In this document: piece by piece, positions 1 through 64,000 of the stretch
How the letters are laid out: each line of letters opens with the position of its first letter
Numbering within the stretch: the first letter of the stretch is position 1
NCBI GenBank assembly: GCA_023014365.1
Contig: JAEBUN010000021.1
Coordinates: forward strand, 62,001 to 126,000
Length of the DNA: 64,000 nt
From: Lepiota brunneoincarnata
Taxonomy: Eukaryota > Basidiomycota > Agaricomycetes > Agaricales > Agaricaceae
Reading direction: 5' to 3'
The notes under the pieces: model-generated
What the model was told of the DNA's origin: nothing
Databases searched by the model: none
What the model saw: only the letters and a program-made list of their open reading frames with translations
Program-made: the position numbers and the translations under genes

Positions 1-2452
1 GCCAAGCAGCACCCATACAAGCTGACACCAACTCGCTGCCTTCCTTACACACCCTCCCAGCTCCTCTCCAAAAAGACCTAAGTGACAACATGTCACTATA
101 TCATCTGCGGTATCATATACATTGTCGAATAGCAGTGTGCTTTTCCTATGGTTTTGTGTCAGGAGTCGAGCATCATGGTGACTAGATTGATATAATTCAC
201 ATGAGCCCTGACACTCCTACCGTTGTTTGCACTAAGCATCCCGTTCCCATACCTCCCAACAGTCCCGAAAGCCCATCGTAAGTCATGTGCCCATGGGCTA
301 CTACTGACATTGTGCGAAGTGGATATTTTATGATGTACTATGACCATGCAGATCACTTGAGTGTGTGGTGGGTGATACACAACATGGTGAACGCACCGCC
401 ATTTCTTAAGCCAGGGCGCCGGAACCAACGGCGGCAGTGCGGTTGGGGGGCTCAGGTGAGCCAATGGTCCAGAATAGTTGTGGTGCCGAATATGAATATT
501 ATGAGAGATACAGAGGTTCAGGTGGCAAAGCTGCTGTGTTGAACAGGCAATAAGTAGGAGAGCTTTAACATGCTGTTAAACGAGCGAGGGTGAGACGCCC
601 TTACGTCACGTGACACGACAAACTTGGCACCAGACTTAGCGCTCAGCGCTGTAAGGACTACCAACCCGTCGCTTTTACTTCAAAAATACCAATTTGAATT
701 TCCCTTCTCTTCTTCCTTAGTGACTGCCTTGCGCAACGCCAATTATTGTACCCCCACAATGTATTTGCATTCTCCATTGATCCCCTGTGCCCCTGATCAT
801 CCAAGTGGCTATAAGTAAGGGTAGTCAGGGGCAGTTTTCCGAAATCGTTATTGTTGGAGTGCGAATCCCCATGGCGATGGGACGACTGATCGCTCTGACC
901 GTCCATGGGCGAACAGGGCGCATACACCCTTCCCCCCGCCTGTTACAATGTCCCTGAATCACGACATCTGGTGAGGTCCTCGAGTATCCCGAACTGGATA
1001 TCACAAACAATTACAAATGACTCTTCCAAGGATATACATGAACGACAGGGACACCCTCAGTATAACACTCCTCACTCAATCGCCGACGTCGCTTGCATCG
1101 GACACACTTTGGATAGAGAAGAAATCATTGAATGAGTGAGGTCTCTGGTTCTTGGCATTTTCGCAGTTGATCGAAGTTGTCTACAACAACGGCAAAGATA
1201 AATGGAAGATGGCACGGCGCAATCCCGTACACAAGAACATCGGGGCCACGTACGAACTTTGAACTACCAGTGGAATACAGCGGAAACTTTCCGATAACCC
1301 GGCGTCGCGGCGTGCTTTGGGTGCAACACCCTTCTGGAGGAGAAAACCCTTCCCTCCAGTGTTCCCTCCCCTGTTCCCTAAGACGAAAACCCTGGTGATA
1401 GTCCGCGATCACCCGGCATTAGTCAGGTCCCGCTGTGGCTTAAAACACTCAAGTCTCATGGGTGTGAGTTGAAGAGTATTAGCTATAGTGCTTGTGCCTC
1501 GCTGGCTCCCCCCTTAACATTATCGCATTCAAGGACTTGAAGCTTAAAAGCATTTCATTATATACCGCGGGGGAGACACGTCGCCAAACGTGGGAGCTCG
1601 GCTTCCAACCCTCACGTCCTAGGACGGGTCGCATATACTCCTGATTGCGAAGTATGGAATAAGTGCGCACGGGAGGAAATGGAGGGGGTGTGGTACATCG
1701 AGTATTATTGAGTAATATTGGGATATTAGATAAATTGACCCTTCCGGACTGGAATGGAACAGGGTAACACCAGTCGGCTGTGGTAGCCGACACCCAAACA
1801 TGAAAAAAAGAATGATCTGGCTTTATTATCCGTTGCTCAGTGGTATATCTAGGTTAGACTCGGTATTGGTGTCATCCCAGCGTTTCTTTTTGAACTGTAC
1901 AAGTTGAATTTAGTTTGGAAGTATGTTTATATTGCAATGACCCCAGGGTGCTTAAATCTCAAAAAAGTATATTTGACTAAGCTATGTTTTATTCAGCACT
2001 CGATCTTCAGTATCCAATGGAAAATCTTTCAAGGTTAATGAATCAGTATGTCTGATATAATTCAGCTTAGACATAAGAAAAGCTGCTATAGTTCACTGCG
2101 AGACTGTGGGAGTCATCTCGCCAAGCGAGACTTCATTCACACTGCGCTCGGGTATCTACAGAATCTATTCCATCTATAGACGAAACCCCGCAATGCAAGC
2201 GGTACATATGACACAGGCGTCATTGTTCTAAAATCATATAAGTCACAGAAACGGGCGGGGGGTTTCGGACACGGAGTCTACCTCCAAATGCAAGCACCCG
2301 GCAATCAGTCGGGTCAGAAAGAATTTCGTGCCACGTCGAAGTAGAATGAAGCCCAAGAAAACCCCCGGACTTGCATTGTGTCACGAATTACTCCCTCGTC
2401 GCATGATGGTGGCTCTTAGGGAGCCAGCCTGTGGTTTTGGGATACAAGGTTT
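1..2452. other. No recognisable gene
   Basis: The open frames here are short (at most 104 codons), lie on both strands, have no recognisable motif and cannot be joined by plausible splice sites into anything I know. I see no RNA gene. The last part contains the 3' flank of the ERT1-like gene that ends at 2453 on the minus strand. Confidence 0.6.
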
Positions 2453-4491
2453 CTAACACTTGATGAAATTACCGACGATCATACTCGGAATGCCCCATTT
2501 ATCTCTCCGGATCGTAAACGAAAAGCAGCAATTGATGAATCCCTCTTCCATCGGCTGTTCGTCCTTTTTGCTATCCTTCGGAGGGGAAGCTGCTGGGTTT
2601 TGATTGAGAACTGGTTTGTAGCGAAGCACACAGGAGGTTAGGACGGCTTTTTGGCTTGAATCGAAGGCCACGTGTCCGTATTTCTGTCACAAGTGAAGGA
2701 GTCAATGAACGAAGGAATCGGTAGTCTAGGAGTTTGGAGCCAGGACAGGGGAAAATTCACCTCCCAGTAGTTGACAGCCGATTCTTCTGCCATGAGTTCA
2801 TAAATACACAGTCGCCCCTGTGATCATTAAGGGGTGAGGTGATTGGCGGTGATATGCAGATGATCCCACACTTACATCACGCATCATATACCCATCAACT
2901 CCCACTAGCTCACTGAACTCCCTGTTGCCTTTATAGATCTCTCCTGTACGCCGCCAGAGACACGCCGGCACCCCCATGGCTGAAAAGACACGATCGTAGT
3001 CGAGGAGCATACGCTCAAATGCTTCTTCGATGAAGACTAGGTCCTAAGTGCGATTTTCCTGTTGGTTTGAAAACGGAAACAAGGGCGGAGATAAATACCA
3101 AGTCACGTAATGTCTGTGCAATGGCCTGAGACCGACGTCAGATGTCTGTGTTGTTTATAGGTCAAGCGAACATACCCTGAACTTCGGTCTCAGCACGGAG
3201 AGGGGTTGAAGTATTTGCTGTTTCGATTCTTGGGAAACACTGGAAGCATGATATGAGAGGGGCGTTACATGCGAAAGGGCGGACTGACTCACTTCCTGTC
3301 CATCCACCTCGATAGACGAGCGTACCCTTTCACGTAGTTATATGGTTTCAAAAGGCCAGCCTCGTATTTACTCCTGATGACCCGATTGAGACGCTCGTCT
3401 CTGGACCCAGACTCCTGGTCTGCAGCTGTGAGCAAGAATTTTTCTGTCTTAGTTGCCGAAGGGAGAATGGCCTCTGTGGATGACTTGTCTGCGGCGCTGC
3501 TATCGCTAGCCGTGATGGCGGAGGTCTGAGTAGTAGTAGTGGCACTTGGTGTCCCCTCAAGGGCGGACACCGTAGCTGCGGCCGTGGTAGCTGTGGCATT
3601 TGAGCTGAAGGACGTTGATGTCATTATGGAGGATGGAAGTGTTGCCGGAGGAGTAGAGAATAATCCATCATCCAGGGTCTCTAGGAAATCACTGCGTACG
3701 ATAAGTACGTGTACGGGCAGGCGGCGGAGAGTAAGAAGCTTCACGCGACGTACGTGAGGACCGAAAATTCATTCCCGAGGGTCTCTGGCTGGTACATGAA
3801 ATTCGTTTGAGGGACGGGTAGCGGCCAGGCAGTGGAAGCAGTGGGTGGCGGTCCTTGATAGACAGGCACTATTGGAACGAAGTCAAAATAGCGACAGATC
3901 AACAAAAGATACAACTCACCTGGCGCAAATGTCCTCCCTAGTTCAACATTTGGTGTGTTTGTGGAGGCCACAGGCGATTTTTCTGATAGCTTTGGTTTCC
4001 TCTCATCATGGCAGAGATGGCCAATTTCCCGCTTGATACTGTGGCATACAGACAATGGGTGTGCGTAACCAAGCTCTCGAGTCCTCCAGTGCTCACCAAC
4101 GTTGACAAGGTCTTCCTTCATCGCAGGTCATATGGCTCCTCCGGCAGTACAGGCAGGCGTGGTTGACCTTCCTTCTCTTCGTCGTCTTCTTTTTCCTTCC
4201 AGCATCATCATCGGGCTGAGGGCTCGTGGTAGCTGCATTGCTTGTGCTGGCGATGGCCCCAGGCCGCTCGGCGCCAGCGGAGGTAGTTGCAGCCGATGTC
4301 GAGGTCGATGCATGGGCCTGTGTTGAGTTGTTATGTGTCGTCGCAGGCGCCGACATCGATGACGGGATAGAAGATTGTGTCGTTGTTGGTGGTGAGGAGG
4401 TCGAGCGACTTGAGCGCGCGACAAAGGGCCGGTGGCGGGACCCCGGATACCGAACCCTAAAAATGTCCGGCGCCATTATGATGCGACACAT
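2453..4491 (-). CDS. ERT1: ERT1/AcuK-like Zn2Cys6 transcription factor with PAS-like domain
   Basis: Putative regulator of gluconeogenesis and non-fermentable carbon use, acting in the nucleus. About nine exons give roughly 500 residues. The first exon has a Ser/Thr/Ala-rich stretch, a basic KKKTTKRRK cluster and the start of a zinc cluster (CLYCRRSHMTC, then CDEGRPCQRC). An intron at about 4110-4050 splits the last CQRC cysteine codon, and the sixth cysteine follows in IKREIGHLC, giving C-x2-C-x6-C-x5-C-x2-C-x8-C. The conserved family blocks follow in order: LGNEFSVLTDFLETLDDG, a low-complexity Thr/Ala/Ser insert, KQQILQPLSVLRPKFR, a 27-nt exon (AIAQTLRDL), then the PAS-like part DLVFIEEAFERMLLDYDRVF, VPACLWRRTGEIYKGNREF and GRLCIYELMAEESAVNYWE, with the C-terminus FINCCFSFTIRRDKWGIPSM. 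These blocks characterise the ERT1/AcuK/RDS2 family. A second ATG five codons in (4476) could be the real start. The gene looks intact. Confidence 0.88.
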
Positions 4492-4559
4492 CGCAAAAGC
4501 GATAACTCATATCTCATGGATGGCAAGTTCAAATTAGACAGAGGACTACACGTAGTAAT

Positions 4560-4835
4560 GTAGCGGTTGTTAGCCAGAGCCTGGATATTTCTATCTGCAT
4601 GTTTCATTTGACTAACCCAAGGACCACGGTAAGGTACTGTGCCCTGAATCCCTCGGAGTCTGAAGGGTCCGACATGCCTTGACCAAACAGTTGACAAATT
4701 TGTTTGGAATCTCTTCTGTATCTCACAGTCAACCATTCGGCCTGGGGGTGCATTAGCCTCATGAATCACTTGCATATTCGATCAGGCGCGTCAAAGTGGT
4801 CCAAAGTTGCGTTGACCAAGGTCATTAACGGCCTG
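4560..4835 (-). pseudogene. Relic of the 3' end of a GH1 beta-glucosidase gene
   Basis: On the minus strand this stretch resembles the last exon and 3' flank of the beta-glucosidase gene at 10.58-13.04 kb. It shares the words for VDYETQ(K)R / SW-SRH (read here as VDCEIQKRF and STVWSRH), the CCTTGGTCA segment upstream, and downstream the GGGATTCAGGGCAC and GGTCCTTG words of the 3' flank. About 28 bp coding for YTTRFGVTY are deleted and the frame is broken. Nothing from the catalytic part of the gene is present. It lies between the start of the ERT1-like gene and the start of the first F-box gene, so the 3' end of the glucosidase and the F-box genes have probably been duplicated together or recombined. 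Confidence 0.7.
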
Positions 4836-4979
4836 CCATCGACAAAGGCATCGATGACACGAAGACATCGTTAAACAGAGAAATTCGCAAACGCGTTAGA
4901 CTGTCTAGAACGCGATACGGCTGGGATGTGACACGACGCGAGCAGTCACAGTCACCAAAACGCTAGCACTCTATCCACC

Positions 4980-6558
4980 ATGTCCTCCCCTGGCTGTGTT
5001 CCAGTTCCAGACACTGATGACATTGCATCCCTTAAGCGAGAGATCGCCAACTTAGAATCCCTCGGACTCGGACAGAAACGAGCTATGCTCTGCCAACAGC
5101 TCAACTACCACTGCTCGGCAACACGCAGCCTCGCTCCAGAAACTCTCTCCCGTATCTTCCTGTATGCGGCACCCCCGCCAGATATCAGGGCCCGCCTCTC
5201 CGAGCTCTGCCCACCCGACAGGTGGCCTCCAGGGTGCCACCATCTTCCCATCCATTTCTACAAAATTTGTTCCCAATGGTACCATATTATACGATCCACA
5301 CCCCAACTCTGGACATCCCTCATTCTCGTTGTCCGCAATTTCATCCAGCCTTCAGCTCCTCCAACTATATTTACTCAACGTCAAGAACCTTTCTACCTCA
5401 CTAGAGCTTAGGGTCAACATTGGAACCGGATCGGCCGGGTACGCCGCCACCACTCACACGGAATTGGGACAGAAATACCGTCGTTCTCTTCATCGCTTCG
5501 AGGAATTGCACGATGTTATTTTTAAACCTGAAAACGCGCAGCGGATTAAGGTGCTAGGATTAATGATCCCCGAAGAAGCATGGTCTCCCCTTAGCTTCGA
5601 CAACTTCCCAAGACTCGAAGAGCTCCACTTTTACTGTCCCAATGGGCTGAAACTAATATCTCTCATGCACCTCAATGCCCCTGCTCTTCACAAAGTAGTC
5701 TTCAAGAACACAACCCTCTCGATGACTCAGCCTGAGAAATTTGCATGGTCGGATAGCGTCGCGGTGGCATACCTGCTTTGGATTCCCACCAGCGACTGCC
5801 TAATACTTCTAACCCTTTGTCGAAATCTCGTCGAATTCCGAGCAAGAGAAAGTAGAGAACCCGATCTTGATGTTGACGGCCCAAAACTAGGCGAGGAGCT
5901 CATTCTTCCGAAGCTCAAGATCCTCGAATGGGCGTGTTTAGAGGATCCATGGACTATAGCGCTCTTGAAGCACGTCCGAGCACCAGGATTACTCACATTT
6001 GGTCGGGGTAGAGAATCTTTTTTTGCACGGGATGAATTAGTCGGGTTTTTCGAGCGGCTACCGCACACATTGACCAATTTGGAACTTTGTTCATTCACCG
6101 GCGATCCCCTCGATATGAATTTCGATTGGGACATTTTCCAATATCTCCCCAACCTTACTAAACTCACTTTCAACCAATGCTCGCTCCTCAGCGTGGCTCA
6201 AGCGTTCATCAACCTTGAACCGTCGGCCGACTTACCCGCTTTGGCAGAGATTTGCATCGTGGACGGACCCGAAACGGAAGAGCATTATACTGACTATCGA
6301 AAGGATAGCGCTTCTGTTCGGCTTGCGTTTTTGGAGATGGCCGAGAATCAGTGGATGTCGGGATTTCAGGATGCCTTAAAGTTGAGTGTGGAGGGCCAGT
6401 GTCTTGACTGGGGGGACGTGGGGGGAGCATGGGTACGCAGATTAGTCAGAAGGGATCTCATGTTGGAGATATATGAGGATGAATACTTGGAGGACATTTA
6501 TGATGCGCATGACGACGATAGCTCTAGCTCTGATTCCGATTACTCATTCTCTTCATGA
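4980..6558 (+). CDS. F-box / leucine-rich-like protein (copy F1)
   Basis: Probable substrate-binding subunit of an SCF ubiquitin ligase. The N-terminal third has the Agaricomycete F-box pattern: ATRSLAPETLSRIFLYAAPP, then ICSQWYHIIRSTPQLWTSL. The rest is a degenerate leucine-rich region (LPRLEELHFY, LPKLKILEWACLEDPW, LPHTLTNLELCSF, LPNLTKLTFNQCSL) ending in an acidic and serine tail. The first ATG is at 4980. The N-terminal frame and the long downstream frame are not the same. They join in phase if 5337-5391 (55 nt, GTCCGC...TCAAG) is an intron. Compared with copy F3 the same place shows an 11-bp deletion, so a frameshift rescued by a weak cryptic intron is an equal possibility. The remainder to the stop at 6558 is uninterrupted. 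Confidence 0.7.
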
Positions 6559-6599
6559 CGACGAGGAACAGCCGAGAGTGGATATGCCTGATGCTGAAT

Positions 6600-6790
6600 T
6601 TAAATACTGTCATGTGGACGGCTCCGAAATTGGATGGGCTCTCGTCTGCATCCCAACTCTGGACACTCCTCGTCATTGATGTCGCAGACATCGAAACTCA
6701 CCCTCATGTCGAAAATCGGGTATCTATCCTTGCGTTGCCGTGTTCCAGCCAAAAAACTCACGGAACGACACTGCATCTCATTAAAAGAGA
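6600..6790 (+). pseudogene. Short F-box gene relic
   Basis: A fragment read in frame as SQLWTLLVIDVADIETHPH matches the segment TPQLWTSLVINIWDIETLSS of the F-box gene at 8.42 kb. Only this piece around the end of the F-box is recognisable, and it has no start and no leucine-rich region. It lies between the stop of F1 and the decayed copy F2, so the cluster once held at least four copies. Confidence 0.55.
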
Positions 6791-6844
6791 AGCTGCCAGT
6801 CTAGAATCCCGCTTACCACACCCACAAGGTGACGTTACATTCCG

Positions 6845-8364
6845 TAAATGAATGAAAAGTCGTCAATCCTTGGACTCGTCGAACTCAGACGGAGACGAGC
6901 CATGCTCCTCCAACAAGTCAACTCCCATCTCTCGACAGCCTCCCTACGGAACTACTCTCCCTTATCATCCGATATGTGGTGCCTCCTCCAGACATTAGCT
7001 CTTATACCCTTCGTCTTGATACGCATGAGCTCCGCCCGCCCTGCCTTGTTGGAGCAGATCTAAGGGATGAACACTCTCCCGTATCTTCCAGTATGCCGCA
7101 CCTCCGCCAGACACCAGGCCTTCAGGGCCCACCTCCCCGGGCTCTACCTGCCCGATAAACAGCCTCCGGAGCACCACCACCCTCCCATCCAATTCTCCAA
7201 AATTTGCTCCTAATGTTACCATATCATACAATCCACGCCCCAACTCTGGACATCCCTCGTCCTCATTGTCCAGTGGAATAGAAACCTTTCATCGAGCCTT
7301 GAACTCCTCCGGCTATTTATTTACTCAACGTCAAGAACCTTTCCTTCTCACTCGGGCCCAGGGCCAAAATCGGAACCGGGTCGGTCCTGCACCTCCTATC
7401 CCCTCATAGAGTCAGGACAGGAATGCAGACATTTTCTTCGCTTCGCTGAATTCCACGGTGTCATTTTTAAACCTGAAAAACGCGCAGCGGATTAAGGTGC
7501 TAGGATTAATGATCCACGAAGAAGCATGGTCTCCCTTTAGCTTCGACAACTTCCCGAGGCTCGAAGAGCTCCGCTTTTACACTCCCATTGGACTGAAACC
7601 AAAATCTCTCACTCGTTTCAATGCCCGCGCTCTTCATAAAAATCATCTTTACGAACACTGTCTTCTCGATGACTCAGCCTGAGAAATTTGCATAGTCGGA
7701 TAGCGTCGCGGTGACACATCGCGGCCTGAAGCTAGGGGAGGAGCTGGTTCTTCCGAGGCTCAAGGTCATCGAATGGGTATGTTTAGGGAATCCGTGGACT
7801 ATAGCGTTCTTAAAGCACGTGGGAGCGCCAGGATTACTCACATTTGGTTGGGTAGAGAATCCTTTTTTGCATGGGATGAACTAGTCGGGTTTTTCGAGCG
7901 GCTCCCGCACACGTCAACCAACTTGAAAATCTGTTCATTCACTGGCGATTTCATTAACACGGAGTTCGATTTGGACATTTTCCGATGCCTCCCCAACATT
8001 ACTAAACTCACTTTCAACCAATTCTCCTTTTACAACGTGGTTCAAGCATTCAACGACATTGAGTCGGTGGCCTGCTTACCTGCTTTGGCAGAAATTTGCA
8101 TCGTGGGCGGACCCAGAATGGAGGAGTGGTATACCAACCATCAAGAGAATGATGCTGTTGTTCGGTGTGGCTTTTTGGGGATGGCCGAGACGCGGGATTA
8201 GGATCTCAGAATGGCTTAAAGTTGGGTGTGGAGGGCCTATGTTTTCACTGGGGTTTTGGAGATGGAGCATGGGTACGCGACTAGTCAGCAGGGGTCTCAA
8301 GTTGGAGATATTTGAGAATGGATACTTGAAGGAGGACCGGCCCGGAATGGGGATGGTCGTGTGA
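6845..8364 (+). pseudogene. Decayed F-box / leucine-rich gene (copy F2)
   Basis: Colinear with F1 and F3 but broken many times. Recognisable pieces in different frames are the PQLWTSL equivalent near 7240, NAQRIKVLGLMIHEEAW at about 7470, the block with DELVGFFERLPHTSTNLKICSF at about 7880-7940, LPALAEICIVGGP near 8080 and a C-terminal GLKLEIFENGYL near 8310. A piece around 7700-7730, between the DDSA and GEELVLPRLK equivalents, is deleted, and several stops and shifts follow. Identity to F1 at nucleotide level is still high in the middle part, so the loss is fairly recent. Confidence 0.75.
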
Positions 8365-8422
8365 CTGTGTCACATTATGTCTCGTTGGTACGTCACAGGT
8401 TTTCTACAAGCCCATCTACCAC

Positions 8423-9991
8423 ATGCCGTCCCACCGTGTAGCACGTCCTACAGAATTATCACACCCACGGGATAACATTGCATCCACTCATGAAAACATC
8501 GATAATCTCACGACCAGACCGGTGCGAGCCACCGCCACGTTCTCCCAACAACCCAACTCCCGCTGTTCAGCCACACGCAATCTCCCTGCAGAAACACTCT
8601 CTCTTATCTTCCAGTATGCAGCACCCCCGGTAGACGCTTGCTCTCATGGTTTTCATCGTGATTCATCCGAATATGAACGGTATCCAACGCACAACCATAC
8701 CCTCATGGAACTAGGTGCCGTCTGCTCTCAATGGTACCACATCGTCCAGTCCACACCTCAACTCTGGACATCCCTCGTCATTAACATCTGGGACATTGAA
8801 ACCCTCTCATCGAAGCTTGAGCTCCTGCGGCTCTATTTACTCAACGCCAAGAACCTGTCCTTCTCACTCGAGCTCAACTTCACCAGCAAGGAATTGCCCT
8901 TGTTTGGCCCAATCAATAGTGTACGATTGGTACAGAAAAACAGCTGTGTTCTTGACCGCCTTGCTGAATTTTAACGTATCATCTTCGAGCCCAAGAACGC
9001 GGAGCGGATCAAGGTGCTTTGGCTGAGGATGCCCCTGGGACCGTGGCCTTGTCCTATCTTTGGCGACTTGCCGAGACTCGAAGCGCTCCACCTTTTCAGT
9101 CTCAATGAAGTTGGACACTTATCTCTTGATCACTTCAATGCGCCTCGTCTCAACAAGATTATCGCCAAGGGCATAGCCTTATTGGTGTCCGGGGCCGGGG
9201 AGCTCGTACGGTTGGACAATGTCACAGTGGTAAACCTGTTTCGTACCCCCCTCAACCAATGCCTGGGACTTCTAACCCTTTGTCAAAATCTCGTCGAGTT
9301 CCGGGCGAGGGCGAGTGAGGAGTTCAATGCGCTGGATGGTTGCAGGCTGGTGCTGAGCGAGGAACTTGTTCTTTCGAAGCTCAGGGTCCTCGAATGGGCG
9401 TGTTTTCATGACCTATGGAACGCATTGTTCTTGAAATACATCCGGGCACCGGGGTTACACACATTCGGTTGGAGCTCAGATGCCTTTTCTGTACAGGATG
9501 AAGTCGTCAGCTTTTTCAGGCAGCTCCCGCACACGATAACCAACCTTGAACTTTCCGCGTTCATTGGCAGTCCCTATGAGATGGACTTTGAATGGAACAA
9601 TTTCCAATACCTCCCTAATGTCACTAAGCTCATCCTCAGCCAATGCTCCCTTACAAACTTGGTCCAAGTATTCGAAAGGCTTGAATCGGCAATCTGCTTG
9701 CCTGCTTTGGCACAGATTTACATCGCCGGCAAACCCGAAAGGGAAGACCTGAGATCTGCTGATGATAATGGGGATACTGTTCGGCTTGCATTTCGGGAGA
9801 TGGTCGAGGCACGGTGGGAAGGATTCCGGAATGGATTGAAGTTGAATATAGAGGACCGGTGTTTGGGCTGGGGACCTGAGGATGGAGTGTGGGTATGCAA
9901 ATTAGTTGGAAAAGGACTCAAGCTGGAGATCTTTGAGGATGGGCACTTGGTGGAGGGTCTTTTCGATGTGGATAACGACGATAGCAGCTGA
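8423..9991 (+). pseudogene. F-box / leucine-rich gene with one nonsense codon (copy F3)
   Basis: A single frame runs from ATG 8423 to the stop at 9989-9991 except for one in-frame TAA at 8972-8974, in the block LDRLAEF-stop-RIIFEPKNAERIKVL (F1 has HRFEELHDVIFKPENAQRIK). The F-box part has the block ATRNLPAETLSLIFQYAAPP, followed by VCSQWYHIVQSTPQLWTSL. The leucine-rich part is complete, with LPRLEALHLF, LSKLRVLEWACFHDLW, LPHTITNLELSAF and LPNVTKLILSQCSL. No intron with proper signals and phase removes the stop that I can find. It is therefore a young pseudogene, a nonsense allele, or a sequencing error; without the stop it would encode about 520 residues. Confidence 0.75.
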
Positions 9992-10581
9992 CTTTGGTTC
10001 GACCCTGTCTGCTGGGTAAATATACAGGACTGGACCGCTTAATAAAGCAAAGTATGGCCAAGGAGCTTATTGATCTTGTGCACAATTTCCATGTTTGTAT
10101 GGATGGATTGGCCTTTATTCCGAGCCGGTTGACAGCCGGAGACTTCAGATATCGGACTTGCTAAAAATTGCACACTTGGAAAGAAATAATGCAACATACA
10201 GTAGCATACAACGAAGAACTCATATAAATACAGCTCATTACTGGGAAATGGACACAAAAACCAAGTTGAACAAGGAATCACGGACAAGATCGTGCGAAAG
10301 TAAGGTAGTGTGGTTAGCAGTCTAGACCCTCCAGTTTGATGGGTTTTATTTGATCAATGCAAGGACCGCAGTAACGTAGCGGGCCACACGTGCCCTGAGT
10401 CCCCTGTTACGTTTGGCTGGTTTGGGCAGAGCGACCTCCTCTGTGGCTTTGATTGTGCTCGATTTGCTCCCGCTGCTGACGCTTGTGGTGGTAATGTCAG
10501 AGAACTTGGATGGCTCTGCCAATGTGGGTGTAGACGCGGCCGCTTCATGATCGTTAAACCACTAGCCACTGGGATCTGAGT

Positions 10582-13521
<2,940 letters not shown>

Positions 13522-14915
13522 ATGTCAAACGTACTTGGTATCGCAATCTTAGGCGCAGGCATCTTTGCAAAAGAAGGTTCGTATTAACCGCGCAGCCCAA
13601 TCTATCAGGAATTCGAGCGTTCCCAGCTGCAAAACCCTGTCTGATGAAAACTCACACACACAGCTCATTTACCTGCCCTTGCGGCCCTCGGGGGCTCAGC
13701 ACCACCACTTAAGGCCGTATATTCGCGTTCCGAAAAGAGTGCCCAGGAACTCGCCCAAGCAGCAACAGCGATCTTGAACCTGCCCGGCCCGGTTTCGGTC
13801 TATCATGACGGAGACGACTCTACAAACCTTGACGCATTACTCGCGAGATCTGATATCATGGCAGTTTTCATAGTCTTGCCCATCACACTCCAGCCTTCTA
13901 TCGTCTCCAAGGCCCTGGCAGCAGGGAAACACGTACTTAGCGAGAAGCCAGTTGCTCCGGATGTACAAGTTGGGCTGAAATTGATCTCTGACTTCAATAC
14001 GAAATTCAAGGACAAGGGTTTGATTTGGAGAGTTGCGGAGAACTATGAGGCAGAACCTGGCTTCCGAGCTGCTGGAGCTGCAATTCGCGCTGGCAAAATA
14101 GGGGAGGTTCAGTCCTTCAAGATCGCCGACGTGAATTATATCGACAAGAACTCAAAGTGGTATAAGACTCCATGGCGCACTGTCCCTGACGTAAGTGATT
14201 ATTCCGTGAACCCGATACAATCCTATGTTCTCATGATTCCGACCTCCTCGTGTGCAGTATCAAGGTGGATTCCTGGTAGGTTCCGTTAGTTACGCCACTC
14301 TATTCGCCAAATAATTCTCATTTCGCAGCTTGACGGCGGAGTGGTATGTGTCCACGAAACGTTTCCACTGGCTGATTTTTTCAATTTATTCCTAACTTAC
14401 AGCACACTGCCGCCGCACTCAAAGTAATGCTCCCCCACCCACCCACGCACCTCTCAGCACTCGCCTCCCTCAATAAGGATTACCTAGCACCCCATGATAC
14501 TATCCACGCTATCGTCAAAGCAGGCCCCAAGATTCACGGCATAACAGAGCTGACTTTCGCATTACCAACCCAATCCCGTCCAGCAGGAGACAAATTCGTC
14601 ATTATGGGTTCGAGTGGTTGGTTATCTGTGAATCAGGTCTCCAAGCCCGGGACAGATGCCACTGTCTTTCGTGTAACGATTCGCTCGGTTGTCAAGTTGG
14701 AGGATGGGGCAGAAGAGGAAAAGGAAGAAGTCATTGAGGAACCCGTAATCGGTGTCCAGGCCGAGATCGCCAGTTTCTTTTCCGCTATCAATGGTCAGGA
14801 TGATGGTCAAAATCTTGGAGATCCTCTTTCCGCGCTTGGAAATGTCGCTTTCATCCAAGCTTGCCTGAACAGCGGAGGGAGCGTAGTTGATTTAGAGCAG
14901 CTCATGAAAGGGTGA
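13522..14915 (+). CDS. Gfo/Idh/MocA-family NAD(P)-dependent oxidoreductase
   Basis: Dehydrogenase of the glucose-fructose oxidoreductase/inositol dehydrogenase family, acting on a sugar or polyol not predictable from sequence. Five exons (13522-13576, 13664-14190, 14258-14275, 14329-14343, 14403-14915) give exactly 375 codons plus stop. The Rossmann fold starts at residue 6 with IAILGAGIFAKEAHLPAL. IMAVFIVLPITLQPSIVSKA and the conserved LSEKPVA (catalytic-type Lys in EKP) follow. The third and fourth exons are only 18 and 15 nt (YQGGFL and LDGGV) and lead into HTAAALKVM, the GGVH segment of the family. All splice sites are GT-AG and phases agree. Its neighbour, head to head, is the GH1 beta-glucosidase, which fits a role in sugar use. 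Confidence 0.9.
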
Positions 14916-17148
14916 TCGAGTGTCGTATGTACCATCTTTTCCGAGCCCTGCCTAGTTCAAAGTAGTTGACCCCATTGTGAAGGTGCCCATGGTGAGGACA
15001 AAAACTGGAATGTTGATATACAGATGTATGACCATACATACACCACGTAGTTTGTACCTTGAACAATAAAACCACTTGGACTTTTGCTCAGCAAGCTCGG
15101 TAATGTGCCATTGTCCTGCTACGGGCAATACATCAACATTAAGAGTCTTTGGTATGCATCAGAGGGCAGTTGATACAGAACGAATGGAAGCCCTGGTGGC
15201 CCGTATTTCTGCCCTGTGAGTAATTTCTACCGCAACAGGGACTGGGTTAGTGTACGCCCTCGGTAAAACTCATGGCAGAGGTCACATCGACCTCGACAAC
15301 ATCATCTCAGATCATACCTATCGGGCCCACCCTACATTTGCTATATCCCCGCCCGACCCAATCTGGCGCTCATAGCCTAGGCACTAAAGGGGTGTTACCT
15401 TGATGATCAGCGCTCCTGCAGCTTCTCGAGCCACTGAAAAATATTCGAGTATGATAGATAGTTGACTGCTCTATTAGCAGACTCGGGTACAAGAGCCTAA
15501 TGCAAGCATTTTGCACCCACGCTCTTCAGGCCAGCGTGAGACACCGTGGGTATGATAGCTTCCTGGCACCTACCACGTTGACTTTGAAATAAGTCGCGGG
15601 ACTCCTTGGGCCTTTGCGTATCATGTACGGATGTCGGTGTATTTCTACAGAGTCTCTAACAACTCTGTGGTAGGTGGAGCTCAAGAAGTGGGGCGCCGGC
15701 GGCCTTGGCTCCATGCTAGATAAAAATAGAGAACACGAGTGCGCGACCCTGGAATAAGATTCCTGCTTTGATGTGCAATCCTCCCAGACTTGTTGTTGTT
15801 CGTCATGATGACGGTTTATCATGTGGGCCCAAGGAAACTCGAGGATGACGTGATATTTCAATTCTATGTGCTACTTCCGCAGTCTAGCTTTTAGGGGGCT
15901 GGGCTCATTTGAACAAATTTGCAACGTGTTTTTGGTCCTTTCTTCCCCCAGAACAGTCTCTGTGAGAAAAACCCACCTTAACCTCGAACTGATGGACTTG
16001 CTTGTTGGAAGACCACTACCTGTCAGGGAGCTGCAGTGCCCATGTCACACTCGAACATAGAACGGCATCCCGACTGCCAGAACCATCGGTCGAGATCATT
16101 CCCCTTCTCGACAGTCGAGGACGAAGTAATTGGTCTCTGTGCACCAAACCCGAAAATGGGACTCTTCCTAGCAAAGTGATGTATTTTTATGATAGGGGTT
16201 GGTGACCGGCACCCTATGCGTTTGACGTACATGCATGTATATCCGACCGGTGATCCATCCGATCCTTTGGTCACTCATCGGACTACCCCGAAGGACTCTC
16301 GACAAGTGGACGAATCATGCACAGTTGCGTTGACTTGCTACCTATCGATGCCTGCTACGTGATGCGTGCGTATGAGAAGGCAGAACAGAAGCAGGCAAGA
16401 ATCGATCATCAAGGAAATATTAGTCCAAGCCGTTACTGACAGTTGATATTCTTAAGACAGGTTGAAGGCAGAAACCCCTGAGGCCTGTCGCGGACTTCTG
16501 GCACCACTCCATTCACTCGCCGGAAAAACTTGGGTGGTACTGCGGAGGTTTTCTTTACTGTAACCAACTCTGCTTATGGGCAACGGCATTTTCCTTCGCT
16601 AGCTGCCAAACACTATGGTGTTGTTTATCCGCTGCTGGTGACCCTATTAGCTATATATAGTTCAGTGGTGAAACGAACGGTATTGGTGCTTCCGAAGAGT
16701 GAGTTCTTTGAGAATAGGGGCGTTGTGTACTGTTGGATGCCAGTTGGCTGCTCTTTGTCGGACTTATCTGTCTCACGTTGTCCACTGATCAGGCACCATA
16801 AGCCTGCCAGGTTGTGCTTCTTTGCAGCGAACACGAGTGGAGAATGGCTGGACATGTCTGCGTGTTCCATCATCTTGTTGTAGAAGATGTTCGGGAACAA
16901 CTGAGAACGCGCCATTTATCCGACAATGGAGCAGAGCGCAAGGGTCAAAATTGAATGAAATATCCACATTGAAATGGTACATGAAAGAAATCGGGAGATA
17001 TAAACAGCTAGACGACGGGGCCCATCAAATGGTATGAACCTGCGCACTTTTTGTTTCGGCACCGAGATGTTATAGGTACAGGGTTTCTTCGATCAAACGC
17101 ACATCACTTGCTCTTAGGCCTTTATCCTCCGCTCTTCACCGGTTCAAG
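14916..17148. other. No recognisable gene
   Basis: 2.2 kb with only short frames on both strands. A possible first exon (ATG 15154, AVDTERMEALVARISAL then GTGAGT) has no recognisable continuation. I see no repeat shared with the rest of the window. Confidence 0.5.
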
Positions 17149-17880
17149 TTACTTGGGAGGTGGAGTGGGTGGACCTGGATAATACCGATCAAGTCGAGAC
17201 CATATGACTACTAATCAATTCTGGTTACCCACCGAATAAACCAGGTCTAGGAGGAGGGGTCGCTGGTGCGGAAGCCAGAAGAGGTGCAGGTGCCAGAAGG
17301 GGGTTCGCTGAGAAAAGGTGGGTAAGCCAACTCAGAGCTGGCAATCAGTTACGTACGCCTCCACTGGGCCCAGGCCGGCGCCTCTGGACGCGGCGGTTCA
17401 GGCATAGGCGCAGCAGATGTAGGTGCTACTGGCGGTGCCGACGGGGGTGGTCTGGCCTTGATTGCCCTCCTTTCAGGACGCTTTTGCACTACACGCCACC
17501 CGGGACGAGCTGGCGACGGAGGTTCTTCTAGCGCAGGTGGCGGGGGAGGCAGGGCATCTGGTGGAGGAGGCGCTTCAATCTGGTCGATCGGACTGGGATC
17601 AGGCGTACTGCCATTTCTCATAACATGAACAGGACTCCCACCTTTGGCCTCCAATCTGGTGAGTATTCGCCCCCTGCACCATGTTTGGACTTGACTGCCA
17701 TGAGCTCAGCGATCTCGCTGGCGAGAGAAGAGTAAGATCGGAAGGAGCGATATCGCCTGGGAACGCACTATTGTAATTGTCGTCTTTCGTCCCTCAGCTT
17801 TCCGACTTCCGCCAACAGAATCCTCACTTCACTCGCCAAGGCCTTGCTAAAATCGTTAATATACCTAACTGACAGAGTCA
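17149..17880 (-). CDS. Proline-rich protein with short coiled coil (5' end not resolved)
   Basis: Function not recognised. The 3' part is convincing: the exon coding for IDQIEAPPPPDALPPPPPAL and PPRPEAPAWAQWRR ends at a GTACGT donor. It is followed by an exon NPLLAPAPLLASAPATPPPR and, after another GT-AG intron, GGPPTPPPK with a TAA stop at 17149. Upstream, an exon starting after a good acceptor near 17856 codes for KALASEVRILLAEVGKLRDE, a helical, coiled-coil-like piece. A GTGCGT donor near 17770 can be joined in frame either to YEIAELMAVKSKHGAGGEY or, through a later acceptor, to the exon that leads into the proline-rich part. I cannot decide between these. The first exon may lie up to 18180 and is not identified. 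Confidence 0.55.
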
Positions 17881-18446
17881 AAAACTGAATTTCGCGCTAC
17901 GTCAGGGTGCAAATGCCTACTTGGGTGGTGTGCCCGGATTATAGTTTGCTTTGTTGGCCATCCTTGAGGTATATCAAGCAGGTATGTGAGCCTGGAGGGT
18001 ATATAATGATGGAGAATGGTGAGAGGGCGACTGGAGCCGCTGAACAGGCGTTCCCAGGCACGAGGCAGGGCGTTGTTCCGGTATCCATATTTGGCATGTC
18101 CTCCGGACTCCCCTCTCATGGGAGAAAAGTCCGGATAGTTTGAAAGACGACCGGGACCGGCGACTAGTGTTTCTCAGCATCTCCCATCGGGAGCTCTACT
18201 ATCATAAACCCACCCAGAGTGTGAAGCGACAACTGTGCAGTGTTATTACGACCTCAAGCAGTCGAAAAGCTGACTCAGTCTGATAACTTGAATGACTCTT
18301 CAGAAGGATAGATCACGGATAGATTATAACCTTGGACCTGGGTATTTCTCCGCAGTCAGACCGGCCGGGAGCATCCGAAATTAAATTCCATCCCATGACT
18401 TATTATCCAGTGCAGAGCAGGGATACGTCCTTGGTGACAACTAGCC

Positions 18447-19706
18447 ATGTCCTCTGATATCAAACCCGATAACTCTATACACCCCTCAGTCATCGATAAG
18501 CTCGATCCTGAATATGTTGCATTCCACAATGCTAATCTCTTGGACATAATCCCACCCGAGCTCCTTCCTTGGGATCCGAGCTTGCGTTTGGGCCCCACGG
18601 TTCCTGGAACCTCGGAACCATTGGAGATCGGCAATACCGAGGACTACAGTCTGTCCAAAACAAATGTCCGTGTCTTCACACCGAAGGGAGTGCAGCCAGC
18701 CGAGGGATGGCCGGTCCTTGTTTGGTTTCATGGCGGTCAGTTTAAACCTAATATCTCCACCAACAACTTTCTCACATCAAATTCCAGGTGGATGGACACT
18801 AGGAAACATCAACTCGGATACATCTTTTATTACCCGCGTGGCTACTAGTTTGTATCACATCATAACATCCTTGACTCAAATTCTTATTCTCGATGTAGCT
18901 GCTAGCTGTGTCGTGGTATCAGTTGACTACCGACTCGCACCGGAAAATCCGTACCCGGCTGCAGTAGAAGATGCAGTGGAGGCTCTGGAATGGGTAATCA
19001 AGGATGGACCGAGTAAGATCTGTGTCAATCCCGCTCGTGTTGCCGTTGGTGGTTCGTCAAGGTTAGTCCAATGAATCGAGCTTGGGCGTAACATCAACCT
19101 CACATAGCAATACAGCGGCGGCAACCTTGCAGCAGTTCTGGCTCTGAAAGCCGTGGAGAAAGATATTCCTCTGATTTTCCAATTGCTTATCGTTCCAGTG
19201 ACGAATAACACGGGCTCAGTCAGTGACCTCTGGGCAGAGAACCAACACACACCGTGGTTGACACCTGTTCGAATGCTTTGGTTCAAGAGAAACTACCTTC
19301 CAAACGAGGCAGACTGGACCAAGTGGGATGCTTCCCCAGCCTTTGCACCTGCAGAACTTGTACGCAAAGTACCGAAGGCGTGGATTGCTGTTTGTGAGAT
19401 GGATATCTTGAGAGACGAGGGCATTCAATATGGTGAGAAATTGAGGAAAGAAGGTATCGAAGTCGAAGTCGAACTCTATCCGGGTGCGCCACACCCTACC
19501 ATGGCTATGGATGGTATGTTCCGAATATTTTCCTCCAATAACGCGAAATGACTCCTACCTGCTTTTGTTCGATTGTTTACAGGGTGAGTAAGATATAATG
19601 ATATATTGACTTTACTTACTCTTTCCCCAGTGTACTACGTGTCGGGAGGAAGCTTGTATCTGACGCAGGGGCAGCACTAGCACAGGCTTTCGCAGCCACA
19701 TCGTAG
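18447..19706 (+). CDS. HSL-type alpha/beta-hydrolase (abhydrolase_3) esterase, copy 1
   Basis: Predicted carboxylesterase/lipase-like enzyme of 328 residues without signal peptide. Exons 18447-18735, 18788-18847, 18899-19061, 19116-19513, a one-nucleotide exon at 19583, and 19631-19706 (289/60/163/398/1/76 nt). Intron 1 splits the oxyanion motif [25 protein letters not shown] follows. Intron 3 splits the nucleophile elbow GGSSSGGNLA (GxSxG; the family usually has GDSAG). Catalytic Asp is in [10 protein letters not shown] and catalytic His in PGAPHP. The frame shared by all copies at the C-terminus ([20 protein letters not shown]) is reached only through the single G exon; if the second intron pair is not spliced that way the protein ends within intron 4. 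Ordinary codon structure, all donors GT. Confidence 0.88.
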
Positions 19707-21142
19707 TGATCTGGATTTGTCTCTGGTCGTGGTACCACTCAGATGTAACCGCATGTTTATGACCCAAATTGCATCTTAGACAAGTCATCGACCGTATCGA
19801 GGAATCTCAAGGCGACCTGAACATGTATACTCAATCCCAACATTATTAACATTCGGAAAACACAAAAAATGTTTTGCGGTGGCAGTTCTGACTTGTGAGC
19901 TGACGGTAACATCCGATAACACCTAGTTATATCTCAATAGTAACTTGGTCGCCAGGATGATTGGCGGTTGCGCTCAGACCTGAGACTTGTTCATGTCTAA
20001 TCACCTTGTCCTCCGGTTGTTTTAGCCCTATTAATCTACTCTGAAACCTCGAATGGACCAACGACTCCGCTCAGCTGCAAAAATTCGTTGCATCCTTCAT
20101 ACAACGTGTAATGGCATCTGGCAGGTCCCGCAGTGGGCAGGGGTCAACAAGTGGTTGATAATAATAATAAAGAGCATCAAGCTGAAAGTGAGCCCGTATA
20201 AATATGGTGTTCATGACTGTGGAACTTTTGGCTCCACTCGTCCCAACTTCAGCTGGATTTCGTTCCTCCGAAGTACTAAAAACAGGTGTGTGGGAGGCCT
20301 ACTATCACGTGTTATGGGTTTCAAAATACCAGAGAGTTTCAAAATGCAGTTTTTTAAGAGATCGCCGCAGCAAATTAGCTGATCTTTGCCTGGGTATATC
20401 ACCTGTATACTACACAATCATAGATCACAAAATAAATTAAGAAGTTTCGTTGTGCTTGCTTCGCGATCTTGCTGATATTGCATGGGATGACTCAATTTTT
20501 GATTAAAACAGCCGCGGATTTAAGCATTTCTCAACACAATACCGTAAAACTTTCAAGGTATCATCTATGTATATCATTCAAGTTAAATATGAAATTATAG
20601 AGCATTTAGAGCAGTATGAGGGGAGATACAGACGAAAGGGCGAATTTGCGTGACAAGGTGGCTCGACACGCACCGGATTTCAAAGTCCGCCCCTCAGACG
20701 CGTCGCGTCGTGTTTGTGTGACAATCCGTGACGAAAGTTTGAAACTCCCAATTTTTTGGACCTGCCCAATCGGCTTTCTTCTGACACAACCACCTATCCA
20801 CCTTCTATTAAAGTAACACTTCAGCTGGATAGTTCATATACTATTGCATCGACTCCAAAAGTCCGATTGTTAAAAGGTGTTGTCGATGTTTCCCTATTCG
20901 TGATTTAGTTAAAGTTTTGAAACTCCCCACACGTGATAGTATAGTCCATGCAGGACACTTGAACCATTTAGGCTTGCACAATCGGAAGGTCAGACTGTTT
21001 CTGGTAATGTGGCGCCCACTCCTTGAAGGCTACGTCACAGGTAGACCACCATCCTAGGCTGGAGTATTTATTCCCACTCAGCAGGCGGGTCGCAAATCGT
21101 GCATTGTCTGCAAAGCAAGGATACGCCCGGTGACAATCTGCC
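19707..21142. other. Intergenic spacer of the esterase array with conserved upstream module
   Basis: No gene. The first 250 bp resemble the 3' flank of the other copies. 20050-20350 holds the module that also precedes the other copies (matching words GTGTAATGG, GGCAGGTCCC, ATCAAGCTGAAAGTGAGC and CCGAAGTACTAAAAACAGG). 20400-20900 is AT-rich without recognisable content. The last 200 bp repeat the immediate promoter (GCTGGAGTATTTATTCCC, GCAAAGCAAGGATACGC). Confidence 0.6.
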
Positions 21143-22377
21143 ATGGCCTCTGATATCAAATGCGACAACTCTATTCACCCCTCAGTTGTCGATAAGCTTG
21201 ATCCAGAATATATCGCCTTTCACAACACTCATTTCTTGAACTTCGTCCCACCCTCGCTCCTTCCCTGGGATCCGAGCTACCGTTTGGCCCCCCCACCCCC
21301 CGGGTCCTCAGAACCGTTGGAAATCGGCAATACCGAGGATTACAGTCTGTGTCTTCACACCAAAAGGAGTCCAGCCAGCAGAGGGATGGCCAGCCCTTGT
21401 TTATCTCCATGGCGGTCAGTTTAGGCCTAACATTCCGCTCAACTACTTGTTCACATCTAATTCCAGGTGGGTGGACACGGGGGGACTTCAACTCGGAGGC
21501 GCCGTTCATTACCCACCTGGTTACCGGTTAGTACCATACCATAACATCCTTCACCCCTATTTACCTTCCATTTAGCCGCTAGCTGTGTTGTGGTCTCTGT
21601 TGACTATCGACTTGCACCAGAAAACCCGTACCCGGCTGCAGTAGAAGATGCAGTGGAGGCGCTGGAATGGGTAGTCAATGATGGGCCGAGCCAGCTCTGT
21701 GTCAATCCTGCTCGTATTGCCGTCGGCAGTTTGTCAAGGCCAGTCCAAAGCGTCCAGCTAGGGACTCCGTACACCTTATATAGTATTACAGCGGCGGTAA
21801 TCTTGCAGCAGTTCTGGCCCTGAAGGCTGCGGAAAAAAATATTCCCCTGATTTTCCAGATGCTTGTTGTTCCAGCGACGAACAATACAGCCTCGGTCAAT
21901 GACCTCGGGGCAGAAACCCAGCACGCACCGTTCCCGACTCCTGCCCAAACACTTTGGTTCAGGCGCAACTACCTCCCGAATGAAGAAGACTGGACAAAGT
22001 GGGATGCCTCGCTGGCTTTTGCACCTGCAGAACTCGCACACAAAGTCCCGAAGGCGTGGATTGCCGTTTGTGAGATAGATGTCTTGAGAGACGATGGTAT
22101 TCAGTACGGTGAGAAGTTGAGGAAAGAAGGTGTTGAAGTCGAAGTTGAACTCTATCGGTGTACGACGCACCTTGCCGCTATTCTGGACGGTATGTTTCAG
22201 ACATTTTCACTTGACATCACCAATTGACCCTCTCCGGCTTTCGTCGGTATGCAGGGTGAGTAAGATAGAGTGATTTCTTGTCTTTACTGACTCTTCAGCA
22301 GTGCCTTAACTGCCGGAAAGAAGCTTGTATCCGATGCAGGTGCTGCGCTTGCGCGGGCCTTTGCAGCCACATCGTAA
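21143..22377 (+). pseudogene. Esterase copy 2, frameshifted
   Basis: Same six-exon layout as copy 1 (exons 21143-21414, 21467-21526, 21576-21738, 21792-22189, 22255, 22302-22377), but exon 1 is 272 instead of 289 nt. Seventeen bases that code for the SKTKVR part are missing after EDYSL, with a GT at each side of the gap, so the frame is lost before the oxyanion motif. The donor of intron 3 is also GC (GCCAGT) instead of GT. All downstream exons remain open, with SLSSGGNLA, the Asp motif [10 protein letters not shown] and the C-terminal block intact, so the lesion is recent. It could still yield a truncated peptide of about 94 residues. Confidence 0.85.
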
Positions 22378-23820
22378 TGACCGGAATTCGCCTCCGGAGT
22401 AGTGGAAGTAGTAGTCGGATGTAACCAGAATACTTATGTTGATGACCCAAACTGTGTCTTGGAAAACTCACTCACTGTGTTGAGAATGTCAGGTTGGCCT
22501 GAGCACTCCAGTGCTCAATATCAATCCCAACACCATTGACGTTGGGAAAACAGAGAAGAAATGCTATGTGGTGGCGGCAACGTGTTGCTTTGCTTCAAGC
22601 TGTAAGGACACATCTGTCTCGCGCCTCCAAAGTGAAATTCTATGAACGGGTGCGAGAACCTGCCATCTCAAGGGGTTTTGATACGCCTGGAATGCCATCT
22701 GCAAGGGCTTTATTGTGTGTACAGAGGGAATCAAATGGGGTGTATGTGTTGTTTAATTGTGTCCAAGCAATGCATCTACCCTGTTCGAGCCACTCAAGAG
22801 CCCCATCCAGCGCTCCCAGTTTGGACGCAGCAGCAGAAAACCCCCAGTGGAAGGTCCATTGTATCAGCGAGATTCCGGTGGCATTTGTGCACTGTTTGTT
22901 CCGAGCCGGCAATGAGAGAGGGCAGTTCAATGGCCCTGGCATATGCGCTTAATGATTGTTGTGGGTCCAACAATCGACAGAGGCTAGCCTATGACCGAGC
23001 AGCACGAAGCCGATCAGAAAAATCCGCGTCGGGGGCATTGGCTGCCTTGAAAAAGCAGTCAAGGGCCTCGGCTGAGTCTTCACTGTCCTTGATGACGTTG
23101 AACCGAGTTACAAGTGAAATTTCAAGGTTGCAGAGCCTGCCGGGAAGGGCAGGGTGGCCAGGAGGTGCGAAGACAATCGTAAGGGCGAGGTGCGATCGAC
23201 GAAATAGGCTTATCTTCTTGACCTCGTGAAAGTGGGTACAAGTCCAACTCCAGGGCGAGTAAAAGAGACATTGTAGGGAGTGAAACTGAGAGAGTGAAAC
23301 TGAGGGAAGGAAACTGTAGGTCCGTTACGCTGTTGCCCGGAAGTCTTATGGCAGTGGAGACATCCTCGTCGTTAGGAGTTGAGTATCTAAGTACAAATGT
23401 GCTACTTAAATGCTTAACGAAAATGTGTTGAGGGCAGGATTCTGCGTGTAGCGGAATTTTGTTCCTCCCAAACGAGTTGTTGAGAAAGAAGAGAATAAAG
23501 CTGAAGGTGGGTCTGTGTGAGTGTCGTGTTTACCACTGCAAGACTTTTGACTCTGCTCATCCCAGTTTCGTTCATCCGAAGTGCTCAAAACAGGCATGTA
23601 AGAGATCTATAGTTCGCGCAGCACGCTTTATCCATTTCGGTTTGGGCGGTCGGAAGAGCAGACTTTTTCTGGTAATTTGGTGCCCCCCAACTCCTTGAAG
23701 ACGTACGTCACGGGTAGATCGTTACCATGGGCTGGAGTATTTGGTCACACGCAGACCAGCGGGCAGCATTCGATTCGTGCATTACCTGCAAAGCAAGGAT
23801 ACGCTTGGTGACAGTCTGCC
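22378..23820. other. Intergenic spacer with esterase flanks
   Basis: 22378-22600 is the 3' flank common to the esterase copies, and 23450-23820 is the common upstream module and promoter. The middle (22600-23450) has open frames up to 195 codons on both strands but no recognisable motif, and the frames have no counterpart in the other spacers. I do not call a gene. Confidence 0.5.
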
Positions 23821-25073
23821 ATGACCTCTGATATCAAATATGACAACTCTATTCACCCCTCAGTCATCGATAAGCTCGATCCAGAATATGTCGCTTTTCA
23901 CAATGTTCATTACCTGAACTTTGTCCCACCCTCGCTCCTTCCCTGGGATCCGAAATACCGTTTGGCCCCTCCACCACCTGGGTCCTCGGAACCGTTGGAA
24001 ATCGGCAATACCGAAGATTACAGTCTGTCGAAAACGAAAGTTCGTGTCTTCACACCGAAAGGAGTCCAGCCAGCAGAGGGATGGCCAGTCCTTGTTTGGT
24101 TCCACGGTGGTCAGTTTGGGCCTAATATTCCGCTCAACTATTTGCTCACATCTAATTCCAGGTGGATGGACACTGGGGAACGTCAGCTCGCAGATGTCGT
24201 TCATTACCCGCACGGTTACTAGTTAGTGCCACACCATAACATCCTTCACCCGCTACTTACCTTCTGTTTAGCTGCTAGCTGTGTTGTGGTCTCTGTTGAC
24301 TACCGACTTGCACCAGAAAACCCATACCCGGCTGCAGTCGAAGATGCGGTGGAAGCGCTGGAATGGGTGATCAGCGAAGGCCCGAACAAGATCTCTGTAA
24401 ATCCAGCTCGTATCGCCGTTGGTGGTGCGTCAAGGTTAGTCCAATGCATCCAGCTAGGGACGCAACAAAACTTACATAGTACTAAAGCGGCGGTAACCTT
24501 GCAGCAGTTCTGGCTCTGAAGGCCGTGGAAAAAAATATAAACCTGATTCTCCAGATGCTTATTGTTCCAGCGACAAACAATACAGCCTCGGTCGATGACC
24601 TCTGGGCAGAAACCCAGCACGCACCATTCCTGACCCCTGATCTAGCGCTTTGGTTCAGGCGCAACTACCTCCCGAATGAAGAAGACTGGACAAAGTGGGA
24701 TGCCTCGCCGGCCTTTGCGCCTGCAGAGCTTGTGCGCAAAGTACCGAAGGCGTGGATTGCTGTTTGTGAGATGGATATCTTGAGAGATGATGGTATTCAG
24801 TACGGTGAGAAGTTGAGGAAAGAAGGTGTTGAGGTCGAGGTCGAACTCTATCGGGGTGCGACACACCTTACTCTGGGTCTGGACGGTATGCTTCATATAT
24901 TTTTACCTGATACTACCGACTAACCTTTGCTGTCTTTCGTTTTCATATAGGGTGAGTGAGATAGCGTAATCCATTGCCTTTGCTGACTCTTCAGCAGTGT
25001 CACAACTACCGGGAAGAAGCTTGTATCCGATGCAGGTGCTGCGCTTGTGCAGGCATTCACCGCTACATCGTAA
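23821..25073 (+). CDS. HSL-type alpha/beta-hydrolase esterase, copy 3
   Basis: Intact paralogue of copy 1, 328 residues. Exons 23821-24109, 24162-24221, 24272-24434, 24488-24885, the single-base exon 24951, and 24998-25073. Oxyanion motif HGGGW across intron 1, GASSGGNLA elbow across intron 3, Asp in [10 protein letters not shown], His in RGATH. C-terminus after the one-base exon reads [16 protein letters not shown]. The last intron ends in the tandem acceptor CAGCAG, so isoforms with or without one extra codon are possible. This copy is the closest template for copies 2, 5 and 6 in the words of exon 4 ([20 protein letters not shown]). Confidence 0.88.
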
Positions 25074-26200
25074 TGACCAGAATTCGCCTCCGGGGTAGCA
25101 GAAGTATTCGGGTGTAACCAGAATGTTAATAACCCAACCTGTGTCTTGGAAAAATAGATATATCGAAGCAGGACAAGCTGACAACTTCGGTCGCAATCCA
25201 TTCCGTCCCCAACGTGAGCAGTTCTTGGAAAGCTCGTCGGCTGTGGTGAGGATGCCAGGTTGATCCGAGCACTCAATTGCTGAATCCTGACACCGTTGAC
25301 GTTGGGGAAACAAAAGGGAAAGCTGTGCGGCGGCGGCCCCGACCATACGAGAAGATAGTTATAACACCTAAATCCTGAAGACTCATCAGATACAACAAAC
25401 AAAATTAGTAGTCATCTGATAGACAATATTTGAGTCATGACTCATGAGATGTTGTAATCATAACGCCCTTATCGGAATAATTTCTAATGGCCGTCCTGAT
25501 AGGTGAATGATGGTGATGATTGGGGGTTGTGTGAGACTATATGTGGCCGTCTGCAGCTTTCCATTTCTGCAGTTATATAAGAATACAATGACAGAATGGA
25601 GTTGGATATTAGCGCTCCTTGTATTGTACCTCAGAGACACCGTTGCAAAGTATTAAAAGCAAGACAAAATCCTTCGAGGGGCATGCAGAACCAACCACTA
25701 TGACAGATCCGACTATCCCCATTGAATTGTCCAATCGGTCATTCAAAATGGGTAAAGGGGTTAGTGCTCCAACTGTTCTGCCTTGTATCCGCAGTGCACC
25801 GAACCCCGACAGGTCCCAGATGTGAGCTGAAGCGGCAACGAGTTGTTGAGAAAGAGAATCAAGCTGAAGATGAGCTTGTGTGAGTGTTATATTCATGACT
25901 GCAGGACCTTTGGCTCCGCTCATCCCAAATCCAGCTGTATTTCGTTCATCCGAAGTGCTAAAAACAGTGTGTAAAATATTAATAGTTCACGCAGCACGCT
26001 TAATCCATTTAGGCTTGGACGACCGAAAGAGCACACTGTTTCTGGTAATTTCGCACCCCCTAAACTCCTTCGAGACTCCGTCGCGGGCAGATCATTATCC
26101 TGGGCTGAAGTATATTATCTTCATCCAGATAGGCGGGTCGCATCCGAAATTGTACACCAACTGCAGAGCAGGGATACGCTTGGCGACGACTTTCCATACC
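25074..26200. other. Intergenic spacer with esterase flanks
   Basis: 25074-25340 is the common esterase 3' flank; 25780-26200 is the common upstream module (GACAGGTCCCAGATG, TTTCGTTCATCCGAAGTGC, AGAGCAGGGATACGC) leading to the ATG at 26201. Between them is AT-rich sequence without a gene. Confidence 0.6.
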
Positions 26201-27456
26201 ATGACCTCTGATATCAAATTTGACAACTCTATTCACCCTTCCGTCATTGATAAGCTCGACCCAGAATATATCGCCTTCCACAATGCTCATTTCTTAAACG
26301 TCGTCCCACCCGAGCTCCTTCCTTGGGATCCGAACTACCGTTTGGCCCCCCCCCTCCCCGGGTCCTCAGAACCGTTGGAAATCGGCGATACCGAGGACTA
26401 TAGTCTGTCAAAAACGAAAGTTCGTGTCTTCACACCGAAAGGAGTGCAGCCAGCAGAGGGATGGCCGGTCTTTGTTTGGCTCCACAGTGGTTAGTCTGTG
26501 TTTGCTGTGTCACTCGCTACTTGTTCACACCTAATTCCAGGTGGGTGGACACGGGGAGGCCTCAGCTCGGAAACGTCGTTCATAACCCGCATGGTTACCG
26601 GTCAGCGTACACCATAACCTCCCTCACCCACCCCCCACTTACCCTTCCATTAGCTGCTAATTGTGTTGTGGTGTCTGTTGACTACCGACTTGCACCAGAA
26701 AACCCGTACCCGGCTGCAGTGGAAGATGCAATGGAGGCACTCGAATGGGTGATCAGTGAAGGCCCGAACAAGATATCTGTTAATCCCGCTCGTATCGCCA
26801 TCGGTGGTATGTCAAGGTTGGTGTAGTGCGTTCAGCCAGGGACACCATCAACCTTACAAAGTATTCCAGCGGCGGCAATCTCGCTGCAGTTCTGGCCCTG
26901 AAGGCTGCGGAAAAAAGTATCCCTCTGGTTTTCCAGATGCTCGTCGTTCCAACGACGAACAATACAGCCTCAGTCGATGACCTCTGGGCAGAAACACAAC
27001 ACACACCGTTCCTGACCCCTGCTCGAGCGCTTTGGTTCAGGCGCAACTACCTCCCGAACGAGGAAGACTGGACCAAGTGGGATGCCTCGCCAGCCTTTGC
27101 GCCTGTAGAGCTTGTGCGCAAAGTGCCGAAGGCTTGGATCGCCGTTTGTGAGATGGATATCATGAGAGACGATGGTATTCAGTACAGCGAGAAGTTGAGG
27201 AAAGAAGGTGTTGAAGTCGAGATCGAACTCTATCGGGGTGCGATGCACCTTACCCTGGTTCTGGACGGTATGTTTTAAATAATTTTACTTGATGATACCC
27301 ACTGACCTTTGCTGGCTTCCGTTTGCATACAGGGTGAGTAAGATAGAGTAACATATTGTCTTTACTGACTCCTTCATTAGTGTCTTAACTGCCGGGAGGA
27401 AGCTTGTATCCGATGCAGGCGCTGCGCTTGCGCGAGCTTTTGCCGCCACGTCCTAA
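26201..27456 (+). CDS. HSL-type alpha/beta-hydrolase esterase, copy 4
   Basis: Open paralogue, 328 residues. Exons 26201-26489, 26541-26600, 26654-26816, 26870-27267, single-base exon 27333, and 27381-27456. The oxyanion motif reads HSGGW instead of HGGGW: the first Gly codon is AGT. The two following glycines, which normally form the oxyanion hole, are kept. GMSSGGNLA elbow, Asp in CEMDIMRDDG, His in RGAMH. The last intron has one acceptor (ATTAG), unlike the tandem CAGCAG of copies 2, 3, 5 and 6. In the last exon most differences from copy 2 are third-position changes in the frame that needs the one-base exon. Confidence 0.86.
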
Positions 27457-27952
27457 TAACGAGGATCCGCGTCCACGCCCATGGTGGTAGTAACATGTTG
27501 TAGGATGTAATTGAATAACGATAGGTCGGCTTAGTGCTTACCTTATAACATCCGCCAACCGTGCTCAGGTGATCTTGATACTTGATCCCCACTTCCACAC
27601 CCGAGCTTCTACATATCGCCGTGAAGGCCATCCATGCAAGTCCCACGTAACACCAGCTGCCCAGATTTTTCGGCCCCTAACACATACTCGCACAGACGAG
27701 AGGGAGGGGAGATATTAAAAGCTATTCCCGGACTGATGTTCTGTGTGTTGATAGCCCGTACGCGTATGTTACGCTTACAGGTAGATTGACAACAAACAAG
27801 CAACTACCCTGTGGGATTCATGCTGACAGCGAAACATCAACCTGGTTTTTCTCATAATAATCCTCAGGACACATCAATCACGGTACACACATTCAAAGTA
27901 CAAACGGTAATATGTAAGGTAGGCTTGTTATTGTACCCATTGGTCAAGCCGA
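27457..27952. other. Intergenic region between esterase array and SSCP1
   Basis: Only the first 60 bp resemble other esterase 3' flanks. No frame with recognisable content; contains the 3' flank of the SSCP1 gene. Confidence 0.5.
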
Positions 27953-28162
27953 CTAGATGCAGCAGCGCATGCCATCCGCACAAGGGGTGGGGTCGTCATA
28001 AAAGACTGGGCGGAATCCCCTAGGGCAGGCGACCCTTGGAGATGCAACGCAACGAGGCCCGCGACTGCCAGCTTGGTCCTGGCAAGATATGGCATAGGTA
28101 CCAGTTGCGCCGAGGGTCATGGCGACCACGAGGACGGCGAGGGTGTTGGAGATGAACTTCAT
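27953..28162 (-). CDS. Small secreted cysteine-rich protein SSCP1
   Basis: 69 residues, one exon. N-terminal signal peptide (FISNTLAVLVVAMTLGATG, then TYA) and a short mature part with six cysteines, ending in MRCC-I. The mature pattern is SCxDQAG-RGxRC-PxxxCPxGFRP-DDxxPC-MRCC, shared with the genes at 44377, 46192 and 57690. No known family is recognised; size, cysteine content and amplification fit a secreted effector-like or self-defence peptide, which is inference. A TATAAAA word (28309-28315, minus strand) lies 153 bp upstream, and the GTAAGTATAAGCATCTA element (28437-28460, minus strand) is shared with the other copies. Confidence 0.75.
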   Translation of the reverse strand: MKFISNTLAVLVVAMTLGATGTYAISCQDQAGSRGPRCVASPRVACPRGFRPVFYDDPTPCADGMRCCI

Positions 28163-31100
28163 TGTAACCTGTGTCGGTGTGCCACCAGAATCAGTAAAGA
28201 AGAGATGATGAAAAGACGAAGAGTTGCGTACAAAAAAGAGTTGAAGGTGGATCTGATAGCTGTGAGTGCGACTTGGTTTCTGGAGGTCTTCAGGTCATAA
28301 TCCTCTCCTTTTATACATCCTATGAGCTATCCCATCGGACCTAAAGTGGTACAGATCTTAGCAAGGCGGTAAAACATACACCAGAGATGAAACTCGCAGC
28401 AGCCTTCCACCGGTCTAGCATTCAGGTCGGTGCCTTTCTAGATGCTTATACTTACGTTGAAAGTCATAAATATCAATCGCCAAGTAGGCTTGGAGGAACG
28501 GATGTTGATGTCTCCTTACGCCTCATTTGCTGTTCGGGCGCTGTAGGTCGAGAGATTGAGATCATAACGCAGCTGAAAATACTGAACACACGCGGGATCA
28601 TTGGCACAACACCGTTTGACAATCAAGCCTTGCCATATGGAATTGCGTAGTCTGAATAGGACTCCTTACTGTGCTGCGAGGAAAGGTATACCTGGGCCTA
28701 CCAGTCCCCTAGGAAATATCGATCAGTGGAACTGGCCCCGCTTCCTGTGGATGATTAGTTGTAAACCTGCCATGCAGCCACCTCTTTCGAGCTTCATGGG
28801 CTATGCACGTAACGATTACATTCCAATGTTAATGTCCATCTCTGGAAAATACCAAGCAACATATAGTAAGGCTTCAACTTTCTTTGTGTCATGGGTGTAG
28901 TCGAAGTCTCTGAGTGTCAGAGGACACGTTCCTTGGCCAGTGTACAGCGCTATGAAGATTCGATCATGTATCATACATCATACTTGGTTAACGTTGTCTG
29001 AGATTTTTAGGTTGAATATCTAGCAGCGAACGGAGCTTCTTTCGAGATAAAATTCCCAACAGGCCATAGTGGGAAACCCAGGCTTTCAGTATCCATTGTT
29101 TCCGGTGATACAACGCCCGAAACCCTCTAGGTGCTAAATATTTAGGAAACAATACCCAAAATGTCACCTTTCTGGCATAGGTGTGCTTCTAGCGACAAAG
29201 GCGCTAGTCTGCAACAAGACATCGTTGTTATCGAAGGCGTTCATACGATTCTTGTCACTGACAAAGATCGCTTGGCAGCCACCACTACAGTGTCCGACCT
29301 TGAAGCCGTTTACGCAAAGCACGGGGCGGAAGAGTCCCGAGGAGTCTTTGGGTTGTACATTAAGGCTTATGCCCGCACTTACACAGATTGGGGTTGGATG
29401 AGGTTCGGCGGAACAAATAACAACTCACTTGGAGTTCGTTCCCCCGGTTCAAGTAGGTTAGTTTCCCGGTGGCAGTTAAGGTAATCATCGACAGGGCCCG
29501 TTTCAGATCAGTAAATCCTTTGTATGAGTCCGCAGAGATATTGTGGCACCAGCTTGCGAGGGAGCAGGTTGGTGTGTCGTACAGGGTGCTCCGGAGGCTG
29601 TTTCGCAGTGCAGCGAAGCCGGTCCCATAGCGCTATGTACAAGAACGCCGAGGGTTGGCTGGCCCACCCTGGTAGACCACTACGAGTCGACCAAGTTTGC
29701 TGAAAATATTACTGGAGTCCCATACTAGATGGTGCGAGGGAGTACTTGCCACTCCCATGCGACCGCCATAAGGCTCATAATCATGGTCGGATGATTCGAA
29801 AAAGGTATAAAAGCCCTAATATATGACGCACTGCAAGTCCGCCATGGGACGATGACCCAGGATCTTAACGTGATAACCATAAGAATCTAGTAGGAAAACA
29901 TCCCCGCCTCACAAAGTCTTCCGTGTGCGAGCCCTCCATCGTGTGGTCCAACAACCGGATCCATCAGCTCCGTGCGGAATTGCGGCGGAAGGAAGGCTCA
30001 ATCATTGCGCCCAATTTCAAACGTGCATTTCATACAACCAGTTTCCAACGAGGCAGTTGATTCGGACCTCCTGGCGATGATGTGTGTAACCCTGGAAATC
30101 CCCTCGACGTCAAGATTGATATCATCCCCATAAGTCAAGTTGAACATAGTCGCCAACAGCATGTCTTATACCAATGCTATTCCTTTCGGCCCTCGAAACG
30201 CACGTCAATGGGTTGCGGAGAGGGCAGAGAGTGGGGTGCTGAGGGAAGGACGGCCTTTAGTGGAGCATATTTGGGGGCTGGTGCAGCCTGTATTTGAATT
30301 CGCCGTTCAAACTTGGGCGCTTCCGCATGTTAAGGCTGTGCCCCTTGGCGGTCGTCGTAAATAATCATCCCCAGCTTCTCAACGTTGGTACCACATTCCT
30401 AGCTCTGTGTCATGGGCAAGATTTAATACCGGATATCCATTCCATACCGCAGACTTGTAATGGCCTAGATGTTATCAAAGGATAAGTGCTTAAGTTGTCG
30501 AGGAACGAATCGTCTGGCCTTTGGTTCCATACGTGCACAAATAACCGAGTTTTCATCATCGATTATAGTCAGATCCCTGCTCTCATCTTCTTTAGCTCAA
30601 CTAAGCCTTTCTCGCCTCGTTTTCACAAGGTTTTGTATCACCACATCGGTGCTTCGACGATAGGTCGACTTAGCGCTTACCGTGTAACACCCGCCAACCG
30701 TGCTCTGTTGATTCGGGTACTTAACGTTCAATTTTGAGCACTGCGGATGCGTTGGTGGGCTCTGGGTCGTCATCTGGGGGTAGTAGCCACGACCTCACTA
30801 ATAATTGACCTCATGGTGGTACGTCGAGTAGAAAGGGTTCTGGCTCGGGAGCAGTCCTGTCTCGGATTTAGATAGATTTCTATCAGTAGCGAGACTCAGC
30901 GTTCGCGAGCATGTGTTTTAAGAATCAACTTTCGAGAGTGCCCTTGATAGCTTCTAGCCCCGATGATCCACCCCCGGAAATCCGCCGACCAAAAAAGGGG
31001 GAGCTGATTGATATGTTGGTAGCCAAAAACAAATACCCCGGCATGATGTAGGGAGCTTGCTTGGGGGCTCAGTATGGGGTTTGGGTGGGTGATCCACAAT

Positions 31101-31394
31101 TCGGTAGCAGGCATACATCTTCTGGCGATCCGAAAAGAGAAGTGGTGAAAGGAATACAGACACATGGTCTAGATAAAAGTCGATCGTTCGCATTGAAGAA
31201 GAGGGGAAGCTACCACAGGGAGAATGGGGCTCCTTATGTGCACTTCAATACGGGCGCCTGAGATTAGTGAAAATACAGTATCCGAAAAACAGCATCGAGG
31301 TGAGATGTTCCACGAGGCGGGGCTTATTCAATGCTGCCAGTCAACAGAGGATGGGTTCGTGAATACACGAGGAAACAACTTGCATTCACTGTTA
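28163..31394. other. Long stretch without intact gene; SSCP1 upstream region and decayed sequence
   Basis: 28163-28470 is the SSCP1 promoter region. Further right there are coding-like scraps but no gene: 29161-29484 (+) with VTDKDRLAATTTVSDLE, which has a counterpart on the minus strand near 42520 (SDKNRLAVTMMSDL), 29940-30060 (+) reading SNNRIHQLRAELRRKEGSII, and 29530-29740. None can be extended by splicing into a full protein and I do not recognise a family. Both DKNRLA scraps probably come from the same lost gene. Confidence 0.45.
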
Positions 31395-32784
31395 CTACTT
31401 CTTCGTTCGGGGTTTCCCACTACCTTTTCCAAAGGACTTGCCCTCAAAACCTGGCCTAGCCTTTCCTTTTCGCTTCTCCTGCCGTCTTTCGTTCCTCGAA
31501 GCAATATTATCTGCACGTTTCTTTTGTTTAGCAGCCATAGAGGCAGCGACCTGCTCCTTTCGCTCGCTCCTACGCGAATCCTCAATGAGCAGGTACTCAA
31601 AGCAAAAAAAAAGTACAATAGAAAACGTACCATGTCTTCTTGCTTTTGGCCTTGATCTTTTCCTTCTTCTTCGCAGCTTTCTTCAACCTTGTCTCGTCAT
31701 CGCGAATCTTGACCCCGTCCAAGCGTGCCTCGGCCTTGGCCCACTTCTCCTTCTCCTCTACCGCCTTCCGTTTGTCCTCTGACAGCGATGCGAGTCTCTC
31801 TTTGCGTCCTGCAAGCTGTTCGAGAGCCTGTTGGGGATCGGATGTAGTTTTGAATTTGTCAGCCTTTTTCGAGCTCTTGCCAACTACGTTGCCAAAGGAA
31901 ACGGTGGTGAATTTGGACTGCGGGCCAGTTGGCTGGGGGGTCGGTTTTGAGCTGTGGTCGGGAACAAGGAGTTGTGTCTGCAAAAACAACGAGGATTTAA
32001 GTGCACGTTCGATAGTAAACGCGTGAAAGAACCTTGGTAGCATTCCCTCGAAGCTTCTCATCCTTGTTGTCCCTATTCTTCTTTCCCGTCATCTCTGCCG
32101 CCCTCCAAATCTTCTCCCTCGTCTCTTTTCTCCGACGTTCCCGTAGCGCCGCACGCTGTCTCCTCCGCTCTTCCAACAACTCATCTCTGTCCTCAGCCTC
32201 TCCCGCACCCGACCGCCGCCGCCCCCTGTTCCTGAGCTCGGCCATGCGAGAGTGCAGCTTCTCGCGCAGCACTTCGATACTCTCGGATCCAGGCATGGGG
32301 GTCATATTCGTTTCTCCTTCTGCGTCTTCGCCGCCGGCACTGAGATCGACGTTATCGACCTGTAGATGGGTGTCGATGTCGTCGTTGTCGTTGTCGTTGT
32401 CGTCATCATCTGAAAATGCCGCTGATGTTTTCCGCTTTCCGGGTTTTTGCTGTAGTGATTCATTTTGAATGTCAAGGACGGATTTGTTGTTCGCCGGGTC
32501 AAGCTGTTGGTGGGGTTCGGCGTTGAGTGTCTTTCGGTTCCCTGCTGCTGTTGAGCCAAGCAAAACAAACCCACTTTGTCCTTCTTGGCTTTTTTGGAGG
32601 CCTCCTTGACGGCTTGTTTCGGCGCCTTTTTCTTTTTGCTGTTTTTCTGGTACTTGGATGCGATCTGTTCCTCGTTGTTGTCTTGCACTAGGTAGTACTT
32701 TGCTGGAATCAGACGCAGTAGAGACTCGAATGCCTCGTTGTGCCGCTCTAACGAGGCTCTGAGAGTCGCGACAGGGGTGGGCAT
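31395..32784 (-). CDS. RRP14: SURF6 / Rrp14 ribosome-biogenesis protein
   Basis: Nucleolar RNA-binding protein for assembly of both ribosomal subunits. Four exons give about 420 residues. The N-terminus is TLRASLERHNEAFESLLRLI-PAKYYL, the Rrp14 N-terminal domain, followed by a Lys-rich stretch. A 44-nt intron leads to an acidic DDDDNDNDND part. The SURF6 domain follows: SIEVLREKLHSRMAELRNR, LLEERRRQRAALRERRRKET, then after an intron TTVSFGNVV and KKAAKKKEKIKAKSKKTW. A last intron (acceptor before GAGCGAGC near 31585) joins to SERKEQVAASMAAKQKKR and the C-terminal signature RKGKARPGFEGKSFG, ending with KPRTKK and a TAG at 31395. Start codon 32784 lies 63 bp from the start of the PTPA gene on the other strand. 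Confidence 0.9.
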
Positions 32785-32847
32785 GGTAGAAGAGGTCAGA
32801 CGACAAGGTATGGGTTAGGGTTACCGCACCACACACACTCTTGGCTC
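32785..32847. promoter_or_regulatory. 63-bp divergent promoter of SURF6 and PTPA with TTAGGGTTA motif
   Basis: Only 63 bp separate the two start codons. The interval holds GGGTTAGGGTTA at about 32812-32823, a telomere-like (telo-box, Tbf1-type) word, and a CA-rich run ACCACACACACTC before the PTPA start. TTAGGG sites bound by Tbf1 control ribosome-biogenesis and snoRNA genes in yeasts, which fits SURF6; binding here is inference. The same GTTAGGGTTACC is preserved upstream of the PTPA fragment at 52.17 kb. Confidence 0.65.
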
Positions 32848-34363
32848 ATGACACGCAAGTGCATCCTCACAAAAGAACAGCTGGAGTGGTTTCAGGCCTC
32901 TCAGACGCAGAAGAACATTGTTTCGTATATCGAGGCACTCAATGAAGCCGTTGTCGGCGCTAAACTCACCGATCCGTGTGAGGAATCGCCGGTGAGCTGG
33001 GGGGCAGAGCCTTTACTCTAATCTCATCAGTGTATCTGATCTTTCTACTACAGGGAGTGAAAGCCATTCTCGGCGTGCTGGATAAAGTAGAAGAATTCTG
33101 CAAGGACACTCCCCCGGTTGACAACGCTGCGTCCAGGTTCGGGAACCCTGCCTTCAGGACATTCTATGACAAGGTTCACGAGGTGTGTGAGTTGTTAACT
33201 GGGCATGGTCAACGCAGACGACGACAGGCAAGGATATAGGCGTCTCCTGAACTTCATGAATCGCTCCCAAACCTGCCGAAGGAAAGCATTGCCGAAGTCG
33301 CTACATACTTTAACGAAGCTTGGGGAAACAGGGCGAGGATAGATTATGGGAGTGGCATGGAGTTGAACTTTTTATGTTGGATGTGAGTGAATGTTTAACG
33401 TGTTCGCGCATCACGTTGACGACTATGGTAGGTATTGCCTGGAACGACTTGGTGTTGTCGGTCCAAGCGACCACAAGGCACTTGTTATGCGCGTTTTTTG
33501 GAGGTGGATCAATTGTTTCATCAGGATGCCCCTTGTGCTCATCGCCACGTATCTAGGTACCTGACCGTGATGCGCACTCTACAGTCGATGTATTGGCTAG
33601 AACCGGCAGGATCGCACGGCGTATGGGGACTGGATGACTATCACTTTCTCCCTTTCTTGTGGGGTGCTGCTCAACTTCGCGGTTAGTTTTTGACACGAAC
33701 GTAATTTTTTTTCCAAGACTTGATTTGAGCGCTTTTTTTTCAGGTCATAAGTATATTCGACCAAAGTCGATTCACGACCCTGAGGTGGTAGAGGAATATT
33801 CTAAGCACTACATGTATTTCGCTTGCATTGCGTTTATCAACTCTGTAAGCTCCGCATAGCACTCTCTATACACCGCAATAAGAACTAATATCTACTATGT
33901 ACAGATCAAAACTGCATCCCTACGCTGGCACTCTCCGATGCTGGACGATATCTCTGCCGTATGTCCTATTCTTAGTATCACCTCCATCGCAAACTTACCC
34001 TTTACCACGGCACAGGTTAAAACATGGGACAAGGTCAACTCTGGGATGATCAAAATGTACCTCGCCGAGGTCCTGGGTAAACTCCCCGTCGTCCAACATT
34101 TCCTGTTCGGCTCCCTCCTCCCCTACGATGGCCCCACTCCTCCGGCGTCCAACGACTGCCACCAAGACGACCCACATCGTGGGCACGCGCACGCGCATGG
34201 CGACCTGGGTGGACCTGGGCAGAGAGAGATGGGGTGGGGTGACTGTTGTGGGATTCCTGTCCCATCTGCTTTTGGTGCGGCCAAGGCAGGACAGCGGGAG
34301 CAGTTGAAGGCACCTGGAGTGGGTTTGGGAGGACCTGGGATTAGACCTGTTCCGTTTGATTAG
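32848..34363 (+). CDS. PTPA: PP2A activator PTPA (Rrd1/Rrd2/Ypa-type peptidyl-prolyl isomerase)
   Basis: Phosphotyrosyl phosphatase activator, which folds and activates the catalytic subunit of protein phosphatase 2A. Eight exons or so, about 395 residues. Family blocks in order: [153 protein letters not shown]. The tail after PPAS ([28 protein letters not shown]) is basidiomycete-like and ends at 34363. All junctions use GT-AG. It is the only complete copy; four fragments of it lie at 49.0, 52.2, 56.0 and 60.5 kb. Confidence 0.92.
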
Positions 34364-34573
34364 AAGTAGTGGTGAGGATAAAATCGTATTTTAACTTGAA
34401 TCTAACTGCATCTTTCGCTCAATCTTGGTTGAAGTTTGACAGTAAGCGCCACGGGGTCAAGGCTGAATTTGTAGTCCAAGGTACAAAGAACGTTACAACA
34501 AACAAGCGACACAAGAGTACAGGCAAGGGAGCAGGTACACATTCATACATGCGTTCTGAAAGGCGAAATTGTT

Positions 34574-35172
34574 TCATGATTCATAATGTCCATCTCCAAC
34601 GACATCATCAGCGTAGTAAAGGGCGCGAATGACTAGCCCCCCTTTGACTTTAGTTTTGCTTCGGTCCGTTGGTCTTCGGCCCATTGGTCTTCGGCCCCTT
34701 GGTCTTCGGCCCCTTGCTGTTGGAGCAACCTCATCAGCACCCTTGTTCAATACGAGGACAGAGAAACTCACCCAGGGCGGTATGGCTTTCGGTTGCCTCC
34801 CCTGGACCTGGACCTGGACCAGGACCTAGACCTAGACCTTGAACCTCTGGACCTGGACCTGGACCTGCCACCCCTGGACCTGGACCTAGATCTGCCACCC
34901 CTTGAGCGAGACCTGGACCTGGACCTGGACCTGGACCGAGAACCCCTTGAGCGGGAGCGGCCCCTTCCACCACGGCCCCTTCCACGGCCTTTCCCACGAC
35001 CTCTGCCTCCTGGGTGGCGACGTTCGACGGCGTATGCCTCGGCGGCGCGCTCCTCAAGTCCTCGGGCCGCAAGTGCCGTGTCTGCGGTGCCCAACGGAGC
35101 CGGGGCAGAGACAACGGTGATGGCGAGAAGAGAGGTGACGACGATGAACGCGAGAGAAGAGAGGATCTGCAT
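34574..35172 (-). CDS. Secreted Arg/Ser-Gly/Arg repeat protein RSP1
   Basis: Two exons (35172-34772 and 34712-34574) give 179 residues. Signal peptide MQILSSLAFIVVTSLLAITV followed by VSA-APAP, a short pro-region (DTALAARGLEERAAEAYAVE) ending in a dibasic RR that looks like a Kex2-type site. A Gly/Arg part (GRGRGKGRGRGRGG) and a long Arg-Ser repeat come next, then GGNRKPYRPG. Exon 2 adds GRRPRGRRPMGRRPTDRSK and a short hydrophilic tail. The repeat is encoded by a GGTCCA/AGGTCC-type hexamer. TATAAAA lies 94 bp upstream of the ATG, in the same place in all four copies. Nuclear SR proteins also carry RS repeats, but here a signal peptide precedes it and there is no RRM. Function unknown. Confidence 0.72.
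34798..34945. repeat. Hexanucleotide minisatellite (CTGGAC) coding for the RS repeat
   Basis: Imperfect CTGGAC/CTAGAC units on the plus strand, interrupted by CCACCCCTTGAG words. On the minus strand it codes for Arg-Ser; the other frames read Gly-Pro or Val-Gln, and the plus strand reads Asp-Leu or Thr-Trp without stops. Equivalent tracts are at 46857-46960, 53513-53637 and 62326-62440 with different unit numbers. Confidence 0.85.
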
Positions 35173-36359
35173 GATGGATGCTAAGTTTGGCTTTAGAAGC
35201 TTTGGGTGCGATGAGAGAAGAAACTTGAGAGGTTTCTGGGTTCTTTCCTGGTGCTTGGAGGGTGCGTTTTATACCTTCCGGAGAGGGTGAACAGGCCGCA
35301 CACCTTGCAAAATATCAATATTGGTTTGGGGTGGGGAGCGGGGCCAAGCATGTTCGGGTACAGATGTCAGCTAGAAGGTGAGCCACCGCTAAAGACTATA
35401 ACGGTATCAGGCGCACAGAGACCTCACGGGATCTCAGAAATCTGCATGATCGACGTATGAAGAAGTGATTGAGTTGACAAAAAGGGGGGTACCTATCTAT
35501 GAACCTCTGATTCAGCAATTAAAAAACCCCATTTTGGTCCTTCACAAGACGTCGGTTGGCCTGCGTTGTGTTCCCGAGGGCTCGGATATTGGCCTCAGGA
35601 AATAAGACATACAGTACAGCCTTGCACGGCCAAGCATGCCCGGTACTTGAATGCCAAGTCGTCTTGATCAATTGTCTTTGGACGGAGGCAGCAAAAGATT
35701 GAGACATTGTGTCAGCACCCATCAGATGCAAAATGGCCAGCGGAGAACTCTAATGTTACTTACATCCTAAACACGGCTAGGGCGCTTGCTGGAGGGATTG
35801 GCCTCGTGTGACAGGTATTCAGTAAAAACTAAAACTTCTTACCGTCGAGTGCCTGTGTACCAGATCATTGGCACTAGATGGATCTCTGTGCCTTGCGGAG
35901 CACTCAGAGACAGGTAAACGCGGTGGAGAGCGGTACACGAATTCAGTTACGCATGAACGCCGGAGGTCGTCAGAGAATACCTCAAGGCTCAGGCATGCCT
36001 ACGATTCCAAATATTCGGCATACTGACGGTCACATCCCAACCAGTCCCGTGGGTCATGCTGCAATGCAGGAGAATCATCACCGCATGCGCCCTATTCAGC
36101 TTCCCCGGCAGCCGGGCCATATTGCAAAGTCTCAGCACTGTCCTGTCTGAAGCAACACTTCGGCGTGAAGCTGGCTAGCTTTCTCTCGTTTTTGTTCAAC
36201 GACTCTCAATGGAGGAAATGCTAGTTGATAAGCCTACAAGAAAAGAATTATGGGGAGAAAGGCCGAGGAGATGTGTGATGGTACATGAATAAATAAATGC
36301 TGAATCCAATAGAATGCTATGCATGACCGGCATATCAAAAAAGGGTGGTTGGCGGGATA
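35173..36359. repeat. RSP1 upstream region, source of a duplicated block
   Basis: 35173-35440 is the RSP promoter, with the TTTTATA word at 35267-35273, CAATATTGGTTTGGGGTGGG and AAGACTATAACGGTATCAGG. 35520-36160 is a conserved block (GGCCTGCGTTGTGTTCCC, GGCTCGGATA, CACGGCCAAGCATG, AAATGGCCAGCGGAGAA, CCAGATCATTGGCACTAGA). Both parts recur at 47.2-48.0, 53.9-54.7 and 62.7-63.3 kb. Frames inside the second block do not stay open between copies, so I regard it as non-coding or long dead. Confidence 0.7.
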
Positions 36360-38584
36360 TCATATATGGGGGAGGAATGATGTCCATTCAACCGCTGCAA
36401 AGACGTCTGGATGAGGGTCACGCAGGACGGAGAATGCAAGGACAAAGAGTATGAGGCGGGCGAAAATATAGAATAGGATACCAACGGAGGCAAGAATGGT
36501 GGAAATGTCAACCAGACGTTTCGAAAACCAGGTATGCTTGGACTTTTTGAGGATGAGGGCGAGATCGCGGAGGTAAACCATGAAAGGTACGGCTGTGATT
36601 AGGAGGGCCGAGGAACGCCATAGCCAGCGCTCGGTGGTGGATGGGAATGAGAATGACCATGGAAAGAGGTGAATCGCGCCAAACGAGACGGCGATGATTA
36701 GGGTAGGAAGATACTCTTTTCCTCGAGTGTTCTCGGCGTGGAACGTTGGCACCCGTAGTGAATCAGGGGGAAGCTGGGAACTGTACCGCATTTTTCCTAT
36801 TGGACGGAGGGTGGCTTGAGCAAGTCGATACGGAACAATAACACATCCATTTTTCTTTACATCCTCAAGCTTTTGAGTGATCCACCTTTTTTTTTCCTCA
36901 GGCATTTGCGGTGGTGACGGTAGTAGTGCCGTGTTGTCATCCAACTTGCTACCATCACCGCCAGTACCAGCCTCCACTTGACCATCATCAGCAGGTTCTA
37001 CTGGACTCTTGTCGACAGCTTGTTTCAGTTGAACACGAACGGCCACCAGGACATCCTTTGGCTTCTTCCACCAGAGCACATACGTGATGATGTTGAGGGT
37101 AGCAAAGCCGAGTGTGACAATTTCGAGCTCAGTTACTGGAAGACTGGACGCCCAACGGGTGATGCATTGAAGGATGAACCAGGACATCTGTAGGACAACG
37201 AAGAGCTTGGTCAGGGGATCGCCTTTTGCCCTGTCGTTGATTTCATGCTCTGAGATTCTCGGCATTTCAACAAAGCTTGTTTCCCGTTTACGCCGAATCC
37301 ACTCCTTGTCCCACTCCTGGTCCAGATCGTCTTCCGTCTTATGCTGCCATCTCTGTTTCTGCTTTTCCATCCACTCTTGTCTCTGACGACTCAACTCTTG
37401 TATCCCTTCTCGTAGTTGGTTTATATCCACCCACACCTCACGTGATCCCTCACGCTCCTGACACTGCGACTCATACTGCCCCCACTCCTGCGGTAGCTGC
37501 CGCTCCAGCTCCTGTGCCAGTTGCTCCCACTCCCGCCCCCGTTCACGCTGCCGCTCCCGCCACTCCTCCTCCTGCCACCACCACGCCCGCTCCCACTCCT
37601 GCCGCTCCTGCTGCTTCCACACCAACCCCCGCTCCCACTCCCGCCGCTCCAGCTGCTTCCGTTCCAACTCCCGCTTCCACTCCCGCTGCCCCCGCTCCTG
37701 CTCCCACTCCTGCTCCTTCAGCTGCAGGTCCCGCGCCAGTTGATCTAACTGTGCCAGCTGTTTCAACCGTTCCAACTGCTCTGAGCACTCCAGCTGGTCC
37801 CATGGCATTTGATCCCACAACTGCAACAGCATCTGCCTCCTATCCTCCTTCCAGCCCTTTCCCCCCCGCCACACCATCTTTAATGCCTGTGTCCTCTTTA
37901 GGTCCTCAAATGTCAGCACGCGCTTTGGCTTGCTGCCGTCGTAAAGCAAAAATCCACCCGCCTGCACAAAGAAGCCGTGTGTGAGCGTCCAGTCCTGGGA
38001 TGCTTGTTGTGGGTCTTGACCCCACCACTCCTCCCCCGCTCTGCGAACCTCCATCCAACAGTCCTTGAATGTCTGCCTCATTATGGGGACGGGCCGCCAC
38101 CATGGTACTGCCAGGGACATGTGAGTGTTACCCTCTTTTTTAAAATCATTGGACACTGACCTTGTCTCTCTTCCTCGCGTACTCTGTTCACCACCCTCAT
38201 AATCTGTCCAGCAGCAATCCTCTGCCGTAGTGCCCACACTGTTACAAACTCGGGAGCAATCATAGCAAATATCATGGTCATTGCCTTTCGCTTCAACCTC
38301 GTCGATGCAGGATCCCCTGGCCCTGGCAAATTCGGATGAACGGCAACCCATGTACATGCAAATATGGTTGCAATGCAACTCCACACTATTCCCTGCATAG
38401 TCCGACTGCGTGTTACACCAAGGCATTCTGGGAGTGCACGTCCGAACAAGACAAGTGGCACTCGATTACCGCTGGTATCAGTGACGGTCACGGGAGCACT
38501 CGAAGACAAGTTGAGGGCGGTGAGAATGAGGAGGACAACGAGCATTGGAATAATGGGTGGGTGGATAGGTTCTCCACTGAGCAC
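36360..38584 (-). CDS. Multi-spanning membrane protein with long Trp/Glu/Arg/Gln-rich coiled coil
   Basis: Belongs to a large, functionally unknown family of Agaricomycete membrane proteins. Exon 1 38584-38161 and exon 2 38107-36360 give 723 codons plus stop. The N-terminal part has a hydrophobic leader (IIPMLVVLLILTALNLSSS) and two membrane segments (MQGIVWSCIATIFACTWVAV, with HPNLPGP; then MTMIFAMIAPEFVTVWALRQ). After the intron comes the family block DWTLTHGFFVQAGGFLLYDG. A segment of about 160 residues follows, packed with Glu, Arg, Gln and Trp in heptad-like order (ERREWERGLVWKQQERQEWE). The conserved core is EINDRAKGDPLTKLFVVLQM, then ITRWASSLPVTELEIVTLGF-ATLNIITYVLWW. The C-terminus has three or four more membrane helices. 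A start 13 codons downstream is possible. Its 5' part was copied to 48.2 and 55.0 kb. Confidence 0.82.
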
Positions 38585-39212
38585 ATTCTGTTATCTGGAA
38601 AGACATGTGCGCTAATCACCATTCCATACACGCCTCTTTCACGTTCACCCCATGTATTCCGTGCTTTCTTAGCATGGACATCGTCTATCTCGCATGGCGT
38701 TCTCGTCCACTCATAATTAATCATTAAACAATACTGTTGTGGTTCCTGGCCACTCACCGCTCAAGCATTCCGGACCACTCTTCACATTATAAGCATAACA
38801 CCAACGATATCCGTCCATCCTTATTAGCTACCCGGTCGAGCTACGGGACCGGCAGTTTCTCTGATAGCCTGATCGTCTTTGTCTCCCCAGACCCTCGGCA
38901 ATGCGAGTTTTCTTCGTCCACCTCTCTCGCCGTCGTCATACTACAATCCTTGCGAGGCGTCGCTCCGAGCCTCGTTACGAACTTCAGTCTCATTCAGTTC
39001 TTAAGAGGAATACTTGATCTTACATCCTGCCCTACTGCACTCTGCGTTTAGGTGGAGCTTCAGCTGAGTAGCTGATCGAGCCCACAAAAGAGGATTGGAG
39101 CATATCTCATTTCACAAAAGCGAGCCTGGACAAATACAAGTGATACAGGTATTCTTTTATGAATCTCAATGCAGAAACCCATGGGCAAGTATCACTGACC
39201 ACCAGCGCTCAA
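38585..39212. other. Intergenic region
   Basis: Upstream region of the membrane-protein gene and 3' flank of the LysM gene. No further gene or repeat recognised. Confidence 0.5.
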
Positions 39213-39871
39213 TCAGTATTTACGTCCCTTGTAGGGAATCTCGTGCGGAGAGACGCATAGAACCTAAAAGCGGCGCAATTATTGTGTCAACAATCCACGT
39301 CCAAGAAGTTAGTTTGCTTACCTCGCCAGCGCGAATGGAAGTGCAGTCTGGATCAACATTCGGGTTATTCGCGTCCAGGACGTCGATATTGATATCATAG
39401 TCCCCAGAGATAGTTCCACAGGTCTCGTGTTTTCCAACTGTATGGACTTTGGTGCAATCTTGGCCGGCGATAGCAAGACAAATCTTCTGCAAACGTTAGC
39501 GTTAGTAAATAAACCAGTGATCCGAAAAAATTTCCGAGTACCTTTCCAACTGGCGGGTTGCGGCAATTATCAGGGAGTCCAGTGACGAAGCTCAACTGTT
39601 AGCTTTGGGTGTGTCAGAATTGGTAGTAACATAACATGGGAAAGGGGGGGCGGGGGTTTGGCATACCTGGAAACTCGCTGGGACCTGGCAATTGAATCGC
39701 ATGTGTCGCCATATCGGACCTTGTAAGACCTGGCACAATGGGCGTAATACTGGGCGGCGGTGACACCAAGTGCTACCGATAACATGATTAGTCTGATGCT
39801 TTTTGTCGAATTCAAAGGAAATGAATACCCAATGTCGACACGAATGCAATCAAGTACAGCTTGGAGAACAT
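39213..39871 (-). CDS. Secreted LysM-domain protein
   Basis: Chitin-oligomer-binding type protein of about 190 residues, likely exported. ATG at 39871, leader KLYLIAFVSTL split by an intron, then ALGVTAAQYYAHC. First LysM: SYKVRYGDTCDSIARSQRVS, then LSFVTGLPDNCRNPPVGKKI-CLA. Second LysM-like unit: CTKVHTVGKHETCGTISGDY, then ANNPNVDPDCTSIRAGEVLCV, with C-terminus PHEIPYKGRKY and TGA at 39213. Introns with GT-AG fit at the leader, after VGK and before VLCV. The intron near 39675-39600 is a problem: the obvious GTATGC donor leaves a phase that does not match the acceptor before TTGAGC. Either another donor is used or there is a small frameshift. LysM proteins of this size are often apoplastic effectors hiding chitin, which is inference here. 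Confidence 0.78.
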
Positions 39872-40519
39872 TTTACTCAGAGACTGGTGAAGAATGACAC
39901 GAGGATAATTGGGAGGATGGGGTGACCGCTTTATATAAAGCCAGAGCGATTACCATAATATCGAGCGCCTATTGAGTACGTCTGGGGCAGCTGGAATGTT
40001 TCTAGCGTGTGGCGTTTTCGGAATCTCAGCTTTCAAATTACATTTACGCTCTATGATGCTATTACCCCGGGCTAAGGCGGGGTAAATAGTTTCAGTTGTT
40101 GTGGATTTGCCCACGCGGTTCAGAACTCTGTTAAATAAGCTCACGAGTTGCGACTGCGGGGATCTATCTATCATCCAACACTTTGAAGAAGGTGTCTTGG
40201 AACGTAAGACACTACTAGTTGTGATTTCGGATTGCGAACGAGACAACCCTCGGCGGGCTAACTAGTGGATAATATATCACCCAGCTAACTCATGCCTCAC
40301 AACTCGGATGTTCTAGCTCATAGCTCTCATAAGTGTTCATTTTGTGGCCATAAGCTCTTCCGCAGCAGCGTTACTCGCCTCAGACGACGATGCGTATGAA
40401 ATAACCACAATAAACAAACAGGGCGTTTCTTGAAAACGTGAATCGTAAGAGCGGGACAACAGAAGGCAAACGTAGGAGGATGTGACGGAATTGACAGCCC
40501 GTACCACCATGCCCATCCA

Positions 40520-42260
40520 AAGCATGTTCAGTGCAACAGGTATCGCCGATCGAGTAATGAGCGCTTTATCGAGGACGTTCGTCCTCCCCTTCCATATTTC
40601 GTCGCCATCATCAATCCAGAAGTCGTACCGAAAACACTCGAGCGCTTCACGCATGATCTGAGCAGATGTCCTGAGGGAGAAATGAAAGAGGCTATTCTAG
40701 ATCGGTTCTTGCTACCAGTGCATGAATTACTGTTGCCTTACAGTGGCAAGCCTTCGAAAAGCTAGAACGTTATGGTGGCGGTGAAAAAGCAGGAGTTGGA
40801 CTTTGTTCGGCCATTCCTAAAAAGATGAATGTCTCGAATACTTTAACGACGTTGCTATGGGGTGCTTGGGCAAGTTTCCTTGCTCTTTTTTGTATTGTCC
40901 CGGCTGATCGAAAATGCCTACAGCAGCTGCTAAAACCAATTGAAAACGACATAGTGCGTTCCCATGCACAAGGATATTTGTGTCAGATACGGCCTTTCTA
41001 CGTCACCAGTGGACTGAATACGAGAGAAGCTTTATGGCCCCTCCTCGCAGTATGTTTTGGACCCGGCGCCCTACTCCCTAATCTGCAGGAAGTCGAGTTG
41101 TACTTCTGGGAGGAATCAATTCCTCTGGTTACCCACCTGATCCCCCTGCTGTCTCCTGCGATAAAGACCCTTGCAATATTTCAGGATATATCTAGTGCCT
41201 CCTCAGCCCAGACGCAACTCCAGCTCCTCAAGCTCAAGCTTCGTGGGTGTCAGTTGAGGAAGATTGCCTATGTTGGATGTTCCTTACCCGTCGTCCTCCC
41301 TAACCTTATGCCTTTCAGGGATTTGCGTATTTGGCCCATGAGTAACAACCCTCTACATCAGGAGAGCTCTGTTCCATTTTCTCAACTTCTGCAACAGTTC
41401 GCTTCTCTGAACGGCCTCCGTATGAATCTCAGGACGCTTCCGAGCCATCGAGCGATGTCATCACCCCTACCTAGTTCATAACTCCTCTCTCGAATACCTA
41501 TACCTCTCGGGGGATGCGGACGGTCTACAGGACTTCCTTTTACACTAGCTCATGTCGCCCCGTCTCCGCACTCTGAAATAGGAGCTTCCCAGGCTTCTGG
41601 TCTATCACGGACACTCTGATGCGAACGAACTGTGTCAAGCTTCCCTTGCATTCGCGCTTTCACCCTAAAATCAATAGTGACCTTCACGGGTAGCTCCCCA
41701 TTGACCTCCTTTCCAACCCTATCGAGGCAACTTACAACACTTTGGTTGAAATTCGTACTCCACCAATTACAATCTCTTTGTGATGTTGAAGATTTGAAGA
41801 TATTACTTGACCTTCGCAAGTTATCCATCAGCAACAGCTATACCGACAGTGACGGACGAGACCTACACTCATGCTTTGGTGGCCCTTGTCACCTGACCTC
41901 ATTTGCGCACTCTCCGCCTTCGCTTGGACTTCAGTGATTTATGACCCCACTCACCGGTGTCGGATCGCCATCGAGGAGCAGGCTAGCGATATTCAGCATG
42001 AATGAGTCTGGGGACTCTCCTACGACGCTGGAGGATGGTACGGCGATCATCCAAAACCTTTTCACTCTATTCCCGGATCTGGACGTTCTCTGTTGGTTGC
42101 CTGGGGAGTTGATGCCCTACAGAAAATTATCTCAACTTTCAATAGCAGAGCTACTAGACGCTACTTTGATGCGATTTGGATTCTCGTTAAACCTTATTAT
42201 TATACGATATGCGTCTCAGCTTCATGGGAGTGCTACTGTATCTTCTATTAAAGGATGAAA
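40520..42260 (+). pseudogene. Decayed F-box / leucine-rich-like gene
   Basis: A 218-codon frame (40825-41481) has leucine-rich spacing, with LLPNLQEVELYFWEESIP, LIPLLSPAIKTLAIF and FSQLLQQFASLNGLRMNL, like the C-terminal part of Agaricomycete F-box proteins. Related reading continues to about 42260 in other frames (EYLYLSGDADGLQDFL, SPRLRTL) but is cut by at least four stops and shifts. No F-box is visible upstream, where 40560-40740 reads RFIEDVRPPLPYFVAIINPE in another frame. I consider it a pseudogene of a different F-box subfamily from that at 5-10 kb. Confidence 0.5.
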
Positions 42261-43329
42261 CTAATGAACTTAATCGGTGTCTGTAGAAGCCAAATAACCA
42301 AAGTGCGATAAACGAACCCCGAACCACTGGCTGTGCAGGTGGCCAATCAAAAGCCGAAAAACTTCAATGATCGTGAGCCTGAAGGTGGTCGTGTACAGGG
42401 GCAAGTGCTCCCTCACGCCGTTTATGACCCGATATGTAATAACGTACAACTTGAAGAGTCTCCTCTTGACGTTTTGTAGCTGGCCGAAGGTCGGACATCA
42501 TGGTGACCGCCAGTCGATTCTTGTCACTGATAAACGCCTTCGATGCCAAGGGAAACTCGTTGCGGACCACGCGCCATCTCAGACCAGAAGAGCATTCACA
42601 CCAGAAGGCTGAGATTTTCAGTATTGTTTTCAAAGCTTCGGTGTCCGGAAACTCTTAGACATCGTGTCACTGGGACACAATACTGAAAGCGTCAACTTTC
42701 CAGCATCTGACTCGCTACAGCATCCCTTTTCGAAAGAAGTTCTATTTAGTGCTGGACATTCAATCGGGGGTTGACAGCGCTAATCAAGGGGTATGATGTA
42801 TGTCAATCCGATCGTCACAGTTGGTCAGGGAACATATCCACACTATTCACACAGACTGTACCAGGAAATTCTGAATGATTGTCTGGTTGATTTCCCCCCA
42901 CCATGAGCCTCAACTTGGTTACTGCAGGGAAGGCTGGTTCAGGCCGAAAGGACTTGTCCATCAGTTTGGCTCTAATGCAAGGAGAAGGCATGCACTGGTA
43001 CGGACCCAATTTCTGTGGCACTTAGGCCCGCCTGCAAGGTCCCGGATACACCCCGGCATTGTTAGCTGGTCCGGCAGTCTGCGGCTCGACTGGCACCCAT
43101 GCCTTGGGTTGTATTGACCTGGCTGGACCTCAAGGATTTCGCTGCATTGGCCTCTGTCCTCCATTTTTTATATTGTTTCCAAAGCGAATACTCTCGGACA
43201 CAGTACCCCCGGATAACAACATGTACCAAAAATGCCAACCTTCCAGCGCCCGACTACGGCATATCAGTGAATCTGTTTTCGAGGTCCGCTACTAGACTTT
43301 CGACTGGGGGGCTTGGATATCAAGTATAG
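42261..43329. other. No intact gene; diverged internal repeats
   Basis: Two segments (42620-42810 and 43160-43350) resemble each other: TATTGTTTTCAAAGC / TATTGTTTCCAAAGC, GGACACAATAC / GGACACAGTAC, CAACTTTCCAGC / CAACCTTCCAGC, and CGCTAATCAAGG / ATCAAGTATAG. The minus strand near 42520 holds the DKNRLAVTMMSDL scrap that has a match at 29250. No gene called. Confidence 0.45.
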
Positions 43330-44376
43330 TGTATGCTAATTGGATCCTTGTAGTACCAAGGAAGGCTGGTTCAGGTTGAAAGAACTCATCGATTAGTATG
43401 TATGCACAGTGCCACAATAATACAAGGAGGAGAAGTTATTGATACGGATCCAAGTGGTCTGGAACTTGGGGGCCTTGACCCAATGGACAATGCATAGGTA
43501 TTTGAAGCCTTACTATATCTCGCTTGGTAGTTAGCAGAGATGGGAGTCACCACTAGAATGGAATCGCTAGACGCGTGGAGGTCGAAAGAGCCATCGCATG
43601 ACAGGCGTATGTATTACAACCATGTAATTGGTCCCCCCGTCTACCCACAAAAAGAGGAGCCTGGCTCCCTAACTGACATTTTCAAGGGGATTGATGGGTC
43701 AAACCACGCCCTTCCTCACTGTCTAGAGTCACATTTGGATATGAAAATTTCATACCAGCAAGGTTTGAACCTTGCTTTTCAAACCCATATTATCCTAGCA
43801 ACCTCTTGTGAGCTTAGGTTCCAGAAGCCCCCTGTAGCATCTCCAGCCATGCTATGACTTCCTATCACTCCACCTACAGCGCCCGAATAACAAACTAAGG
43901 AAATGGAGGTGTCAAGATTCGTTCGGGTCTGCTCCAAGGGTTAATGTTCGTGAACGCCACTAACCTACATAAGTCGGATCATCTAATAAGCTCTGGCTCA
44001 TTGATGCGGGACGGACTTAGGGTTGCCTCGGTCTTTATCCCCAAGGGATGCTTGACTACGTTAGGATCAATTCTGTTTCGGAGATGTCAAGACTCCAAGT
44101 AACAATTGATATCCCTAAATGCTTCAACGTAAGTATAATCATCTAATAAGACATGGCTTATGCTGGGCGGATTGGAGGTTGCTGCGGTTTTCAAGATGTT
44201 TCACCGCCTCGTTAAGACCTATTCTGCCTCACCCCAAGTTATAAAGGAAGATTCTGGTCTAAAGACCTCCAGACTACAACCGTCAGATTTACGTTCAACT
44301 CTTTTCCGTATGCAACCTTTCGTCTTTGGATTGACTCTTCTTTACTGACCCTGGTGGCACACAGACGCAGGTTACA
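43330..44376. repeat. SSCP2 upstream block, duplicated at 56.65-57.69 kb
   Basis: About 1 kb nearly colinear with 56650-57689. Shared words include AATTGGATCC, GATACGGATCCAAG, ACTATATCTCGCTTGGTAG and AGAGGAGCCTGGCTCCC. Inside it the SSCP promoter is itself doubled: 43900-44080 and 44085-44370 are direct repeats, each with a copy of the element around ATCATCTAATAAG (43965-43990 and 44127-44150). TATAAAG at 44240 lies 137 bp before the SSCP2 start. The 105-codon frame at 43540 is not open in the other copy. Confidence 0.75.
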
Positions 44377-44592
44377 ATGAAGTTCAATCTCGTCCCTAAC
44401 GCGCTCACCGTTCTCGTGGTCGCTATAATCTATGGCGCAGCTAGCACCTACGCCTTATCCTGCGGTGAACTAGCTGGCCCTCGGGGGGTTCGTTGTATCA
44501 GCAGCCCTGGGGTCCCCTGCCCTCCAGGCTTTCGCCAAGCTTTTATCGAAGACCTTTCTCCGTGCTCGGGTGACCAGCGCTGTTGCCTCTAA
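44377..44592 (+). CDS. Small secreted cysteine-rich protein SSCP2
   Basis: 71 residues, no intron. Signal peptide (FNLVPNALTVLVVAIIYGAA), then STYA-LSCGELAGPRGVRC, SPGVPCPPGFR, EDLSPCSGDQRCC-L: six cysteines in the same pattern as SSCP1, 3 and 4. Close to SSCP4 (57690), with which it shares more than 1 kb of upstream sequence. The leader is as conserved as the mature part. Unknown family; secretion is well supported, role is not. Confidence 0.75.
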   Translation: MKFNLVPNALTVLVVAIIYGAASTYALSCGELAGPRGVRCISSPGVPCPPGFRQAFIEDLSPCSGDQRCCL

Positions 44593-45814
44593 CTGATCCG
44601 GTAGGAGGGTGTAATAAAATACGGATCTTGGCTGGAATATTATCGTTTGTACATCGAAATCAAATGCATGTGCAGTGATTGATACGTGCCAAGAATTATT
44701 GGGAGAAAACTCAAGTTAGCTGTTTGAAACACAATGATCCAGGCCCTATCGCGCAGGGTAGTTGCCTACTCACTTAGGCTTGAGCATAGGATGTGCAAAT
44801 CAGCACAAAATGTCGAATGTCCATTGCCAACTTCCAAAGAATAACTTTCGCATTCTCCTCCCCTTTACCCTCGTCCAAGTGAGTATGTGTAAGGACTCGG
44901 CCCAGAAAGTCCGGAGGTAGGACCTGAGCACTAACAATTGTTACGGGAGGGGGCCTCAATATTTGAACAAGAACGTTTTAAAGTACTCGAGGGGATCCGA
45001 TTCTCCTCTGTTTTTGTTTGTTTGCTCGCTTGCCCCGACGCATAATATTGTTATGCAGTACGGGCCCAGAACTTGTTCGCGCGCGATTCAATATGGTAGT
45101 AGAGGTCGACAGGACAGAGGGTGATGAAAAATGGCTCAGTGAGTGTCGCCCTTTACCCCCTCATACTCAACAGCTTAGGGGTCGATGTGCCTCTGATCTC
45201 AACGCCGCAGATGTCCGTCAATCAGCGTTCATCAGAGGAGCATCGCGCAGCAATCATGACCACGCTCATGCAGAACGTCCTTCTATGCAAAGATTGAGGA
45301 GACTTTTGGGTGTGCGCTTCTGTTTTATGACCCCCACCGCCGCCTCGTACCTGCCACCAGTGCTCAAAACATGTGAGATGTTGACGCATTCTGTTGGGCG
45401 TTGCAGCTCTGGGTGAAGCCCTCGTGCATCATGGTTGTGTTGGGTCACCAAGCTCTGGGAAACGCACGTTCAGGGATCCTCAAGCAAGACAGGGCATGGT
45501 TCGATTCCCCCGCATATGGATCTGCATGTCAAGGACGGTGATGATGCGCAGGACGTTATCTCGACCAATACCCTATCACCCTCTCAATGCTCTCCATTAG
45601 ACCCTTCCGGGGGATGATCCACGGGTGGGAGCTTACTTGGGCGTCGCGCCTATGTATCTTTGCGGAGATGATGGCTCTATAGCTGAGATTCGCTGGGCAA
45701 TGAGGGGCACAAAACAAGCGCGTGCGGGGAGAGGTTGTGTTATCGCGAGGGGGTGATATTATGCATTGTGCAATATCAAGGGTATGTGTGCGATACCTAT
45801 CATCGCTAAGCCAT
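44593..45814. other. No recognisable gene
   Basis: 44593-44990 is the SSCP2 3' flank and matches 57910-58230 (GATTGATACGTGCC, AACGCTTTAAAGTA-type words). 45018-45416 holds a 132-codon frame with no recognisable motif, no introns that extend it, and no copy elsewhere in the window. Confidence 0.45.
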
Positions 45815-46191
45815 TGCAGGCAAAGTCTGAAGAAAATGGAGATATCAAGATTCGTTACTCAAAGTACGCTCCGAAACTAATCGGCAATTGATGGTCGTGA
45901 ACGCCCCAATGTAAGTGTAATCATCTAACTTGTCATGACTCACCGATGCGGGATGGATTGGAGGCTGCTGCGCTTTCATCACAGAAAGATGTTTCACCCC
46001 CTTGTTGGGATCGATTCCGCTCAAGTTGGAAGGGGCTGCTCTTAGGTATGATGTATAAAAGAAGATTATGGCCTGAAGTTCGACAGTACCGCGGTCAGGT
46101 TCACCTCGAATTCTTTCCTGTATGCAACTTTTTGTCTTCTTGATCAAGTATTCCTTACTGATCCCTGGCGGTTCAACGATGCTGGGTTACA
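45815..46191. promoter_or_regulatory. SSCP3 upstream region
   Basis: Related to the SSCP2 and SSCP4 promoters but with one repeat unit only: GGAGATATCAAGATTCG, the element GTAAGTGTAATCATCTAA at 45909-45930, GATTGGAGGCTGCTG, and TATAAAA at 46054, 138 bp before the ATG. Confidence 0.65.
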
Positions 46192-46404
46192 ATGAAGCTC
46201 AATCTCATCTCCAATACGCTCACCATTCTCGTGGTTGCTATGACCTACGGTGCGACTGGCGGCCACGCCTTATCTTGTGGCGATCAAGCTAGCCCTCGGG
46301 GGTTTCGCTGTGTCGATTCGGGCCAAAGTTGTCCTTTCCCCTTTCGCCCGGTTTGGATCGATGATGTCTACCCTTGCTTGGATGGTCAGCGCTGCTGTCT
46401 CTAA
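46192..46404 (+). CDS. Small secreted cysteine-rich protein SSCP3
   Basis: 70 residues, one exon. Signal peptide (LNLISNTLTILVVAMTYGAT), then GGHA-LSCGDQASPRGFRC, SGQSCPFPFRP, DDVYPCLDGQRCC-L. The six-cysteine pattern is kept, while the mature part is the most divergent of the four. Directly downstream, from 46560, begins the block that follows the PTPA 3' end elsewhere, so the SSCP3 copy is fused to the RSP2 block. Confidence 0.73.
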   Translation: MKLNLISNTLTILVVAMTYGATGGHALSCGDQASPRGFRCVDSGQSCPFPFRPVWIDDVYPCLDGQRCCL

Positions 46405-46753
46405 TTGACCCAGTCGGCGGGTGCAATCACCCGCCTGGCTCACATATTACCATTTGACATTTGTACTTTAAATGTGGTGTACTGTGATCGATATGTCCTG
46501 GGGACTGTTGGGAAGAAATCGAAGTTGATTGTTCGCAGAAACAGGGCTGGGTCCATATCATTCCGATACAACCAAATTTGCAATCCAGGGTACAAAAAAC
46601 TTTACAACAGACAAGCGACACAGGAGAACAGGTAAGTAAGCTGGTACACATTCATAATGCGTTCTGAAAGACAAAATTATTTCATGATTCACAATAGCCA
46701 TTTCCAACGATATCATCGGCGTAAAGGGCGCGAATGACTAGCCCCCTTTGACT
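46405..46753. other. SSCP3 3' flank joined to PTPA-distal block
   Basis: From about 46560 the sequence matches the flank between PTPA and RSP at 34480-34630 and 53185-53360 (TACAACAAACAAGCGACAC-type words, ATGCGTTCTGAAAGACAAAA, AAAGGGCGCGAATGACTAG). No PTPA coding sequence precedes it here, which marks a recombination joint near 46550. Confidence 0.6.
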
Positions 46754-47217
46754 TTAGTTTCGTTTCGGCCCGTTGCTGTTGGAGCACCTCATCAGCACCT
46801 TGTTCAATACGAGACAGAGAAAACTTACCCAGGGCGTCCTGGCTTTCGGTTGCCTCCCCTTGACCTCGACCTTGACCTTGACCTCGACCTCGACCTGCCG
46901 CCCCTGGACCTGGATCTGGACCTAGACCTGTCGCCCCTCGAGCGAGACCTGGACCTGGACCGAGAACCCCTTGAGCGGGAGCGGCCCCTTCCGCGGCCCC
47001 TTCCACGGCCCCTTCCACGGCCCCTTCCACGGCCTCCTCCACGGCCTCTGCCTCCTGGGCCGCGACGTTCGATGGCGTATGCCTCGGCGGCGCGCTCCTC
47101 AATCCCTCGGGCCGCAACTGCCGTGTCCGCGGTGCCTACCGGAGCCGGGGCAGCGACAACGGTGATGGCGAGAAGAGAGGTGACAACAAGGAACGCAAGA
47201 GAAGAGAGGATCTGCAT
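46754..47217 (-). CDS. Secreted Arg/Ser-Gly/Arg repeat protein RSP2
   Basis: Paralogue of RSP1: leader MQILSSLAFLVVTSLLAITV, pro-region with GIEERAAEAYAIERR, then GRG repeats (longer than in RSP1) and RS repeats with ASP-containing SRSRGDRSRS breaks, ending GGNRKPGRPG. The donor after CCT-GG is GTAAGT. The acceptor used in RSP1 (GCAAG) has become GCAAC. The next usable acceptor, CAACAG, would give a very short tail (NGPKRN) with a TAA at 46754. The C-terminal GRRP part is thus lost in this copy. TTTTATA at 47311-47317 is 94 bp upstream of the ATG, as in the other copies. Confidence 0.68.
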
Positions 47218-48200
47218 GATGGATGCTCAACCTAGCTTTAGAAGCTTTGGTGCGCTGAGAGAAGAAACTTTAGAGGTTTCTGGGTTCTATCCTGGTGCTT
47301 GGAGGGTGCGTTTTATATCGGCTGGAAGCGTTAAACAGGCCACGCACTTTGCAAAATACCAATATTGGTTTGGGGTGGGGAGCGGGTTGCCAAGCGTGTC
47401 CAGGTACAGATGTCAGAAAAGGAGCTAGACGGTGAGCCACCGCTGAAGACTATAACGGTATCAGGAGCCCAGAGACCTCACCGGATCTCGAAAATATACG
47501 TATGAAGACGTGATGGGGGATATTCGTTCACTAACCTCTCACTCAGTAATGTAAAAAGCCCATTTCAGTCATTCACAAGACGTTAGTTGGCCTGCGTTGT
47601 GTTCCCGGGGGCTCGGATGGTCCTCTTAGGAAATACAGTACAACGTACAGCCTCGCACGGCCAAGCATGTTGGGTGTGATACTTGAGTGCCAAGTCATCT
47701 TACGAAGATGACTTTGTGGACAGGATCAATTGCCTTGGAGGGAGGCAGCGAAAGATTAAAACATCGTGTCAGCCTCCATCAGATGCAAAATGGCCAGCGG
47801 AGAACTCTATATTACTTACATGCTAAACACGGTTAGCGCGTTTGCTGGAGGGACTGGTCTCGTGTAACAGGTATACTGTAAAAGCTAAAACCTCCTACCA
47901 TCGAGTGCCTGCGTACCAGATCATTGGCACTAGACGGATCTCTGTGCCTTGCGACAAACAGGAAAACACGGTGGAGGGCGGTGTTGCTAAAGCGCCCAGG
48001 ACATGAGCTCAGTCATGCATGTCACATGATCCGAGTGTGGAGAAAACATAAATTCACAATCGCTCGGAGCCTGGTTGAGAGTAAAACATTTCACTAGGAA
48101 GTAGATTCCAAATTAATCAATTTAATGCTATTCTCTACTTCTTGAGAGGAATGTCCTCAAGGCGCTCAGTGAGATCCCTCTTGAATCAATGAAAAGGTGA
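47218..48200. repeat. Copy of the RSP upstream block
   Basis: Matches 35173-36160: promoter words AATATTGGTTTGGGGTGGG and AAGACTATAACGGTATCAGG, then GGCCTGCGTTGTGTTCCCG and CCAGATCATTGGCACTAGA. 48000-48200 (CTCGGAGCCTGGTTGAGAG, AAGTAGATTCCAAATTAATC) is shared only with 54780-54970 and not with the source at 36 kb, so the two derived cassettes have a common ancestor. Confidence 0.75.
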
Positions 48201-48600
48201 ACTCTTTGGCTGCAACCAACAATGTCTCTATCATGATCTAACCTCTGGAAAATATTTGCTACTCGTCATAGTCATTGCCTTTCGCTTCAGTCTTGTCAAC
48301 GCAGGATCCCCTGGCCCTGGCAAATGTCCAACTACGTGCTACGCTAAGGCATTCTGGGAGTGCCGGTCCGAACAAGACAAGTGGCACTTGGTCATCGTCG
48401 GTAACAGGGACAGCCAAGGGAGCACTCAAGGACAAGTTGAGGGGCAGCGAGAATGAGGAGAACAACAAGCATCGGAACAATGACGTAGGTGGATAGGCTC
48501 TCCGCTGAGCACAACATCCCACCCATGCCTCTGCCACGTCCACCTTCATGTATTCCATGCTTGCTTAGCATGTACATCGTCTATCTCGTGTGGCGTTCTC
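48201..48600 (-). pseudogene. 5' fragment of the membrane-protein gene (copy 2)
   Basis: Matches the exon 1 region of the gene at 36.4-38.6 kb from the hydrophobic leader (LFRCLLFSSFSLPLNLSL) through QVPLVLFGPALPECLSVARS. It then jumps across a deletion of roughly 60 bp that removes the first membrane segment to the words for GPGDP. It ends near 48260 before the family core. No possibility of a functional protein. The same deletion occurs in the fragment at 55.0 kb. Confidence 0.75.
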
Positions 48601-49035
48601 TCCCACTCACAATTTATCCTTATATAATATTGGTATATATTCCTGGGCACTCACCGCTTACTATAACCCTGAGGTAGGATTCAGGCTCAAGCATTCGCTA
48701 GTACTTGCTGGCTCTTGGCTCGGCTTACCATTGCTTTTGCTGCCTGACCCCCACTTGCACCTTCTTTTCGAGAGAGGGGCGTGCTGCAAAAGCAAGGCAC
48801 GTGGAAGCCCACGTCTTAGGGACCGGGCCAGTGCCCTTCTCTCCGCTGTTGTGGGACTCTGCCTCTTCCCAAATACCCCAGAATAAAAGAACAATCGTAC
48901 CCTATTCGCGGACATCTAACCCTCGCATCACCCGCAAATAAATTGGGACTCACAAACCCCCTGGACGCGTCGTCAGGAATGTCCCTGATGCACCGACATC
49001 TGGCGCGACTTTCGATATGGCATCTGACTGGGGGA
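48601..49035. repeat. Block shared with 55.35-55.76 kb
   Basis: Shared words: CTAGTACTTGCTGGCTCT / CTAGTACATGCTGGCTCT, CGAGAGAGGGGCGTGCTGC, CCGCTGTTGTGGGACTCT, CGCAAATAAATTGGGACTC, ACATCTGGCGCGACTTTCG. I find no source copy in the window and no gene in it. Confidence 0.65.
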
Positions 49036-49290
49036 TATCCATGCGACAAAAGCACCTCCTCGATGTTAGCGCTCCTCAAGTGTCCAATGATTCCCGGAAA
49101 GGCGACCCACATCGTGGGCTCGCACATGCACATGGGGATCTGGGTGGGGTGGGGTGACTGTTGTGGGATGCCTGTGCCATCTGGTTTTGGTGTGGCCAGG
49201 GCAGGACAGCAGGAGTAGTTGAAGGCACCTGGAGTGAGTTTGAGGGGACCTGGGATTAGACCTGTTCCGTTTGATTAGAAGAAGTAGTGG
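49036..49290 (+). pseudogene. PTPA 3' fragment
   Basis: Corresponds to the tail of PTPA after PPAS: GACCCACATCGTGGGC, then GGGTGACTGTTGTGGGAT, GGTTTTGGTGTGGCCAGGGC and GACCTGTTCCGTTTGATTAG. None of the conserved PTPA domain is present. It is followed by the PTPA 3' flank up to about 49350. Confidence 0.75.
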
Positions 49291-50331
49291 ATAAAATTGT
49301 ACTGTAAGTTGAATCTAACTGTATCTTTCGATGAATCGTGGTCGAAGCTTGAGTGCCGCTTGCTGCGAGTGAGCGAGGGGGCAGAGGCAAACACAAGGGA
49401 GTTGCCGTGGTCGGATGAATACTACAACAAGGGCACCCATCACGATTGCTCCAATGCCGTGGCCAGCCGAGCTACGAACTAGGGAAATCCTCTCGTGTTC
49501 TTTTCCCTCTCATCCAATTGTTCCCCAACAAACATCGAATGAAACTCAAATCGTCTTCCATTTGCTCGTACACACATACCCACACAACAGTCCATCAGAA
49601 TCAACTGTGACGTCATAGCGAGAATACCCCCATTCAGTCTCAGATGCTGTGAGAGTCGTTATTGTCCAGTGTGGAAGCGCCGGACTTGGAGGTTCTCGGT
49701 CAGATGTTTCTTTGATCGGGCACAAAAAGGCGTTCAGAGGTGTTTTCTTATCATAATGAAGCCAGATATCAGACAATCTCAAGTTCTGGAAGGGCCCGCC
49801 TGGAACCGAACCCAATGGTCTCTGAAGGTCTGACCACCCTCTCTTGAGATACACTCGGAGAACCGGTCAAGGGTTTCGTGCGCTTGTTTGATTGCCTTAT
49901 GGTATCTACACTAAAGTTTCGAGTATACCTATGATTCCGCTTCGCTCCCAAAATCCGCTGGATCCTTTGTACAGTGTGTAATGGTCCCTGACAGGTCCCG
50001 GATGTGGACTGGAGTGGTAACAAGTTGTCGATAAAAAAGAGAATCAAGCTGAGAAAAGGGCTTGTACCCAAATTTAGCTGTATTTCGTTTATCCGAAGTG
50101 CTAAATACAGGCGTGTAACAGACCAATAGTCCGTGCAGAACGCTTTATCCATTTGGGCTTGGACAACCAGACTATCTCTGGCAATTTGGCACCCGCTCAA
50201 CTCCTTCAAGGCTACGTCACAGATAGATCGTCATTCTAGGCTGGAGTATTTTATTCCCGCTCAGACAAGCGGGCCGCATCAAAAATCGTGCATTACCTAC
50301 AAAGCAAGGATACGCTTGGTGACAATCGACC
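49291..50331. repeat. Esterase 5 upstream region
   Basis: 49620-49880 matches 58280-58520 (GAGAGTCGTTATTGTCC-type, ATGAAGCCAGATATCAGAC / ATGAAGCCGGACATGAGAC, CTCAAGTTCTGGAAGG). 49960-50331 is the common esterase upstream module (GACAGGTCCCGGATG, ATCCGAAGTGCTAAATACAGG, GCAAAGCAAGGATACGC). Confidence 0.65.
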
Positions 50332-51581
50332 ATGACCTCTGATATCAAATACGACAATTCTATTCACCCTTCCATCATTGATAAGCTCGACCCAGAATAT
50401 ATCACCTTCCACAACACTCATTTCTTAAACGTCGTCCCACTCGAGCACCTTCCTTGGGATCCAAACTACCGTTTGGACCCCCCGCGCATCGGGTCCTCAG
50501 AACCGTTGGGTATTGGCAATACCGAGGATTACAGTCTGTCGAAAACAAAAGTCCGTGTCTTCACACCGAAAGGAGCCCCATCCAGCGGGGGGATGGCCAG
50601 TCCTTGTTTGGTTCCATGGTGGTCAGTCTGTGCCTAATATGCCGCTCAACTGCTTGCTTGTTTACATCCAATTCCGGGTGGGTGGACACTGGGGGACTTC
50701 AGCGCTGAGACGTCGTTCATCACCCGCATGGTTACTGGTTAGTGCCATACCATAACTTCCTTCACCCGCTGCTTACCTTCCGTTTAGCTGCTAGCTGTGT
50801 TGTGGTCTCTGTCGACTACCGGCTTGCACCAGAAAACCCGTACCCGGCTGCAGTGGAAGACGCAGTGGAAGCGCTGGAATGGGTGATCAGCGAAGGCCCA
50901 AACAAGATATCTATTAATCCCGCTCATATTGCTGTCGGTGGTTTGTCAAGGTTATCCAAAAGCGTCCAGCTAGGGACTCCATAAACCTTATATAGTATTA
51001 CAGTGGCAGTAATCTCGCAGCAGTTCTGACTCTGAAGGCCATGGAAAAGAATATCCCCCTGATTTTCCAGATGCTTATTGTTCCAGCGACGAACAATACA
51101 GCCTCGGTCAATGACCTCTGGGCAGAAACCCAGCACGCTCCGTTCCTGACCCCTGCTCAAGTACTTTGGTTCAGGCGCAACTACCTCCCGAATGAAGAAG
51201 ACTGGACCAAGTGGGATGCCTCGCTGGCCTTTGCGCCTGCGGAGCTTGCACGCAAAGTACCAAAGGCGTGGATTGCCGTTTGTGAGATAGATGTCTTGAG
51301 AGAGGATGGTATTCAGTACGGTGAGAAGTTGAGAAAAGAAGGGGTTGAAGTCGAGGTCGAACTATATCGGGGTGCGATGCACCTTGCCATTGTTCTGGAC
51401 GGTGTGTTTCAGATATTTTTACTTGATATCACCAACTGACGCTTTCGTCTGCATACAGGGTGAGTAAGACAGAGTGATCTATTGTCTTTACTGACTCTTC
51501 AGCAGTGCCTTAACTGCCGGAAAAAAGCTTGTATCTGATGCAGGTGCTGCGCTTGCGCGGGCCTTTGCCGCCGCATCATAA
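50332..51581 (+). pseudogene. Esterase copy 5, frameshifted
   Basis: Exons 50332-50621 (290 nt, one base too many), 50678-50737, 50788-50950, 51004-51401, single base 51459, 51506-51581. The extra base lies in a C/G-rich stretch (GCCCCATCCAGCGGGGGG) and destroys the frame before HGGGW. The acceptor of intron 1 is GG instead of AG. Exon 3 keeps GGLS, and exon 4 has SGSNLA instead of SGGNLA. The downstream frame, Asp and His motifs and the one-base exon context are all kept. A product would end soon after residue 80, so this is a pseudogene although exon 4 still looks under little decay. Confidence 0.83.
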
Positions 51582-52149
51582 TGACCAAAATTTGCCTCCG
51601 GGGTAGCGAACGGAGTTGGATGTAACTTGGACATCGATAATCCAAACTGTGTCTTGGAAAATCTCGTTAACTGTGTTGGGAAAACCAGGTTGACCTGAGC
51701 ACTCGAGTACTCGATCCTGACACAATTGAGGTTGGGAAAGTAGAGAAAGAAAAGTTATGCGGTGGCAGTCCTGACCATGCGAGCCGAAGGTGACACCTAA
51801 TGCTACTTGGTTACATCTTGAGCATGATAAGCACCTGCAGGTGAAGAACGGCAACGTGTGTCACAATGCTTGAAAGCTGGTTTCACTCCCACATTTGTGA
51901 CTTGAAATCATTCATCGATTTTCATATCCAATCACCTTGCCCTCTGGTAGTAGATGGAAGTAGATACTCACCAGCCAGACACGGCGATTGCAAGAATAAT
52001 CTCCAAGAATTAGAGAATCATAACAACCCTGGAGGCTCATGACAACAAATAGCGTTAGCAGCCATCTGATAGACAATAGAGGGAGCCAGAAAGGCCGGGT
52101 CAAGGATCCTGTCAAGCCCTCGATCTTTTGTCCACTTGGAATAAAGTAC
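51582..52149. other. Esterase 5 3' flank and joint to PTPA fragment
   Basis: 51582-51790 is the esterase 3' flank. The sequence then runs without gene to about 52150, where words from the SURF6 start (GTCAGACGACAA) begin. Confidence 0.55.
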
Positions 52150-53080
52150 GAGTCAGACGACAAACTATGGTTAGGGTTACCACCCTTTGGCTCACGACTC
52201 GCAAGTGCATCCTCACAAAGGAACAGCTGTTTTCATGGTGCTCAGATGCAGAAGAACATTGATTCGTATGTCGAGGCACTCAATGAAGCCGTTGTCGGTG
52301 CCAAGCTCAGCGATCCATGTGAGGAATCACCGGTAAGTAGGGGGAGCCTTGACTCTAATCTATCTGATCTTTCTACTACAGGGAGCGAAAGCCATTCTCG
52401 GCGTGTTGGATCAAGTGGGAGAATGCCGCAAGGATGCTCCTCCAGTTGGCGCTGTCTCCGGGTTCAGGATCCTATGGCAAGGTCCACGGGGTGTGTGAGT
52501 TACTAATCGAACATAGTCAACGCAGACGACGACATGCAAGGCTATAGGTATCTCCCGAACTTCGTGCATCACCCCATAGCCAGCCGAAGGAGAGCATTAC
52601 CGAGGTCGCTACATACTTTAACGAAGCTTGGGGAAACATGGCGAGGAAATCGCGTCTATCAATTCTGTAAACTCCGCACTGCACTCTCTGCACATCATAA
52701 TAGGAACTAATATTTGCTATATCCCTACGCTGGCACTTCCAATGTTGGACGATATCTCTGCCGTGTGTCTGGACAAGGTTAACTCTGGGATGATTAAAAT
52801 GTACCTCGCCGAGATCCCGGGCAGACTCCCAATCGTCCAACATTTCCTCTTCGGCTTGCTCCTCCCCTACGATGGCCCCACTCCTCCAGCGTCCAACGAC
52901 TCTCGCCAAGACGACCTACATCGTGGGCACGCGCGCGCACATGGGGATCTGGGGTGACTGTTGTGGGATTCCTGTGCCATCTGCTTTTGGTGCGGCCAAG
53001 GCAGGACGGTGGGAGCACTTGACGACACCTGGAGTGGGTTTGGGAGGACGCGGGACTAGACCGTTCCCGTTTGATTAGAA
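52150..53080 (+). pseudogene. PTPA copy with internal deletion
   Basis: Begins 10-15 bp from the position of the SURF6 start codon and includes the divergent promoter with GTTAGGGTTACC. The PTPA ATG has become ACG (CTCACGACTCGCAAG). Exon 1, intron 1 and most of exon 2 follow, with frame damage. After the exon 3 words TACTTTAACGAAGCTTGGGG it jumps to the end of exon 6, losing the parts for [11 protein letters not shown]. The segment with [14 protein letters not shown] and the tail are present up to 53080. Introns are retained, so it is a DNA-level duplicate. Confidence 0.85.
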
Positions 53081-53334
53081 GAAGTAGTGGTGAGGATAAA
53101 ATTGTATTATAACTTGAATATCTAACTGCATCTTTCGATGAATCTTGGTCGAAGCTTGACAGTAAGCGTCGCAGAGTCAAGGCATTCCGATACAACTAAA
53201 TTTGTAGTCCAAGGTACAAAGAACGTTACAACAAACAAACGACACAGGAGCACAGGTGAGCAAGCTGGTACACATTCATACATGCGTTCTGAAAGACAAA
53301 AATTGTTTTATGATGTCCATTTTCAACGATATCA

Positions 53335-53538
53335 TCAGCGTAAAAGGCGCGAATGACTAGCCCCCTTTGTGACTTTAGTTTCGCTTCGGCCCGTTCTGCT
53401 TCGGCCCATTCTGCTTCGGCCCCTTGCTGGTAGAGCACCTCATCAGCACCTTTGTTCAATACGAGACAGAGCAAACTCACCCAGGGCGGTATGGCTTTCG
53501 GTTTCCTCCCCGGGACCTGGATCTGGACCAGGACCTAG

Positions 53539-53569
<31 letters not shown>

Positions 53570-53872
53570 ACCCCTGGACCTTGACCTTGACCTGGACCTG
53601 GACCTAGAGCCCCTTGAGCGAGACCTGGACCTGGACCGAGAACCCCTTGAGCGGGAGCGGCCCCTTCCACCACGGCCCCTTCCACGGCCTTTCCCACGGC
53701 CTCTGCCTCCTGGGCCGCGACTTTCGATGGCGTATGCCTCGGCGGCGCGCTCCTCAAGCCCTCGGGCCGCAAGTGCCGTGTCCGCGGTGTCCAACGGAGC
53801 CGGGGCAGAGACAACGGTGATGGCGAGAAGAGAGGTGACGACAATGAACGCAAGAGAAGAAAGGATCTGCAT
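53335..53872 (-). CDS. Secreted Arg/Ser-Gly/Arg repeat protein RSP3
   Basis: Paralogue of RSP1 with the same leader and pro-region (APLDTADTALAARGLEERAA, ending AIESR instead of VERR). The putative dibasic site is therefore changed to SR. GRG and RS repeats, then GGNRKPYRPG. Donor GTGAGT, acceptor GCAAG as in RSP1. Exon 2 reads GRSRMGRSRTGRSETKV and ends SHSRLLR at 53335, because two extra bases near 53370 shift the frame relative to RSP1. TTTTATA at 53966 is 94 bp upstream. Confidence 0.7.
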
Positions 53873-54960
53873 GATGGATGCTAAGTTTGGCTTTAGAAGC
53901 TTTGGTACGATGAGAGAAGAAACTTGAGAGGTTTCTGGGTTCCTTCCTGGTGCTTGGAGGGTGCGTTTTATACCTGCTGGAAGCGGTTAACAGGCCACGC
54001 ATTGTGCGAATATCGGCATTGGTCCTGGGGTGGGGAGCGGAGACAAGCACGTTCAGGTACAATCTTCGCATCCGTTGCACTAACGCAGATCCTCTGATGT
54101 CAGAAAAGGAGCTGAACGGTGAGCCACCGCTAAAGATTATAACGGTATTTGGGACCCAGAGACCCCACTAGATCTCAGAGGCTTGTGTGGTTGGCGTATG
54201 AAGAAGTCATGGGCTTGACAAAGGGGGGGGTACCCATCTACTAACCTCTCACTCGGTAATGTAAAAAGCCATTTTCGGTCATTCACATTGTGCTAATTGA
54301 TCCGCGCCGCGTACCCAGGGGCTCGGATAATGCTCTCAGGAAATGCAATAAAACGTACAGCCTGGCACGGCCAAGCATGTTGGGTACGGTACTTGAATGC
54401 CAAATCATCTTACGACGATGTCCTTGCGGACATGATCAATTGTCTCGGAGGGCAGGCAGCAACATCATGTCAGGGTCCATCAGATGCCAAATGGCCAGCG
54501 GAGAATTCTATATTACTTACCTGCTAAACACGGCTAGAGCGTTTGCTGGAGGGCCTGGTCTCGTGTAACGGGTATACAGTAAGAGCTAAAACCTCCTACC
54601 ATCGAGCGCCTGCATACCAGATCATTGGCACTAGAAGGATCTCTGTGCCTTGCGAAGCACCCGCAAACAGGAAAACATGGTGGAGAGTGATGTTGCTAAA
54701 GCGCCCAGGACATGAGCTCAGTCATCCATGAACGCCGGAGGTCATCAAAGATTAATCGATTAAGGTCGAGTTCAAGCGCAAACGGGTCAACTCGACAGAA
54801 AATATAAATTCACAATCGCTCGGAGCCTGATTGAGAGCAAAACATTTTACTAGGAAGTAGATTCCAAATTAATCAATCTAATGCTATTCTCTACTTCTTG
54901 GGAGAAATGTCCTCAAGGTGCTCTGCGGGATCCCTCTTGAATCAATGAAAAGGTGAGCTC
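53873..54960. repeat. Copy of the RSP upstream block
   Basis: Matches 35173-36160 and 47218-48200 (AAAGATTATAACGGTATTTGG, GGCTCGGATAATGCTCTCAGG, AAATGGCCAGCGGAGAATTC). An extra stretch of about 30 bp near 54065-54095 is absent from the other copies. 54780-54960 is the part shared only with 48.0-48.2 kb. Confidence 0.72.
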
Positions 54961-55345
54961 CTTGGCTACAACCAACAATGTCTCTATCATGATCTAACCT
55001 CTGGAAAATATTTGCTACTCGTCATAAGTCATTTTGTCTTTCGCTTTAGCCTTGCCAATGCAGGATCCCCTGGCCCTGGCGAATGTCCAATTACATGTTA
55101 CGCTAAAGCATTCTGGGAGTGCGCGTCCGAACAAGACAAGTGGCACTCGGTCGTCGTCGATATCAGGGACAGCCACGGGAGCGCTCAAGGACAAGTTTGA
55201 GGGCAGCGAGAACCAGAACAGCAACCACCGGAACAATGACATAGGTGGATAGGCCTCTCCGCTGAGCACAGCATTCCATCCATGTTCACCTCACGTATTC
55301 TGTGCTTTCTTAGCATGTATATCATCTATCTCGCGTGGCGTTCTC
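54961..55345 (-). pseudogene. 5' fragment of the membrane-protein gene (copy 3)
   Basis: Second derived fragment. Reads RVPLVLFGRALPECFSVT on the minus strand, and leader-like LFRWLLFWFSLPSNLSLSA. It carries the same roughly 60-bp deletion as the fragment at 48.2 kb and ends at the same place, with a joint to CCTCTGGAAAATATTTGC. Not functional. Confidence 0.75.
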
Positions 55346-56035
55346 TCGTACTCACGATTTATCCTTGCTGATGCTGGTGTACTCCCTGGCCACCGCCCGC
55401 TTACTCTAACTCGGAGGCAGGATTTGGGTTCAAACATTCACTAGTACATGCTGGCTCTCGACATACCATTTGTTTTACCGGCTGAACTCCCATCTGCACC
55501 TTCTTTCCGAGAGAGGGGCATGCTGCAAAAGCAAGTCTCACGTGGAAGCCAACGTCTTAGGACCGGGCCAGTGCTCTTCCTCTCCGCTGTTGTGGGACTC
55601 TAGTACCTCTTCCCAGGGACCCCAGAAGGAAACGCCCTATTCGCGGACATCTAGCCCTTGCACCACCCGCAAATAAATTGGGACTCACAAACCCCCCTCA
55701 GACGCGTTACCAGGAATGTCCCTAACGCACGGACATCTGGCGCGACTTTCGATATGGCACCTGATTGCACGGGATACACATGCAAAGGAAGGACACTCCT
55801 CAGTGTTAGTGCCCATTTCTCGTTCGCTGACGTCTATCGCGTTGGATACGTGTTGGATGGCACTGAATCATTAGAACCTGTGGCACATGTTGCCAGTCAG
55901 CTTCTTCGTATCCTTTGAATTTAAACTAGTGGAGAATGTAGATGATGAAGATATAGGGTGGTCTTGGGCAAGTCTACTTGATATTTTCCTAGGTAAAGAG
56001 GTTAGTGCTTTTTTCTTATCGTCTCATTATATCCA
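55346..56035. repeat. Block shared with 48.6-49.03 kb plus unmatched insert
   Basis: 55440-55760 matches 48690-49030. 55760-56035 has no counterpart in the window. In the plus frames it reads coding-like pieces (FSFADVYRVGYVLDGTESLE; FKLVENVDDEDIGWSWASLL), probably scraps of an unrelated gene captured with the block. Confidence 0.5.
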
Positions 56036-56650
56036 CGCTACAGTGTATCTGATCTTTCTACTGCAAGGGGTGAAAGCCATTCTCGGTGTGCAAAAGTGGA
56101 AGAGTTCTGCAAGGCCCCAGTTGACAATGTTACGTCCGGGTTCATGAGGCGTGTGGGTTGTTGATTGAGCATGGCCAACGCACACGACGACACGCAAGGA
56201 TATAGTTGCCTCATAAACTCCATGATCCGCGGGACCCTAACCCATAAGTATCACTTCCATCGCAAACTTATCCCTTACCACGAACAGGTCAAAATACGGG
56301 ACAAATTCAACTCTGGAATGATTAAAATGTACCTCACCGAGGTCCTGGGCAAACTTCCTCATCGTCCAACATTTCCTCTTCGGCTCCCTCCTCCCCTATG
56401 ATGGCCCCCACTCCTCCGGTATTCAACGACTCCCAGCAAAACGACCTACATCGTGGGCACGCGCATGGGCACAGGGATCTGGGTGGACCTGGGCAGAGAG
56501 AGAGAGGGGTGGGATGGGGTGGGGTGACTATTGTGGGATGCCTGTGCCATCTGCTTTTGGTGTGGCCTGGGCAGGACAGCAAGGGCAGTTGGGGGCATCT
56601 GGGGTGGGTTTGAGGAGACCTGGGATTAGACTTGTTCCGTTTGATTAGTT
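56036..56650 (+). pseudogene. PTPA copy, strongly shortened
   Basis: Contains the end of intron 1 and part of exon 2 (GTGAAAGCCATTCTCGGTG, with GATAAAG deleted), scraps of intron 2, then jumps to the last intron and exon (MIKMYLTEVLGKLPH, GGCACGCGCATGGGCAC, GTTCCGTTTGATTAG at 56650). It is directly followed by the SSCP4 upstream block. Confidence 0.8.
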
Positions 56651-57689
56651 GGACAACGCTAATCAAGTATAGTGTATGCTAATTGGATCCTCGTAGTACC
56701 AAGGGCACAGTACTACAATAAAACAGGGAGAAGTTATTGATACGGATCCAAGCGCTCTGGAACTTAGGGGCCTTGACCTAATGGACGATGCATAGGTGTT
56801 TGAAGCCTTACTATATCTCGCTTGGTAGTTATCAGAGATGAGATTCACCACTGGAATGGAATCGCTAGATGCATGGAGGTCGAAAGAGTCGTCGCATGCC
56901 AAGCCTATGTACGACAACCATGTAATTGATCCCCCCGGTCCACCGACAAAAAGAGGAGCCTGGCTCCCTAACTGACCTTTTCAAGGAGATTGATAGGCCA
57001 AATTGCACCCCTCCTCACTGTCTAGAGTAACATTTGGGTAAGACAATTCCATACCAGCAAGGTTCAAATCTTGCTCTTCAAACCCGTATTATCTTAGTAA
57101 CCTCTTGTGAGCCTTGAGTCCAGAATCTCCCTGCAACATCCCCAGCCACGCTATGGCCCCCCGTCTCTCTGCCTACAGCGTCTGTATACATAGCAAACTA
57201 AGGAAATGGAGATGTCAAGATTCGTTCAAGTCCGCTCCAAGGATTAATGCTCGTGAACGCTACTAACCTAAGTCTGATCATCTAATAGGCTCTGGCTCAT
57301 CAATGCGGGATGGACTTGAGGTTGCTTCAGTTTCCATCCGGATGCTTCACCGCCTTAGGGTCAGTTCTGCTTCAGAGATATCAAGATTCTTTACTCCGCC
57401 CAAATGACAATTGATATAGCCTAAGCGCTTTAATGTAAGTATAATCATTTAATAAGACATGATTCATCGATGCTGGGTAGATTGGAGGTTGCTGCGGTTT
57501 TCATCCCCTAAAGATGTTTCACCACCTTGTTACGACATATTCTGCTTCAAGTTATAAAGCAGGACTCTGGCCTAACGACCTCCTGACTACAACCGTCAGA
57601 TTTATGTTCAACTCTTTTCCGTATGCAACCATTCGTCTTTGGATTGACTCTTCTCTACTGACTCTAGTGGCACACGGGCACAGCTTACA
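56651..57689. repeat. SSCP4 upstream block, duplicate of 43.33-44.38 kb
   Basis: Colinear with the SSCP2 upstream block over about 1 kb. Contains both promoter repeats (elements at 57270-57290 and 57433-57456) and TATAAA at 57553, 137 bp before the ATG, the same distance as in SSCP2. Confidence 0.78.
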
Positions 57690-57905
57690 ATGAAGGTCAA
57701 CCCCATTCCTAACGCGCTCACCGTTCTCGCGGTCGCTATAACCTACGGCGCAAGTAGCACCCACGCCTTATCCTGCGGTGAACTAGCTGGCCCTCGGGGG
57801 TTTCGTTGTATCAGCAGCCCTAACGTTCCCTGCCCTCCGGGCTTTCGCCCAGTTTTCATTGAAGATGTTTCCCCGTGCTTGGGTTTCCAACGCTGCTGCC
57901 TCTAA
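57690..57905 (+). CDS. Small secreted cysteine-rich protein SSCP4
   Basis: 71 residues, no intron. Signal peptide (VNPIPNALTVLAVAITYGAS), then STHA-LSCGELAGPRGFRC, SPNVPCPPGFRP, EDVSPCLGFQRCC-L. Six cysteines as in the other members, and the closest relative is SSCP2. Several differences from SSCP2 change amino acids in the mature part (GVRC/GFRC, QAF/PVF, SGDQ/LGFQ). Confidence 0.75.
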   Translation: MKVNPIPNALTVLAVAITYGASSTHALSCGELAGPRGFRCISSPNVPCPPGFRPVFIEDVSPCLGFQRCCL

Positions 57906-58801
57906 CTGATCCAGTAGACGGGTGTAATGAATTATGAGCCTGGCTGGCATACATATTATCGTTTGTACTTCGAAATCAAATGCACGTGCCATGATTGATA
58001 CATACCGAGAATTATTGGGAGTAAAACCTTTTTGAATCATAATGACCAAGATCCTATTGCCCAGGGTAGTTGCCCACTGACCGCCACGCACAGGTTTGAG
58101 CATACCATACGCAAATCAGCACAAAATGTTGAATGTCCATTGTCAGCGAAAGAATAATTGTCGATTTACCCTCGTCCGAGTAAGTATGTGTAAGGACTCG
58201 GGCAAGAACGCTTTAAAGTATTTGATGGAAGATTCTCCTTTATTTTTGTTTGTTTGCTCCCATCATTTAGTTCTGGACACCGTGAGAGTCGTTCTTGTCA
58301 AAAAAACCGGAGCGAGAACCTCCAAATTCCAGCGCATCCACACTGGATCAAGCGCAAAAAGCGTTAAGAGGTATTTTCCTATTCTAATGAAGCCGGACAT
58401 GAGACAACCTCAAGTTCTGGAAGGGTCAGGCTGCCCGGAATCGAACCCCAATGGTCTTTGAAGACCTGACCACCCACTTGGGATACACTTGAAGAACTGG
58501 TCCAGGGTTCGTGCTCTTGTTTTATTACCTTGTTATACCTACGCTAAAGTCTCAAGCTGTAAGTGGGATTGTATGAATATGGTACCCATGAGCGCGGGAT
58601 ATTTAACTCCGCTCATCCCAAATCTGGCCGGATATCCAGAGTGCTAAAAACAGGTGTGTAATAAATATATCTATAGTCCGTGCAGCACGCTTTAATTTTA
58701 ACTTAGGCTTGGAAAACCGGAAGAGCAGACTGTTTCTGGTAGTTTGACGCCCCCTCAACTCCTTTCAGGCTACGTCACGGGTAGATTGGTATCCTAGGTT
58801 G
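57906..58801. other. SSCP4 3' flank and esterase 6 upstream region
   Basis: 57906-58230 matches the SSCP2 3' flank. 58280-58520 matches 49620-49880 and contains a tRNA-like scrap (see rejected items). 58560-58800 is the common esterase upstream module (ATCCAGAGTGCTAAAAACAGG, GGCTACGTCACGGGTAGATTG), interrupted at 58802 by a small insertion. Confidence 0.6.
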
Positions 58802-59007
58802 TGTAAGGACGCTCCTTACACAGACCACGTGACTACTGACATATGGACGGACGGAAGGAACGTTATCTTTCATCTTCTTGTTCCTAACACCCACCATCGC
58901 ATCACACCGTATTCTCGCTCTAAATAATATACCTCTCGTGCTCGTTGATCTCTTAGTCGGATACGTCTCGTTCGTGAGGACCCCCACAAAAGGGTCCTTA
59001 CAGGTTG
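58797..59007. mobile_element. MITE-like insertion with 9-bp TIR and 5-bp target duplication
   Basis: In all other esterase promoters CCTAGGCTGGAGTATTT is continuous. Here it is split by 201 bp (58802-59002) that start TGTAAGGAC and end GTCCTTACA, perfect 9-bp inverted ends that continue imperfectly (12 of 13). The flanks are GGTTG on both sides (58797-58801 and 59003-59007), as expected of a 5-bp target-site duplication. No coding capacity. A non-autonomous DNA transposon is the simplest reading; the superfamily is not clear. Confidence 0.78.
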
Positions 59008-59096
59008 GAGTATTTGATTCCTACTCAGACAAGCAGGCCGCATCGAAATTCGTGGGATTATCCGCAAAGCAAGGATACACTTGATGACAATCCACC

Positions 59097-60349
59097 ATGA
59101 CCTCTGATATCAAGTACGACAATTCTATTCACCCCTCAGTCATCAATAAACTCGATTCAGAATACATTGCCTTTCACAACGCCCATTTCTTGAACTCCGT
59201 CCCACCCGAGCTCCTTCCTTGGGATCCGAAATACCGTTTGGCCCCCCCTCCTCCCGGGACTTCAGAACCCTTGGAAATCGGTAATACCGAGGATTACACC
59301 CTGTCCAAGGCGAAAGTCCGTGTCTTCACCCCGAAAGGAGTTCAACCAGCGGAGGGATGGCCAGTCCTTGTTTGGCTCCACGGTGGTCAGTTTGTTCCTA
59401 ATATTCCGCTCTACTGCTTGTTTACATCTAATTCTAGGTGGATGGACACTGGGGGACTTCAGCTCTGAGACGTCGTTCATCACCCGCATGGTTACTGGTT
59501 AGTGCCATACCATGACGTCCTTCACCCTCTGCTAACCTTCCATTTAGCTGCTAGTTGTGTTGTCGTCTCTGTTGACTACCGACTTGCACCAGAAAATCCG
59601 TACCCGGCTGCAGTAGAAGATGCAGTGGAAGCGCTGGAATGGGTGGTCAGTGAAGGTCCGAACAAGATAGCTGTCAATCCCGCTCGTATTGCCGTCGGTG
59701 GTGTGTCAAGGCTAGTCCAAAACGTCCAGCTAGGGGCACGATCGACCTAACATAGTATTACAGTGGCGGTAACCTTGCAGCCGTTCTGGCTCTGAAGGCC
59801 GTGGAAAAGAATATCCCCCTGATTTTCCAGATGCTTGTTGTTCCGGCGACGAACAATACAGCCTCGGTCGATGACCTCTGGGCAGAAACCCAGCACGCTC
59901 CGTTCCTGACCCCTGCTCAAATACTTTGGTTCAGGCGCAACTACCTCCCGAATGAGGAAGACTGGACCAAGTGGGATGCCTCGCCGGCCTTTGCGCTTGC
60001 AGAGCTTGTGCGCAAAGTACCAAAGGCGTGGATTGCCGTTTGTGAGATAGATGTCTTGAGAGACGATGGTATTGAGTATGGTGAGAAGTTGAGGAAAGAA
60101 GGGGTTGAAGTCGAGGTTGAACTCTATCGAGGTGCGATGCACCTTGCCATTGTTCTGGACGGTGTGTTTTGGATGTTTTTACTTGATATCACCAACTGAT
60201 CCTTTCTGGCTTTCGTCTGCATACAGGGTGAGTATGATAGAGTGATCTATTGTCTTTACTGACTCTTCAGCAGTGTCTTAACTGCCGGAAAGAAACTTGT
60301 GTCTGATGCAGGTGCTGCGCTTACGCGGGCTTTTGCCGCTGTACCGTAA
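59097..60349 (+). CDS. HSL-type alpha/beta-hydrolase esterase, copy 6
   Basis: Open paralogue of 328 residues outside the tandem array. Exons 59097-59385, 59438-59497, 59548-59710, 59764-60161, single base 60227, and 60274-60349. HGGGW oxyanion motif, GVSSGGNLA elbow, Asp in [10 protein letters not shown], His in RGAMH. The donor of intron 3 is GC (AAG-GCTAGT), an allowed but rare type, also seen in copy 2. The C-terminus reads [20 protein letters not shown]. Its promoter carries the 201-bp insertion just upstream, about 90 bp from the start codon, so expression may differ from the array copies. Confidence 0.83.
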
Positions 60350-61880
60350 TGATCAGAATATGCCTCCAGGGGTAGCGGATCTAGTCGAATGTAACTAGAA
60401 TATTGATAATCCAAATTGTGTCTTGGAACTCGTCAACTGTGTTGGGAAAGCCAGGTTGACCTGAGCACTCGAGTGCTCAATCCACCACACCCCTTGGTTC
60501 ACAACTTGCAAGTGCATCCTTGCAAAGGAACAGCTGGAGTGATTTCACGCTTCTCAGACGCAGAAGAACGTTGTTTCGTATATCGAGGCACTCCAGCTGT
60601 TTCGACATCAAGCTCACCGTTCGTATGAGGAATCGCCGCTGAGTGAGGGGGAGCCTTGACTCTAATCTCATCGTGTATCTGATCTTTCTGTGGCAGGGGG
60701 TGAAAGCCATTCCCGGCGTGTTGGATCAAGTAGAAGAATTCTGCAGGGATACTCCTCCAGTTGACAACGCTGCGTCCAGGTTCGGAAACCCTGCTTTCAG
60801 GACATTCTATGACAAGGTTCACGAGGTATATGAGTCGTTAAGTAAGCATAGCCAACGCAGGCGGCGACACCCAAGACTATAGGTGTCTCCTGAACTTCAT
60901 GAATCGCTCCCTAGCCTGCCGAAGGAGAGCATTTGCCAAAGTCGCTACATGTTTTTGGCGAAGCTTGGGGAAACATGGCGAGAATGGATTATGGGAGTGG
61001 CATGGAGTTATACTTTTTATATTGGATGTGAGTGACTGTTCAGCGCGTTCGTTTATCCCGCTAACGACTACGATAGGTATTGCCCGGAACAACCCGGTGT
61101 TGTCGGCCCAAGCGACCGCAGGACACTTGTTATCCGCTTTTTTTTGGAGGTGGGTCTATAGTTCCGCCAGAATGGCCCTGTGCTCATCGTCACGTATATA
61201 AATACTTGACCGTGATGCGCATTCTACAGTCGACGTACCTTGTAGGGTGCTGCTCAACTTCGCGATTGGTTTTTGCCTTGAACGTAACTTTTTCCAAGGC
61301 TTAATTTGAGCGTTTTCTCAGGCCATAACTGTATTCGACCAAAGTCGGTTCACGATCCTGAGGTGGTGGAGGATTTCCTAAGCACTACATGTAATTCGCT
61401 TGCATCGCGTTTATCAACTCTGTAAGCTCCGCGCGGCAGTCTCTGCACATCGTAATAGGAACTAACACCTGCTATGTCCAGACCAAGACTTCATCCCTAC
61501 GCTAGCACTTTCAGCGCTGAGCGATATCTCTGCCATGCGTCCGGACAAGGCCAACTCTGAGGTGATTGAAACATGCCTCATCAGGATCCCTGGGCAGACT
61601 CCCAATCGGCCAACATTTCCTGTTCAGCTCGCTCCTCCCCTACGATGGCCCCACTCCTCCAGCGTCCAATGACTCTCGCCAAGACAACCAACATCATGGG
61701 CATGCGCACGCACATGGGGATCCGGGTAGACCCGGGCAGAGAGAGATGGGGTGGGGTGACTGTTGTAGGATTCCTGTGCCATCTGTTTTTGGTGCGGCCA
61801 AGGCAGGACAGCGGGAGTAGTTGAAGGCATCTGGAGTGGGTTTGGGAGGACTTGAGCTTAGACCTGTTCCTTTTGACTAG
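60350..61880 (+). pseudogene. PTPA copy, decayed, fused to the esterase 6 3' flank
   Basis: The esterase 3' flank runs to CTCGAGTGCTCAATCC at about 60484 and continues directly as ACCACACCCCTTGGTTC, the PTPA leader, with the ATG lost. Exon 1 lacks the part for NEAVVGA. Exon 2 is nearly intact up to [13 protein letters not shown]. Exons 3-5 are shifted. About 70 bp coding for [20 protein letters not shown] are deleted near 61245. The end with the [14 protein letters not shown] tail reaches 61820-61880. All introns are retained. Confidence 0.85.
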
Positions 61881-62112
61881 AAGAAGTAGTAGTAGTGGGG
61901 ATAAAACTGTATTATAGCTTGAACATCGAACTGCATCTTTTGATGAACCTTGGTCGAAGCTTGACAGTAAGCGCCACGGGAGTCAAGGCATTCCGATACA
62001 ACTAAATTTGCAGTCCAAGGTACAAAGAACGTTACAACAAACAAGCGACACAAGAGTACAGGCAAGGGAGCAGGTACACATTCATACATGCGTTCTGAAA
62101 GGCGAAATTGTT

Positions 62113-62675
62113 TCATGATTCATAATGTCCATCTCCAACGACATCATCAGCGTAGTAAAGGGCGCGAATGACTAGCCCCCCTTTGACTTTAGTTTCGCTT
62201 CGGTCCGTTCGGCTTCGGCCCGTTGGTCTTCGGCCCCTTGCTGTTGGAGCAACCTCATCAGCACCCTTGTTCAATACGAGGACAGAGAAACTCACCCAGG
62301 GCGGTATGGCTTTCGGTTGCCTCCCCTGGACCTGGACCTCGACCAGGACCTAGACCTAGACCTTGAACCTCTGGACCTGGACCTAGATCTGCCACCCCTT
62401 GAGCGAGACCTGGACCTGGACCTGGACCTGGACCTGGACCGAGAACCCCTTGAGCGGGAGCGGCCCCTTCCACCACGGCCCCTTCCACGGCCTTTCCCAC
62501 GACCTCTGCCTCCTGGGTGGCGACGTTCGACGGCGTATGCCTCGGCGGCGCGCTCCTCAAGTCCTCGGGCCGCAAGTGCCGTGTCTGCGGTGCCCAACGG
62601 AGCCGGGGCAGAGACAACGGTGATGGCGAGAAGAGAGGTGACGACGAGGAATGCAAGAGAAGAGAAGATCTGCAT
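62113..62675 (-). CDS. Secreted Arg/Ser-Gly/Arg repeat protein RSP4
   Basis: Closest to RSP1. Leader MQIFSSLAFLVVTSLLAITV, pro-region with GLEERAAEAYAVERR, GRG repeats, RS repeats, GGNRKPYRPG, then GT-AG intron and exon 2 with GRRPTGRSRTDRSETKVKGG and the same tail as RSP1 (VIRALYYADDVVGDGHYES), TGA at 62113. One GRRP unit fewer than RSP1. An in-frame ATG 42 codons upstream exists, but the leader identifies 62675 as the start. TTTTATA at 62769 is 94 bp upstream. Confidence 0.72.
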
Positions 62676-63270
62676 GATGAATGCTAAGTTTGGCTTTAGA
62701 AGCTTTGGTACGATGAGAGAAGAAACTTTAGAGGTTTCTGGGTTCTTTCCTGGTGCTTGGAGGGTACGTTTTATACCTTCTGCAGGGGGTGAACAGGCCA
62801 CGCACTTTGCAAAATTTCAATATTGGTTTGGGGTGGAGAGCGGGGCCAAGCATGTTCAGGTACAGATGTCAGAAAGGGAGCTAGAAGATGAGACACCGCT
62901 AAAGACTATAACGGTATCAGGCGCACAGAGCTCTACCTCACGGGATCTCAGGAATCTGCGTGGTGGACGTACGAATGATTGAGTTGACAAAAGAGGGGAG
63001 TACCTATCTATGAACCTCTGATTCGGTAATTAAAAAGCCTCATTTTGGTCCTTCGCAAGACGTTGGTTGGCCTGCGTTGTGTTCCCGAGGGCTCGGATAT
63101 TGACCTCAGGAAATAAGACGCACAGTACAGCCTTGCACGGCCAACCATGTCGGGTGTAATACCTGAATGCCAAGTCGTCTTGATCAATTGTGTTTGGACG
63201 GAGGCAGCCAAAGATTGAGACATCGTGTCAGCCTCCATCAGTTGCAAAATGGCCAGCGGAGAACTCTAAT
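62676..63270. repeat. Copy of the RSP upstream block, truncated
   Basis: Matches 35173-35750 (TATTGGTTTGGGGTGGAG, AAGACTATAACGGTATCAGG, GGCCTGCGTTGTGTTCCCG, AAATGGCCAGCGGAGAACTC) and stops at about 63270, where unrelated AT-rich sequence begins. This is the right edge of the mosaic. Confidence 0.75.
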
Positions 63271-63654
63271 CACTTGAGACCTATGGGAATACAAGAGGCC
63301 CGCATAGGGTGCCATAAATATCCCCATTTATTCAAAATGCGCTGACGAATGGACAGGCCTCACGTGTTCAGTCACACATGCAAAAAACAACAGCAGATCT
63401 ATTGTTCCTGTTTAGATAAATTGTGGAGTTGAAATATACATGGCACATTATTTTAGACTTTTTTAATTGTCTCTGTGGTTGCCATTTATCTGCTCACTGA
63501 ATTAGAAACCATGATTGAATAAGTGGTGTATCCATATAGATACATTTAGTTCAACAAAAGTAGCTAAATGTATTCTCCCACATACAGAAAATTAGTCAGT
63601 CTCTCCCAGTTGACATGTGCGCTTGCTGCACATTTAGTCTGAGTGATCAAATAT
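63271..63654. other. AT-rich sequence without gene
   Basis: No open frame of interest and no match to other parts of the window. Confidence 0.5.
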
Positions 63655-63664
63655 GCGGGACAGT

Positions 63665-63985
63665 ATTCGGGTGTCGTGGAGTGCCCTATATATTCAGAAA
63701 GTGTGACCCTCTTTTGTTGAGCAGCCCATGAGTGGGAGTGGGAGCAGGCCACTCAGATAATATGTGGCTTGTCGCTAACTCCATCACAACTGTCTGACAG
63801 ACATGTCACCTGGAAGTGTGCCTGACTGATATGTTGTGCCAACGAGAATATGGCAGCAAGTTAGGCATGCAATACCAAAAAAAAAGGGAATATCCCAGCA
63901 GCCCACTCCCATGCCCGCTCATGGGCCACTCAAAAAAAAGGGACTCATACATTCTGAACATACATAGCACTGCATGGCTCCTGCA
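63665..63985. repeat. Long imperfect inverted repeat
   Basis: 63681-63745 and 63901-63970 are inverted copies of each other: CTCATGGGC, CTCAA..AAAG, GGG, TCA, TTCTGAA and ATAG..CAC match in order, about three of four positions over 60-65 bp. The spacer is about 155 bp. It resembles a foldback/MITE-type element; ends and target duplication cannot be fixed because the window stops at 64000. Confidence 0.55.
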
Positions 63986-64000
63986 CACGCCCCCACGAAT

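Follow-up and report, generated by a model that had tools for sequence, protein, structure and literature searches.

A putative one-nucleotide exon in a cluster of putative esterase genes of a mushroom-forming fungus

Previously, single-nucleotide exons have been described in nuclear as well as mitochondrial genes. A nuclear exon of this kind was reported in 2026 for the CYP621A P450 genes of Fusarium, and its authors consider it the first for a fungal gene (PMC12940212). In Arabidopsis APC11, a changed exon base showed up in the cDNA (PMC4674806). Mitochondrial examples are found in rnl of Ophiostoma and Ceratocystis and in cox1 of placozoans (PMC12308204, PMC7813641). Among the matches listed from the open-access literature, there was no one-nucleotide exon in a basidiomycete nuclear gene; the shortest of the P450 microexons of Phanerochaete measures 6 bp (PMC1184071), and a 2026 review of non-canonical splicing (PMC13149111) gave no match to terms on one-nucleotide exons or fungi. 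Single-nucleotide exons are therefore already known, and the present case belongs to another gene family and another phylum than CYP621A. The original prediction had described such exons as very rarely reported, with a known plant case. The rarity is right, whereas the plant case does not stand alone, given the Fusarium nuclear exon (PMC12940212) and the mitochondrial ones (PMC12308204).

The present study concerns a single G between YAG and GTGAG that recurs in six gene copies of the window, i.e., the whole stretch of 64,000 nucleotides that was analysed, from a genome of 55.6 Mb. We hold with high confidence that this G is a one-nucleotide exon in a putative Abhydrolase_3 esterase family of mushroom-forming fungi. 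As in CYP621A, a fungal nuclear gene would use a G in AG-G-GT as the middle base of a conserved Gly codon, between a phase-1 and a phase-2 intron; in both cases the exon was noticed through a failure of the frame, and the deposited CYP621A transcripts are wrong there in all but one instance (PMC12940212). In contrast to our case, CYP621A is another gene family, from Ascomycota, with 20 Fusarium orthologues and RNA reads (PMC12940212), whereas here a six-copy cluster of a basidiomycete is accompanied by indirect signs over many species. The APC11 exon is constitutive, required for the frame and placed between two introns, as ours would be; it differs in its base (A), its 422-nt stretch, its plant host and its proof by reporter constructs (PMC4674806). 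With VPS55 and APC11 of land plants our case shares a GTRAGT donor after the exon, and it would share wide conservation and absence from reference annotations, although the VPS55 exon is a plant one and alternatively used in some lineages (PMC8831610). In the mitochondrial cases, too, one base lies between introns inserted at adjacent sites (shown for rnl), but these are group I or II introns, which involve no spliceosome (PMC12308204, PMC7813641).

The cluster consists of six alpha/beta-hydrolase copies, all on the + strand, four of them at 18-28 kb of the window and two near 51 and 60 kb (Table 1). Copy 6, the one tested, passes the Pfam model Abhydrolase_3 (PF07859) with 218 bits against a cut-off of 25, and the cluster is one of putative esterases of the Abhydrolase_3 family. 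Among the matches listed, its proteins are nearest to those of Macrolepiota (69%), Leucoagaricus (65%) and Agaricus (66% identity), which we take to be Agaricaceae. In the four intact copies (1, 3, 4, and 6) the exons measure 289, 60, 163, 398, 1, and 76 nt, and with the extra G each copy encodes 328 aa with a single terminal stop. This bears out the claim that the last exon continues in the conserved frame only if one base is added. The same prediction spoke of six esterase genes, which holds for the four intact copies and not for copies 2 and 5, both damaged in exon 1. In copy 2, exon 1 (21143-21414) has 272 nt instead of 289 and is out of frame, and the allele on contig C12 has the same shortened stretch; in copy 5, exon 1 (50332-50621) has 290 nt instead of 289 and is likewise out of frame, the C12 allele being without the extra base. 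Contig C12 carries six near-identical counterparts of the window copies, and we take it as the other haplotype. Its stretches C12:601942-602301 and C12:612294-612650, which correspond to copies 6 and 5, lie on the opposite strand with their order reversed; the haplotypes seem to differ by an inversion at these two copies.

Table 1. Gene copies of the cluster and their candidate one-nucleotide exons (window coordinates)
Feature	Position	Strand	Details
Copy 1, putative esterase, ATG to stop	18447..19706	+	exons 18447-18735, 18788-18847, 18899-19061, 19116-19513, 19583, 19631-19706
Copy 1, intron 4	19514..19582	+	69 nt, GTATGT..CAG
Copy 1, candidate one-nucleotide exon G	19583	+	middle base of Gly codon
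Copy 1, intron 5	19584..19630	+	47 nt, GTGAGT..CAG
Copy 1, last exon	19631..19706	+	76 nt, LVSDAGAAL frame
Copy 2, frame broken	21143..22377	+	exon 1 17 nt short
Copy 2, candidate one-nucleotide exon G	22255	+	introns 22190-22254, 22256-22301
Copy 3, putative esterase	23821..25073	+	intact with the one-nucleotide exon model
Copy 3, candidate one-nucleotide exon G	24951	+	introns 24886-24950, 24952-24997; rival +4 donor is GC
Copy 4, putative esterase	26201..27456	+	intact with the one-nucleotide exon model
Copy 4, candidate one-nucleotide exon G	27333	+	introns 27268-27332, 27334-27380
Copy 5	50332..51581	+	exon 1 one nt too long in the window haplotype; intron 4 of 57 nt
Copy 5, candidate one-nucleotide exon G	51459	+	introns 51402-51458, 51460-51505
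Copy 6, putative esterase	59097..60349	+	intact with the one-nucleotide exon model
Copy 6, candidate one-nucleotide exon G	60227	+	introns 60162-60226, 60228-60273

Exon 4 ends with GAT-G or GAC-G before a GT donor in 6/6 copies, as originally described, and the last exon has 76 nt, stop included, in every copy. Intron 4 (57-69 nt) and intron 5 (46-47 nt) come close in size to the remaining introns of these genes (49-56 nt); the sizes first given, 65-69 and 46-47 nt, hold except for intron 4 of copy 5, which has 57 nt. The donor consensus is GTRNGT, and both introns have such donors (GTATGC in copy 3) together with YAG acceptors. In intron 5, a branch-like YTNAY motif precedes the exon by 12-13 nt, compared with 13-14 nt in introns 1-3; in intron 4 the distance is 20-28 nt in copies 2-6, and copy 1 is without a YTNAY match there. 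Since each intron, with this one exception, possesses its own donor, acceptor and branch-like site, the two are separately definable and removable.

In the proposed mechanism, the phase-1 intron (57-69 nt) and the phase-2 intron (46-47 nt) would split one Gly codon into G, G, and T, and their removal would probably be stepwise. With intron 5 excised first, the last exon would start with the G; with intron 4 excised first, exon 4 would end with it, directly upstream of the GTGAGT donor. Whichever step comes first, the remaining intron would keep an intact splice site beside the G. Either order would add one base and bring the C-terminal helix, which follows a PH motif by a few residues, back into frame. 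From its alignment with bacterial esterases, we take this PH motif to be the likely catalytic-His region. Fungal splicing proceeds largely by intron definition. Two short introns could therefore be removed successively, though a one-base exon would hardly be recognisable itself. What the data show directly is the sequence, the frame, the conservation and the length of homologous proteins; the splicing, the succession of its steps and a constitutive use of the G are inferred.

Skipping of the G causes a frameshift in all four intact copies. A stop then follows one codon past the junction codon in copies 2, 4, 5, and 6, intact copies 4 and 6 included, which agrees with the immediate stop predicted for these four; it comes after 15 codons in copy 1 and after 32 in copy 3. 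It may be argued that the actual mRNA lacks the G or keeps intron 4, with shortened proteins or inactive genes as the outcome. Exon 1 is broken in 2/6 copies, and 47/145 genome-derived homologue models, though only predictions, stop or lose the helix at this place. In contrast, the last exon varies as a coding sequence does in the frame that needs the G, 20 of its 38 variable sites being third positions (8, 10, and 20 at codon positions 1, 2, and 3 in 12 alleles, over 78 positions of which two lie past the stop), and both its sequence and its length are kept by homologues. Skipping or retention thus has a very slim chance of being the true state. Between copies 2 and 4, said beforehand to differ in the last exon almost only at third positions, 9/76 bases differ, 7 of them third positions. 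Regulation through skipping of the one-nucleotide exon is possible, with no supporting sign in this analysis.

Whether one ordinary intron could give the same frame was addressed by a scan for GT/GC-AG introns of at least 35 nt, with donors from -90 to +44 nt of the exon 4 end and LVSDAG in frame. Within this range, no right-frame single intron with the same donor letters was common to the four intact copies, and the one-nucleotide exon is the only canonical GT/GC-AG solution tested that they share. The remaining single-intron solutions were rejected, as they remove stretches of exon 4 or the last exon which are present in homologues, or (in copy 6 only) add several residues. The original prediction had overlooked the nearest rival, a donor 4 nt downstream (GATGGTAT, then GT). 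A single intron of 100-113 nt from this +4 donor would add four bases to exon 4, restoring the frame with one extra residue (Ile/Val), and with the usual acceptor it does so in 6/6 copies if GC is allowed in copy 3. As a donor it is poor: 0/3 variable positions of GTRNGT are matched in 6/6 copies, in copy 3 it would have to be GC followed by TTCA, and it gives no account of the conserved YAG-G-GTGAGT. Together with the protein lengths given below, these features make the +4 donor highly unlikely.

YAG-G-GTGAGT stands between exon 4 and the last exon in 12/12 alleles, i.e., the six window copies and their six C12 counterparts. Its core, YAGGGTGAG, occurs 6 times in the window against 1.08 expected, always on the + strand and always at the six sites first indicated (Table 1), and 0/100 shuffles reach 6. 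For the looser YAGNGTRNGT there are 9 sites in the window where 5.8 are expected, and 10 shuffles reach 9; the motif alone is therefore not rare, and it is position and conservation that count. What is unusual is the place of the motif, the two introns of near-normal size on either side and its retention across the alleles. Over the 12 alleles, 9/10 columns of the motif are invariant, compared with 16/56 in the interior of intron 4, 20/37 in the interior of intron 5, 4/6 in the intron 4 donor, 2/3 in the last acceptor, 265/398 in exon 4, and 41/80 in the last exon. Indels of 4 and 8 nt (intron 4) and of 1 nt in the two introns leave the motif intact in these alleles. The six copies are paralogues and therefore amount to one evolutionary observation, not six. 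The best more distant Abhydrolase_3 match in the same genome (C36, L013), considered as an internal control, is without the motif, has a different C-terminus and was set aside.

The same mRNA would result if both stretches formed one long intron whose boundary is non-canonical (GT..CA or TA/TG..AG), because the letter preceding the last exon is also a G. The inserted G thus repeats the acceptor G, and cDNA alone cannot distinguish such an intron from a one-nucleotide exon. The ends of the long intron would, however, vary among the copies: its 3′ end would read CA in five copies and TA in copy 4, or its shifted 5′ end TA in copies 1-4 but TG in copies 5 and 6. The YAG-G-GTGAGT in its middle stays fixed nevertheless. 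We therefore regard a non-canonical single intron as very improbable, even more so than the +4 donor.

Spliceosomal twin introns (stwintrons), in which one intron lies inside a splice element of the other, bring together two short fungal introns that are spliced consecutively. They are established in fungi, one of them in a putative lipase gene (PMC5639578), and the present genes resemble them in having two short adjacent introns that would be removed in sequence. In a stwintron, unlike here, one partner splits a splice site of its neighbour, and no base from between the two is retained (PMC5639578). In our genes each intron leaves the donor, branch site and acceptor of its neighbour unbroken, and removal must leave one base; a [D1,2] twin requires TGAGT right after the internal AG, where these copies have GGTGAGT. 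Since no splice element of either intron is interrupted by its neighbour, the definition of a stwintron (PMC5639578) excludes this reading, whose probability is practically negligible.

Protein homologues from independent sources offer a measure of the length at the junction. From the best 120 of 7868, 7438, and 7999 matches, 161 distinct proteins were obtained, 145 from named genomes (presumably Agaricomycetes, judged from the names) and 16 found only on jgi/lgn contigs of less than 5 kb. Gaps at the junctions were scored against copy 6 in 142 genome-derived models, those from the first two of three protein searches, and in 15 short-contig proteins. Among the matches listed, junctions 1, 2, and 3 show no gap in 136/142, 137/142, and 131/142 genome-derived models, respectively, compared with only 51/142 for the one-nucleotide-exon junction. 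Control points within exons, at residues 140, 260, and 285, are gap-free in 141/142, 140/142, and 133/142 models. A further control in a variable loop, residue 215, is gap-free in 75/111 genome-derived and 5/9 short-contig proteins; gaps are thus not confined to the one-nucleotide-exon junction. The short-contig proteins are gap-free at that junction in 15/15 cases, as against 51/142 of the genome-derived models (Fisher p = 8e-7).

The 145 genome-derived models divide at the junction into 47 with the exact length, 26 with one residue more, 18 with another indel, 47 with a stop or a lost helix, and 7 outside the anchor. Together with the short-contig P0141, the last group makes up the eight proteins that the anchor left unclassified; on visual inspection, P0018, P0151, and P0141 have the exact length, and P0137 is one residue longer. 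The 26 models with exactly one extra residue are what the +4 donor would produce. Their extra residues are T (7), D (5), A (4), E (3), N (2), P (2), G (2), and I (1), and an RNN codon would encode it in 24/26 (p = 2e-5 against a crude baseline of 32/61), as would be expected of predictors that chose a donor 4 nt into GTRNGT. Among the truncated or read-through models, many start with DGK, DGE, DGT, DGM, or DGA; read-through of GGTAAG, GGTGAG, GGTACG, GGTATG, or GGTGCG would give these starts, and they speak for a donor at this codon position in those species. In 6/10 models with a long insert, a G precedes the VL-type motif; the residue before it (L, V, V, L, I, or S) is in each case encodable by a codon ending in YA, to which we attach little weight. 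Extra residue, read-through, and truncation look like workarounds for a missing base, and these protein models suggest that two introns may lie at this junction in other species as well. The 47 exact models may include species with an ordinary single intron there. For two Agaricus bisporus strains the database models differ at the junction, one being exact and the other without the helix (P0005 versus P0003).

At the junction, the predicted length is found in all 16 short-contig homologues (the 15 scored for gaps and P0158), whose contigs range from 1160 to 4689 nt, and the extra residue of the +4 donor is absent from every one of them. The contigs of P0149, P0077, and P0154 have 1160, 1203, and 1225 nt, with ∼155-192 nt beside the coding sequence. 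This is too little for five introns of ∼50 nt, so these sequences are spliced transcripts or intronless genes, and either way they set the true protein length. At least some of the short contigs are probably cDNA, as their size indicates, less strongly for the longer ones; P0142, P0028, P0158, and P0112 lie on contigs of 2.8-4.7 kb, a size that does not rule out introns. In P0149 the Gly at the junction is replaced by Lys, with the length unchanged.

A search of genome and viral contigs for related DNA returned no fungal record, and gave 80 prokaryotic and 5 viral-contig stretches. The 80 prokaryotic relatives, some of them archaeal, served as intron-free markers of length. The junction is reached by 55 of them, 43 without a gap there and 12 with one, and the length given by the one-nucleotide exon scores better than one residue more in 49, worse in 4, and equally in 2. 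The 49 argue against the +4 donor, and the 4 that fit better with an extra residue favor it. Est8 (4ypv), a homologue with a solved structure, aligns at the junction without a gap. The proposal of a one-nucleotide exon is thus supported, as an inference, by its being the sole shared canonical solution and by the agreement in length with homologues and with most prokaryotic relatives.

The age of the exon is a bolder claim, drawn from the way annotation errors recur across many genera. The wrong models in many mushrooms suggest that the one-nucleotide exon is old and often missed. Agaricomycetes have a history of hundreds of millions of years. We consider it somewhat more probable than an even chance that the exon is ancestral to most of them, has been kept in many dozens of species over such a span, and is mispredicted in about two thirds of the models listed (91/142 genome-derived models, among the matches listed, are not gap-free at the junction). 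If so, no other nuclear single-nucleotide exon known outside plants would be as widely conserved. Together with CYP621A, it would also suggest that AG-G-GT in a Gly codon is a recurrent, convergent route to such exons. Species with both, one or none of the two introns would then form a natural series for the study of gain and loss. The pattern further points to a systematic annotation error by which the C-terminus of a widespread putative esterase family is cut or altered. Junctions at which gene models fail and transcript-derived proteins do not may offer a cheap route to further exons of this kind.

Besides the esterase copies, the window contains four similar small proteins on the - strand (34768-35172, 46825-47217, 53477-53872, and 62292-62801), interspersed with the cluster. 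They have a hydrophobic start and long RGR/RSRSRG repeats, and the two of the four that were tested gave no Pfam family above the cut-off. An open frame of 688 aa at 36360-38426 (-) is rich in Q, E, R, and W and has no Pfam match. A piece of a family 1 glycosyl hydrolase lies at 12447-13091 (-), and a piece of a GFO/IDH/MocA oxidoreductase at 13774-14289 (+).
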